A model generated the notes under the pieces. The model was not told the DNA's origin and searched no databases. It saw only the letters and a list, made by a program, of their open reading frames with translations. Shown one piece after another: positions 1 through 38,872 of a DNA stretch of 38,872 bases; position 1 is the stretch's first letter, and each line of letters starts with the position of its first letter. The stretch is from Acrocarpospora phusangensis (GTDB lineage Bacteria > Actinomycetota > Actinomycetes > Streptosporangiales > Streptosporangiaceae), in NCBI RefSeq assembly GCF_016862995.1, contig NZ_BOOA01000077.1, positions 1 to 38,872 on the forward strand. Direction: 5' to 3'. A program made the position numbers and the translations under genes.

Positions 1-103
1 CCGTCTTGGCCTCCTTGGCGAGGGCGTCCCTGGCGGCGGTGAACTCGGCGGGAGGCAGCGCGTAGAGGGTTTCCGCGGCATCGTTGAGATCCACGTCCGA
101 CAT
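1..103 (-). CDS. Hypothetical protein, N-terminal fragment (gene runs off left edge)
   Basis: The frame opens at the ATG at 103 and stays open to the window edge, giving about 34 residues that begin MSDVDLNDAAETLYALPPAE and continue with an FTAARDALAKEAK-like stretch. The LPPAEFTAARD pattern resembles a family of short helical actinobacterial proteins of unknown function, but I recognise it only by general look. It is divergent from the gene at 141 with 37 bp between the two start codons, so both promoters must overlap. No clear Shine-Dalgarno is visible. The rest of the protein is outside the window, so no function can be given. Confidence 0.55.
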   Translation of the reverse strand, partial: MSDVDLNDAAETLYALPPAEFTAARDALAKEAKT

Positions 104-140
104 ATACCCAGTCGCGATATATCTCTGGCAGATTGTTGGT

Positions 141-500
141 ATGGCGGATCCTTCCTTCCCGCGCGACGATCTGCGCGCGACCATCGCGGCGCGGCGCGAT
201 CTCGGACCCGAGTACGAGGCGGCGCTGACCGAGTCCTTCCTCAACCGGATCGAGGCCACCATCGCGGCCCAGGTCGCGGCCGAGGCGTCCCGGCGCCTGC
301 CCAACCCCAAGGAACGCGCCCGCGAGGACCGCGCGGAGGGCGGGCGCGCCCTCGGCCTGGCGCTCGGCTCGCTCGGCATCGCCATCCCGCTCACCGGAGC
401 CGCCGCCGTGGGCGCGGGCCTGCCCGGGATCATCACCGCCTGGACCGGCATCGTCCTGGTCAACTTCGCGTACGCGCTGGGGCGTCGCCGCAACCGCTGA
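141..500 (+). CDS. Small membrane protein of unknown function
   Basis: This 119-residue protein starts at ATG 141; the upstream in-frame ATG at 84 would add an unlikely leader overlapping the divergent gene. Residues about 1-65 are charged and helical (MADPSFPRDDLRATIAARRD, then LGPEYEAAL). A Gly/Ala-rich hydrophobic stretch follows at about 75-110, long enough for one or two membrane passes, and the protein ends in GRRRNR. The pattern of an RRDLGPEYE-type helix followed by a membrane hairpin recurs in actinobacterial proteins annotated only as integral membrane proteins. It lies 26 bp before the acetyltransferase gene on the same strand and may be co-transcribed with it. Function unknown. 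Confidence 0.7.
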   Translation: MADPSFPRDDLRATIAARRDLGPEYEAALTESFLNRIEATIAAQVAAEASRRLPNPKERAREDRAEGGRALGLALGSLGIAIPLTGAAAVGAGLPGIITAWTGIVLVNFAYALGRRRNR

Positions 501-526
501 GTCTGTGGTTGGCTCGGAGGATGACC

Positions 527-1018
527 GTGCTCAAAGGCACCAGGCTGGTCCTTCGGCCCATTTCCGGCGACGACGCCTCCTGGCTGCTCGCGCACTGGAA
601 CCGGCCGGAGGTCCGGCGGTTCCTCTTCGACGACGAGGCGGTCTCCGCGACGCTGGTCACCGAGATCGTCGAGGACAGCGCCGAGGACTTCGACCGGTAC
701 GGGTACGGGCTCTGGCTCCTGCTGGAGGAGGACGAGCCGGTCGGGGTCTGCGGGTTGCGGGCAACCGACGACGGGCAGGCCGAGCTCCTTTACAGTGTAG
801 ATCCGCCGCATTGGGGGCGAGGGCTGGCGACCGAGTCGGCGCGGGCCGTACTCGACCATGTCGGGCCGATCACGGTGATCGCGGAGACCGACGCGGGGAA
901 TCACGCCTCCGAGCGGGTGACCGCGGCCCTGGGCATGTCCCTCGAAGGGGAACGGCCCGGGCCGAACGGGATTCTCAAACGGTTCGTCCTGCCCGGGGAG
1001 GGCGAATCTGGCGCATAG
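527..1018 (+). CDS. GNAT-family N-acetyltransferase (RimJ/RimL-like)
   Basis: This 163-residue protein has the layout of the RimJ/RimL-like branch of GNAT acetyltransferases, which move acetyl from acetyl-CoA to an amine. It starts LKGTRLVLRPIS (beta1), has a GVCGLR strand, then the HWGRGLATESARAV segment that fits the acetyl-CoA pyrophosphate-binding motif A (R-G-x-A at about residues 98-104), and ends with a N-H-A-S-E-R-V helix. I chose GTG 527 because GGAGG at 516-520 sits 6 nt before it; ATG 521 would touch that site and TTG 509 would precede it. The substrate cannot be told from sequence. The neighbouring genes do not suggest one. Confidence 0.85.
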   Translation: MLKGTRLVLRPISGDDASWLLAHWNRPEVRRFLFDDEAVSATLVTEIVEDSAEDFDRYGYGLWLLLEEDEPVGVCGLRATDDGQAELLYSVDPPHWGRGLATESARAVLDHVGPITVIAETDAGNHASERVTAALGMSLEGERPGPNGILKRFVLPGEGESGA

Positions 1019-1054
1019 TGGAGACGCGTCTTCTTATGCGGACGGAGGTCCCCC

Positions 1055-1693
1055 GTGTTCGAGCGCTTCACCGACCGGTCCCGGCGCGTCGTGGTCCTGG
1101 CTCAGGAGGAAGCCCGGCTGCTCAACCACAACTACATCGGCACCGAGCACATCCTGCTCGGCCTCGTACGCGAGGAGGAGGGCGTGGCCGCGCAGGCGCT
1201 GCGGGACTGCGGCATCGACCTCGCGGGTCTCCGGGACAAGGTCCAGGAGACCATCGGCGTGGGCAAGAACCAGCCGATGGGGCACATCCCCTTCACACCC
1301 CGGGCCAAGAAAGTGCTGGAACTGTCCCTGCGTGAGGCGCTACACCTCAACCACAACTACATCGGCACCGAGCACATCCTGCTCGGCCTGATCCGGGAGG
1401 GCGAGGGAGTCGCCGCCACCGTCCTCCACGAACAGGGCGCCTTCCTGCACCAGGTCCGCGAACGCATCATCGACATCCTCGGCGTCACCGCCCCCGAACG
1501 CCCCGACGAGCCCCACCCCACGACCTTCGACGCCGTCGCGGCCGCGGTCAACCGCCGCATGACCGCCCAATACCCCCTCCTCCTGCGCATCCAGGCCAGC
1601 CTCGACGCCATCAACCGCCGCCTGGACGCCATGGGCGCCCCCCCAGACCCCGGCCGCCCCCTCAAAGACCCCCCCGAAGAAGAAGCCAGCTGA
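1055..1693 (+). CDS. Stand-alone Clp N-terminal-domain protein (ClpC N-domain-like)
   Basis: The 212-residue protein starts at GTG 1055 with GGAGG 6 nt upstream. It opens MFERFTDRSRRVVVLAQEEA, nearly the same as the N terminus of actinobacterial ClpC, and contains the two expected repeats, each with an LNHNYIGTEHILLGL core (about residues 22-36 and 98-112). After residue 150 there is no AAA+ module: no Walker A or B is present, only a helical segment and a Pro/Glu-rich acidic tail. Full ClpC is about 840 residues. In ClpC the N domain docks adaptors and phospho-arginine substrates, so a free copy could compete for or carry ClpC clients; that role is inference. Gene context gives no further clue. 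Confidence 0.9.
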   Translation: MFERFTDRSRRVVVLAQEEARLLNHNYIGTEHILLGLVREEEGVAAQALRDCGIDLAGLRDKVQETIGVGKNQPMGHIPFTPRAKKVLELSLREALHLNHNYIGTEHILLGLIREGEGVAATVLHEQGAFLHQVRERIIDILGVTAPERPDEPHPTTFDAVAAAVNRRMTAQYPLLLRIQASLDAINRRLDAMGAPPDPGRPLKDPPEEEAS

Positions 1694-1720
1694 TCGTGGC
1701 TTCCACCCTTTCCGAACTCG

Positions 1721-1899
1721 TCGCTCCTCGCCGTTATCCGGCGCCGACGACGTAGCTGCCCAGTTCGCGCCGCACCGGCGCCAATCGCGACCGGTCTCGC
1801 TCTTTCAAAGCCTCTGACAGGCTGAGCCAGCTGATCTCAGCGCCGGTGCGGCGAGTAGTGTCACCTGCGTTAACGGCGCCGGATAACGACGAGAAGCGG
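1721..1899. repeat. Long nested inverted repeat (about 180 bp) between two genes
   Basis: The outer arms at about 1721-1745 and 1875-1899 are complementary at nearly all of 25 positions, with a 14-bp perfect core (1732-1745 with 1875-1888). Inside them a second pair, 1768-1781 with 1840-1853, is a perfect 14-bp inverted repeat, and a third small hairpin (GCTGAG at 1821 with CTCAGC at 1836) lies at the centre. No ORF on either strand fits it. It could be a MITE-like insertion, a structured RNA, or a large two-way terminator between the Clp-N gene and the convergent gene ending at 1926. No target-site duplication could be fixed by eye. Confidence 0.7.
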
Positions 1900-1925
1900 G
1901 GACTTTGGGTCATTCGTTTGGCGCT

Positions 1926-2201
1926 CTACGGCCTGGTTTTCTCGGGTGTGGAGCGTAGTTCGTTCTCGAGGTCTTCGACGATGCGGCGGGTGAGCGCGCG
2001 CAGGCGGGTTCTGCGTCCGGCGAGTTCGCCGGTGAAGTCGCGCGCTGCCGGGCCGACCCAGACCGCTTTGCCGGTGAATGCCGCATGTGCCGGGTCCAGG
2101 GCCGCTTCCAGGCGTGCCGCGTGCGCGCGCACCTGCGCGAGTGCGCGCTGCAATTCCTCCCTGCGGGGATTGGGTGCCATATCCTGCGGTTCGGGGGCCA
2201 T
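1926..2201 (-). CDS. Small WXG100-like helical protein
   Basis: The protein is 91 residues and almost entirely helical: a heptad-rich first helix (LQRALAQVRAHAARLEAAL), a middle FTGKAVWVGPAARDF segment with a central W and G, and a second long amphipathic helix rich in Arg/Glu. A helix-turn-helix hairpin of about 90-100 residues with a W-x-G turn is the plan of WXG100 (ESX) substrates; here the turn reads W-V-G. The start at 2201 has AGGGGA about 6 nt upstream; a second Met at 2180 is possible. It lies on the same strand as the large helical protein at 2751-4772, with an exported-protein gene on the other strand between them. No ESX secretion ATPase is in the window. Confidence 0.7.
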   Translation of the reverse strand: MAPEPQDMAPNPRREELQRALAQVRAHAARLEAALDPAHAAFTGKAVWVGPAARDFTGELAGRRTRLRALTRRIVEDLENELRSTPEKTRP

Positions 2202-2293
2202 ACCTTTCCCCTATCTCCTCGGAACGGCTTGCGCGCTCTCCCGGACGATATGAGATCGTGCGCTCAGACGGCCAGCTCTTCGGAGGATATCCA

Positions 2294-2764
2294 ATGCCCC
2301 GTTCCAACCGGAGCCTTCTCGTACGGCTCGGCGCGACGCTCCTGGCGGCCGTCCTGGTCGCGGGGGTCGCCCTGGCCGTGGTCGACCGCCGCGAGACGGA
2401 ACCGACCGCGGCCGAGGCGGGGGAAACCCTCAAAACGCATATCCTCACACTGCTCAACGAGGTGTTCGCCCAGAACATCCAGATCACCGACGCCGGCGGC
2501 AAAGACATCCCCTGCCCCGACGACAGGGTCAAACGCACCTTCGCCGCGACCGGACTGGACAGTGCAGAACAGACCCAGCCCCGGACGCTCAATCTCCAGA
2601 TGCTCAGCGCCCTGAACGAGTTCGCCGACTACGAAATGACCGGTCCGGGCGATCAGCAGTTCAGCGTCGTCAGCGAAAACACGAAAACGTCGCTACATCT
2701 GAACTCTTCCGAAAACGGGCGATACGCCGTCAGCGGCGAGACCGACTGCCTCAATCCGTCGTGA
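2294..2764 (+). CDS. Membrane-anchored or secreted protein of unknown function
   Basis: The 156-residue protein starts at ATG 2294 with GGAGGA 6 nt upstream. Residues 1-30 form an N-terminal export signal: a basic MPRSNRSLLVR start, a hydrophobic stretch through about residue 28, then DRRE. There is no lipobox Cys at the end of the hydrophobic part, so a signal anchor or cleaved peptide is more likely than a lipoprotein. The mature part is polar with two Cys (near IPCPDD and ETDCLN) that could form a disulfide outside the cell. I do not recognise the family. Its last 14 bp overlap the 3' end of the convergent large WXG-like gene. Confidence 0.75.
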   Translation: MPRSNRSLLVRLGATLLAAVLVAGVALAVVDRRETEPTAAEAGETLKTHILTLLNEVFAQNIQITDAGGKDIPCPDDRVKRTFAATGLDSAEQTQPRTLNLQMLSALNEFADYEMTGPGDQQFSVVSENTKTSLHLNSSENGRYAVSGETDCLNPS

Positions 2765-4772
2765 GCTTGTCCGTATAGAGGCGAGCCCGCTGAAAAGCAG
2801 GGTTCTTCGCTCCGTCGAAGTTTCTCGCCTGGCGAAGGCTCAACTGCCCGAAAGCGAACTCGTCTCCCTTGCCCATGCCGTTGTCGATGAACCACTGGTC
2901 GAGAACCTTCAAACCCGACTGCCCCCGCTCGACGATCTCGGTGAAGGGCCTCACTCCCCCATCCGAGCCGGCGAGGAATCCCGTCGGCGGCACCACCGGG
3001 GCGAACCCCTGTTCGCCGAGCACCTGCGCAGCCATGTACTGGCGAGCGAGGGTTTCCGCCCCATCCAGCTTCTCCAGGTCTTCGACCTGCACCTTCGGAT
3101 CCCGGCCGTAGGTGTAGTAGGCGGAGACTCCGGCAGAGAGCGCGCTCCACGTCCTGGGGATGGCGGTGACGGGATGAACCAGCCCGGCGACCGCCAGAGC
3201 GAGCCCCGACAGGAAGCTCTCCGCCTTCTCGGCGCTATCGACGTCATCGTCCTCGGGCTTCAGCACCCGAACCGCGGCGGCCAGCTCGAAGCCGCGTACG
3301 TTGCCCATCGCCGAGAACAAGTTGTCCAGCGGGACGGGATCCTCGCTGCTACGAGCGAGTTGAGAGGCACGCGGAAGGAAGCGGTGAAGAAGCGCGTCCA
3401 TTCCCACGTCGAAGGGCTGGCGGGTCACCGGGGTCGCGGCGAACGTGGTCATGAAGCGGAAAGTGTCTTCGGGGCTCAGCCGGAAGGCGCCGCGCAGCCC
3501 CGGGGGCGGCGTCCACTCGAACAGGCCGGGCGTAACCTGCATGGCGCTGTCTTTGGTCATGTCCGCGTCGCCCAGGTTCGCACCCAATGTGATCTCCGTG
3601 GCGTACGAACCCGCGATCTCCGCCATATGGATTCGGGTGGCGTCGTTCAGGCGCCACTCGTCCGCTGAGGTCATCACGGTGTAGGCGAAGAACGCCGCCT
3701 CCTGGGTGTGCTTGCCGTCCTGCTCGTCGTAGGTGCCGGAGGCTGCCGCCAGGAGCCTCCCGAAGGCGTCTGATGTCTCTCGTTGCCCCTTGGCCCGATC
3801 GTTGAGTCCTTGAAGGAACTCGGCTAGTTCGGGGCGGTCGTCCCACTTTTCGGGGAACAGGGGAAGCCGGCCGAAGGGCAGGTCGAGGGTTGGCGGGGCT
3901 GGGCGGGGGCTGAGCCGGGCCGCGCGGCCGATCGCCAGGCGGGCCGCGCCGGGGTTGTTGCCCAGGGCGTTGAGAAGATTGGCCAGGGTCAGCACGCCGA
4001 CGCCGCTGTCAGGGCTCAGTGCGGGTGTGACGAGGTCGGCCAGCCATACGTCCGGGTAGTTGCCCTGGCTCACCAGGGTGGCGAGGGCTTCCGTGTTCTC
4101 GGCGTCTTTCGATTCCTCCACGGCCTTCAGGGCGTTGGCGAACCCGGGAACATCCTGCCCGCCGCCGACGGCCGTGGCGAAAGCCGTACTGGCCGTGAGG
4201 CGGGCGGCTGCGCGGTCCTCCTCGGGGAGACGCCAGAGGTCGGAGATGACGCGGCGGATTCCGGCCGGGCCGATGGCCGCGAAGAAGGCGGCGGTGAAGA
4301 CCGCGTCGTGCTGGTGTTCGGCCAGGTCGGCGAAGACCGCCGCGATCCGGTCCGACGCGTACGGCCCGATCAGCCGGAACTCGTCCGGATCGACGTCCGA
4401 GAACCGCCGACCCAGCTCGGTCCCCCGGCGGCGCGCTTCGGCGGGAGCGAGCGTCGTCTCCCGATACGGCCGCAGCCCCGTACCGAAACTGCCCAGGGCA
4501 GAGGGCACAGGGGCGGTGATGGCCGCGACTCGTTGCCGGAGCCGGGGCACCTGTTGCTCGGCCCAGCCGCCGATCTCCCGGATGGGCGCGAGCCCCGCCG
4601 CCGGAAGGTCCACGGCGGCCAGCTCCCGCCGGATGTTCTCGGCGTGTTCGGCGATGACCTGACCCGCCCGCTCCATCTCGCCGATGAACGCGTTCATCAG
4701 CCCCGCGTCGATCCCGGCGAACTCCGGCGCGAACGGCCCGGTCCCCGGTGGTACAGAGGATCTCTCCGCCAT
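2751..4772 (-). CDS. Large helical WXG100-associated protein of unknown function
   Basis: About 673 residues. The first 100 residues are a long helical hairpin (IDAGLMNAFIGEMERAGQVI, later IREIGGWAEQQVPRLRQRV) as in proteins that carry a WXG100/PPE-like module. The rest is helical, with the pieces VISDLWRLPEEDRAAAR, VLTLANLLNALGNNPGAAR and FFAYTVMTSADEWRLNDATR, and a Gly/Ala hydrophobic stretch near residue 550 (FLSGLALAVAGLVHPVTAI). No catalytic motif was found. Large proteins of this style sit beside small WXG-like genes in Streptosporangiales-type genomes and are usually annotated as hypothetical. I prefer ATG 4772 (GGAGG just upstream); ATGs at 4781 and 4784 are alternatives. It follows the ACT-GNAT gene by 59 bp and overlaps the convergent gene by 14 bp. 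Confidence 0.75.
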   Translation of the reverse strand: MAERSSVPPGTGPFAPEFAGIDAGLMNAFIGEMERAGQVIAEHAENIRRELAAVDLPAAGLAPIREIGGWAEQQVPRLRQRVAAITAPVPSALGSFGTGLRPYRETTLAPAEARRRGTELGRRFSDVDPDEFRLIGPYASDRIAAVFADLAEHQHDAVFTAAFFAAIGPAGIRRVISDLWRLPEEDRAAARLTASTAFATAVGGGQDVPGFANALKAVEESKDAENTEALATLVSQGNYPDVWLADLVTPALSPDSGVGVLTLANLLNALGNNPGAARLAIGRAARLSPRPAPPTLDLPFGRLPLFPEKWDDRPELAEFLQGLNDRAKGQRETSDAFGRLLAAASGTYDEQDGKHTQEAAFFAYTVMTSADEWRLNDATRIHMAEIAGSYATEITLGANLGDADMTKDSAMQVTPGLFEWTPPPGLRGAFRLSPEDTFRFMTTFAATPVTRQPFDVGMDALLHRFLPRASQLARSSEDPVPLDNLFSAMGNVRGFELAAAVRVLKPEDDDVDSAEKAESFLSGLALAVAGLVHPVTAIPRTWSALSAGVSAYYTYGRDPKVQVEDLEKLDGAETLARQYMAAQVLGEQGFAPVVPPTGFLAGSDGGVRPFTEIVERGQSGLKVLDQWFIDNGMGKGDEFAFGQLSLRQARNFDGAKNPAFQRARLYTDKLTTD

Positions 4773-4831
4773 GCCCTCCATCATCGGGGACGGACGCACC
4801 TCCGCGAGGTTCAGCGCCACATCGGCAGGCG

Positions 4832-5863
4832 TTACAGGGTCGGGGCCGCCGCGAGCACGCCCACCGCGATGCGGGCTTCGAGGACGCCCGGGTCCTCGGT
4901 GTAGTTGAGTGTGGCGCCCAGCGACAGGAGCAGACGGCGCATCCGGGTGTTGTCGGACAGCAGGGTGGCGCGCACTTCGGCGAACCCGAGGTCGCGGGCC
5001 TCGGTGAGGAGGGCGCGGGCCAGGGCGGTGCCGAGGCCGCGGCCCTGCCAGCGGTCCTCGATGAGGAGGGCGAACTCGGCGATGCCCGGGTCGGGCGTGA
5101 AAATCAGGGAGGCGAGCGCGACGAACTGGCCGTCGCGGCCGGCCACCAGGGTGTGGCCGCGCTTGCGGTCGCAGAGGCGATCGAAGACGCGCGGCGCGAG
5201 CGTCGGCATCGCGGTGAAGTAGCGGAAGCGCCGCGCCTCGGGCGAGCACCGTTCGTGCAGGTCGCGTACGGCTTCGCGGTGCAGCGGGTCGAGCGGCTTG
5301 ACCTGCACCTCGGCCCCGTCGGGCAGCCGGATGGAACGGTCGCCGGAGGCCTGGTCGGCGGGCGGCTGGGCGAGCCGGACGAGCGCGGCGGCGCGGGCGG
5401 CTTCGGTGAGGGTGAACGGCAGCCCGGCCCGGCGCAGCCGGATCGAGCGGCGGGACGCGACGGGCACGGTCAGCAGGGTCGGGTCCGGCATGCCGGAGAC
5501 GTCCGAGCCGAAGACCCAGCGGGCGTCGTCGGCGCGCAGCAGCTCGCGGAGGATCTCCGGGAGGCGCCAGGGCGTCGCGCGCAGCCGGGACGCGAGGAGC
5601 AGGACGCGGGTGGGTTCGTCGGTGAGCTCGTGCGCGCTGGCGGGCAGGACGAGCACGCGCCGCCCGCCGGCCTCCTCCAGCGCGGCCCGTACGTCCTCCG
5701 GCGAGGCGGGGATGTCGGCGACGAACTCGTCGACCGTGCCGTCGGTGTCCGGTTGCACGGACAGCCCGAGGATGTTGCCGCCCTTCTCGGCCAGCGCCGA
5801 GGCGAGGGAGGCCAGCCGGCCCGGACGTTCGTCCACCGTCGTACGAATGCGCAAGAACCCCAT
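4832..5863 (-). CDS. ACT-GNAT fusion protein (amino-acid-responsive acetyltransferase)
   Basis: The 343-residue protein joins an N-terminal ACT domain (about residues 1-75: FLRIRTTVDERPGRLASLAS, GGNILGLSV), a central linker domain, and a C-terminal GNAT domain (about 190-330) with the acetyl-CoA motif DRWQGRGLGTALARALL and a later SDNTRMRRLLLSLGA helix. ACT domains bind amino acids. ACT-GNAT fusions are known in actinomycetes as protein lysine acetyltransferases whose activity is tuned by a free amino acid, and acetyl-CoA synthetase is a studied substrate. This gene fits that architecture; ligand and target are unknown. ATG 5863 has GGAG about 4 nt upstream. It probably has its own promoter in the divergent region to 6052. 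Confidence 0.85.
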   Translation of the reverse strand: MGFLRIRTTVDERPGRLASLASALAEKGGNILGLSVQPDTDGTVDEFVADIPASPEDVRAALEEAGGRRVLVLPASAHELTDEPTRVLLLASRLRATPWRLPEILRELLRADDARWVFGSDVSGMPDPTLLTVPVASRRSIRLRRAGLPFTLTEAARAAALVRLAQPPADQASGDRSIRLPDGAEVQVKPLDPLHREAVRDLHERCSPEARRFRYFTAMPTLAPRVFDRLCDRKRGHTLVAGRDGQFVALASLIFTPDPGIAEFALLIEDRWQGRGLGTALARALLTEARDLGFAEVRATLLSDNTRMRRLLLSLGATLNYTEDPGVLEARIAVGVLAAAPTL

Positions 5864-5919
5864 GAACTCCGCTCCTTCCAGTACGGACCAGACTGCCGGA
5901 CAACTGTTACACGATTGCT

Positions 5920-5933
5920 ACACAAGGGTGTGT
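5920..5933. promoter_or_regulatory. Small palindrome in the divergent region upstream of the ACT-GNAT gene
   Basis: ACACA-AGGG-TGTGT is a perfect 5-bp inverted repeat. A further copy of the TTACAC/CTACAC half-site is just to its left (5907-5922). It lies 57 bp before the ACT-GNAT start, in the 189-bp region shared with the divergent FAD oxidoreductase gene, which is where a repressor site would be expected. No convincing -35/-10 pair could be fixed for either gene. Weak evidence. Confidence 0.3.
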
Positions 5934-6052
5934 CAGTCGTTTCTTTACCGAAAAGTCCTTACAAAGCTTCGCTTCTCGCGGTGGCACGCGGGATCGGCCG
6001 CGACTTCCGTCGCCAGATGACGAGACTATGACGGATATAGCAGGATGAACGC

Positions 6053-7444
6053 ATGAACGCTCCGCTCGCTCCGGGTTTCGTCAACGGGGACGTGTCCTTC
6101 TGGTATCGCTCGCTCGGCGTGCCTTCACCCGCCGAACCCCTGGCCGGGGACGTCCAGGCGGATGTGGCCGTCGTCGGAGCGGGATACACCGGGCTGTGGA
6201 CCGCGTACTACCTGAAGAAGGCCGATCCCGGGCTGCGGATCGCCGTCCTGGAGAAGGAGTTCGCCGGTTTCGGCGCGTCCGGCCGCAACGGCGGCTGGCT
6301 GGCCGGCCTGCTCCCCGGCTCCGCCGCCCGGTACGCGAAACGGCACGGCAGGGACAGCGCGATCAGGTTCCAGCGCGAGATGTTCGCCGCCGTGGACGAG
6401 GTGATCAAGGTCGCCGCCGACGAGGCGATCGACGCCGACGTGGTCAAGGGCGGCCTGTTCAACGTGGCCCGCACCCCCGCCCAGGCCGCCCGGCTGCGCG
6501 CCGAGATCGCCGGCCAGCGCGCCTGGGGCTGGACGAGCGACGACGTGGACCTGCTCAGCCCGCACGAGACCGCCACGAGGATCAGGGTCGAGGGCGCCCT
6601 CGCCGCCTCCTGGAGCCCCCACTGCGCCCGGATCCAGCCGGCGAAACTGGCCAGAGGCCTGGCCCAGGCCGTACGGGATCTGGGTGTGACGATCTACGAG
6701 GGCACGCCGGTCACCGAGATCGGCCCCGGCCGGGCGGTCACGCCGGGCGGGACCGTCCGCGCCGAGCTGGTGCTGCGCTGCACCGAGGGCTTCACCGCCG
6801 CCGTGCCGGGACACCACCGCGACTGGCTCCCGATGAACAGCTCGATGATCGTCACCGAGCCCCTGGCGAACTGGGACGAGATCGGCTGGGACGGCCGCGA
6901 GCTCCTCGGCGACATGGCCCACTACTACATGTACGCCCAGCGCACCGCCGACGACCGCATCGCCTTCGGCGGCCGCGGCCGCCCCTACCTGTACGCCTCC
7001 CGCCTCGACGACCGCGGCCACACCCACGACTGGACCGTGGACGCCCTCTGGCGCCTCCTCACCGGCTTCTTCCCCGCCCTGCGGGAAACCAGGGTGGAAC
7101 ACGCCTGGTCGGGCGTCCTGGGCGTGCCCCGCGACTGGTGCGCCACCGTCGGCCTGGACCGGCGCGGCGGCCTCGGCTGGGCGGGCGGCTACACCGGCCA
7201 CGGCGTCGCCGCCGCCAACCTGGCCGGGCGCACCCTCGCCGACCTGTCCCTCGGCCGCGAGACCGGCCTCACCAGCCTGCCCTGGGTCGGCAGGCGGGTC
7301 CGCCGCTGGGAACCGGAGCCCCTGCGCTGGCTGGGCGTGCACTCGATGTACCGTCTCTACCGGCTCGCCGACGCCCGGGAGGCCGGCGGCATGCCGCGCA
7401 CCTCCGTCCTCGCCCGTATCGCCGACATGATCACAGGACACTGA
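6053..7444 (+). CDS. FAD-dependent oxidoreductase, DAO family (PuuB-like amine oxidase)
   Basis: The 463-residue protein has an N-terminal Rossmann dinucleotide fold (VAVVGAGYTGLWTAYYL, about residues 38-54, with E at the end of the second strand in VLEKEF) and the GFGASGRNGGWLAG loop typical of gamma-glutamylputrescine oxidoreductase-like and glycine/sarcosine-oxidase-like DAO flavoenzymes. The C-terminal GLGWAGGYTGHGVAAANLAG is the second FAD-contact motif. Such enzymes oxidise a secondary or primary amine, with O2 as electron acceptor in many members. It is 2 nt before the amidohydrolase gene, so the two form an operon, perhaps for uptake and breakdown of one nitrogen compound. The exact substrate is unknown. 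Confidence 0.85.
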   Translation: MNAPLAPGFVNGDVSFWYRSLGVPSPAEPLAGDVQADVAVVGAGYTGLWTAYYLKKADPGLRIAVLEKEFAGFGASGRNGGWLAGLLPGSAARYAKRHGRDSAIRFQREMFAAVDEVIKVAADEAIDADVVKGGLFNVARTPAQAARLRAEIAGQRAWGWTSDDVDLLSPHETATRIRVEGALAASWSPHCARIQPAKLARGLAQAVRDLGVTIYEGTPVTEIGPGRAVTPGGTVRAELVLRCTEGFTAAVPGHHRDWLPMNSSMIVTEPLANWDEIGWDGRELLGDMAHYYMYAQRTADDRIAFGGRGRPYLYASRLDDRGHTHDWTVDALWRLLTGFFPALRETRVEHAWSGVLGVPRDWCATVGLDRRGGLGWAGGYTGHGVAAANLAGRTLADLSLGRETGLTSLPWVGRRVRRWEPEPLRWLGVHSMYRLYRLADAREAGGMPRTSVLARIADMITGH

Positions 7445-7446
7445 AT

Positions 7447-9045
7447 ATGACCGACTTGCTGTTCCGCGGTGGCCGTGCCTTCACGCCCGAGGGTTTCGCC
7501 GAAGCGGTCCTGGTCCGCGACGGCCTCGTCGCCGCCGTGGGCTCCGAGTCCGAGCTGGTACGGCTCGCGCCGCACGCCGAGCCGTACGAGCTGGACGGCG
7601 GACTGCTCACCCCGGGGTTCACCGACGCGCACATCCACCCGGTGCAGGCGGGCCTGGAACGCGCGCGCTGCGAGCTGTCCGAGGTGTTCGGCCTGGACGC
7701 CTACCTCGCCCGAGTCACCGACTACGCCACGAAAAATCCCGATAAATCGTGGATTGATGGTGGCGGCTGGGATATGTCGGCGTTTCCGGGTGGGTTGCCG
7801 CATCGGAGCCAGCTGGACTTCCTGGACCGGCCCGCGTACCTGATCCAGCGGGACCACCACGCCGCCTGGGTGAACACGCGCGCCCTGGAACTCGCCGGGA
7901 TCACCGCGGCCACCCCCGACCCGCCGGACGGCCGGATCGAGCGCGACCCCGACGGCACCCCCTCCGGCGTGCTGCACGAGGGCGCGATGGACCTGGTCGG
8001 CCTGCTGACCCCCCGCCCCACCCCCGCCGACCTGACCGCCGCCCTCCTGGACGCCCAGCGCTACCTGTTCTCCCTCGGCATCACCGGCTGGCAGGACGCC
8101 ATCGTCGGCTCGTACGCGGGCTCCGACGACCAGCTGCCCACCTACGTGGCCGCCGCCGCGGACGGCTCGCTGAAGGCCCGCGTCGTCGGCGCCCTGTGGT
8201 GGGACCGCACCCGGGGCGCCGAGCAGATCGCCTCGCTGGCCGAGCGGCGCGCCTCGGCCGAAGGGCTGGACCGCTTCCGCGCCACCGCCGTCAAGATCAT
8301 GCAGGACGGCATCGCGGAGAACTTCACCGCCGCCGTCATCGAGCCGTACTGCCGCTGCGGCGGCACCGGCCTGTCCTACGTGGACCCGGACCTGCTCAAG
8401 AGCCACGTCCGGGAGCTGGACGCCCTCGGCTTCCAGGTGCACTTCCACGCCATCGGGGAGCGCGCCGTACGCGAGTGCCTGGACGCCCTCACCGGCACCG
8501 ACCCCGCCAACCGCCACCACATCGCGCACCTGCAGATCATCACGCCGCCGGACGTGCCGCGCTTCGCCGAACTGAACGTGACCGCGAACCTGCAGCCCCT
8601 CTGGGCCACCCACCACGCCCAGATGGACGAGCTCTGCATCCCGTACCTGGGCTTCCCGCGCTCCGACTGGCAGTACCCGTTCGCCGACCTGGTCGCGCAC
8701 GGCACCCGGCTGGCCGCCGGCTCCGACTGGCCGGTCTCGTCGGCCGACCCGATCCAGGCCATGCACGTGGCGGTGAACCGTACCGAGCCTCCCAGCTCCC
8801 ACCATTCCGGCTACCCGACCGCGCAGACGCCGTTCCTGCCCGGCCAGAGCATCGGCCTGCGGACGGTGCTGACCGCGTACACCTCCGGCTCGGCCTGGCT
8901 GAACGGCTCCCCCGCCGGCGTCATCGAGCCCGGCCGTCCCGCCGACCTGGCCGTCCTGGACCGCGACCCGTTCACGCTCGACCCGGCCGACATCTGGACG
9001 ACCTCCGTGTCCGCCACCTTCGTCGACGGGGAACAGGTCCACTGA
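7447..9045 (+). CDS. Metal-dependent amidohydrolase, YtcJ-like
   Basis: The 532-residue protein matches the YtcJ-type branch (Amidohydro_3) of the amidohydrolase superfamily. Metal and active-site motifs in order: GFTDAHIHP (HxH, about residues 57-65), a MQDGIAENF segment carrying the region of the bridging residue, [15 protein letters not shown], and [13 protein letters not shown] with the catalytic Asp. The C-terminal [17 protein letters not shown] closes the small beta domain. These enzymes hydrolyse C-N bonds in amides or N-acyl compounds; substrates are mostly unknown. It is 2 nt downstream of the FAD oxidoreductase and ends at a strong terminator. Codons at about 7727-7805 are less GC-biased than the rest of the gene. 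Confidence 0.88.
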
Positions 9046-9050
9046 AACGC

Positions 9051-9082
9051 GAAACCCCCGGCTCCGTGGAGCCGGGGGTTTC
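9051..9082. terminator. Strong bidirectional terminator
   Basis: A perfect 15-bp stem (9051-9065 with 9068-9082) closes on a 2-nt centre, with GAAAC at one end and GTTTC at the other. It lies between the convergent ends of the amidohydrolase (stop 9045) and rbpA (stop 9094), so it can serve both strands. Confidence 0.9.
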
Positions 9083-9093
9083 GACGTGACCGC

Positions 9094-9441
9094 CTAGTAG
9101 ATCGGGCGAGAGGAGGAGCGCAGCCGCTCCAGCGCCTCCGCGAGGATCTGGGCGCCGTCGTTGTCGCTACGGCGCTCCTTCACGTACGCGAGATGCGTCT
9201 TGTACGGCTCGTTCCGCGGCGGAGCGGGCGGGTTGGCCTCGTCCTGACCGGCCGGCAGGCCGCACCGGGGACAGTCCCAGTGCTCCGGCACGGCCGCGTC
9301 GCTGGCGAAGCTGGGCCGCGTCTCGTGCATGTTCGCGCACCAGAACGAGACCCGCACGCGGGGGGCCGCCTCGCCACGCTCGGCCTCGCCCATCGGACCG
9401 GCGCCGACACGGCTGCCACGGATCGCGTTGCCACTACCCAC
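9094..9441 (-). CDS. rbpA: RNA polymerase-binding protein RbpA
   Basis: The 115-residue protein has the RbpA layout: a basic N-terminal tail (MGSGNAIRGSRVGAGPMGEA), a core with CANMHE and CPRCG that form the metal/zinc-binding part, a KERR-type basic linker (HLAYVKERRSDNDG) and a C-terminal sigma-interacting helix (AEALERLRSSSR). RbpA binds RNA polymerase and the primary sigma factor, stabilises open complexes, and is found only in actinobacteria. It starts at GTG 9441 with GGAGGAG 7 nt upstream. It lies 71 bp after secG on the same strand and may be the last gene of that transcript or have its own promoter. Confidence 0.97.
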   Translation of the reverse strand: MGSGNAIRGSRVGAGPMGEAERGEAAPRVRVSFWCANMHETRPSFASDAAVPEHWDCPRCGLPAGQDEANPPAPPRNEPYKTHLAYVKERRSDNDGAQILAEALERLRSSSRPIY

Positions 9442-9512
9442 GGATGAACTCCTCCTCGATCGCCCCGCGAGATTGGCGGGGGAGAAATGAATCTATGTCA
9501 CGCGGTGGACTG

Positions 9513-9743
9513 CTACGGCTTGAGCAGCAGGCCGAGCGCGATGATGCACACGAACCACACGGTGCCCGTGATGATCGTGAGGCGGTCGAGGTTACGTTCC
9601 ACGACGGACGAGCCACCGAACGACGACGCGAAGCCACCGCCGAACATGTCCGTCAGACCTCCGCCTTTGCCCTTGTGGAGCAGGACGAGAAGGATCATGA
9701 GGAGGCTCGACAGAATGAGCGCGATGGAGATTCCGATAGTCAC
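9513..9743 (-). CDS. secG: Preprotein translocase subunit SecG
   Basis: The 76-residue protein has two transmembrane helices (about residues 2-22 and 53-74) joined by a Gly-rich cytoplasmic loop with HKGKGGGLTDMFGGG, the hallmark of SecG. SecG binds SecYE in the inner membrane and aids SecA-driven export. Its position after tpiA is the usual actinobacterial one. It is 162 bp downstream of tpiA, with a hairpin in between. Confidence 0.96.
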   Translation of the reverse strand: MTIGISIALILSSLLMILLVLLHKGKGGGLTDMFGGGFASSFGGSSVVERNLDRLTIITGTVWFVCIIALGLLLKP

Positions 9744-9803
9744 CGTAGACCTGTTCCCGGTAGCGCCTTAAACGGCGTGACGATTCAATCTTGCTTGGCC
9801 AAC

Positions 9804-9853
9804 GAGAAACGCGCCCCACGGCCGGCCATGGCCGCCTGGATCACGCGTTTCTC
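9804..9853. repeat. Hairpin in the tpiA-secG gap
   Basis: A perfect 10-bp inverted repeat GAGAAACGCG / CGCGTTTCTC (9804-9813 with 9844-9853) encloses a 30-nt loop that has its own CGGCCATGGCCG palindrome. It lies between tpiA (stop 9906) and the secG start (9743). It may end transcription of the glycolytic operon, act as an mRNA processing or stability element, or be an operator for secG; there is no T-run to decide. Confidence 0.5.
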
Positions 9854-9905
9854 ATTGATATGAGGGTACGGCTTGTTGTCAAGTCGCACCCACCAAACGG
9901 GTGAG

Positions 9906-10685
9906 CTAGCCAGACATCTCGCCAAAACGACAAATCTTGACGAACTCTCCTGGATCCAGACTAGCCCCGCCGACGAGCGCGCCGTCGACATCGGGCTTGG
10001 CCATGATCCCCGCGGTGTTGTCCGACTTCACCGAACCCCCGTAAAGGATACGGACGGCGTCGGCCACCTCGCGGTCGTACAGCGCGGCGAGTCGGGTCCG
10101 GATGGCCCCGCAGACCTCCTGCGCGTCCTCCGGGGTCGCCACCTCGCCCGTGCCGATGGCCCACACCGGCTCGTACGCGATGACGATCGACTTCGCCTGC
10201 TCCGCGCCGATCCCCTCCAGCGCCCCGTCGACCTGCGCGATCGTGTACGGCACCTGGTCCCCGGCCTGCCGGATGGGCAGCCCCTCGCCCACGCACAGGA
10301 TGGGCGTGAGCTCGTGCCGGAAGGCGGCCTTCACCTTGGTGTTGACCAGCGCGTCGTCCTCGGCGTGGTACTGCCGCCGCTCGGAGTGGCCGGCCAGCAC
10401 GAAGGTGCAGCCCAGCTTGGCCAGCTGCGCGCCGGAGATCTCCCCGGTGTAGGCGCCGGAGTCGTGCGGGGACAGGTCCTGCGCGCCGTACTCGATCCGG
10501 AGCTTGTCGCCGTCCACCAGGGTCTGCACGCTGCGCAGGTCGGTGAACGGGGGCAGCACCGCGATCTCGACCTTGTCGAAGTCCTTGTCGGTGAGCTCGA
10601 AGGCCAGCCCCTGAACCAGCTTGATCGCCTCAAGGTGGTTCTTGTTCATCTTCCAGTTGCCGGCGATGAGCGGTTTACGACTCAA
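9906..10685 (-). CDS. tpiA: Triosephosphate isomerase
   Basis: The 259-residue TIM-barrel enzyme interconverts glyceraldehyde-3-phosphate and dihydroxyacetone phosphate in the cytosol. Visible signatures: GNWKMNK (catalytic Lys, about residue 13), LAGHSERR (catalytic His), [11 protein letters not shown] (catalytic Glu, then the loop 6 region) and LYGGSVK (phosphate binding). I chose TTG 10685, which gives the normal [12 protein letters not shown] start and length, with GGAGGA 8 nt upstream. The longer reading from 10733 adds an unrelated leader. The gene overlaps the end of pgk by 11 nt, so it is translationally coupled to it. Confidence 0.96.
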
Positions 10686-11876
10686 CCTGATCGTCCTCCA
10701 GCGCGGCCAGTCCCGGCAGGGTCTTGCCCTCAAGGTATTCCAGGGAGGCGCCGCCGCCCGTGGAGATGTGGGAGAAGCCGTCCTCGGGCAGGCCCAGCCT
10801 GCGCACGGCCGCGGCCGAGTCGCCGCCGCCGACCACCGTGAACGCGTCGGAGGCGATCAGCGCCTCGGCGACCGCGCGGGTGCCCCCGGAGAAGGCGTCG
10901 AACTCGAACACGCCCATCGGGCCGTTCCAGAACACCGTCTTGGCGTCGGCCAGCTTGGCCGCGAACAGCTCGCGGGTGCGCGGGCCGATGTCCAGGCCCT
11001 CCCGGTCGGCGGGGATCGCGGTGGCGTCCACCGCCTCGTGGGCGGCGTCGGCGGCGAAGCCCTCGGCGGCCAGCACGTCCACCGGGAGCACCAGCTCCAC
11101 GCCGCGCGCGGCGGCCTCGTCCAGGAAGCCGCGCACGTCGCCCAGCTTGTCCTCCTGGAGCAGCGACTTGCCGACCTCGTAACCCTGCGCCTTGAGGAAG
11201 GTGTAGGCCATGCCGCCGCCGATGAGCAGCCGGTCGACCTTGGTCAGCAGGTTGGCGATGACGCCGAGCTTGTCGGACACCTTCGCCCCGCCGAGCACCA
11301 CCGCGTACGGCCGGGCCGGGTCCTCGGTCAGCCGCTTCAGCACCTCGACCTCGGCCAGCACCAGGCCGCCCGCCGCGTGCGGCAGCAGCCGGGGCACGTC
11401 GTAGACCGAAGCGTGCTTGCGGTGCACCGCGCCGAAGCCGTCGCCCACGTAGAGGTCGGCGAGGGCCGCCAGCCTGCCCGCGAACAGAGCCCGCTCCGCG
11501 TCGTCCTTGGACTCCTCGCCCGGCTCGAAGCGCAGGTTCTCCAGCAGCGCCACCTGGCCGTCGCGCAGGCCCGCCATGGCCGCCTGGGCGGACTCGCCCA
11601 CCACGTCGGAGGCGAACTCCACCGGCTCGCCGAGCAGCTCGGCCAGCCGCTTCGCGACCGGGGCCAGCGAGTACTTGGGGTTCGGCGTGCCCTTCGGCCG
11701 GCCCAGGTGGGCGCAGACGATCACCATGGCGCCGCGGCCGGCCAGGTTCCTGATCGTGGGGATCGAGGCCCTGATCCGGCCGTCGTCGGTGATCGTCTCA
11801 CCGTCCAGGGGCACGTTCAGGTCGGCGCGTACGAGCACGCGCCGACCTTTCACGTCGAGTTCCTCGAAACCACGCA

Positions 11877-11877
<1 letters not shown>
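10675..11877 (-). CDS. pgk: Phosphoglycerate kinase
   Basis: The 400-residue monomeric kinase moves phosphate from 1,3-bisphosphoglycerate to ADP. The N-terminal substrate domain has [10 protein letters not shown] and a D-D-G-R-I-R-A-S-x-P-T-I segment. The C-terminal nucleotide domain has [23 protein letters not shown] and the GGGDSAAAV loop. ATG 11877 overlaps the gap stop codon by one base (TGATG). The longer frame from 11934 would run into gap and is not the start. Central gene of gap-pgk-tpiA. Confidence 0.98.
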
Positions 11878-12905
<1,028 letters not shown>

Positions 12906-13003
12906 TTACGTGACTGAAACCTCGGTCCAGACCCTATCGGACTCAAATTGGTTTAGACCACGTGAGGGTCCCACAGGTCGAGACGTCATAAAACTGACGC
13001 TAA

Positions 13004-13027
13004 ATTTTACGGTTTGCCGCAAACCGT
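13004..13027 (-). promoter_or_regulatory. Palindrome and candidate -10 in the whiA-gap region
   Basis: Nine-base arms ACGGTTTGC / GCAAACCGT around one central base make a perfect 19-bp palindrome at 13009-13027. On the minus strand it is followed at once by TAAAAT (13009 to 13004), a good -10 hexamer, but the bases 17-18 nt upstream are not a good -35. Two readings fit: an operator filling the spacer of a gap promoter, or a whiA terminator hairpin 34 nt after the whiA stop followed by A/T-rich sequence. A second partial dyad, GGTCTAAACC, is 50 bp nearer gap. Confidence 0.45.
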
Positions 13028-13061
13028 CCTGCTTCCGGGGGTCTGTCAACGCCCCTCCGGA

Positions 13062-14042
13062 TCAGCCCGACAGCATGTCCGCGGTCAAGTTCGCCTCCGT
13101 GTTGGGCAGGCCGAGGTCCTGGGCGCGTTTGTCGGCCATCGCGAGCAGGCGGCGGATGCGCCCGGCGATCGCGTCCTTGGTCAGCGGGGGGTCCGCGATC
13201 TGGCCGAGCTCCTCCAGCGACGCCTGCTTGTGCTCGACCCGGAGCCGGCCCGCCACCACCAGGTGCTCGGGGGCCTCCTCGCCGAGGATCTCCAGGGCCC
13301 GCTGCACCCGGGCCCCCGCCGCCACCGCCGCGCGGGCGGACCGGCGCAGGTTGGCGTCGTCGAAGTTGGCCAGCCGGTTGGCGGTGGCCCGCACCTCGCG
13401 GCGCATCCGGCGCTCCTCCCAGGCCAGCACGCTGTCGTGCGCGCCCAGCCGGGTCAGCAGGGCGCTGATCGCGTCGCCGTCCCTGACCACCACGCGGTCC
13501 ACGCCGCGCACCTCGCGGGCCTTGGCGTGGATCTTCAACCGGCGGGCGGAGCCGACCAGGGCCAGCGCGGCCTCCGGCCCCGGGCAGGTGACCTCCAGCG
13601 ACATGGACCTGCCCGGCTCGGTCAGCGAGCCGTGCGCCAGGAACGCCCCCCGCCAGGCCGCCTCCGCGTCGCAGGTGGCCCCCGAGACCACCTGGCGGGG
13701 CAGGCCGCGGACCGGGCGGCCGTGGTTGTCGATCAAGCCGGTCTGGCGGGCGAGGGCCTCGCCGTCCTTGTAGACGCGCACCACGTACCGGGAGCCCTTG
13801 CGCAGCCCGGCGGGCGCCAGCACGAGCACCTCGGCCTTGTGGCCGAAGACCTCGCCGATGTCCTTGATGAGCCGGCGCGCGGTCACGTTGGTGTCCAGCT
13901 CGGCCTCGATCACGATCCGCCCGCCGACCAGATGCAGGCCGCTGGCGAAGCGCAGCAACGTGGACACCTCGGCTTTGCGGCAGCAGGGCTTCAGCACGGG
14001 AAGGCGACTCAGTTCATCCTTCACAACGCCCGTCATCGCCAT
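13062..14042 (-). CDS. whiA: DNA-binding protein WhiA
   Basis: The 326-residue protein has the WhiA order: an N-terminal [21 protein letters not shown] segment and a degenerate LAGLIDADG-type (homing-endonuclease-like) fold ([21 protein letters not shown]), then a C-terminal helix-turn-helix ([25 protein letters not shown]). In sporulating actinomycetes WhiA acts with WhiB to switch from hyphal growth to sporulation septation; the gene is also present in non-sporulating Gram-positives. ATG 14042 has GGAGGA 8 nt upstream; an in-frame TAG 15-18 nt before it rules out a longer start. It is part of the conserved rapZ-yvcK-whiA set, here 246 bp after yvcK. Confidence 0.97.
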
Positions 14043-14288
14043 CGCCAGTGTCCTCCGTGTCTATGTCCGCGCCCGCGGGCGCGGCTGCTCCGGCGCCTTC
14101 GCCGGTGTCTCCCTCGTCGTCCCGGGTCGCCTCGCTCCCCGCGCTCCTCAGTCCAGACACCGGCGCGCCTTCGCGAAATTCCCCGAAGCGGCCATCCGAC
14201 CGGTGGCCTCAGTTCCGGGCAGCCGCAGAAACCCTCTCGGCGACCGCCCGGCGCCGTGGTCAGTCTCTCGCACCCCGGTAGGGGGGGA
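14043..14288. other. 246-bp gap between yvcK and whiA
   Basis: No convincing gene, promoter or terminator was seen. Read on the minus strand, a GTG at 14160 opens a 48-codon acidic frame that overlaps the whiA start by 29 bp, but it has no ribosome binding site and looks like GC-rich filler. yvcK and whiA are usually closer than this, so a leader or whiA promoter may be here. Confidence 0.4.
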
Positions 14289-15233
14289 TCACCGCTTCTC
14301 GCGGAAAATCTCGTCCAGGACCTGGGCAAGACGGGGTGCATCGTGCCGCGGAGACCCGTCAGAGGCCCCTACATCCGCCAAAACCAGACGCCCGCCGAGG
14401 GCCACCACGGCCTTCTCCAGCTCGGTCGGGTCGCCGGTCACCGAGGTGTCCGCGACGACGGCGTCCACCAGCAGGGTGGGGGCGTGCTGACGCAGCACCT
14501 CCAGGTGCTCCTGGGGGGAGAACCCGTCGGTCTCGCCCGGCTGGGGGGCCAGGTTGAGGATGACCAGGCGGCGGGCGCTGGTCGCGCACAGGGCGCGGGC
14601 CAGCTCGGGGACCTTCAGGTGCGGCAGCACGCTGGTGAACCAGGAGCCGGGGCCGAACACCACCCAGTCGGCGTCGTGGATGGCCCGCACCGCCTCCGGC
14701 GAGACCGGCGGATCGGGCGGCACCAGCGAGATGGCCTGCACCCGCCCGGGGGTGAGCGCGCAGGCGACCTGGCCGCGCACGGTGGTGACCAGGCCGTCCA
14801 GCTCCACCTCGGCCTGGATGTCCAGCGGCACGGCGGCCATCGGCAGCACCCGCCCGTGCGCGCCCAGCAGCCGGCCCACCCACTCCAGGGCCTGCACCGG
14901 ATCGTCCAGCAGCTCCCACAGGGCCACGATCAGCAGGTTCCCGACCGCGTGCCCGTGCAGCTCGCCGCCGCTCCTGAAGCGGTGCTGCACGACCCGGCTC
15001 CAGGTCTGCCCCCACTCGTCGTCCCCGCACAGCGCGGCCAGCGCCATCCGCAGGTCCCCCGGTGGCAGCACCCCCAGCTCCCGCCGGAGCCGCCCGCTGG
15101 ACCCGCCGTCGTCCGCCACCGTGACGACGGCCGTCAGATCGGCCGTGACCCTCCTGAGCGCCGACAGGGACGCGTGCAGCCCATGGCCACCCCCTAACGC
15201 GACAACTTTCACTTCGGGGGCCGCATCACTCAC
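14289..15233 (-). CDS. yvcK: YvcK family protein (gluconeogenesis factor, CofD-like)
   Basis: The 314-residue protein has the YvcK/CofD nucleotide-sugar-binding fold: VALGGGHGLHASLSALR near the N terminus, VTVADDGGSSGRLRRELG (binding loop), HAVGNLLIVALWEL, and FGPGSWFTSVLPHL. YvcK binds UDP-sugars and affects cell-wall precursor supply and growth on gluconeogenic carbon in Bacillus and mycobacteria (CuvA). Start is GTG 15233. In the intact operon that GTG would overlap the rapZ stop; here the IS605-like element inserted immediately upstream has replaced the native upstream sequence, so the AGG 7 nt before the GTG comes from the element. Confidence 0.95.
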   Translation of the reverse strand: MSDAAPEVKVVALGGGHGLHASLSALRRVTADLTAVVTVADDGGSSGRLRRELGVLPPGDLRMALAALCGDDEWGQTWSRVVQHRFRSGGELHGHAVGNLLIVALWELLDDPVQALEWVGRLLGAHGRVLPMAAVPLDIQAEVELDGLVTTVRGQVACALTPGRVQAISLVPPDPPVSPEAVRAIHDADWVVFGPGSWFTSVLPHLKVPELARALCATSARRLVILNLAPQPGETDGFSPQEHLEVLRQHAPTLLVDAVVADTSVTGDPTELEKAVVALGGRLVLADVGASDGSPRHDAPRLAQVLDEIFREKR

Positions 15234-15313
15234 CGGTACCTACAGTGTGCAGACTCTGTCCTTCAGGGCGGAACTGGAATGCGGAACGGTCCCACATGGC
15301 AGCCTCCCGGTTC

Positions 15314-15335
15314 TGTCGGTCGTGGCGGCTAACTT
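15314..15335 (+). promoter_or_regulatory. Candidate leaderless promoter of the tnpB remnant
   Basis: TGTCGGTC, 8 nt, TAACTT, then 7 nt to GTG 15343. This differs by one base from the TGTC(A/G)GTG-N8-TANNNT promoter seen at uvrC and uvrA, and it has the same distance to the start codon as at uvrC. Evidence is pattern only. Confidence 0.35.
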
Positions 15336-15342
15336 GTTCGGC

Positions 15343-15927
15343 GTGTCCCGCTACCGGCTGCAGCCGACGTCCGCCCAAGAGGCGGCGCTGCTGGAGCACT
15401 GCGCGGTCAAGGCGGGCGATGCGCGCCGCCTGTCCCGCCACATGGGCGAGGTCCGCGTCCCCAAGGTCGGCTGGGTGCTCTTGCGATGGTCGCGGCCGAT
15501 ACCGGTCGGAGTGAAGTCCTACCGGGTGACTCGCGACGCCTCGGGTCGCTGGCTCATCGCCTTCGCCGCCATCCCCGCCCCCGCCCCAGCGCCGGGAAAC
15601 GGAGAGATCGTCGGCGTGGACCGGGGTGTGGCGGTCTCGGCGGCCCTGCCGAGTGGACAGCTGCTGAAGGCGCCCGGCCGGGTGGTCAAGGTCAATCCCG
15701 CCTACACCAGTCAGCGGTGCTGTGCGTGCGGGATCGTGGACCGGGAGGCGCGCGAGAGCCAAGCCGTCTTCCGGTGCAGGTCCTGCGGATACGCCGGCCA
15801 TGCGGACGTGAACGCGGCCAGGGACATCGCACACGCGGCAGGACATGCCGTGTCCGCGCGGGAAGGGCCACGGGCTGCCGGGCCGGTGCACCGCGAACCT
15901 CAACGCGATCGCCTCCTAACGGGGTAG
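15343..15927 (+). pseudogene. tnpB: TnpB remnant with two internal in-frame deletions
   Basis: The frame from GTG 15343 gives 194 residues; TnpB is usually about 370-400. The N terminus YRLQPTSAQEAALLEHCA is normal, then about 60-70 residues are missing before RRLSRHMGEVRVPKVGW. RuvC-I is kept (IVGVDRGVAVSAAL). After LLKAPG about 130 residues are missing, including the RuvC-II Glu (the usual EDL motif). The zinc ribbon (CCACG...CRSCG) and the last RuvC Asp (HADVNAARDI) are kept. With no RuvC-II Glu it should not cut DNA. The frame is still open, so the deletions are either clean or recent; an alternative is selection for a non-nuclease protein, but it is much shorter than known TnpB-derived repressors. 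Confidence 0.88.
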
Positions 15928-15934
15928 ACGCTGT

Positions 15935-15971
15935 TGGAATCCCCCGCTGTTTCACGAGGGGAGGATGTCAA
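15935..15971 (+). ncRNA. Right end of the IS605-type element / 3' part of the omega-RNA scaffold
   Basis: GGAATCCCCC, a weak stem-loop, then GAGGATGTCAA is the right end common in TnpB elements; it doubles as the 3' end of the guide-RNA scaffold. In this family the guide is the flank just past TCAA: here TCGCGGCCTACATCGCGATG, which is the antisense of the 3' end of rapZ. The TCA of TCAA reads on the other strand as TGA and serves as the present rapZ stop codon. Confidence 0.7.
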
Positions 15972-16843
15972 TCGCGGCCTACATCGCGATGGCTCACTTG
16001 CACCTCCATGCCGCGCTCGCGCAGACGGCCGCCCAGTTGCTCAGCCATGGCCACGCTGCGGTGCCGGCCGCCGGTGCAGCCGACCGCGAGGGTGGCGTAG
16101 CTCTTGCCCTCGCGGGTGTACCCCGCGGCGATGACGCCGAACAGGTCCTCGTAGCCGTCGAGGAACTCCTTCGCGCCGGGCTGGCCCAGCACGTACTCCC
16201 GGACGGGGGCGTCCAGGCCGCTCATGGGGCGCAGTTCCGGCACCCAGTGCGGGTTCGGGAGGAAGCGGCAGTCCACGACGAGGTCGGCGTCCACCGGCAG
16301 GCCGTACTTGTAGCCGAAGGAGACGATGTTGACCTTGAGGCCGGGCCGGTCCTCGCCGCCGAAGAAGGAGACGATCTTGCTCCGCAGCTCGTGCACGTTG
16401 AGCTTGGAGGTGTCGATGACCAGGTCGGCGTTGGCGCGGACCTCGCGCAGGATGCCGCGCTCGCGGTCGATGCCGTCCACCAGGCGGCCGTCGGCCTGCA
16501 GCGGGTGCGGCCGGCGCACGTTCTCGAAGCGGCGCACCAGGGCGTCGTCGCTGGCCTCCAGGAAGACCACGCGGACCCCGACGCCGCGGCCGTCCAGCTC
16601 CTCGATGGCCGCGTTCAGGTCGGTGGTGAACGCCAGCGAACGCACGTCCACCACGGCGGCCACCTTGTCGGCGGCCAGGTTGACCCGCCCGGCCTCCTCC
16701 GCCAGGGAGAACAGCAGTCCCGGCGGCAGATTGTCGATCACGAACCAGCCCAGGTCCTCCAGGGCCTTCGCGGCCGTGCTGCGCCCGGCCCCGGACATGC
16801 CCGTGACGAGCACGAATGCGGGCTCGCCGGTGCTCTCGCTCAT
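15968..16843 (-). CDS. rapZ: RNase adapter protein RapZ / YvcJ-family nucleotide-binding protein
   Basis: The 291-residue protein begins [21 protein letters not shown] (Walker A) and continues [11 protein letters not shown], as in all RapZ proteins. The C-terminal half has [25 protein letters not shown] and [18 protein letters not shown], the conserved RNA/metabolite-binding part. In E. coli RapZ directs decay of the GlmZ small RNA and senses glucosamine-6-phosphate; the job in actinomycetes is not settled. The ATG overlaps the uvrC stop as ATGA, so translation is coupled. The last codon and the stop (GAT TGA) now come partly from the inserted element; before insertion the end was probably GAG TGA. 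Confidence 0.96.
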
Positions 16844-18738
16844 CTCTCTCCCTGCAACGCCGCCACGATCGCCTCAGCCGTCGACGGACCGATTCCCGGA
16901 ACCTCGCGGATCTCCTCGGCGGTGGCGTCACTCAACCGTTTCACGGATCCGAAGTGTCGCAGAAGCGCCTGCCGTCGCGCCGGGCCGAGACCAGGAACCT
17001 CGTCCAGGGCGCTCTCCTTGAGCGTTCGCGACCTCTTGGCTCGATGGTAGGTGATGGCGAAGCGATGCGCCTCGTCCCGGACGCGTTGCAGCAGGTAAAG
17101 GCCCTCACTGGAGCGGGGCAGGATGACCGGCTGGTCGTCGCCGGGCAGCCAGACCTCCTCCAGCCGCTTGGCCAGCCCGCAGACGGCCACGTCGTCCACG
17201 CCGAGCTCGGCCAGGGCCCGGTGGGCGGCCGCGGCCTGCGCGGGCCCGCCGTCCACCACCACCAGGTTCGGCGGGTACGCGAACTTGCGCGGCCTCCCGG
17301 TCTCCGGGTCGATGGGTTCCCCGACGGGCTCGCCGCCGAGTTCGCCGGTGGCGCTGCGCTCCTCCAGGTAGCGCTTGAACCTGCGGGTGATGACCTCGTG
17401 GATGGAGGCCACGTCACCTTCCGCGCTCTTGATCTGGAAGCGCCGGTACTCGCTCTTGCGGGCCAGCCCGTCCTCGAAGACGACCATGGAGGCGACCACG
17501 TTGGTGCCCTGGATGTGGGAGACGTCGTAGCACTCGATCCGGAGCGGCGCCTGGTCGAGTTCCAGCGCGTCGGCGATCTCCTGGAGGGCCTTGCCGCGGG
17601 TGGTCAGGTCGCTGGAGCGGCGCAGCTTGTGCTGGGTGAGGGCCTCTTTGGCGTTGCGTTCGACGGTCTCCATCAGGGACTTCTTGTCGCCGCGCTGGGG
17701 CACCCTGACGTCCACCCGGGCGCCGCGCTGCTCGCCGAGCAGCTCCAGGACCGCGTCGTGGTCGGGCGGCAGGGCCGGGACGAGGATCTCCCTGGGGATC
17801 TCGGCCTCGGAGTACATCTGGAGCAGGAAGTGCTCCACGAGCGCGCCGGGCGAGGTCTCCTCCACCTTGTCGACGACCCAGCCGCGCTGGCCGCGGATCC
17901 GGCCGCCGCGCACGTAGAAGACCTGCACGGCCGCTTCCAGGGGGTCCTCGGCCAGGGCGATGACGTCGCAGTCGGTGGCGTCGCCGAGCACCACGGCCTG
18001 CTTCTCCAGCGCCTTCTGCAGGGCCTGCACGTCGTCCCTGAGGCGGGCGGCCCGCTCGTACTCCTGGGTGGCGGCGGCCTCCCGCATGGCCTGTTCGAGG
18101 CGTTTGATGAACCTGGTGGTGTTGCCCGCCATGAAGTCGCAGAAGTCCTCGGCGAGGGCGCGGTGCTCCTCGGGCGTCACCCGGCCGACGCAGGGCGCCG
18201 AGCACTTGTCGATGTAGCCGAGCAGGCACGGCCGCCCGATCTGGCCGGCCCGTTTGAAGACGCCGGCCGAGCAGGACCGGATGGGGAAGACGCGCAGCAG
18301 CAGGTCCACGGTCTCGCGGATGGCCCAGGCGTGCGAGTACGGCCCGAAGTAGCGGGTGCCCTTGCGTTTGGCCCCGCGCAGGACCTGCACACGGGGGAAG
18401 TCCTCCCCCATGGTGACCGCGAGGTACGGATACGACTTGTCGTCCCGGTACTTCACGTTGAAGTGGGGGTCGAACTCCTTGATCCAGGAGTACTCGAGCT
18501 GGAGCGCCTCCACCTCGGTGCGGACCACCGTCCAGTCCACCCGGGCGGCGGTGGTGAGCATCGACTGGGTCCGGAAATGCAGGCTCGCGAAGTCCGCGAA
18601 GTAGGAGTTGAGCCGCTGCCGCAGGCTCTTCGCCTTGCCCACGTAGATCACCCGGCCGCCGGGGTCGCGGAAGCGGTAAACCCCTGGCGACTCGGGAATC
18701 GATCCGGGCGCCGGTCGGTAGGTTGCCGGATCTGCCAC
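16840..18738 (-). CDS. uvrC: Excinuclease ABC subunit UvrC
   Basis: The 632-residue protein carries an N-terminal GIY-YIG nuclease (GVYRFRD...[14 protein letters not shown], about residues 17-45) for the 3' cut, a Cys-containing segment (CSAPCVGRV), a UVR motif region near residue 200 that contacts UvrB, an RNase H-like nuclease for the 5' cut ([19 protein letters not shown]), and tandem helix-hairpin-helix motifs at the end ([26 protein letters not shown]). I chose GTG 18738: it gives the usual VADPATYRP start and lies 7 nt after a -10 box, making a leaderless mRNA. The longer frame to 18906 crosses that promoter and a hairpin. Confidence 0.97.
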
Positions 18739-18745
18739 GCCCAAA

Positions 18746-18767
18746 AGCCTACTGGCCCGCACCGACA
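18746..18767 (-). promoter_or_regulatory. RecA-independent DNA-damage (PafBC-type) promoter of uvrC
   Basis: On the minus strand: TGTCGGTG, 8-nt spacer, TAGGCT. This matches the actinobacterial RecA-NDp consensus TTGTC(A/G)GTG-N8-TANNNT, bound by the WYL activator pair PafBC after DNA damage. Seven bases separate the -10 from GTG 18738, so transcription should begin at or a few bases before the start codon. Confidence 0.8.
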
Positions 18768-18784
18768 TTCCCGGCTGGAAAGGC

Positions 18785-18821
18785 CCGGCCCCGCGTCCCT
18801 GGGCAAGGGACGCGGGGCCGG
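18785..18821. terminator. Strong hairpin terminator between the Rieske gene and uvrC
   Basis: A perfect 16-bp GC-rich stem (18785-18800 with 18806-18821) with a 5-nt loop. It lies 120 nt after the Rieske stop on the minus strand and just before the uvrC promoter, so it insulates uvrC from upstream transcription. There is no T-run, as is common in actinomycete terminators. Confidence 0.8.
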
Positions 18822-18940
18822 TACGCGCCGAGAGAGCTTCCCGTAGCCGCGAGCAGCCCTCCACCCCAGGAGTACCGGCGCGCGCGAGACCCCCATCCGG
18901 CCACACAGCGGATGGATCCCGCAGTCAGGGGCCGATCAGG

Positions 18941-19540
18941 TCAGCCGAGCGCGATGCTGTCCCCGGTCACGCTGATCTTCTTCTCCTCCAGGGGTCCCTT
19001 GGCGGGACCGCCGGCCACCGAACCGTCCTCGATCTTGAAACGGCTGCCGTGGCAGGGACAGTTGATGGTGCCGTTGGAGATGCTGGCGACCGTGCAGCCC
19101 TGGTGGGTGCAGACCGCGGTGAAGCACTTGAACTGCCCCGCCGTGGGCTGGGTGATCACGATCTTCTCACTCTCGAAGATCTTGCCACCGCCCTCGGGGA
19201 TGTCCGCCGTCTTGGCGAAGGCCGCGGCCGGCGGCTCCTCCTCGGCCGGCGGCGGCTCCTCCTCCTCGGTCCCAGTACCGTCCCCGGTCACCTCACCGGC
19301 GGGCGGGTCGTTGCCCGGCGGGTCGTCGGCCGGCGGGTCCTGCGGCTCCGCCACGGTCCCCCCACCCGACTGGTAACCCGTGCAAGCCGTCAAGGCGACC
19401 GCGAGCCCCGCGCCGCCCACGCCAAGCACCACGGCCCGCCGTGTCGGCTCCAGCCGCTCGGCCGTCGCAGAGTTCATCGTCGAAGAGCTCATCGTCGAAG
19501 ACATCTCGGTAATCGGCAGGGAGTTGCCGGAAGAATCCAT
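18941..19540 (-). CDS. Tat-exported Rieske [2Fe-2S] lipoprotein
   Basis: The 199-residue protein has a long Ser/Met/Thr leader, a twin-arginine signal (PTRRAVVLGVGGAGLAVALTA, about residues 33-53) and a lipobox ending LTAC, so it should be folded in the cytosol, exported by Tat and lipid-anchored outside. A Pro/Glu/Asp-rich linker of about 45 residues follows. The C-terminal Rieske domain has both cluster motifs, C-T-H-Q-G-C and C-P-C-H-G-S, for a high-potential cluster. Start 19540 has GGAGGG 7 nt upstream; an upstream ATG at 19555 would place that site inside the gene. No oxidase, dehydrogenase or cytochrome partner is nearby, so the electron donor and acceptor are unknown. Confidence 0.93.
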   Translation of the reverse strand: MDSSGNSLPITEMSSTMSSSTMNSATAERLEPTRRAVVLGVGGAGLAVALTACTGYQSGGGTVAEPQDPPADDPPGNDPPAGEVTGDGTGTEEEEPPPAEEEPPAAAFAKTADIPEGGGKIFESEKIVITQPTAGQFKCFTAVCTHQGCTVASISNGTINCPCHGSRFKIEDGSVAGGPAKGPLEEKKISVTGDSIALG

Positions 19541-19661
19541 AGTCACGCCCTCCACTGGGGTCTGTTGTCCTTAAGTACGGCTGTCACCCCGATGAGGGTT
19601 CAGCATGCCGTACCCGTAACCGGCGGAGTATGGACAATTACCGATTGGCCCGAAGAACTCC

Positions 19662-22502
19662 TCACAGGCCCAGAATCTTGCGGAGGAACGCCCCGGTGTG
19701 GCTGGCGTCGATCAGCGCGACGTCCTCCGGGGTGCCGGTGGCCACCACCAGGCCGCCCCTCGAACCGCCCTCGGGACCCATGTCGATCACCCAGTCGGCG
19801 GTCTTGATGACGTCCAGGTTGTGCTCGATGACGATGACCGTGTTGCCGTTGTCGACCAGGCGGTTGAGCACCCCGAGCAGGCGGCGGATGTCCTCGAAGT
19901 GCAGGCCCGTGGTGGGCTCGTCCAGGACGTAGACGGTCCGGCCGGTGGAGCGGCGCTGGAGCTCGGAGGCGAGCTTGACGCGCTGCGCCTCGCCGCCGGA
20001 GAGGGTGGTGGCGGGCTGGCCGAGCCGTACGTAGCCGAGGCCCACCGCGTTGAGGGTGTCCAGGTGGCGGCGGATGGCCGGGATGGCGTCGAAGAAGTGC
20101 AGGGCCTCCTCGATCGGCATGTCCAGGACCTCGGCGATGGTCTTGCCCTTGTAATGGACCTCCAGGGTCTCCCGGTTGTACCGGGCGCCGTGGCAGACCT
20201 CGCAGGGCACGTACACGTCCGGGAGGAAGTTCATCTCGATCTTGATCGTGCCGTCGCCGGAGCAGGCCTCGCAGCGCCCGCCCTTGACGTTGAAGCTGAA
20301 CCTGCCCGGCTGGTAGCCGCGGATCTTCGCCTCGGTGGTCTGCGCGAACAGCTTCCTGACGTGGTCGAACACGCCGGTGTAGGTGGCCGGGTTGGAGCGG
20401 GGCGTGCGCCCGATCGGGGACTGGTCGACGTGCACGACCTTGTCCAGCAGGTCCATGCCCAGCACCCGGGAGTGCCGGCCGGGCACCGTGCGGGCGTTGT
20501 GCAGCTCCTTGGCCAGCGCGTTGTAGAGGATGTCGTTGACCAGGGTGGACTTGCCGGAGCCTGACACCCCGGTGACGGCGGTGAAGACGCCGAGCGGGAA
20601 CTCCACGTCCACGCCGGTCAGGTTGTGCTCCCGCGCGCCCTTCACGGTGAGCTGCCGCTTGCGGTCGCGCTTGCGGCGCTTGGCCGGGACCGCGATCTCC
20701 CGCCGCCCCGACAGGTACGCCCCCGTCAGCGACTCCTCACTCGCCAGCAGCTCGTCCACGGTGCCGGACACGACGACCTGGCCGCCGTGCTCGCCCGCGC
20801 CGGGGCCGATGTCCACCACCCAGTCGGCGGCGGCGATGGTGTCCTCGTCGTGCTCGACGACGATCAGCGTGTTGCCCATGTCGCGCAGGCGGATGAGGGT
20901 CTCCAGCAGCCGCTGGTTGTCCCGCTGGTGCAGGCCGATGGACGGCTCGTCCAGCACGTAGAGCACGCCGACCAGGCCGGACCCGATCTGGGTGGCCAGC
21001 CGGATGCGCTGCGCCTCGCCGCCGGCCAGGGTGCCCGCCGCCCGGTCCAGCGTCAGGTAGTCGAGCCCGACGTCCAGCAGGAAGCCCAGCCGGGCGTTGA
21101 TCTCCTTGACCACGCGCTCGGCGATGTGCATGTCCCGCTCGGACAGCTTGAAGCCGCTCAGGAAGCGCGCGCACTCGCCGATGGACAGCGAGGACACCTC
21201 GGCGATGGAGGAGCCGCCGACGGTCACGGCCAGCGAGACGGGCTTGAGGCGCCTGCCCTTGCAGGCCGGGCAGGGCACCTCCCGCATGTAGCCCTCGTAC
21301 TTCTCCCGGGCGGCGTCGCTCTCCGACTCGGCGTGGCGGCGCTGCACCCAGGTGATCGCGCCCTCGAAGTTGGTGTAGTACGAGCGCTCCCGGCCGTACC
21401 GGTTGCTGTAGCGGATGTGGATCTGCTCGTCGTGCCCGTACAGCAGGGATTTCTGGGCCTGCTTGGAGAGGCGGTCCCAGCGGGTGTCCAGGTCGAAGCC
21501 GAGGGCGTTGCCGAGGCCCTCCATCAGCTTCTCGAAGTAGTCGCTGGTGTGGCCGCCGGACCAGACCGAGATCGCGCCGTCGCCGAGGGTGCGCTCCGGG
21601 TCGGGCACGACCAGCTCGGGGTCGACCTCCATCCGGGTGCCCAGGCCGGTGCACTCCGGGCAGGCGCCGAACGGGGAGTTGAACGAGAACGAGCGGGGCT
21701 CCAGCTCCTCGAACGACAGGTCGTCGTAGGGGCAGTAGAGGTGCTCGGAGTAGAAGCGCTCCCGGTTCGGGTCGGCGGCGTCGAGGTCCACGAAGTCCAG
21801 GGTGATGGTGCCGCCGGAGAGCTGGAGGGCGGTCTCCACCGAGTCGGTCAGCCGCCGCCGGGCGGTGTCCTTGACCGCGAGCCGGTCCACGATGACCTCG
21901 ATGTCGTGCTTCTCGTACTTCTTGAGGGTCGGCGGCTCCTCCAGGCGGATGACCGTGCCGTCCACCCGGGCCCGCGCGAAGCCCTTGGTGGTGAGCTCGC
22001 GGAACAGCTCCGCGTACTCCCCCTTGCGGCCGCGGATGACCGGGGCGAGCACCTGGAAGCGGGTGCCCTCCGGCAGTTCGAGCACGCGGTCGACGATCTG
22101 CTGCGGGGTCTGCCTGGCGATCGGCCGCGCGCACTGGGGGCAGTGCGGCTTGCCGATCCTGGCCCAGAGCAGCCGCAGGTAGTCGTAGACCTCGGTGATC
22201 GTGCCGACCGTGGAACGGGGGTTCCTGCTGGTGGACTTCTGGTCGATGGAGACCGCCGGGGACAGGCCCTCGATGAAGTCCACGTCCGGCTTGTCCATCT
22301 GGCCCAGGAACTGCCGCGCGTACGCCGACAGGGACTCCACGTAGCGCCGCTGGCCCTCGGCGAAGATGGTGTCGAAGGCCAGGCTGGACTTGCCGGAGCC
22401 GGACAGCCCGGTGAAGACGATCAGAGCGTCCCGCGGCAGGTCCAGCGAGACGTCCTTCAGGTTGTGTTCACGTGCGCCACGCACGATAAGGCGGTCAGCC
22501 AC
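19662..22502 (-). CDS. uvrA: Excinuclease ABC subunit UvrA
   Basis: The 946-residue damage sensor has two ABC ATPase modules. The first Walker A is [15 protein letters not shown] (about residue 31) with the signature LAGGEAQRI; the second is [15 protein letters not shown] (about residue 640) with [15 protein letters not shown]. Zinc-binding Cys pairs are present ([22 protein letters not shown]), with the insertion domains between them. Length is normal. Start is GTG 22502. The promoter is the damage-inducible motif at 22549-22570. It works with UvrC, encoded 930 bp further along the same strand; uvrB is not in the window. Confidence 0.98.
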
Positions 22503-22548
22503 GGTGATCCCGGTAGGTCGATTTCGTCAACAGGAAGGTGCACGGGGC

Positions 22549-22570
22549 AGGCTACCCAGGCCCACTGACA
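22549..22570 (-). promoter_or_regulatory. RecA-independent DNA-damage (PafBC-type) promoter of uvrA
   Basis: On the minus strand: TGTCAGTG, 8-nt spacer, TAGCCT, an exact match to the RecA-NDp consensus. It lies 47 nt before GTG 22502, leaving an mRNA leader of about 40 nt. Confidence 0.85.
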
Positions 22571-22706
22571 TTTTTCGCGAGGTCCGCGAGGCCCGGCCGC
22601 CCCGGCCGCCGACCCCGCCCACATCCAGGGTAAACGCGGCGTCAAACCACCGCTGGACATTCCCGGTACGGCTCCCGCCGCGAGCCCCTGGATACGATCA
22701 GGGTTC

Positions 22707-23477
22707 ATGTCAGTCCTCGATGAGTACCGCGCCCAGCTGGCCGACTCGACCGCCCGCCTGATCACGACCGTGTCCGCCCTGACCGACGCCGACCTCCACG
22801 CGCCCTCCCTGCTGCCGGGCTGGAGCCGGGGCCACGTGGTCACCCACGTCGCCAGGAGCGGCGACAGCCTGATCAACCTGTTCACCTGGGCCCGCACCGG
22901 CGTGCCCACGCCGCAGTACCCGAGCATGGAGGTCAGGGACGCCGACATCGAGGCGGGCGCGCCCCGGCCGGCCAAGGAGCAGCTGGCCGACCTGGAGGCG
23001 GGCGCGGCGCGGTTCGACGCGGCCGCCGCGGCGATGACCGAGAGCGACTGGACGGTCCTGGTCAGCGCGCGCGGCGTGGACCACCCGGCCTGGTACGTGC
23101 TGATGCGCCGCCTGCGCGAGGTGGAGATCCACCACGGCGACCTCGGCACGGGCTACGGCTGGGCGGACTGGCCCGAGCAGTACGTGGTCTGGGACTTCCA
23201 CGACACCATGCGCAGCTGGACCCCGGGCGCCGGGCCGGTCGGCGAGATCCGGGTGGTGGAGAGCGACGAGACGCGGGACGAGACCTGGACCGGCCTGGGC
23301 GAGGGCCCCAGCGTGACGGGCACCCGCCGGGACCTGCTGGCCTGGCTGTCCGGCCGGACCTCCGGCGACCGCCTGACCGCCTCGGGACCGCTGCCGGCGC
23401 CGCCGCCGTGGCCGTTCCAGGCGGCTCCGGAGGGCCTGCCCGCCGCCGTCCCGGACACCTGGCCGCCGTCCCTCTGA
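22707..23477 (+). CDS. Maleylpyruvate isomerase family protein (mycothiol-dependent type)
   Basis: The 256-residue protein has the MDMPI N-terminal domain, a four-helix DinB-like bundle: LADSTARLITTVSALTDADL, then LLPGWSRGHVVTHVARSGDSL with the metal-binding His, and the LREVEIHHGDL helix with the E-x-x-x-H pair. The C-terminal domain (RRDLLAWLSGRTSG) is the SCP2/MDMPI-C type. Members use mycothiol to isomerise maleylpyruvate or act as other thiol transferases; many have no known substrate. Start ATG 22707 has AGGG just upstream. It is divergent from uvrA. Confidence 0.85.
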   Translation: MSVLDEYRAQLADSTARLITTVSALTDADLHAPSLLPGWSRGHVVTHVARSGDSLINLFTWARTGVPTPQYPSMEVRDADIEAGAPRPAKEQLADLEAGAARFDAAAAAMTESDWTVLVSARGVDHPAWYVLMRRLREVEIHHGDLGTGYGWADWPEQYVVWDFHDTMRSWTPGAGPVGEIRVVESDETRDETWTGLGEGPSVTGTRRDLLAWLSGRTSGDRLTASGPLPAPPPWPFQAAPEGLPAAVPDTWPPSL

Positions 23478-23498
23478 CCGCGGTAAGACGGCGGTCAG
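23474..23498 (+). terminator. Weak hairpin at the end of the MDMPI-family gene
   Basis: CTGACCGC and GCGGTCAG (23474-23481 with 23491-23498) form a perfect 8-bp stem with a 9-nt loop. The stem includes the stop codon of the gene before it. No T-run. Confidence 0.4.
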
Positions 23499-23692
23499 GA
23501 CGCCATGATCCTGTTCAGCGGGGTTCTGAACGCTTCATGATCGACTCACCTGGGGCGCCCGCCGTACGCGCAGGCCAGCGCCCGATCGCGGCGCGGGGCC
23601 TGGTTCGCCGCGCAGTGGCGGCTGTTGAGCGATACCGCCACGCCCAGATACGGAAAGCGTGAAATATCCCGCTATCTGGCCGAGGAGGGCGT

Positions 23693-24262
23693 ATGGCCGC
23701 CAACGAGCAGTCGCTGCGACGCATCCCCGCATTCCGGTTCGCCGTCCCGGCCGCCCTGGCCGTCACCCTGGTCTGGGGCGGCGCCATCGCCGCCACCCTC
23801 TGGGTCCGGCCGCCCGCTGGCATCCAGCTCACCGCCCAGTTCGGCCACCTGCTGGCGCTCTGCGCCGGCTTCGGCGCGGTCCTCGTGATCGACACGTGCG
23901 GCCTGCTGTTCCTGACCGGACGGCAGGGCGCCGCGCAGACCATGCGCGTGGTCTCCGCCGCCGACCCCGTCGTCTGGCTGGGGTACGCCGGCCTCGTCGT
24001 CACCGGAGCGCTCCTCGAACCCGACCTGGACTCCCCGCTGACCTGGCTGAAACTGGCGGCCGTGCTGGTCACGGGCCTGAACGGGATACACGCGCGGCTG
24101 CTCACCCGCGAACTGGCCGCCCTGCCCGGCGATCCCTCCTTCGGCGGCCTGTCCCGCGCCCAGCGGGTCCGGCTGCTGCTCTCCGGCACGGCCTCCCAGG
24201 CGGCCTGGTGGACCGCGATCCTGGTCGGTTTCTGGCACAACCAGGCGGCCTCGGTAGCGTAG
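23693..24262 (+). CDS. Integral membrane protein of unknown function
   Basis: The 189-residue protein has four likely transmembrane helices: about 18-40 (FRFAVPAALAVTLVWGGAIA), 48-75 (FGHLLALCAGFGAVLVIDTC), 92-115 and 118-135, with a short last one near 165-180 (WWTAILVGFW). The layout of paired helices with His in both the second helix and the INGIHAR-like loop (NGIHARL) recalls small membrane heme or DUF2269-type proteins, but no firm family match can be made. It lies 26 bp before the MBL-fold gene on the same strand and is likely co-transcribed. Function unknown. Confidence 0.75.
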   Translation: MAANEQSLRRIPAFRFAVPAALAVTLVWGGAIAATLWVRPPAGIQLTAQFGHLLALCAGFGAVLVIDTCGLLFLTGRQGAAQTMRVVSAADPVVWLGYAGLVVTGALLEPDLDSPLTWLKLAAVLVTGLNGIHARLLTRELAALPGDPSFGGLSRAQRVRLLLSGTASQAAWWTAILVGFWHNQAASVA

Positions 24263-24288
24263 GCCGTACCGATCATCTGAGGAGAGTC

Positions 24289-24927
24289 ATGAGCTACACC
24301 GGAGACGTGGTCAAGGGCGGGCCCGCCGACGTGCGGGAGCTGGAAGGACTGACCATCGCCAAGCTCGAAGTCGGGGACTTCGGGAACAACGCCTACCTGG
24401 TGCGCTGCACCGAGACGGGGGACGGCCTGCTCATCGACGCCGCCGCCGAGCCGGACCGGCTGATCGAGCTGATCGGGGACATGCCCATCAGCGCGATCGT
24501 GACCACGCATCAGCACCAGGACCACTGGCTGGCCCTGGCCGAGGTGGCGGCGGCCACGGGCGCCACCCCCATCGCGCACCCGCTGGACGCGCCCGCCCTG
24601 CCCGTACGGTCCCGCGAGGTCGAGCACGGCGACCGGGTCACGGTCGGGGTGCGCAGCCTGGAGGTCGTGCACCTGCGCGGCCACACGCCCGGCTCGATCG
24701 CGCTCCACTACCCGGGACACATCTTCACCGGCGACTCGCTGTTCCCCGGCGGGGTCGGCAACACGCAGAAGGACCCGGAGCGCTTCGATCAGCTCTACAC
24801 CGACGTGGTCGAGCGCATCTTCGACCGCTTCCCCGACGAGACCTGGGTGTACCCCGGCCACGGCAAGGACACCACGCTCGGGGTCGAGCGCCCGGCGCTG
24901 CCGGAGTGGCGCGCCCGCGGCTGGTAG
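24289..24927 (+). CDS. Metallo-beta-lactamase-fold hydrolase (glyoxalase II-like)
   Basis: The 212-residue protein has the complete MBL zinc site: T-H-Q-H-Q-D-H-W (HxHxDH, about residues 69-75), HLRGHTPGS (third His), FTGDSLFPGG (bridging Asp) and YPGHGKDT (last His). Length and motifs fit the small glyoxalase II-like group, which hydrolyses thioesters or S-linked compounds; in actinomycetes the thiol would be mycothiol. The preceding membrane gene and the mycothiol-type enzyme at 22707 are neighbours but give no proof of a shared pathway. ATG 24289 has GAGGAGAG upstream. Confidence 0.88.
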   Translation: MSYTGDVVKGGPADVRELEGLTIAKLEVGDFGNNAYLVRCTETGDGLLIDAAAEPDRLIELIGDMPISAIVTTHQHQDHWLALAEVAAATGATPIAHPLDAPALPVRSREVEHGDRVTVGVRSLEVVHLRGHTPGSIALHYPGHIFTGDSLFPGGVGNTQKDPERFDQLYTDVVERIFDRFPDETWVYPGHGKDTTLGVERPALPEWRARGW

Positions 24928-24945
24928 CCCCCGGCCGTACGAGCA

Positions 24946-24976
24946 GAAAGGGGCCCGGGTCACCCGGGCCCCTTTC
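24946..24976. terminator. Strong bidirectional terminator
   Basis: A near-perfect palindrome with 15-base complementary arms (24946-24960 with 24962-24976), GAAAG at one end and CTTTC at the other, lies between the convergent ends of the MBL-fold gene (24927) and pssA (24987). Confidence 0.88.
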
Positions 24977-24986
24977 GCGGAAGAAC

Positions 24987-25844
24987 TCAGACGGAGCCGC
25001 GCTCCTTGCGCTGGGAGCGCTTGAACATCAGCACCCGCAGCGGGATGGCCGACACGATGGCGATCTGCATGATCGCGCCGACCTGGATGAGCTCGTCGCC
25101 GCCGGCCAGCCCGGCCGCCCAGATGGTCAGGCAGGCCACGTTGATCATCATCCAGCCGAGCACCAGCGCCGCCAGGTTGCCCTTCGGCTTCGGGTACTCG
25201 ATCCGGCTGACCATCAGCCAGGCGATCGCGAAGATGCCCGCGATCGTCCACACCGTCGGCTGGAACAGCAGCACGACCGACACCACGGTCATCGCGCCCA
25301 TCGGGATGGGCAGCCCCATGAAGTCGCCGCTCTTGGTCTTCACGCAGGCGAACCTGGCCAGCCGGATGACCCCGGCCAGCAGCACGGACCCGGCCGCGGC
25401 CAGGACCAGCCAGAGTGGCAGGCGTTCGGCGAAGCCGCCCCAGATGACCACCATGAAGGCGGGCGCGAAGCCGAAGCTGATCACGTCGGCCAGGTTGTCG
25501 AGCTCCGCGCCCATCGCGGACGCCCGGAACCGGCGGGCCACCAGGCCGTCGAACAGGTCGCAGGTGGCGCCGATGAGCAGCAGCACCACGGCGGTGCCGA
25601 AGAAGCGGGGGTCGGGCTCGAACTTGCCGTCCGACTTGAGCTGGTCGATCGCGGAGTAGGCGAGCACCACCACGGACAGGAAGCCGGACAGGGCGTTGCC
25701 GAGTGAGAGCGAGTCGGCGGCGGACAGGCGGAACGCCTTGCCCACCGGTCCGCGCGGCTCCTCCTCGGTCTCCGCGGTTTCGGCGATCGGGGCGTCGATG
25801 GACCAGCCCGCCGTGCCCCTCGCCCCGAGATCAGGCGCGGTCAA
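24987..25844 (-). CDS. pssA: CDP-diacylglycerol-serine O-phosphatidyltransferase
   Basis: The 285-residue membrane enzyme joins serine to CDP-diacylglycerol to give phosphatidylserine. It carries the CDP-alcohol phosphatidyltransferase signature D-G-x2-A-R-x8-G-x3-D-x3-D (CDLFDGLVARRFRASAMGAE then LDNLAD). A charged N-terminal arm of about 40 residues precedes about seven membrane helices. Its start lies inside the end of psd (14-nt overlap), so phosphatidylserine synthesis and decarboxylation are coupled. Confidence 0.93.
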   Translation of the reverse strand: MTAPDLGARGTAGWSIDAPIAETAETEEEPRGPVGKAFRLSAADSLSLGNALSGFLSVVVLAYSAIDQLKSDGKFEPDPRFFGTAVVLLLIGATCDLFDGLVARRFRASAMGAELDNLADVISFGFAPAFMVVIWGGFAERLPLWLVLAAAGSVLLAGVIRLARFACVKTKSGDFMGLPIPMGAMTVVSVVLLFQPTVWTIAGIFAIAWLMVSRIEYPKPKGNLAALVLGWMMINVACLTIWAAGLAGGDELIQVGAIMQIAIVSAIPLRVLMFKRSQRKERGSV

Positions 25845-26472
25845 TGCGGGTCACCCCAGCCACCGTCTTGTCTCCCACGGTGACCGCGGGCCGGATTCCC
25901 TCCGGCAGGTAGACGTCCACCCGGGAGCCGAGCCGGATGAGCCCGACCCGCTCCCCCTGGGCGACCTTGGCCCCTGCCGCCACGTACGGGATGATGCGCC
26001 GGGCCACCGCGCCCGCGATCTGCACCATCTCGACGTCGCCGAGCGGGGTGTCGAAGTGCCACACCACCCGCTCGTTCTTGTCGCTGTCCTTGTTGAACGC
26101 CGGCGTGAACCCGCCGGCGACGTGCTCCACCGAGGTGACGGTGCCGCCCGCGGGGGCGCGGTTCACGTGCACGTTCACCGGGCTCATGAAGATCGCCACC
26201 CGGGTCCGGCCGTCCTCCCACGGGTCGATGCTCTGCACCACTCCGTCGGCGGGCGAGAGCAGCCGGCCGAGGCCGGGCGTACGCTCCGGGTCGCGGAAGA
26301 ACCAGAGCATGCCACCCGTGAGCGCGGTCAGCGGCACCGCCGCGAACGCCCATCGGCGGGACCTCCGGGTGAGAAGGGCTGTGACGGCCGCCGCCGCGGC
26401 GGTCGGAACCAGCCACGGGGATACCCCGCGCGCCAGCCGGAGCGCGCGGGGACTAACAGAATCGTTCGACAC
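25831..26472 (-). CDS. psd: Phosphatidylserine decarboxylase (short, archaeal-type)
   Basis: The 213-residue proenzyme decarboxylates phosphatidylserine to phosphatidylethanolamine. One or two N-terminal membrane helices (about 18-55) are followed by FFRDPERTP, SPADGVV, FMSPVNVHVNRAP, and the self-cleavage site in LIRLGSRVDVYLP, where the Ser of L-G-S becomes the pyruvoyl group. Short length and LGS-R-V-D are typical of the compact psd class found in many actinomycetes. Start is GTG 26472. It is the first gene of the psd-pssA pair. Confidence 0.94.
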   Translation of the reverse strand: MSNDSVSPRALRLARGVSPWLVPTAAAAAVTALLTRRSRRWAFAAVPLTALTGGMLWFFRDPERTPGLGRLLSPADGVVQSIDPWEDGRTRVAIFMSPVNVHVNRAPAGGTVTSVEHVAGGFTPAFNKDSDKNERVVWHFDTPLGDVEMVQIAGAVARRIIPYVAAGAKVAQGERVGLIRLGSRVDVYLPEGIRPAVTVGDKTVAGVTRIDRA

Positions 26473-26594
26473 TGGGAGCCTTTGTACTCTTTTGCGACTA
26501 GGGACCGTAATGTGACTTAACCACCTATGTTACCGATCCCGTTGTCTTTACACGGCCACATCGAGACAAGCAAAGCGCCTCGGCCGTCGTTGCG

Positions 26595-27569
26595 CTAGTG
26601 GCGCTCCACTTCGGCCGGGGCGGCGGCCGCGTCCTTGCGGGACCTCATCAGGCTGAGCACCGTGGTCACGACCATGGTCACGATGATGACACCCAGCGAG
26701 ACCGAAATGGGAATCTCGGGCGCCCAGCTGACCGTGTCATGCGCGGCTTCGAGGACGAGCTTGACTCCGATGAAGGCGAGGATGAACGCCAGTCCGTAGC
26801 TGAGGTAGATGAGCCGCTGCAGCAGGCCGCCGAGGAGGAAGTAGAGCTGGCGCAGCCCCATCAGGGCGAAGGCGTTGGCGGTGAAGACGATGAAGGCGTC
26901 CTGGGTGAGGCCGAAGATCGCGGGGATGGAGTCCAGGGCGAACAGCAGGTCGGTGGTGCCGATGGCGATCATCACGATGAGCATCGGGGTGACCATGCGG
27001 CGGCCGTTGACCTTGACGATGGTCTTGTGGCCGACGAAGTCCGGGGTGGTGCGGAACCAGCGGCGGGCGGCGCGGAGCAGGAAGTTCTCGGCGAAGTCGT
27101 CCTCGTGCTTGCCGTGGTCGCGGACCAGCGTGTACGCGGTGTACACCAGGAAGACGCCGAACACGTAGAACAGCCAGTGGAACTGGTTGAGGGCGGCGGC
27201 GCCGATGGCGATGAAGATGCCGCGCATCACCAGGGCGATCAGGATGCCGATCAGCAGGACCCGGTGCTGGTACTCCTTCGGCACCGCGAACCGCGACATG
27301 ATGATGAAGAATATGAACAGGTTGTCGACACTGAGGCTGTACTCGGTGAGGTAGCCCGCGAAGAACTCGCCGGACTCGGTGGGCCCGGCGAACACCAGCA
27401 GCCCGATGCCGAACAGGATGGCCAGGGTGACGTAGAAGCCGACCCAGAACCCCGCCTGGCGGAACGAGAACTCTTTGGCCTCACCCCGGTCGACGATCCA
27501 CAGGTCGATGGCGAGGACGATCAGCAGGCCGATGATGACGGCGGCCCAACCCCAGGCAGGAATGTTCAC
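26595..27569 (-). CDS. terC: TerC family membrane protein (probable Mn2+ exporter)
   Basis: The 324-residue protein has about nine membrane helices with the TerC signatures: acidic residues in SLSVDNLFIFFIIM and in IGTTDLLFALDSIPA, plus KEYQHRVLLIGI and MGLRQLYFLLGGLL. TerC/Alx proteins export manganese and help load exported metalloproteins. That fits the Mn2+ riboswitch in its leader. Start is GTG 27569 with GGAGGGG 9 nt upstream. Confidence 0.93.
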   Translation of the reverse strand: MNIPAWGWAAVIIGLLIVLAIDLWIVDRGEAKEFSFRQAGFWVGFYVTLAILFGIGLLVFAGPTESGEFFAGYLTEYSLSVDNLFIFFIIMSRFAVPKEYQHRVLLIGILIALVMRGIFIAIGAAALNQFHWLFYVFGVFLVYTAYTLVRDHGKHEDDFAENFLLRAARRWFRTTPDFVGHKTIVKVNGRRMVTPMLIVMIAIGTTDLLFALDSIPAIFGLTQDAFIVFTANAFALMGLRQLYFLLGGLLQRLIYLSYGLAFILAFIGVKLVLEAAHDTVSWAPEIPISVSLGVIIVTMVVTTVLSLMRSRKDAAAAPAEVERH

Positions 27570-27602
27570 AGACGTAGCCCCTCCGGCGCGCGACGATACA
27601 CA

Positions 27603-27722
27603 CTGCCGGAGGTCTCTCCCGCCTGGCCGGCGGCGCCGAAAAGGCGCCAGGCACAGACCGACGGCCCCGGGCTCTGAAGCCGTGATGACGGGACCGTCGC
27701 GAAGGGATACTCCCCCCCAACC
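27603..27722 (-). ncRNA. yybP-ykoY (Mn2+) riboswitch in the terC leader
   Basis: On the minus strand the RNA opens with GGTTGGGGGGGAGTATCCC (the GGGGAGTA box of one binding loop), passes through CGACGGTCCCGTCATCACGG and a variable strong hairpin (GGCGCC-TTTT-GGCGCC), and closes with GGGAGAGACCTCCGGC, the GAGACC box of the other loop. This is the yybP-ykoY pattern, a Mn2+-sensing riboswitch that turns on exporters such as TerC. It ends about 35 nt before the terC start; the ribosome binding site GGAGGGG follows at once and could pair with the closing CTCCGG region, so translational control is likely. Confidence 0.88.
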
Positions 27723-27727
27723 GTTTC

Positions 27728-27756
27728 AGTATAGAGATCCCATCGAATCTGACCTA
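27728..27756 (-). promoter_or_regulatory. Promoter of the riboswitch-terC transcript
   Basis: TATACT (-10, minus strand, 27733 to 27728) with a weak -35 TAGGTC 17 nt upstream. Transcription would start near 27721, exactly at the 5' edge of the riboswitch, which supports the call. Confidence 0.55.
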
Positions 27757-27827
27757 ACTCCGGGGTCTGTAATTCGTGGAACCACCTCGACCAACCCTTT
27801 AAGCACCGGTTTGATTCCCGGTCGCGG

Positions 27828-28892
27828 TCAGGTTCCGGCGTGATCGCCGTAGGCGCTCAGCACCGCGCCGACCGCGTCGGACTCGGCCGGCAGCCGTTCC
27901 CCGCGCTCGGCGGCGGCCCGGCGCAGCCGCTCGGCCAGCCCCGGTTCCGTCAGCACCCGGACGACCGCGTCGCGGATGGCCCCGGCGTCGCCCGGCGGCA
28001 CCAGCAGGGCCGCATCTCCCACCATGTCGGGAATGCCGCCCACCCGGGTGGCGACGATGGGGACTCCCGCCCGGAGCGCCTCCTGCACGGTCAGCGGCTG
28101 CCCCTCCCACCAGCTCGGCACCACGTAAACCGATGCGACCCCCAAGAGATCCCCCACGTCCCCGCGGTCCCCCAGCAGCCGTACCGGCAGCCCCCGCCCG
28201 GCGATCCGCTCCTCCAGTCCGGCCCGCAGCGGCCCCTCCCCGGCGACGGCGAACAGCACCTTCTCCGGGTACGCCCCTGACGCGGCCTCCAGCAGCACCT
28301 CCAGGCCCTTCTGCTGGGCCAGCCGGGCCACCGTCAGCACGACGGCGCCCTCCCCCAGCTCGGCCCGGACCTCGGCGGCGGGCCGCCGCGCGCCCGCGAA
28401 CTCGGGCGCGGGCACCACGGCCGCCGCCACCCGCCGCGCGCCCAGCCGCCGCATGCGCTCCCCGAGGTCGGGCGAGACCACCAGGATCCGGTCGGCTCGG
28501 CGGGCCACGACGCGTTCCAGGACGCCGTACATGGCGCCGATCGCGCCCCCGGCCGTCAGGGCGTTGTGCAGCGTCACCACCAGCTCGCCCCGCCCTCCGG
28601 CCAGGCCGGCGAGGGCGCCCGCGCGCAGGCCGTGGGCGTGCACGACGTCCGCGCCGCCGGTGAGGCGGCGCAGGGCGAGGACGCTGCGCAGGTCGTTGAC
28701 CGGATGGGGCCGGTCGGAGACGGGCAGGGCGGCGAAGGCCGCGCCCGTCCCGGTGAAGCCGAAGGCGGACTCGGTGGCGGGCGGGCCCGCCACCAGGACC
28801 TCGTGGCCCGCCGCGACGAGACCGCGGGCGAGGGTGCGCACGTGCCGGCCGACGCCGCCGGAGCTGGTGCCCAGGACCAGGACGATCCTCAT
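27828..28892 (-). CDS. Glycosyltransferase family 4 protein
   Basis: The 354-residue protein has two Rossmann domains: an N-terminal acceptor domain (LVLGTSSGGVGRHVRTLARG, VVHAHGLRAG) and a C-terminal donor domain with VLTVARLAQQKGLEVLLEA and the E-x7-E nucleotide-sugar motif in PSWWEGQPLTVQEALRAGVP. This is the GT4 retaining type. Its ATG overlaps the stop of the MurJ-like gene (ATGA), and the MraY-like gene is just before that, so it likely adds a sugar to a polyprenyl-linked carrier. Donor and acceptor are unknown. The long frame upstream of 28892 is a shadow of the flippase gene. Confidence 0.88.
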   Translation of the reverse strand: MRIVLVLGTSSGGVGRHVRTLARGLVAAGHEVLVAGPPATESAFGFTGTGAAFAALPVSDRPHPVNDLRSVLALRRLTGGADVVHAHGLRAGALAGLAGGRGELVVTLHNALTAGGAIGAMYGVLERVVARRADRILVVSPDLGERMRRLGARRVAAAVVPAPEFAGARRPAAEVRAELGEGAVVLTVARLAQQKGLEVLLEAASGAYPEKVLFAVAGEGPLRAGLEERIAGRGLPVRLLGDRGDVGDLLGVASVYVVPSWWEGQPLTVQEALRAGVPIVATRVGGIPDMVGDAALLVPPGDAGAIRDAVVRVLTEPGLAERLRRAAAERGERLPAESDAVGAVLSAYGDHAGT

Positions 28893-30490
28893 CTCGGGAC
28901 GGCCTTTCTGGAGAGGAGGGCGCGCAGGTCGCCGCGGTCGATGGCGGCGGCCACGAGGATTCCCCCCGCCGCGGCGGCCAGGGCGGCGACGGCCGTCTCC
29001 AGGACGCTCCCCCAGAGGGGCTGCGGGCCGAACACGTGGACCACGGCGGAGCCGGACAGGTAGGCGGTGACCCCGCCGAGGAGGGCGGCCACCCCGGCCC
29101 GGGGCGTTCCGACCAGGGCCGGTCCGCCGGCCGCCCGGCGTACCGAGAGCAGGAGCAGAATCCCGGCGACGGTCATGCCGGCGGCCTGGCCGAGGGCGAG
29201 GCCGCCGAGTTTCCACGGCTGCGGGAAGGTGAGGGAGAAGGCGGTCTGGGCGGCGATGACGACGGCCCAGCCGGCCACCATGTCGCGGGCGGCGGGGCGG
29301 CCGTGGCCGGAGGCGTACAGGACGCGGGTGAGGTGGGCGGTGAGGCCGTAGCCGAGCAGGCCGGGGGCGAACAGGGCGATGGCGCGGGCGAACTCGGGGA
29401 CCCGTACGTCCGTCGGGGCCTGCTGGAGGAAGACGTCCGCGATCGGGCCGGCGGTGGCGGCCAGGGTGCCGGCGGCCAGGCCGGAGACGAGCAGGACGAC
29501 CCGGGTGGTCCTGGCGGAGAGCGCGGCGAACCCGTCGTGGTCGCCGGCCTCCGCCCGCGCCGACAGGACCGGGAAGGCGCTGGTCGCGATCGGCACGGCC
29601 AGCACCGCGTACGGGACGAGGTAGATCGCCCAGGCGTAGTTGTACGCGGCGATCCGCCCGGAGCCCGCCGCGTTGGCCAGCCACACCACCACCGCCATGG
29701 CCACCTGCTGGGCCAGCAGCGCGCTGAGCCCGGCCAGCGCCAGCGTCCTGACCTGCGCGGCCACCCCCGGCGGGAACCGGAGCGCGGGCCGCCAGCGCAG
29801 CCGGAGCCGCGCGGCCGGCCCGAGCACGGCGACCACGAGCGCGACCACGCCCAGCGTGGTGCCGCCGGACAGGACCAGCTCGGCCGGCTCCGGCACCAGG
29901 CCCGGCCGGATCTCCCCGTGGCTGAGCGGCACGAAGGCCAGGTACGCGACGATCACCACCAGGCTGGACACCAGTGGGGCCAGCGCCGGTCCGGCGAAGC
30001 GGCGGTGGGCCTGGAGCACGCCGTAGAGCACGACGGCGATGCCGTACAGGGCGATCTGGGGGGCGAAGACGACGAGCATGCGGGTCGCGGTCGCGACGAC
30101 CGCCCCGGCGTCGCAGCCGGCCGGGTCGCCGACGAACAGGCTCACGACCGGCCCGGCCAGCAGGGCGGTGAGCAGGCTGAGCGGGACGAGCAGGACCAGC
30201 ACCCAGGTGAGCAGCGCCGAGGAGACGGCGCTCACCTCATCCTTGGCGGCCCGCCCCGCGGGTCCCGCCAGGACCGGCACGACCATGCCCGCCAGCGCGC
30301 CGCCGACCACGATCTCGAACACCAGGTTCGGGATCTGGTTCGCCGTGTAGTACGCGGTGGCCAGGCACTTGGTGCCCACCGTGTGCGCGAAGGCGAGCTG
30401 CTTGCCGAACCCGGCGACGCGGCCCAGGATCGTGATGACCCCGATGAGCACCGCGGCCCCGGCGACGCCCCGGCCGAGCCGTCCGATCAT
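28889..30490 (-). CDS. MurJ/MviN-like lipid-linked glycan flippase
   Basis: The 533-residue protein has about 14 transmembrane helices in the MATE/MurJ fold, with the typical start ITILGRVAGFGKQLAFAHTVG, NQIPNLVFEIVVGGALAGMVVPVL, and AYNYAWAIYLVPYAVLAVPI. MurJ flips lipid II across the membrane. Main actinobacterial MurJ proteins are longer and carry a pseudokinase part, so this is probably a second, pathway-specific homologue. It sits 4 nt after the MraY-like gene and overlaps the GT4 gene, which suggests that the three make, flip and extend one polyprenyl-linked glycan. Confidence 0.85.
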   Translation of the reverse strand: MIGRLGRGVAGAAVLIGVITILGRVAGFGKQLAFAHTVGTKCLATAYYTANQIPNLVFEIVVGGALAGMVVPVLAGPAGRAAKDEVSAVSSALLTWVLVLLVPLSLLTALLAGPVVSLFVGDPAGCDAGAVVATATRMLVVFAPQIALYGIAVVLYGVLQAHRRFAGPALAPLVSSLVVIVAYLAFVPLSHGEIRPGLVPEPAELVLSGGTTLGVVALVVAVLGPAARLRLRWRPALRFPPGVAAQVRTLALAGLSALLAQQVAMAVVVWLANAAGSGRIAAYNYAWAIYLVPYAVLAVPIATSAFPVLSARAEAGDHDGFAALSARTTRVVLLVSGLAAGTLAATAGPIADVFLQQAPTDVRVPEFARAIALFAPGLLGYGLTAHLTRVLYASGHGRPAARDMVAGWAVVIAAQTAFSLTFPQPWKLGGLALGQAAGMTVAGILLLLSVRRAAGGPALVGTPRAGVAALLGGVTAYLSGSAVVHVFGPQPLWGSVLETAVAALAAAAGGILVAAAIDRGDLRALLSRKAVPR

Positions 30491-30494
30491 GCGG

Positions 30495-31376
30495 TCACCG
30501 CTGCGCCGGCCTCCGGCCGATCATGTCGATCCGGTTCAGCACCGGGTTCCCGGCGATGACCTTCGTGAAGCTCACCTTCTCCGAGGCGGCCGTCAGCCCG
30601 GCGACCACGCCGAGCAGGCCGAGCCGCGCCCGCCTGCTCAGCCGGACCGACGCGGCCAGGCCGAGCAGCGCGCCCATGGAGTTCGCGCCCGCGTCGCCGA
30701 GCATGGCCCGCTCCGCCAGGTCCTCGGGCAGCAGCGCAACGGCCGCGCCCAGCGGCACGGCGGCCAGACCGGCGGCGGCAGGGCGGGAGCCGGACAGGGA
30801 GGCGGCCAGCAGCGGGGCACCGGCGAGCAGGCCCACCTTGATGGCGCGGCCGGGCCGCAGGTCGAACAGGTTCGCCAGGTTGGCGCCCCCGGCGATCAGC
30901 GCGCCGTCGATGAGCACGTCGGCGGCCCGCGCCCCGGCCGAGCCGGAGTCCCGGCGGGCGGACCCGGCCAGGGCCGCGGCGGCCAGACCGGCCGCGCCGA
31001 TGCCGACGATCTTGACGGAGCCGCTGGTCACCTCGCGGCGGGCCAGCGCGGCCAGGTGGCCCTTGAAGCCCTTGGTCGCGGTGGCGCCGTAGATGTCGTC
31101 GTACCCGCCGAGCACGCCGCTGCCCACCCCGGCCAGCACGGCGGCGGCGCGCAGCCGCCACGGCAGCCCGGGTGTGAGGGCGGCGGCAGCGCCGGTGGCG
31201 GCGACGTAGGCGGGCCCCTCCAGGAGGGTGACGGATTCGCCGCGGTGGTTCGTGCGGGTCCACGTCTTCTCCTCGCCGACCGGCGGGCGGCGGCGGAAGG
31301 CCGAGTAGGCGGCGCGGGCCGCGACGGCCCCGATGACGGCGCCCGACAGGGCGGCCGGCCAGGAACGATTGCCCAC
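30495..31376 (-). CDS. Divergent MraY/WecA-like polyprenyl-phosphate phosphosugar transferase
   Basis: The 293-residue membrane protein keeps the PNPT hallmarks: an Asp pair in GGYDDIYG (MraY DDxxD region), N-x2-N-x2-D in ANLANLFDLRPG, and GDAGANSMGALLG (the conserved GDxGS-like loop). It is Ala/Gly-rich with about 8 helices and lacks the His-rich MraY HIHH motif, so it is unlikely to be the main MraY. PNPT enzymes place a sugar-1-phosphate on undecaprenyl or decaprenyl phosphate. Start GTG 31376. It lies 27 bp after mctB and 4 bp before the flippase gene. Confidence 0.8.
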   Translation of the reverse strand: MGNRSWPAALSGAVIGAVAARAAYSAFRRRPPVGEEKTWTRTNHRGESVTLLEGPAYVAATGAAAALTPGLPWRLRAAAVLAGVGSGVLGGYDDIYGATATKGFKGHLAALARREVTSGSVKIVGIGAAGLAAAALAGSARRDSGSAGARAADVLIDGALIAGGANLANLFDLRPGRAIKVGLLAGAPLLAASLSGSRPAAAGLAAVPLGAAVALLPEDLAERAMLGDAGANSMGALLGLAASVRLSRRARLGLLGVVAGLTAASEKVSFTKVIAGNPVLNRIDMIGRRPAQR

Positions 31377-31403
31377 AGCGGATGTCCTAACGATGGTGAG
31401 GGG

Positions 31404-32378
31404 TCAGCCGCCGGTCGCCGGCGGGCTGGGACTGGGGCTCGCGCTGGGGGGCGGCTCGAACGCCGTCGCCCCGCTGCCGATCCCGTACGCCCCGGAACGG
31501 CCTGCGTACTGCTCCCGCAGAGCGTAGACCACGACGGCCCGGCCCGAGGGCAGATCGAGGGTGTCCACCGTAGACACCTGAGACGCCTCGTCCCCCGAGT
31601 CGAGCAGCGCCGCGATGACCCCGCCGGTCGAGGACGCGGTGATCGTCCCGGCCAGCACGGTCCCGAGCCCGGCCTTGTCCAGCGCTCCCGCCACCGAGAC
31701 GACCGCGCCGTTCTGCGCCTCCGCCGCCTCCCCCTCGTACGGCACCGCGGGCGCCACCACGACGGCGAGCGTGGCCCGCTTGCCCGGATCGTCCGACATC
31801 GAGATGAAGCCGCCCTCCTGGAACACCTCCAGCACCGAGGAGGCCGCCGCGTTCACCGTGCCCGCCTGCATGGCCACGCTCGTCATCAGCGCCCCGGCCA
31901 GCACCTGCCCCGCCTTGTCGTACGGCGTGGCCCCCTCCGGGAACATCGTGCCCACGGGCGCGAGCTGCGCGGCCAGCCCCTCGACGACCCCGGCCTGCTC
32001 GGGCGCGATGAACCTGTCGGTCAGCGCCACCCGCCCGGTGTAGGTGCCCCCGGCCAGCTCGATGGCCTCCCGCACCTGGTCGCGCAGGCCGCTCGGCGCC
32101 CCGGGGGCCTCCACCACGACCACGTGCTCGGCGGCCAGGTCGCCCTTGACCAGTTCGGCGGTGGCCCCGGCGACGAACGCGTTGTTGCCGTCCTCGCGCG
32201 CCTGGAGCGCGGCGATCTGGTCGCGCTGGTCCTGGTTGACCTTCTTGAGGCTCTCGGCGGTCGCCTGCGTCGAGCTGATGATCGGGTTTTGCAGGACCGT
32301 GCTGCCCAGCACGATGCCCACCGTCAGCGCCAGGAAGATCGCGACGATGGAGACGAGGTGATAGCGAAAATCGATCAC
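31404..32378 (-). CDS. mctB: MctB/SteB family membrane protein
   Basis: The 324-residue protein has an N-terminal membrane helix (YHLVSIVAIFLALTVGIVLGS), then a coiled-coil (about 35-65) and a mixed alpha/beta outer domain (VVVVEAPGAPSGLRDQVREA, VSVAGALDKAGLGTVLAG), ending in a Ser/Pro tail. It matches the Rv1698 family, reported both as a mycobacterial copper transport protein (MctB) and, in corynebacteria, as SteB, a partner of SteA at the septum. GTG 32378 overlaps the steA stop as GTGA. That tight coupling favours the septal role here. Confidence 0.9.
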   Translation of the reverse strand: MIDFRYHLVSIVAIFLALTVGIVLGSTVLQNPIISSTQATAESLKKVNQDQRDQIAALQAREDGNNAFVAGATAELVKGDLAAEHVVVVEAPGAPSGLRDQVREAIELAGGTYTGRVALTDRFIAPEQAGVVEGLAAQLAPVGTMFPEGATPYDKAGQVLAGALMTSVAMQAGTVNAAASSVLEVFQEGGFISMSDDPGKRATLAVVVAPAVPYEGEAAEAQNGAVVSVAGALDKAGLGTVLAGTITASSTGGVIAALLDSGDEASQVSTVDTLDLPSGRAVVVYALREQYAGRSGAYGIGSGATAFEPPPSASPSPSPPATGG

Positions 32379-33571
32379 GAGAAGAGTCCGACCACCCAGA
32401 AGATGAAGCCGTTCCACGTGTCCTGGAGCCCGTCCAGCCAGATCTTCCCGACCGGCGCGACGAACAGCACCACGCCGATGGTGACCAGGGTGGTGGCCAC
32501 GAGAAGCAGCAGGGACGCCGTGGAGATACGGCTGCGATAGAGCCTGCTGACGCCCTTGGCGTCGATGAGCTTGCTGCCCAGCCGGAGCCGGGTGAGAAAC
32601 GTGCTCGCCATGCCCGCGCGGCCCTTGTCCAGGAACTCGATGAGGGTGGCGTGCGTGCCGACGGCGACGATGAGCGAGGCGCCCTTCTCGTCGGCCAGCA
32701 GCATCGCGATGTCCTCGCTGGTGGCCGCCGCGGGGAACAGCACCGCGTCCTGCCCCAGCCGGTGCACGCGCTCCAGGCCGGGCGCGCGCCCGTCCCGGTA
32801 GGCGTGCACGACCAGCTCGGCCCCGCAGGTGAGCGCCCGGTCCGTCACCGAGTCGAAGTCGCCGACGATCACGTCCGGCTTGTAGCCGGCCTCGATCAGC
32901 GCGTCCGCGCCGCCGTCCACCCCGACCATGACCGGCCGGTACTCCCGGATGTACGGCCGGAGCGCGGCCAGGTCCTCCTTGTAGTGGTAGCCCCGGACCA
33001 CGATGAGCACGTGCCTGCCGTCCATGGCGGTGACGATGTCGGGCACGCCCACGCCGTCGATGAGCAGGTCGCGCTCGCGGCGCACGTACTCCATCGTGTT
33101 GACGGTGAAGGCCTCGATCTGCACGGACAGGCCGGCGCGGGCCTCGGTCATGGCGGCCTCGACGGACTCGGCCGTCTCGATCTCGCCCTTCCCGGCGGGT
33201 TCGTCGTCGAGGTAGACCACGCCCTCGTGGACCCGGACGAGGTCGCCGTCGCGGACCCGCTCGAACAGTTCGGGGCTGGCGTTGTCGACCAGCGTCACCC
33301 CGGCCTCGATCAGGATCTGCGGCCCGAGGTTGGGGTAGCGGCCGCTGATGTTGCTGGCCACGTTGACCACGGCCGAAGCACCGCATGCCACCAACGCCTC
33401 CGCGCTCACCCGGTCGACGTCAACGTGATCGATAATCGCGATCTCCCCGGCCTTGAGGCGCTTGGTCAGCCTCTTGGTCCGCCGGTCGATCCTCGCCACT
33501 GCCGTCACCCCGGGAAGGTCGTTGACCTTCCTGCGGCGGAGGCCCGAAACCTTCACGCTCGGGACCTTCAT
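32375..33571 (-). CDS. steA: SteA, putative cytokinetic ring protein
   Basis: The 398-residue protein has an N-terminal region (GVTAVARIDRRTKRLTKRLK, AIIDHVDVDRVSAEAL), a central thiamine-pyrophosphokinase-like fold (YRPVMVGVDGGADALIEAGY, PDVIVGDFDSVTD), and a single membrane helix near the C terminus (TASLLLLVATTLVTIGVVLF). This is the Rv1697/SteA family, which works with SteB in cell separation. ATG 33571 has AGGA 8 nt upstream; ATG 33580 is an alternative. It lies 221 bp after recN. Confidence 0.9.
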   Translation of the reverse strand: MKVPSVKVSGLRRRKVNDLPGVTAVARIDRRTKRLTKRLKAGEIAIIDHVDVDRVSAEALVACGASAVVNVASNISGRYPNLGPQILIEAGVTLVDNASPELFERVRDGDLVRVHEGVVYLDDEPAGKGEIETAESVEAAMTEARAGLSVQIEAFTVNTMEYVRRERDLLIDGVGVPDIVTAMDGRHVLIVVRGYHYKEDLAALRPYIREYRPVMVGVDGGADALIEAGYKPDVIVGDFDSVTDRALTCGAELVVHAYRDGRAPGLERVHRLGQDAVLFPAAATSEDIAMLLADEKGASLIVAVGTHATLIEFLDKGRAGMASTFLTRLRLGSKLIDAKGVSRLYRSRISTASLLLLVATTLVTIGVVLFVAPVGKIWLDGLQDTWNGFIFWVVGLFS

Positions 33572-33765
33572 CGTGACCATCCTGCCAGAGCGAACGACCA
33601 TGACGGCCCGACACCCCGGCACGTGTCAGGTTTGTCACAACCTACCCGCCCGGGAAAAGGGCAGGTCGGCCACCGTCCGCCGTACGCCGGGACGGCTTCG
33701 CCTCGCGGGACCGGCCGCGGGCCGGAACCTTCCTCGCATGACGGGATATATCAGGAGATGGGGTG

Positions 33766-33792
33766 CCGGTGCGCGGCATTTTCGCGCACCGG
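33766..33792 (-). terminator. recN terminator hairpin
   Basis: A perfect 10-bp stem CCGGTGCGCG / CGCGCACCGG (33766-33775 with 33783-33792), with a 7-nt loop, starts right after the recN stop codon. It separates recN from the steA operon. The remaining 195 bp up to steA show nothing clear beyond a likely promoter region. Confidence 0.7.
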
Positions 33793-35511
33793 TCAGACGG
33801 CGGCCTTCGCGGCCGCCGCCAGCGACAGCAGTTCCTCGGCGTGCGCCCTGCCCAGCTCGGAATCCTCCAAACCGGCGAGCATGCGGGACAGCTCGCGGGC
33901 CCGGCCCTCGCGGTCGAGGGCGACGACGCCGCTGCGGACGACGCTGCCGTCGCTCGCCTTCTCCACCACCAGGTGCTGGTCGGCGAAGGCGGCCACCTGG
34001 GGCAGGTGGGTGACGACGATCACCTGCGCGGTTCTGGCCAGCTTGGCCAGGCGGCGGCCGATCTCGACGGCGGCCTTGCCGCCGACGCCCGCGTCCACCT
34101 CGTCGAAGACGAACGTGGGGACCGGGTCGGCGCCCGCGAAGACGACCTCGATGGCCAGCATGACGCGGCTCAGCTCGCCGCCGGAGGCGCCCTTGCCGAG
34201 CGGGAGCGGGGGGGCGGCGGGGTGGGCGGCCAGCCGGAGCTCGACCTCGTCCACGCCCTGCGGCCCGAAGTCGGGGCTTCTGGTGATCTCGACGCTGACC
34301 CGGGCGTGCGGCATCGCGAGCGCGCCGAGCTCGGCGGTGACGGCCTCGGCGAACCGCTCGGCGGTGCCGGTGCGGATCCGGGTGAGCTCGCCGGCCTGCT
34401 CGTCCAGGCGCTCGCTCAGCTCGTCGTGCTCGCGGGTGAGTTCGGCGATCCGGTCGTCGTCGCCGTCCAGCTCGGTGAGGCGGGCGGCCGACCTGCGGGC
34501 CCAGTCCAGGACCTCGGCCACGTCCGCGCCGTACTTGCGGACCAGGCCGGTCAGCACGGCGCGCCGCTCCTGCACGGCGGCCAGCCGGGCGGGGTCGGCC
34601 TCCACCGACTCGGCGTAGGCGGCCAGCTCGGTGGCCACGTCGTTGATGAGGTAGCCGGCTTCGGCCAGCCGGTCGGCGAGCCCGCCGAGCGCCGGGTCGA
34701 ACTCGCGCACCGCCTCGACGGCGGACTTGGCCATGCCGACCAGGGAGACCGCGTCCTGGGCCGCCTCCGGCCCCGACATGGGGTCGCCGAGGAGCGCCGT
34801 GTGCGCGGTGGTGGCGGCGTTCCTGAGCGCGTCGGCGTGGGAGAGCCGCTCGGCCTCCTCCTTCAGCTCGGCGTCCTCCCCCGCCCTCGGCTCGGCCTTC
34901 TCGATCTCGCCGAGCCCGAACCTGAGCACGTCGGCCTCCTGCGCGCGTTCCCGCGCCCGGGTGGTCAGCTCGGCCAGCAGCTCGCCGACCTGCTTGTGCC
35001 GCTTGTACGACTGCTCGTACGCCCGGAGGGGCTTGACCAGTTCGTCGCCCGCGTAACGGTCGAGGGCGGCGCGCTGCCGGCCGGGCTGGAGCAGCCGCTG
35101 CTGGTCCATCTGGCCGTGCACGGCCACCAGGTCGTCGGCCAGGTAGGTGAGCGTCCCGACCGGGACGGTGCGCCCGCCGAGCCAGGCCCGGGAGCGGCCC
35201 TCGGTGGAGACGGTGCGGGAGATGATGAGCTCGCCGCCCTCGACGTCGCCGCCGATGTCGAACACCTGCTGGGCCGCGCGGCCCTCGGGGTCCACCCGCA
35301 GGGTGCCCTCCACGGTGGCCCGGTCGGACCCCGGGCGCACCCGCGCCGGGTCGGCCCGCCCGCCGAACAGCAGCCCCAGGCCGGTCACCACCATGGTCTT
35401 GCCGGCGCCCGTCTCACCTGTGACAACGGTGAACCCCGGTGACAGCTCCAGGACGGCCTCGTCGATGACGCCAAGCCCCTGGATCCGGACCTCCTCGACC
35501 CTCGGTCGCAC
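33793..35511 (-). CDS. recN: DNA repair protein RecN
   Basis: The 572-residue SMC-like ATPase has Walker A VTGETGAGKTMVVTGL near the N terminus, two long coiled-coil arms (about 155-360), and the C-terminal signature SGGELSRVMLAIEVVF with Walker B FVFDEVDAGVGG. RecN helps hold broken ends for recombination. GTG 35511 has GGAGGGA 5 nt upstream. The 81 bp to nadK contain a TAGGAT -10 and an ACTCG/CGAGT inverted repeat (35559-35578), but no LexA box or RecA-NDp motif. Confidence 0.96.
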   Translation of the reverse strand: MRPRVEEVRIQGLGVIDEAVLELSPGFTVVTGETGAGKTMVVTGLGLLFGGRADPARVRPGSDRATVEGTLRVDPEGRAAQQVFDIGGDVEGGELIISRTVSTEGRSRAWLGGRTVPVGTLTYLADDLVAVHGQMDQQRLLQPGRQRAALDRYAGDELVKPLRAYEQSYKRHKQVGELLAELTTRARERAQEADVLRFGLGEIEKAEPRAGEDAELKEEAERLSHADALRNAATTAHTALLGDPMSGPEAAQDAVSLVGMAKSAVEAVREFDPALGGLADRLAEAGYLINDVATELAAYAESVEADPARLAAVQERRAVLTGLVRKYGADVAEVLDWARRSAARLTELDGDDDRIAELTREHDELSERLDEQAGELTRIRTGTAERFAEAVTAELGALAMPHARVSVEITRSPDFGPQGVDEVELRLAAHPAAPPLPLGKGASGGELSRVMLAIEVVFAGADPVPTFVFDEVDAGVGGKAAVEIGRRLAKLARTAQVIVVTHLPQVAAFADQHLVVEKASDGSVVRSGVVALDREGRARELSRMLAGLEDSELGRAHAEELLSLAAAAKAAV

Positions 35512-35592
35512 TGGGTCCCTCCCGTTCAGCTGCGATGTCGGATGAGATCCTACGCGCAACTCGCCAAGATTTTCGAGTCGGGCGCGGGCCGG

Positions 35593-36579
35593 TCAGTGGT
35601 TCCTGACCCGGCCGCGCCAGCCTGCCACCGGCAGCCCGAACTTGGCCACCAAACGGTCGGTGAACGGCGCGCCGGTGGTCTCGGCGCCGAGCATGCGGGC
35701 CAGGCGGACCGGGGTCTCGCCCCTGGTCACCTCCACCCGCGCGCCGGGCGGCAGGTCGAACCTGCGCCTGCCGTCGCACCACAGGATGCCCGCGCTGGTC
35801 TCCGGCAGGATCTCCACGGCCACCCGGGCCTTGGGCGATATCACCATCGGCCGGGCGAACAGGGCGTGCGCGCTGTTGGGCACCAGCAGCAGCGCCTCCA
35901 CCTCGGGCCAGACCACCGGCCCGCCGGCCGAGAACGCGTACGCGGTGGACCCGGTGCTGGTGGCGCAGATCACCCCGTCGCAGCCCCAGCGGGACAGCGG
36001 CCGCCCGTCGATCTCGGCGACCACCTCCAGCATGCGGTCCCGCTTCTCCACCGACGCCTCGTTGAGGGCCCACGTCCTGGCCAGCACCGAGCCGTTGGCG
36101 CGGACCACGACGTCGATGGTCATCCGCTCCTCGACCTCGTAGTGGCTCTCCACCACCCGGTCGACGACCTCCTTGAGGTCCTCCACCTCGGCCTCGGCGA
36201 GGAATCCGACGTGGCCGAGGTTGACGCCGAGCAGGGGCACGCCGACGGGCCGCACCAGTTCGGCGGCCCGCAGCAGGGTGCCGTCGCCGCCGAGCACGAT
36301 CATCAGTTCGGCGTCGGCCGCCAGGGCCGCGGCCGGGGAGACCACCTCAACGCCCGGCTCGGCGACCAGTTCGGCTTCGTCGGCGGGCACCCGCACGTTC
36401 AGCCCTTCGCCGAGCAGCCGGTGGATGACCAGCCGGGCGCTGTCGATGGCCGCCTGCCGGCCGGTGTGCGTGGTGATGAGAACGGTCCGCTTGCCGTCCC
36501 TGGTCAGGTGGGGAGTCATCCTGCTGCTTCCGTGAGCGTACGGCCGGACGGGCGGGTCATCGCGGTCCTCCAGGCTCAT
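35593..36579 (-). CDS. nadK: NAD kinase
   Basis: The 328-residue kinase makes NADP from NAD. Motifs: LGGDGTLLRAAEL (GGDGT loop), VNLGHVGFLAE, CDGVICATSTGSTAYAFSAG GP. The ATG at 36579 overlaps the tlyA stop (ATGA), so I kept it, although the first 20 residues are polar and not conserved in look; an internal Met (MTPHLTRDGKR) would give the usual length near 300. Confidence 0.96.
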   Translation of the reverse strand: MSLEDRDDPPVRPYAHGSSRMTPHLTRDGKRTVLITTHTGRQAAIDSARLVIHRLLGEGLNVRVPADEAELVAEPGVEVVSPAAALAADAELMIVLGGDGTLLRAAELVRPVGVPLLGVNLGHVGFLAEAEVEDLKEVVDRVVESHYEVEERMTIDVVVRANGSVLARTWALNEASVEKRDRMLEVVAEIDGRPLSRWGCDGVICATSTGSTAYAFSAGGPVVWPEVEALLLVPNSAHALFARPMVISPKARVAVEILPETSAGILWCDGRRRFDLPPGARVEVTRGETPVRLARMLGAETTGAPFTDRLVAKFGLPVAGWRGRVRNH

Positions 36580-37388
36580 CGCGGGCCCTCGGCGACGGCG
36601 CGGTCGACGGCCGCCGCCAGGTCCTCGACCGGCTCGTGCCCCGCGCCCTTGCCGAGTCTGATCAGGTATTCGACGTTGCCGGAAGGCCCCGGCAGCGGGC
36701 TGGCCGTGACGCCCTTCACGGTCAGGCCCAGGCCGGCGGCGGTGGCGGCCACCTCGCGGACCGAGTCGGCGCGCAGGGCCGGGTCGCGGACCACGCCGCC
36801 CGCGCCGACCCGGTGCTTGCCCACCTCGAACTGGGGTTTGACCAGCATCACCAGCTCGCCGCCCTCGGCGAGGCAGGCGGTGAGGGCGGGCAGGACCAGG
36901 CGGAGCGAGATGAACGACAGGTCGCCCACGATCAGCGTGGGCGCCTCGCCGACCAGCTCCGGGGTGAGGTCCCTGACGTTGGTCCGCTCCATCACGGTGA
37001 CCCGCTCGTCGGTCCGCAGCGACCAGGCGAGCTGACCGTAGCCGACGTCCACGGCGAGCACGTGCGCGGCGCCGTGGCGGAGCAGCACGTCGGTGAAGCC
37101 TCCGGTGGAGGCGCCCGCGTCCAGGCAGCGCCGGCCCTCGACGCGCAGGTCGGCGAAGGCCGCCAGCGCACCGAGCAGCTTGTGGGCGCCCCTGGACACA
37201 TAGTCGGGACCCTCGGCGGCCTCGGCCACGACGATCGGGGAGGCGGTGTCGACCTGGGTCGCCGCCTTCCCCGCGACCCGGCCGCTCACGCTCACCCGGC
37301 CGGCGTCGATGAGCTGGGCGGCCTGCTCGCGCGAACGCGCCAGATTCCGCCGCACCAGCTCGCTGTCCAACCGCCTGCGCTGGCTCAC
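36576..37388 (-). CDS. tlyA: TlyA family rRNA 2'-O-methyltransferase
   Basis: The 270-residue protein has an N-terminal S4 RNA-binding domain (RRRLDSELVRRNLARSREQA, IDAGRVSVSG) and a Rossmann methyltransferase (CLDAGASTGGFTDVLLRHGA SAM loop, VDVGYGQLAW, VGDLSFISLRLVLPAL, LVKPQFEVGK). TlyA methylates cytidines in 16S and 23S rRNA and sets capreomycin sensitivity in mycobacteria. Start GTG 37388. Coupled to nadK by a 4-nt overlap. Confidence 0.95.
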   Translation of the reverse strand: MSQRRRLDSELVRRNLARSREQAAQLIDAGRVSVSGRVAGKAATQVDTASPIVVAEAAEGPDYVSRGAHKLLGALAAFADLRVEGRRCLDAGASTGGFTDVLLRHGAAHVLAVDVGYGQLAWSLRTDERVTVMERTNVRDLTPELVGEAPTLIVGDLSFISLRLVLPALTACLAEGGELVMLVKPQFEVGKHRVGAGGVVRDPALRADSVREVAATAAGLGLTVKGVTASPLPGPSGNVEYLIRLGKGAGHEPVEDLAAAVDRAVAEGPR

Positions 37389-37440
37389 CGGGCCGCCCTC
37401 ACCGCCGGGCCGGGCGCGGCCCGGACCTCACCGCTCGCGT

Positions 37441-37680
37441 TCACGTACGCTCGTCCACCGATCCGAGCGTGCTCTCCAGGTCACCCAGAACCTCCTCGAA
37501 AACGGCCACATGCTCCCCGACGGGACGCTCGGCGAGGCCGTCCAGCCGCGCCATCGCGGTCTCGACCGACCCTTCGCCCCCCGAGGTACGCCCCGCGACC
37601 GCTCCGGGTTCAGGCGACCCCTCCGCCTGGATGTTACGCAGGAACGCCAGTCCCGCGCCCTCCAAGCCCGGTTCCGTCAT
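37441..37680 (-). CDS. Small conserved actinobacterial protein (Rv1693-like position)
   Basis: The 79-residue acidic protein ends with ARLDGLAERPVGEHVAVFEE followed by VLGDLESTLGSVDE, a helical motif that recurs just upstream of tlyA in many actinomycetes. Function unknown. Its ATG overlaps the stop of the histone-like gene as ATGA, and tlyA follows after 52 bp, so it is part of the same transcript. Confidence 0.8.
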   Translation of the reverse strand: MTEPGLEGAGLAFLRNIQAEGSPEPGAVAGRTSGGEGSVETAMARLDGLAERPVGEHVAVFEEVLGDLESTLGSVDERT

Positions 37681-38872
37681 CTACTGCCTCCACTCCCCGC
37701 CGCCCGCTTCCGGGTCGCCTTCGTCACGGCCGCCCTCATCACGGCCGCCTTCCCCGCCGCCCTGCCGATCGTCTTCTTGATCGTCTTGGCGGCGGCGGTG
37801 GCGCGCACCGTCTTCGCGGCCGTCCTGCCCGCCGTCTCGGCAGCCTTGGCGGTCGTCCTGCCGGCCGTCCTCGCGGCTGCCTTGGCGGTCGTCCCGGTGG
37901 CTGTCTTAATCGTTCCGGTGGCTGTCTTGGTCGTTCCGGTGGCTGTCTTTGTCGTTTTGATCGTCCTGGTGCTCGTCTTGCCGCCGACCGTCCTAACACC
38001 GGCCTTGGCCGCCGTCATCCTGCCCGGCTTGGCCGCCGCCGAACTGGTCCTGCCCGTCCTCCCCGCGACACTAGCCCGGCTCGCGGGCTTGGCCACGGTT
38101 CTGGCGCCCATCTTGCCCGCCGCCGCCGTCTTCCGCGTCGTTCCGGCGGCCTTCAAGCTTGTACGGCTTCGCAGGGTGGCCGCCTTCAAGCTTGTACGGC
38201 TTCGCAGGGTGGCCGCCTTCACACCCGTACGGCTTCGCGGGGTGGCCGTCTTCGCGGTGGTGGACCTGGTTCCCGTGGACGCGGCTTGCTTCGTGCGTCC
38301 TGCCGGGCGGGCGGCGGGCTTCAGGCGGGCGCTGGCCACGCCCGTACGGGTACTCCCGGCCGCCGCCACCTTCGTCGTGCTGGTCCGGCGCACGCCGGAT
38401 CGGGACGCGGCCGGACGCGGCTTCGCGGTGGTGGATTTGGGCGTGGCCGAGCGGGACGCGGCCGGACGCGGCTTCGCGGTGGTGGATTTGGGCGTGGCCG
38501 AGCGGGACGCGGCCGGACGCGGCTTCGCGGTGGTGGATTTGGGCGTGGCCGAGCGGGACGCGGTCGTACGCGGCTTGGCGGTGGACTTGGTCGCCGTGGT
38601 CGACCGGGAGGCCGTCGTGCGCGGCTTGGCCGCGGATGTGCTTTTGGTGGTGACGCTCTTCTTGGCCGGAGCGGTCTTCGCGGGCGTCTTGGCGGCCGGC
38701 TTCGTAGCGGCGGACTTGGTGGTGGACTTGGCGGCGGACTTGGTGGTGGCCGACTTGGTGGCCGGACTTCTTCTGGCCGTGGTCCCCCGGGTCGTGGTGC
38801 CGCGGGTCGTGGTCCCCCGGGTCGTGGTGCCGCGGGTCGTGGTCCCCCGGGTCGTGGTGCCGCGGGTCGTGG
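37677..38872 (-). CDS. Histone H1-like Lys/Arg/Ala/Thr-rich protein, C-terminal part (start beyond right edge)
   Basis: The frame is open from the window edge to the stop at 37677, at least 397 residues with no stop. A GTG at 38393 would give 238 residues, but the same low-complexity coding continues upstream with codon-level repeats, so it is not the start. Composition is almost only A, T, K, R, S, G and P, as in bacterial H1-like or HU-tail proteins that bind DNA without sequence preference. Repeat units seen from N to C: TTRGT (6 copies), a 17-residue SATPKSTTAKPRPAASR unit (3 exact plus decayed copies), an 11-residue KAATLRSRTSL unit, and a TKTATGT unit. Any folded N-terminal domain is outside the window. 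Confidence 0.8.
   Translation of the reverse strand, partial: TTRGTTTRGTTTRGTTTRGTTTRGTTTRGTTARRSPATKSATTKSAAKSTTKSAATKPAAKTPAKTAPAKKSVTTKSTSAAKPRTTASRSTTATKSTAKPRTTASRSATPKSTTAKPRPAASRSATPKSTTAKPRPAASRSATPKSTTAKPRPAASRSGVRRTSTTKVAAAGSTRTGVASARLKPAARPAGRTKQAASTGTRSTTAKTATPRSRTGVKAATLRSRTSLKAATLRSRTSLKAAGTTRKTAAAGKMGARTVAKPASRASVAGRTGRTSSAAAKPGRMTAAKAGVRTVGGKTSTRTIKTTKTATGTTKTATGTIKTATGTTAKAAARTAGRTTAKAAETAGRTAAKTVRATAAAKTIKKTIGRAAGKAAVMRAAVTKATRKRAAGSGGSR
37891..37953. repeat. 21-bp in-frame tandem repeat
   Basis: About three imperfect copies of a 21-bp unit (GTCTTGGTCGTTCCGGTGGC plus T) encode T-K-T-A-T-G-T on the minus strand, near the C terminus of the histone-like gene. Confidence 0.7.
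38149..38247. repeat. 33-bp in-frame tandem repeat
   Basis: Two identical copies (38149-38181, 38182-38214) and one diverged copy (38215-38247) encode 11 residues, K-A-A-T-L-R-S-R-T-S-L, in the histone-like gene. Confidence 0.85.
38400..38603. repeat. 51-bp in-frame tandem repeat
   Basis: Three copies at 38400-38450, 38451-38501 and 38502-38552 differ by one base only; a fourth, diverged copy runs to about 38603. Each encodes 17 residues of the histone-like protein. Near identity points to recent expansion. Confidence 0.88.
38781..38872. repeat. 30-bp tandem repeat (two alternating 15-bp codings), runs off the edge
   Basis: GGTCCCCCGGGTCGT and GGTGCCGCGGGTCGT alternate three times without error. 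Both 15-mers encode T-T-R-G-T with different Arg and Gly codons, so the copied unit is 30 bp. Confidence 0.9.

Follow-up and report, generated by a model that had tools for sequence, protein, structure and literature searches.

A decayed TnpB-only IS200/IS605-type element in the former rapZ-yvcK overlap of Acrocarpospora, and the placement of its relatives on antisense start and stop codons

At the rapZ-yvcK junction of Acrocarpospora phusangensis, a 738-bp stretch (15234-15971) is a mobile element, and it lies inside what was, in the genus Acrocarpospora, a 4-nt GTGA overlap of the two genes (positions are those of the window, the whole 38,872-nt stretch of DNA analyzed here). Relatives of this element sit, in most of the mapped cases, exactly on the start codon, the stop codon, or the start-stop overlap of antisense genes. 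As read from the DNA, insertion at such codon sites spares both reading frames; that is, it repairs itself. We consider it very probable that the rapZ-yvcK site fits this pattern of the element family, the full explanation being a self-repairing insertion together with an old insertion and a loss, selection, and homing as its inferred parts. TnpB elements are among the commonest bacterial mobile genes, and how they persist without harm to the host is still a question; the base-exact link between target motif and start and stop codons would give it a simple, testable answer, namely, insertion with built-in repair of the interrupted frames.

On the minus strand, rapZ now ends ...GGC CGC GAT TGA, with the TGA (15970-15968) lying within the terminal TCAA of the element, and yvcK starts with the GTG at 15233. 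When 15234-15971 are removed, the minus strand reads GGCCGCGAGTGAGTGAT, the joint falling between GA and G of the last sense codon of rapZ; the rejoined gene then finishes with G-R-E-stop, its TGA sharing a GTGA with the GTG start codon of yvcK. The overlap between rapZ and the neighboring frame that we take to be uvrC is likewise 4 nt (16840-16843), and the frame beyond yvcK is presumably whiA. The element is oriented antisense to the operon, 3' of the sequence TCAC. A search of the window with Rfam at gathering scores gave no match.

Features of the rapZ-yvcK junction in the window
Feature	Position	Strand	Basis
Element, decayed, TnpB-only IS200/IS605 type, 738 bp	15234..15971	+	Base-exact empty sites in relatives; full-length A. 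corrugata copy at the same base
TCAC target (TAM), left flank	15230..15233	+	Minus-strand GTGA is the yvcK start codon plus the ancestral rapZ stop
Left end of element, degenerate form of ...CCTCCAGCGTGGA...	15234..15262	+	Alignment to A. corrugata
tnpB remnant, 194-codon open frame from GTG	15343..15927	+	Pfam Cas12f1-like_TNB, E 2e-16
Right-end hairpin, ending GGATGTCAA; TCAA at 15968-15971 is the source of the rapZ stop	15931..15971	+	Sequence and folding; TCAA in 84/90 relatives
rapZ, present stop from element	15968..16843	-	Sequence; relatives
yvcK, start codon retained	14289..15233	-	Sequence; A. corrugata homologue matches YvcK model TIGR01826
uvrC (longest frame), 4-nt overlap with rapZ	16840..18906	-	Frame; presumptive gene name
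whiA	13062..14042	-	Frame; presumptive gene name

All three element-free Acrocarpospora genomes (G001, G003, and G004) read GAGTGAGTGA at the joint, and in the other two of the five, that of the window and that of Acrocarpospora corrugata, the element is present at the identical base. These empty sites, together with the full-length copy in A. corrugata, support the interpretation of element and junction given in the first-pass annotation, which had been made from the sequence alone. Its placement of an IS605-type element exactly in the rapZ-yvcK overlap was right to the base, as were both element ends and the TCAC on their left; the GTGA overlap that it rebuilt by removing the element is also found in the element-free relatives, and the 4-nt coupling style that it saw at rapZ/uvrC and the derivation of the present rapZ stop from the terminal TCAA can both be read directly from the window. 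The empty-site joint that it had predicted occurs in all three element-free genomes except for the next base, which is A there instead of T, an ordinary yvcK substitution. The further statement that the insertion uncouples yvcK-whiA holds for the overlap itself, which is lost; for expression it is a prediction from sequence.

More widely, we fetched relatives by RapZ and obtained 80 loci, 75 of which contain both genes. A GTGA overlap with YvcK aligned from its first residue is present in 7 of the 75 (A. pleiomorpha, A. catenulata, and five Herbidospora), and if other N-terminal lengths of YvcK are permitted, the rapZ stop lies in an RTGA opening into YvcK in up to 27. The overlap is not family-wide, since the two genes are mostly further apart in the remaining loci of the 75. 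The spacing varies widely, for example, about 1055 bp in L079 and 788 bp in L064 (extrapolated from the alignments of loci L007 to L086).

The A. corrugata copy is 1357 bp long (L007, 3858-5214) and contains a TnpB frame of 402 codons with three Pfam TnpB domains over the cut-off, including OrfB_IS605 and the zinc ribbon (TNB). The window copy aligns with it over its full length except where 264, 345, and 12 bp are missing; the deletion joints in the tnpB remnant lie at 15402/15403, 15666/15667, and 15821/15822. All three deletions are multiples of 3 and leave the frame open, which would happen by chance about 1 time in 27. The remnant keeps only TNB, having lost the HTH and OrfB_IS605 domains that the intact A. 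corrugata copy contains. The VEDL stretch of the A. corrugata TnpB, which we take to be the RuvC glutamate motif, is among the deleted sequence, so that a complete RuvC with its acidic residues is absent from the window copy. At the right end, TCAA follows a hairpin, as in IS200/IS605 elements, and the target is present once, with no target duplication, as expected of IS200/IS605 insertion. The left end folds at -4.8 kcal/mol in the window and -11.3 kcal/mol in A. corrugata, the mean over 90 mapped elements being -6.2 (range -13.7 to -1.1; RNA energies, calculated with no shuffled controls). In kind, the window copy is a TnpB-only IS200/IS605-type element in a decayed state. Such elements (IS1341-like) share with the present family a fixed tetranucleotide in the left flank, the lack of target duplication, a hairpin at the right end and perhaps one at the left, the TCAA right end, and the TnpB domains of the intact copy.

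A search for the Y1 transposase TnpA gave no match in the genome of the window and one to six matches in each of the four other Acrocarpospora genomes, so the element is probably immobile in its present host. The missing TnpA bears on present mobility and not on membership in the family, because TnpB-only members carry none themselves. A search for the element elsewhere in this genome, as the first-pass annotation had proposed for its ends, found no close copy, the nearest (contig C25) having 70 to 77% DNA identity.

Some TnpB derivatives, the TldR proteins, are retained, inactivated regulators with a guide RNA and target of their own. The open frame left by the three deletions, and a dN/dS of 0.31 between the window and A. 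corrugata copies, would fit a shortened TnpB retained in the window for a new, nuclease-free role. That ratio, however, takes in the branch of the intact A. corrugata copy, and on the window branch the changes number 12 of 186 usable sites at codon position 1, 12 of 182 at position 2, and 17 of 149 at position 3, which suggests weak constraint (the count uses one outgroup, L120, read out of frame in its first codons). For a comparison with TldR, the window copy offers a TnpB that is internally deleted and under weak constraint. We regard a new, nuclease-free role as very improbable.

At 0.40, the dS of the two copies lies near the values for rapZ (0.31), yvcK (0.36), and uvrC (0.35). This closeness to the host values speaks for a single insertion predating the species split and is not what separate arrivals would lead one to expect. 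A tree of the flanking genes, however, unites A. corrugata with A. pleiomorpha and G003 (support 94) and leaves the window outside, so that an empty clade lies between two occupied species and a single insertion requires a loss. We therefore weighed whether the window's species and A. corrugata gained the element independently of each other at this one base, with homing from transferred DNA as a conceivable route. The placement of the empty A. pleiomorpha/G003 clade beside A. corrugata favors such a history; the branch concerned is short (0.012), which counts against it and is at the same time the reason that two insertions keep a place, albeit a doubtful one. The reading that we prefer is a single insertion that would predate the split of the window's species and A. 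corrugata, with a presumed clean loss in the A. pleiomorpha/G003 line.

To place this site among others of its kind, a strict left-end pattern was run over 297 genomes of the family and matched in only 4, so relatives were found by their TnpB protein. Across the order, this gave 150 matches in 78 of 345 genomes. We mapped 104 of the 150, these being the best 112 by E-value minus 8 (fragments, contig ends, and further copies of one genome), from 64 genomes. Both ends could be placed at 90 of the 104 loci, in 56 genomes; the other 14, with unclear ends, were dropped. The mapped elements are 1320 to 1390 bp long. The left flank is TCAC at 58 of the 90 loci, TCAT at 31, and TCAA at 1, and the right end is TCAA in 84 and CCAA in 6, one site being counted in two genomes (L224 and L228) and contributing two of these six. 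TCAY is the complement of RTGA, and on the strand of the gene the target thus reads RTGA. Loci L116, L117, and L118 have sequences resembling a left end; no GGATGTCAA right end lies within 2500 bases of them, and they could be short, nonautonomous derivatives.

We classified each insertion site with a home-made gene caller run on the rejoined flanks, blind to the joint. Among the 90 joints, 17 fell in RTGA overlaps, 25 on stop codons, 18 on start codons, 18 elsewhere in intergenic DNA, and 12 within genes, whereas the 5585 other RTGA sites in the same flanks were distributed as 65, 97, 122, 674, and 4627, respectively. Sixty of 90 elements were thus exactly on an antisense start, stop, or overlap, compared with 284 of 5585 other RTGA sites, and the difference persisted when only nonintragenic sites were considered (60/78 versus 284/958; P = 2e-16). 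Restriction to the 60 loci whose left ends are clearest gave 12 overlap, 20 stop, 10 start, 13 intergenic, and 5 intragenic. The shares differed under a cruder classifier used before, which assigned 24 of the 90 joints to overlaps, 17 to stops, and 25 to starts, versus 66, 77, and 294 of 5059 other sites. The peak is one base wide: an antisense start lies at offset 0 in 35 loci and an antisense stop at offset 0 in 42, the next commonest offset occurring in 2 loci in either case, and sense genes gave no offset peak at the joint of the 90 mapped loci.

The same phase was found without a gene caller, the right flank being antisense coding at 60 of 103 loci and in stop phase at the joint in 49 of the 60 (P = 2e-14), and the left flank antisense coding at 61 of 90 and in start-codon phase in 51 of the 61 (P = 8e-16). 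Expressed as relative occupancy per 100 null sites, the values are 0.26 within genes, 2.7 to 4.9 at other intergenic sites, 12 to 16 at starts, 17 to 35 at stops, and 26 at overlaps, an excess of about 5- to 10-fold at codon sites over other intergenic RTGA sites. The ratio of boundary to other sites was higher for elements than for null sites in antisense gaps (44:6 versus 194:168), convergent gaps (6:3 versus 37:102), and divergent gaps (10:4 versus 51:222).

Because TCAY is the complement of RTGA, the target can itself be punctuation: on the template strand, it can correspond to a start codon (ATG or GTG with A following), to the stop codon TGA, or, in an RTGA overlap, to both. The left flank preserves the start codon, and the right-end TCAA, which reads TTGA on the gene strand, provides the upstream gene with TGA in the codon of its former stop, changing at most the third base of the last sense codon. 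In all 42 stop-type cases, the gene does gain TGA at the same codon from the TCAA of the element; 26 of them keep the last residue, and the other 16 have a different one, in each through the third codon base only. None of the 6 CCAA-ended elements is at a stop, compared with 42 of the 84 that end in TCAA (P = 0.03), consistent with CCAA being unable to supply TGA. For annotation, this means that the stop codon of a gene may belong to the end of a transposon; work on gene regulation in these bacteria has to reckon with antisense elements at operon junctions.

Several causes may be considered for the excess at codon sites over other intergenic RTGA sites. Selection would be expected to remove most insertions elsewhere, and it is possible that selection does everything, any TCAY being hit and insertions at start and stop codons surviving since nothing is broken there. 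The strong depletion within genes (12/90 versus 4627/5585), the readability of both frames, and the absence of the six CCAA-ended elements from stop sites all fit such a history, which we regard as possible but less likely than not; other intergenic RTGA sites, however, should be equally harmless, and yet boundary sites are fuller in every gap type. Part of the excess could come from selection against promoter damage. The base-exact peak in all gap types might instead reflect targeting at the moment of insertion, with TnpA preferring gene boundaries through a longer motif, transcription, or DNA structure. We looked for a longer motif and found none beyond RTGA, positions around it being like those of null boundary sites save for some excess of A at -1, and we consider targeting unlikely.

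Start sites in particular might be favored if the element gave the downstream gene a ribosome-binding site. The complement of the A. corrugata left end has GGAGG six bases before the yvcK GTG, and the element there may supply yvcK with a good ribosome-binding site. Over the family, however, motifs of at least 4 bases were found at 10 of 35 start-involving sites versus 9 of 55 others (P = 0.19), a difference that does not support ribosome binding as the reason for start sites; we consider that reason quite improbable. We propose that conservation of the codon matters. At a codon site the TAM is a conserved codon, so TnpB-guided homing into empty alleles may outlast homing at an intergenic TCAY, which is free to drift, and such a difference would account for the codon-site excess; if homing at codon TAMs does contribute, long residence at one site would be explained as well. 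The 10 start-only sites between divergent genes are a case that conserved guides cannot explain. A bolder form, that this IS200/IS605 lineage lives on gene punctuation, its right end re-creating the stop, its codon TAM kept by selection, and TnpB able to drive indefinitely into empty alleles from a stable home, is conceivable, but we advance it with reserve.

Several known systems invite comparison. In the studied model IS608, the left-hand tetranucleotide is TTAC and the right-hand one TCAA (PMC5934647), whereas the present family has a TCAC or TCAT target and most of its mapped insertions on antisense start or stop codons. The IS608 tetranucleotide TTAC, whose complement is GTAA, likewise covers a stop codon on the other strand. 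IStrons, in which an IS605 or IS607 element is fused to a group I intron and spliced from RNA, are likewise described as insertion sequences made harmless to the genes that they enter (PMC4227781); they rely on RNA splicing, and the present family relies on the match of its DNA ends with codons. On Borrelia plasmids, IS605B remnants lie beside lipoprotein genes, with end sequences overlapping the 3' ends of the genes (PMC2775950); these are stem-loop remnants at a few genes, and in the available portions of that account a start or stop bias such as that seen here is not described. In homing, or gene drive, an empty site cleaved by TnpB regains the element through recombination (PMC8612924; PMC11870625). 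Homing of this kind would apply to an intact copy, and the idea that the TAM is a conserved start or stop codon is ours, the accessible parts of these two papers not describing it. In the open-licence literature, as far as its text is accessible, we found no earlier description of start- or stop-codon insertion by IS605 or TnpB elements, which is weak evidence of novelty.

Individual sites were also checked. The two nearest copies in A. catenulata (TnpB 80% identical) lie in the pflB/pflA GTGA overlap and on the maf start codon, a GTG. The Maf protein matches TIGR00172 from its first residue, a start that the census gene caller had missed, and the maf joint is unbroken in three of the four other Acrocarpospora genomes (the window's, A. 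corrugata, and G003), the alignment of the fourth stopping short of it. The pflB/pflA site has no usable empty counterpart: homology in G003 and G004 stops about 5 bases beyond the joint, and pflA does not follow pflB there (L279 and L280). Proteins read from the kept start or to the restored stop (in one set, 2 of 10 had no Pfam match) correspond to known operon pairs: at overlaps, pflB/pflA, an OppC-type permease and OppD-type ATPase, a response regulator and histidine kinase, and a PfkB kinase and iolB; and, in addition, two ABC ATPases.

As a control, ten regions among 23 plasmid records were inspected for their annotation; one showed the pattern, two were without annotation, and seven were without the pattern, most of them without resolved ends. 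The positive case is a Methylovirgula plasmid annotated by others (L293, 1973-3727), in which an element with tnpA and tnpB separates a P-type ATPase gene from ccoS; its left flank is TCAT, and its TTAA right end holds the ATPase stop (ends read by eye). Divergent TnpBs in Acrocarpospora provide anecdotal material, with 34 loci, of which 8 had no right end found, several were matches inside tnpB, and several were duplicates. In the genome of the window itself, a divergent TnpB (31 to 34% identical) on contig C21 (L091, 505-1851) lies in an ATGA overlap between a histidine kinase and a response regulator gene, as named from reading their proteins.
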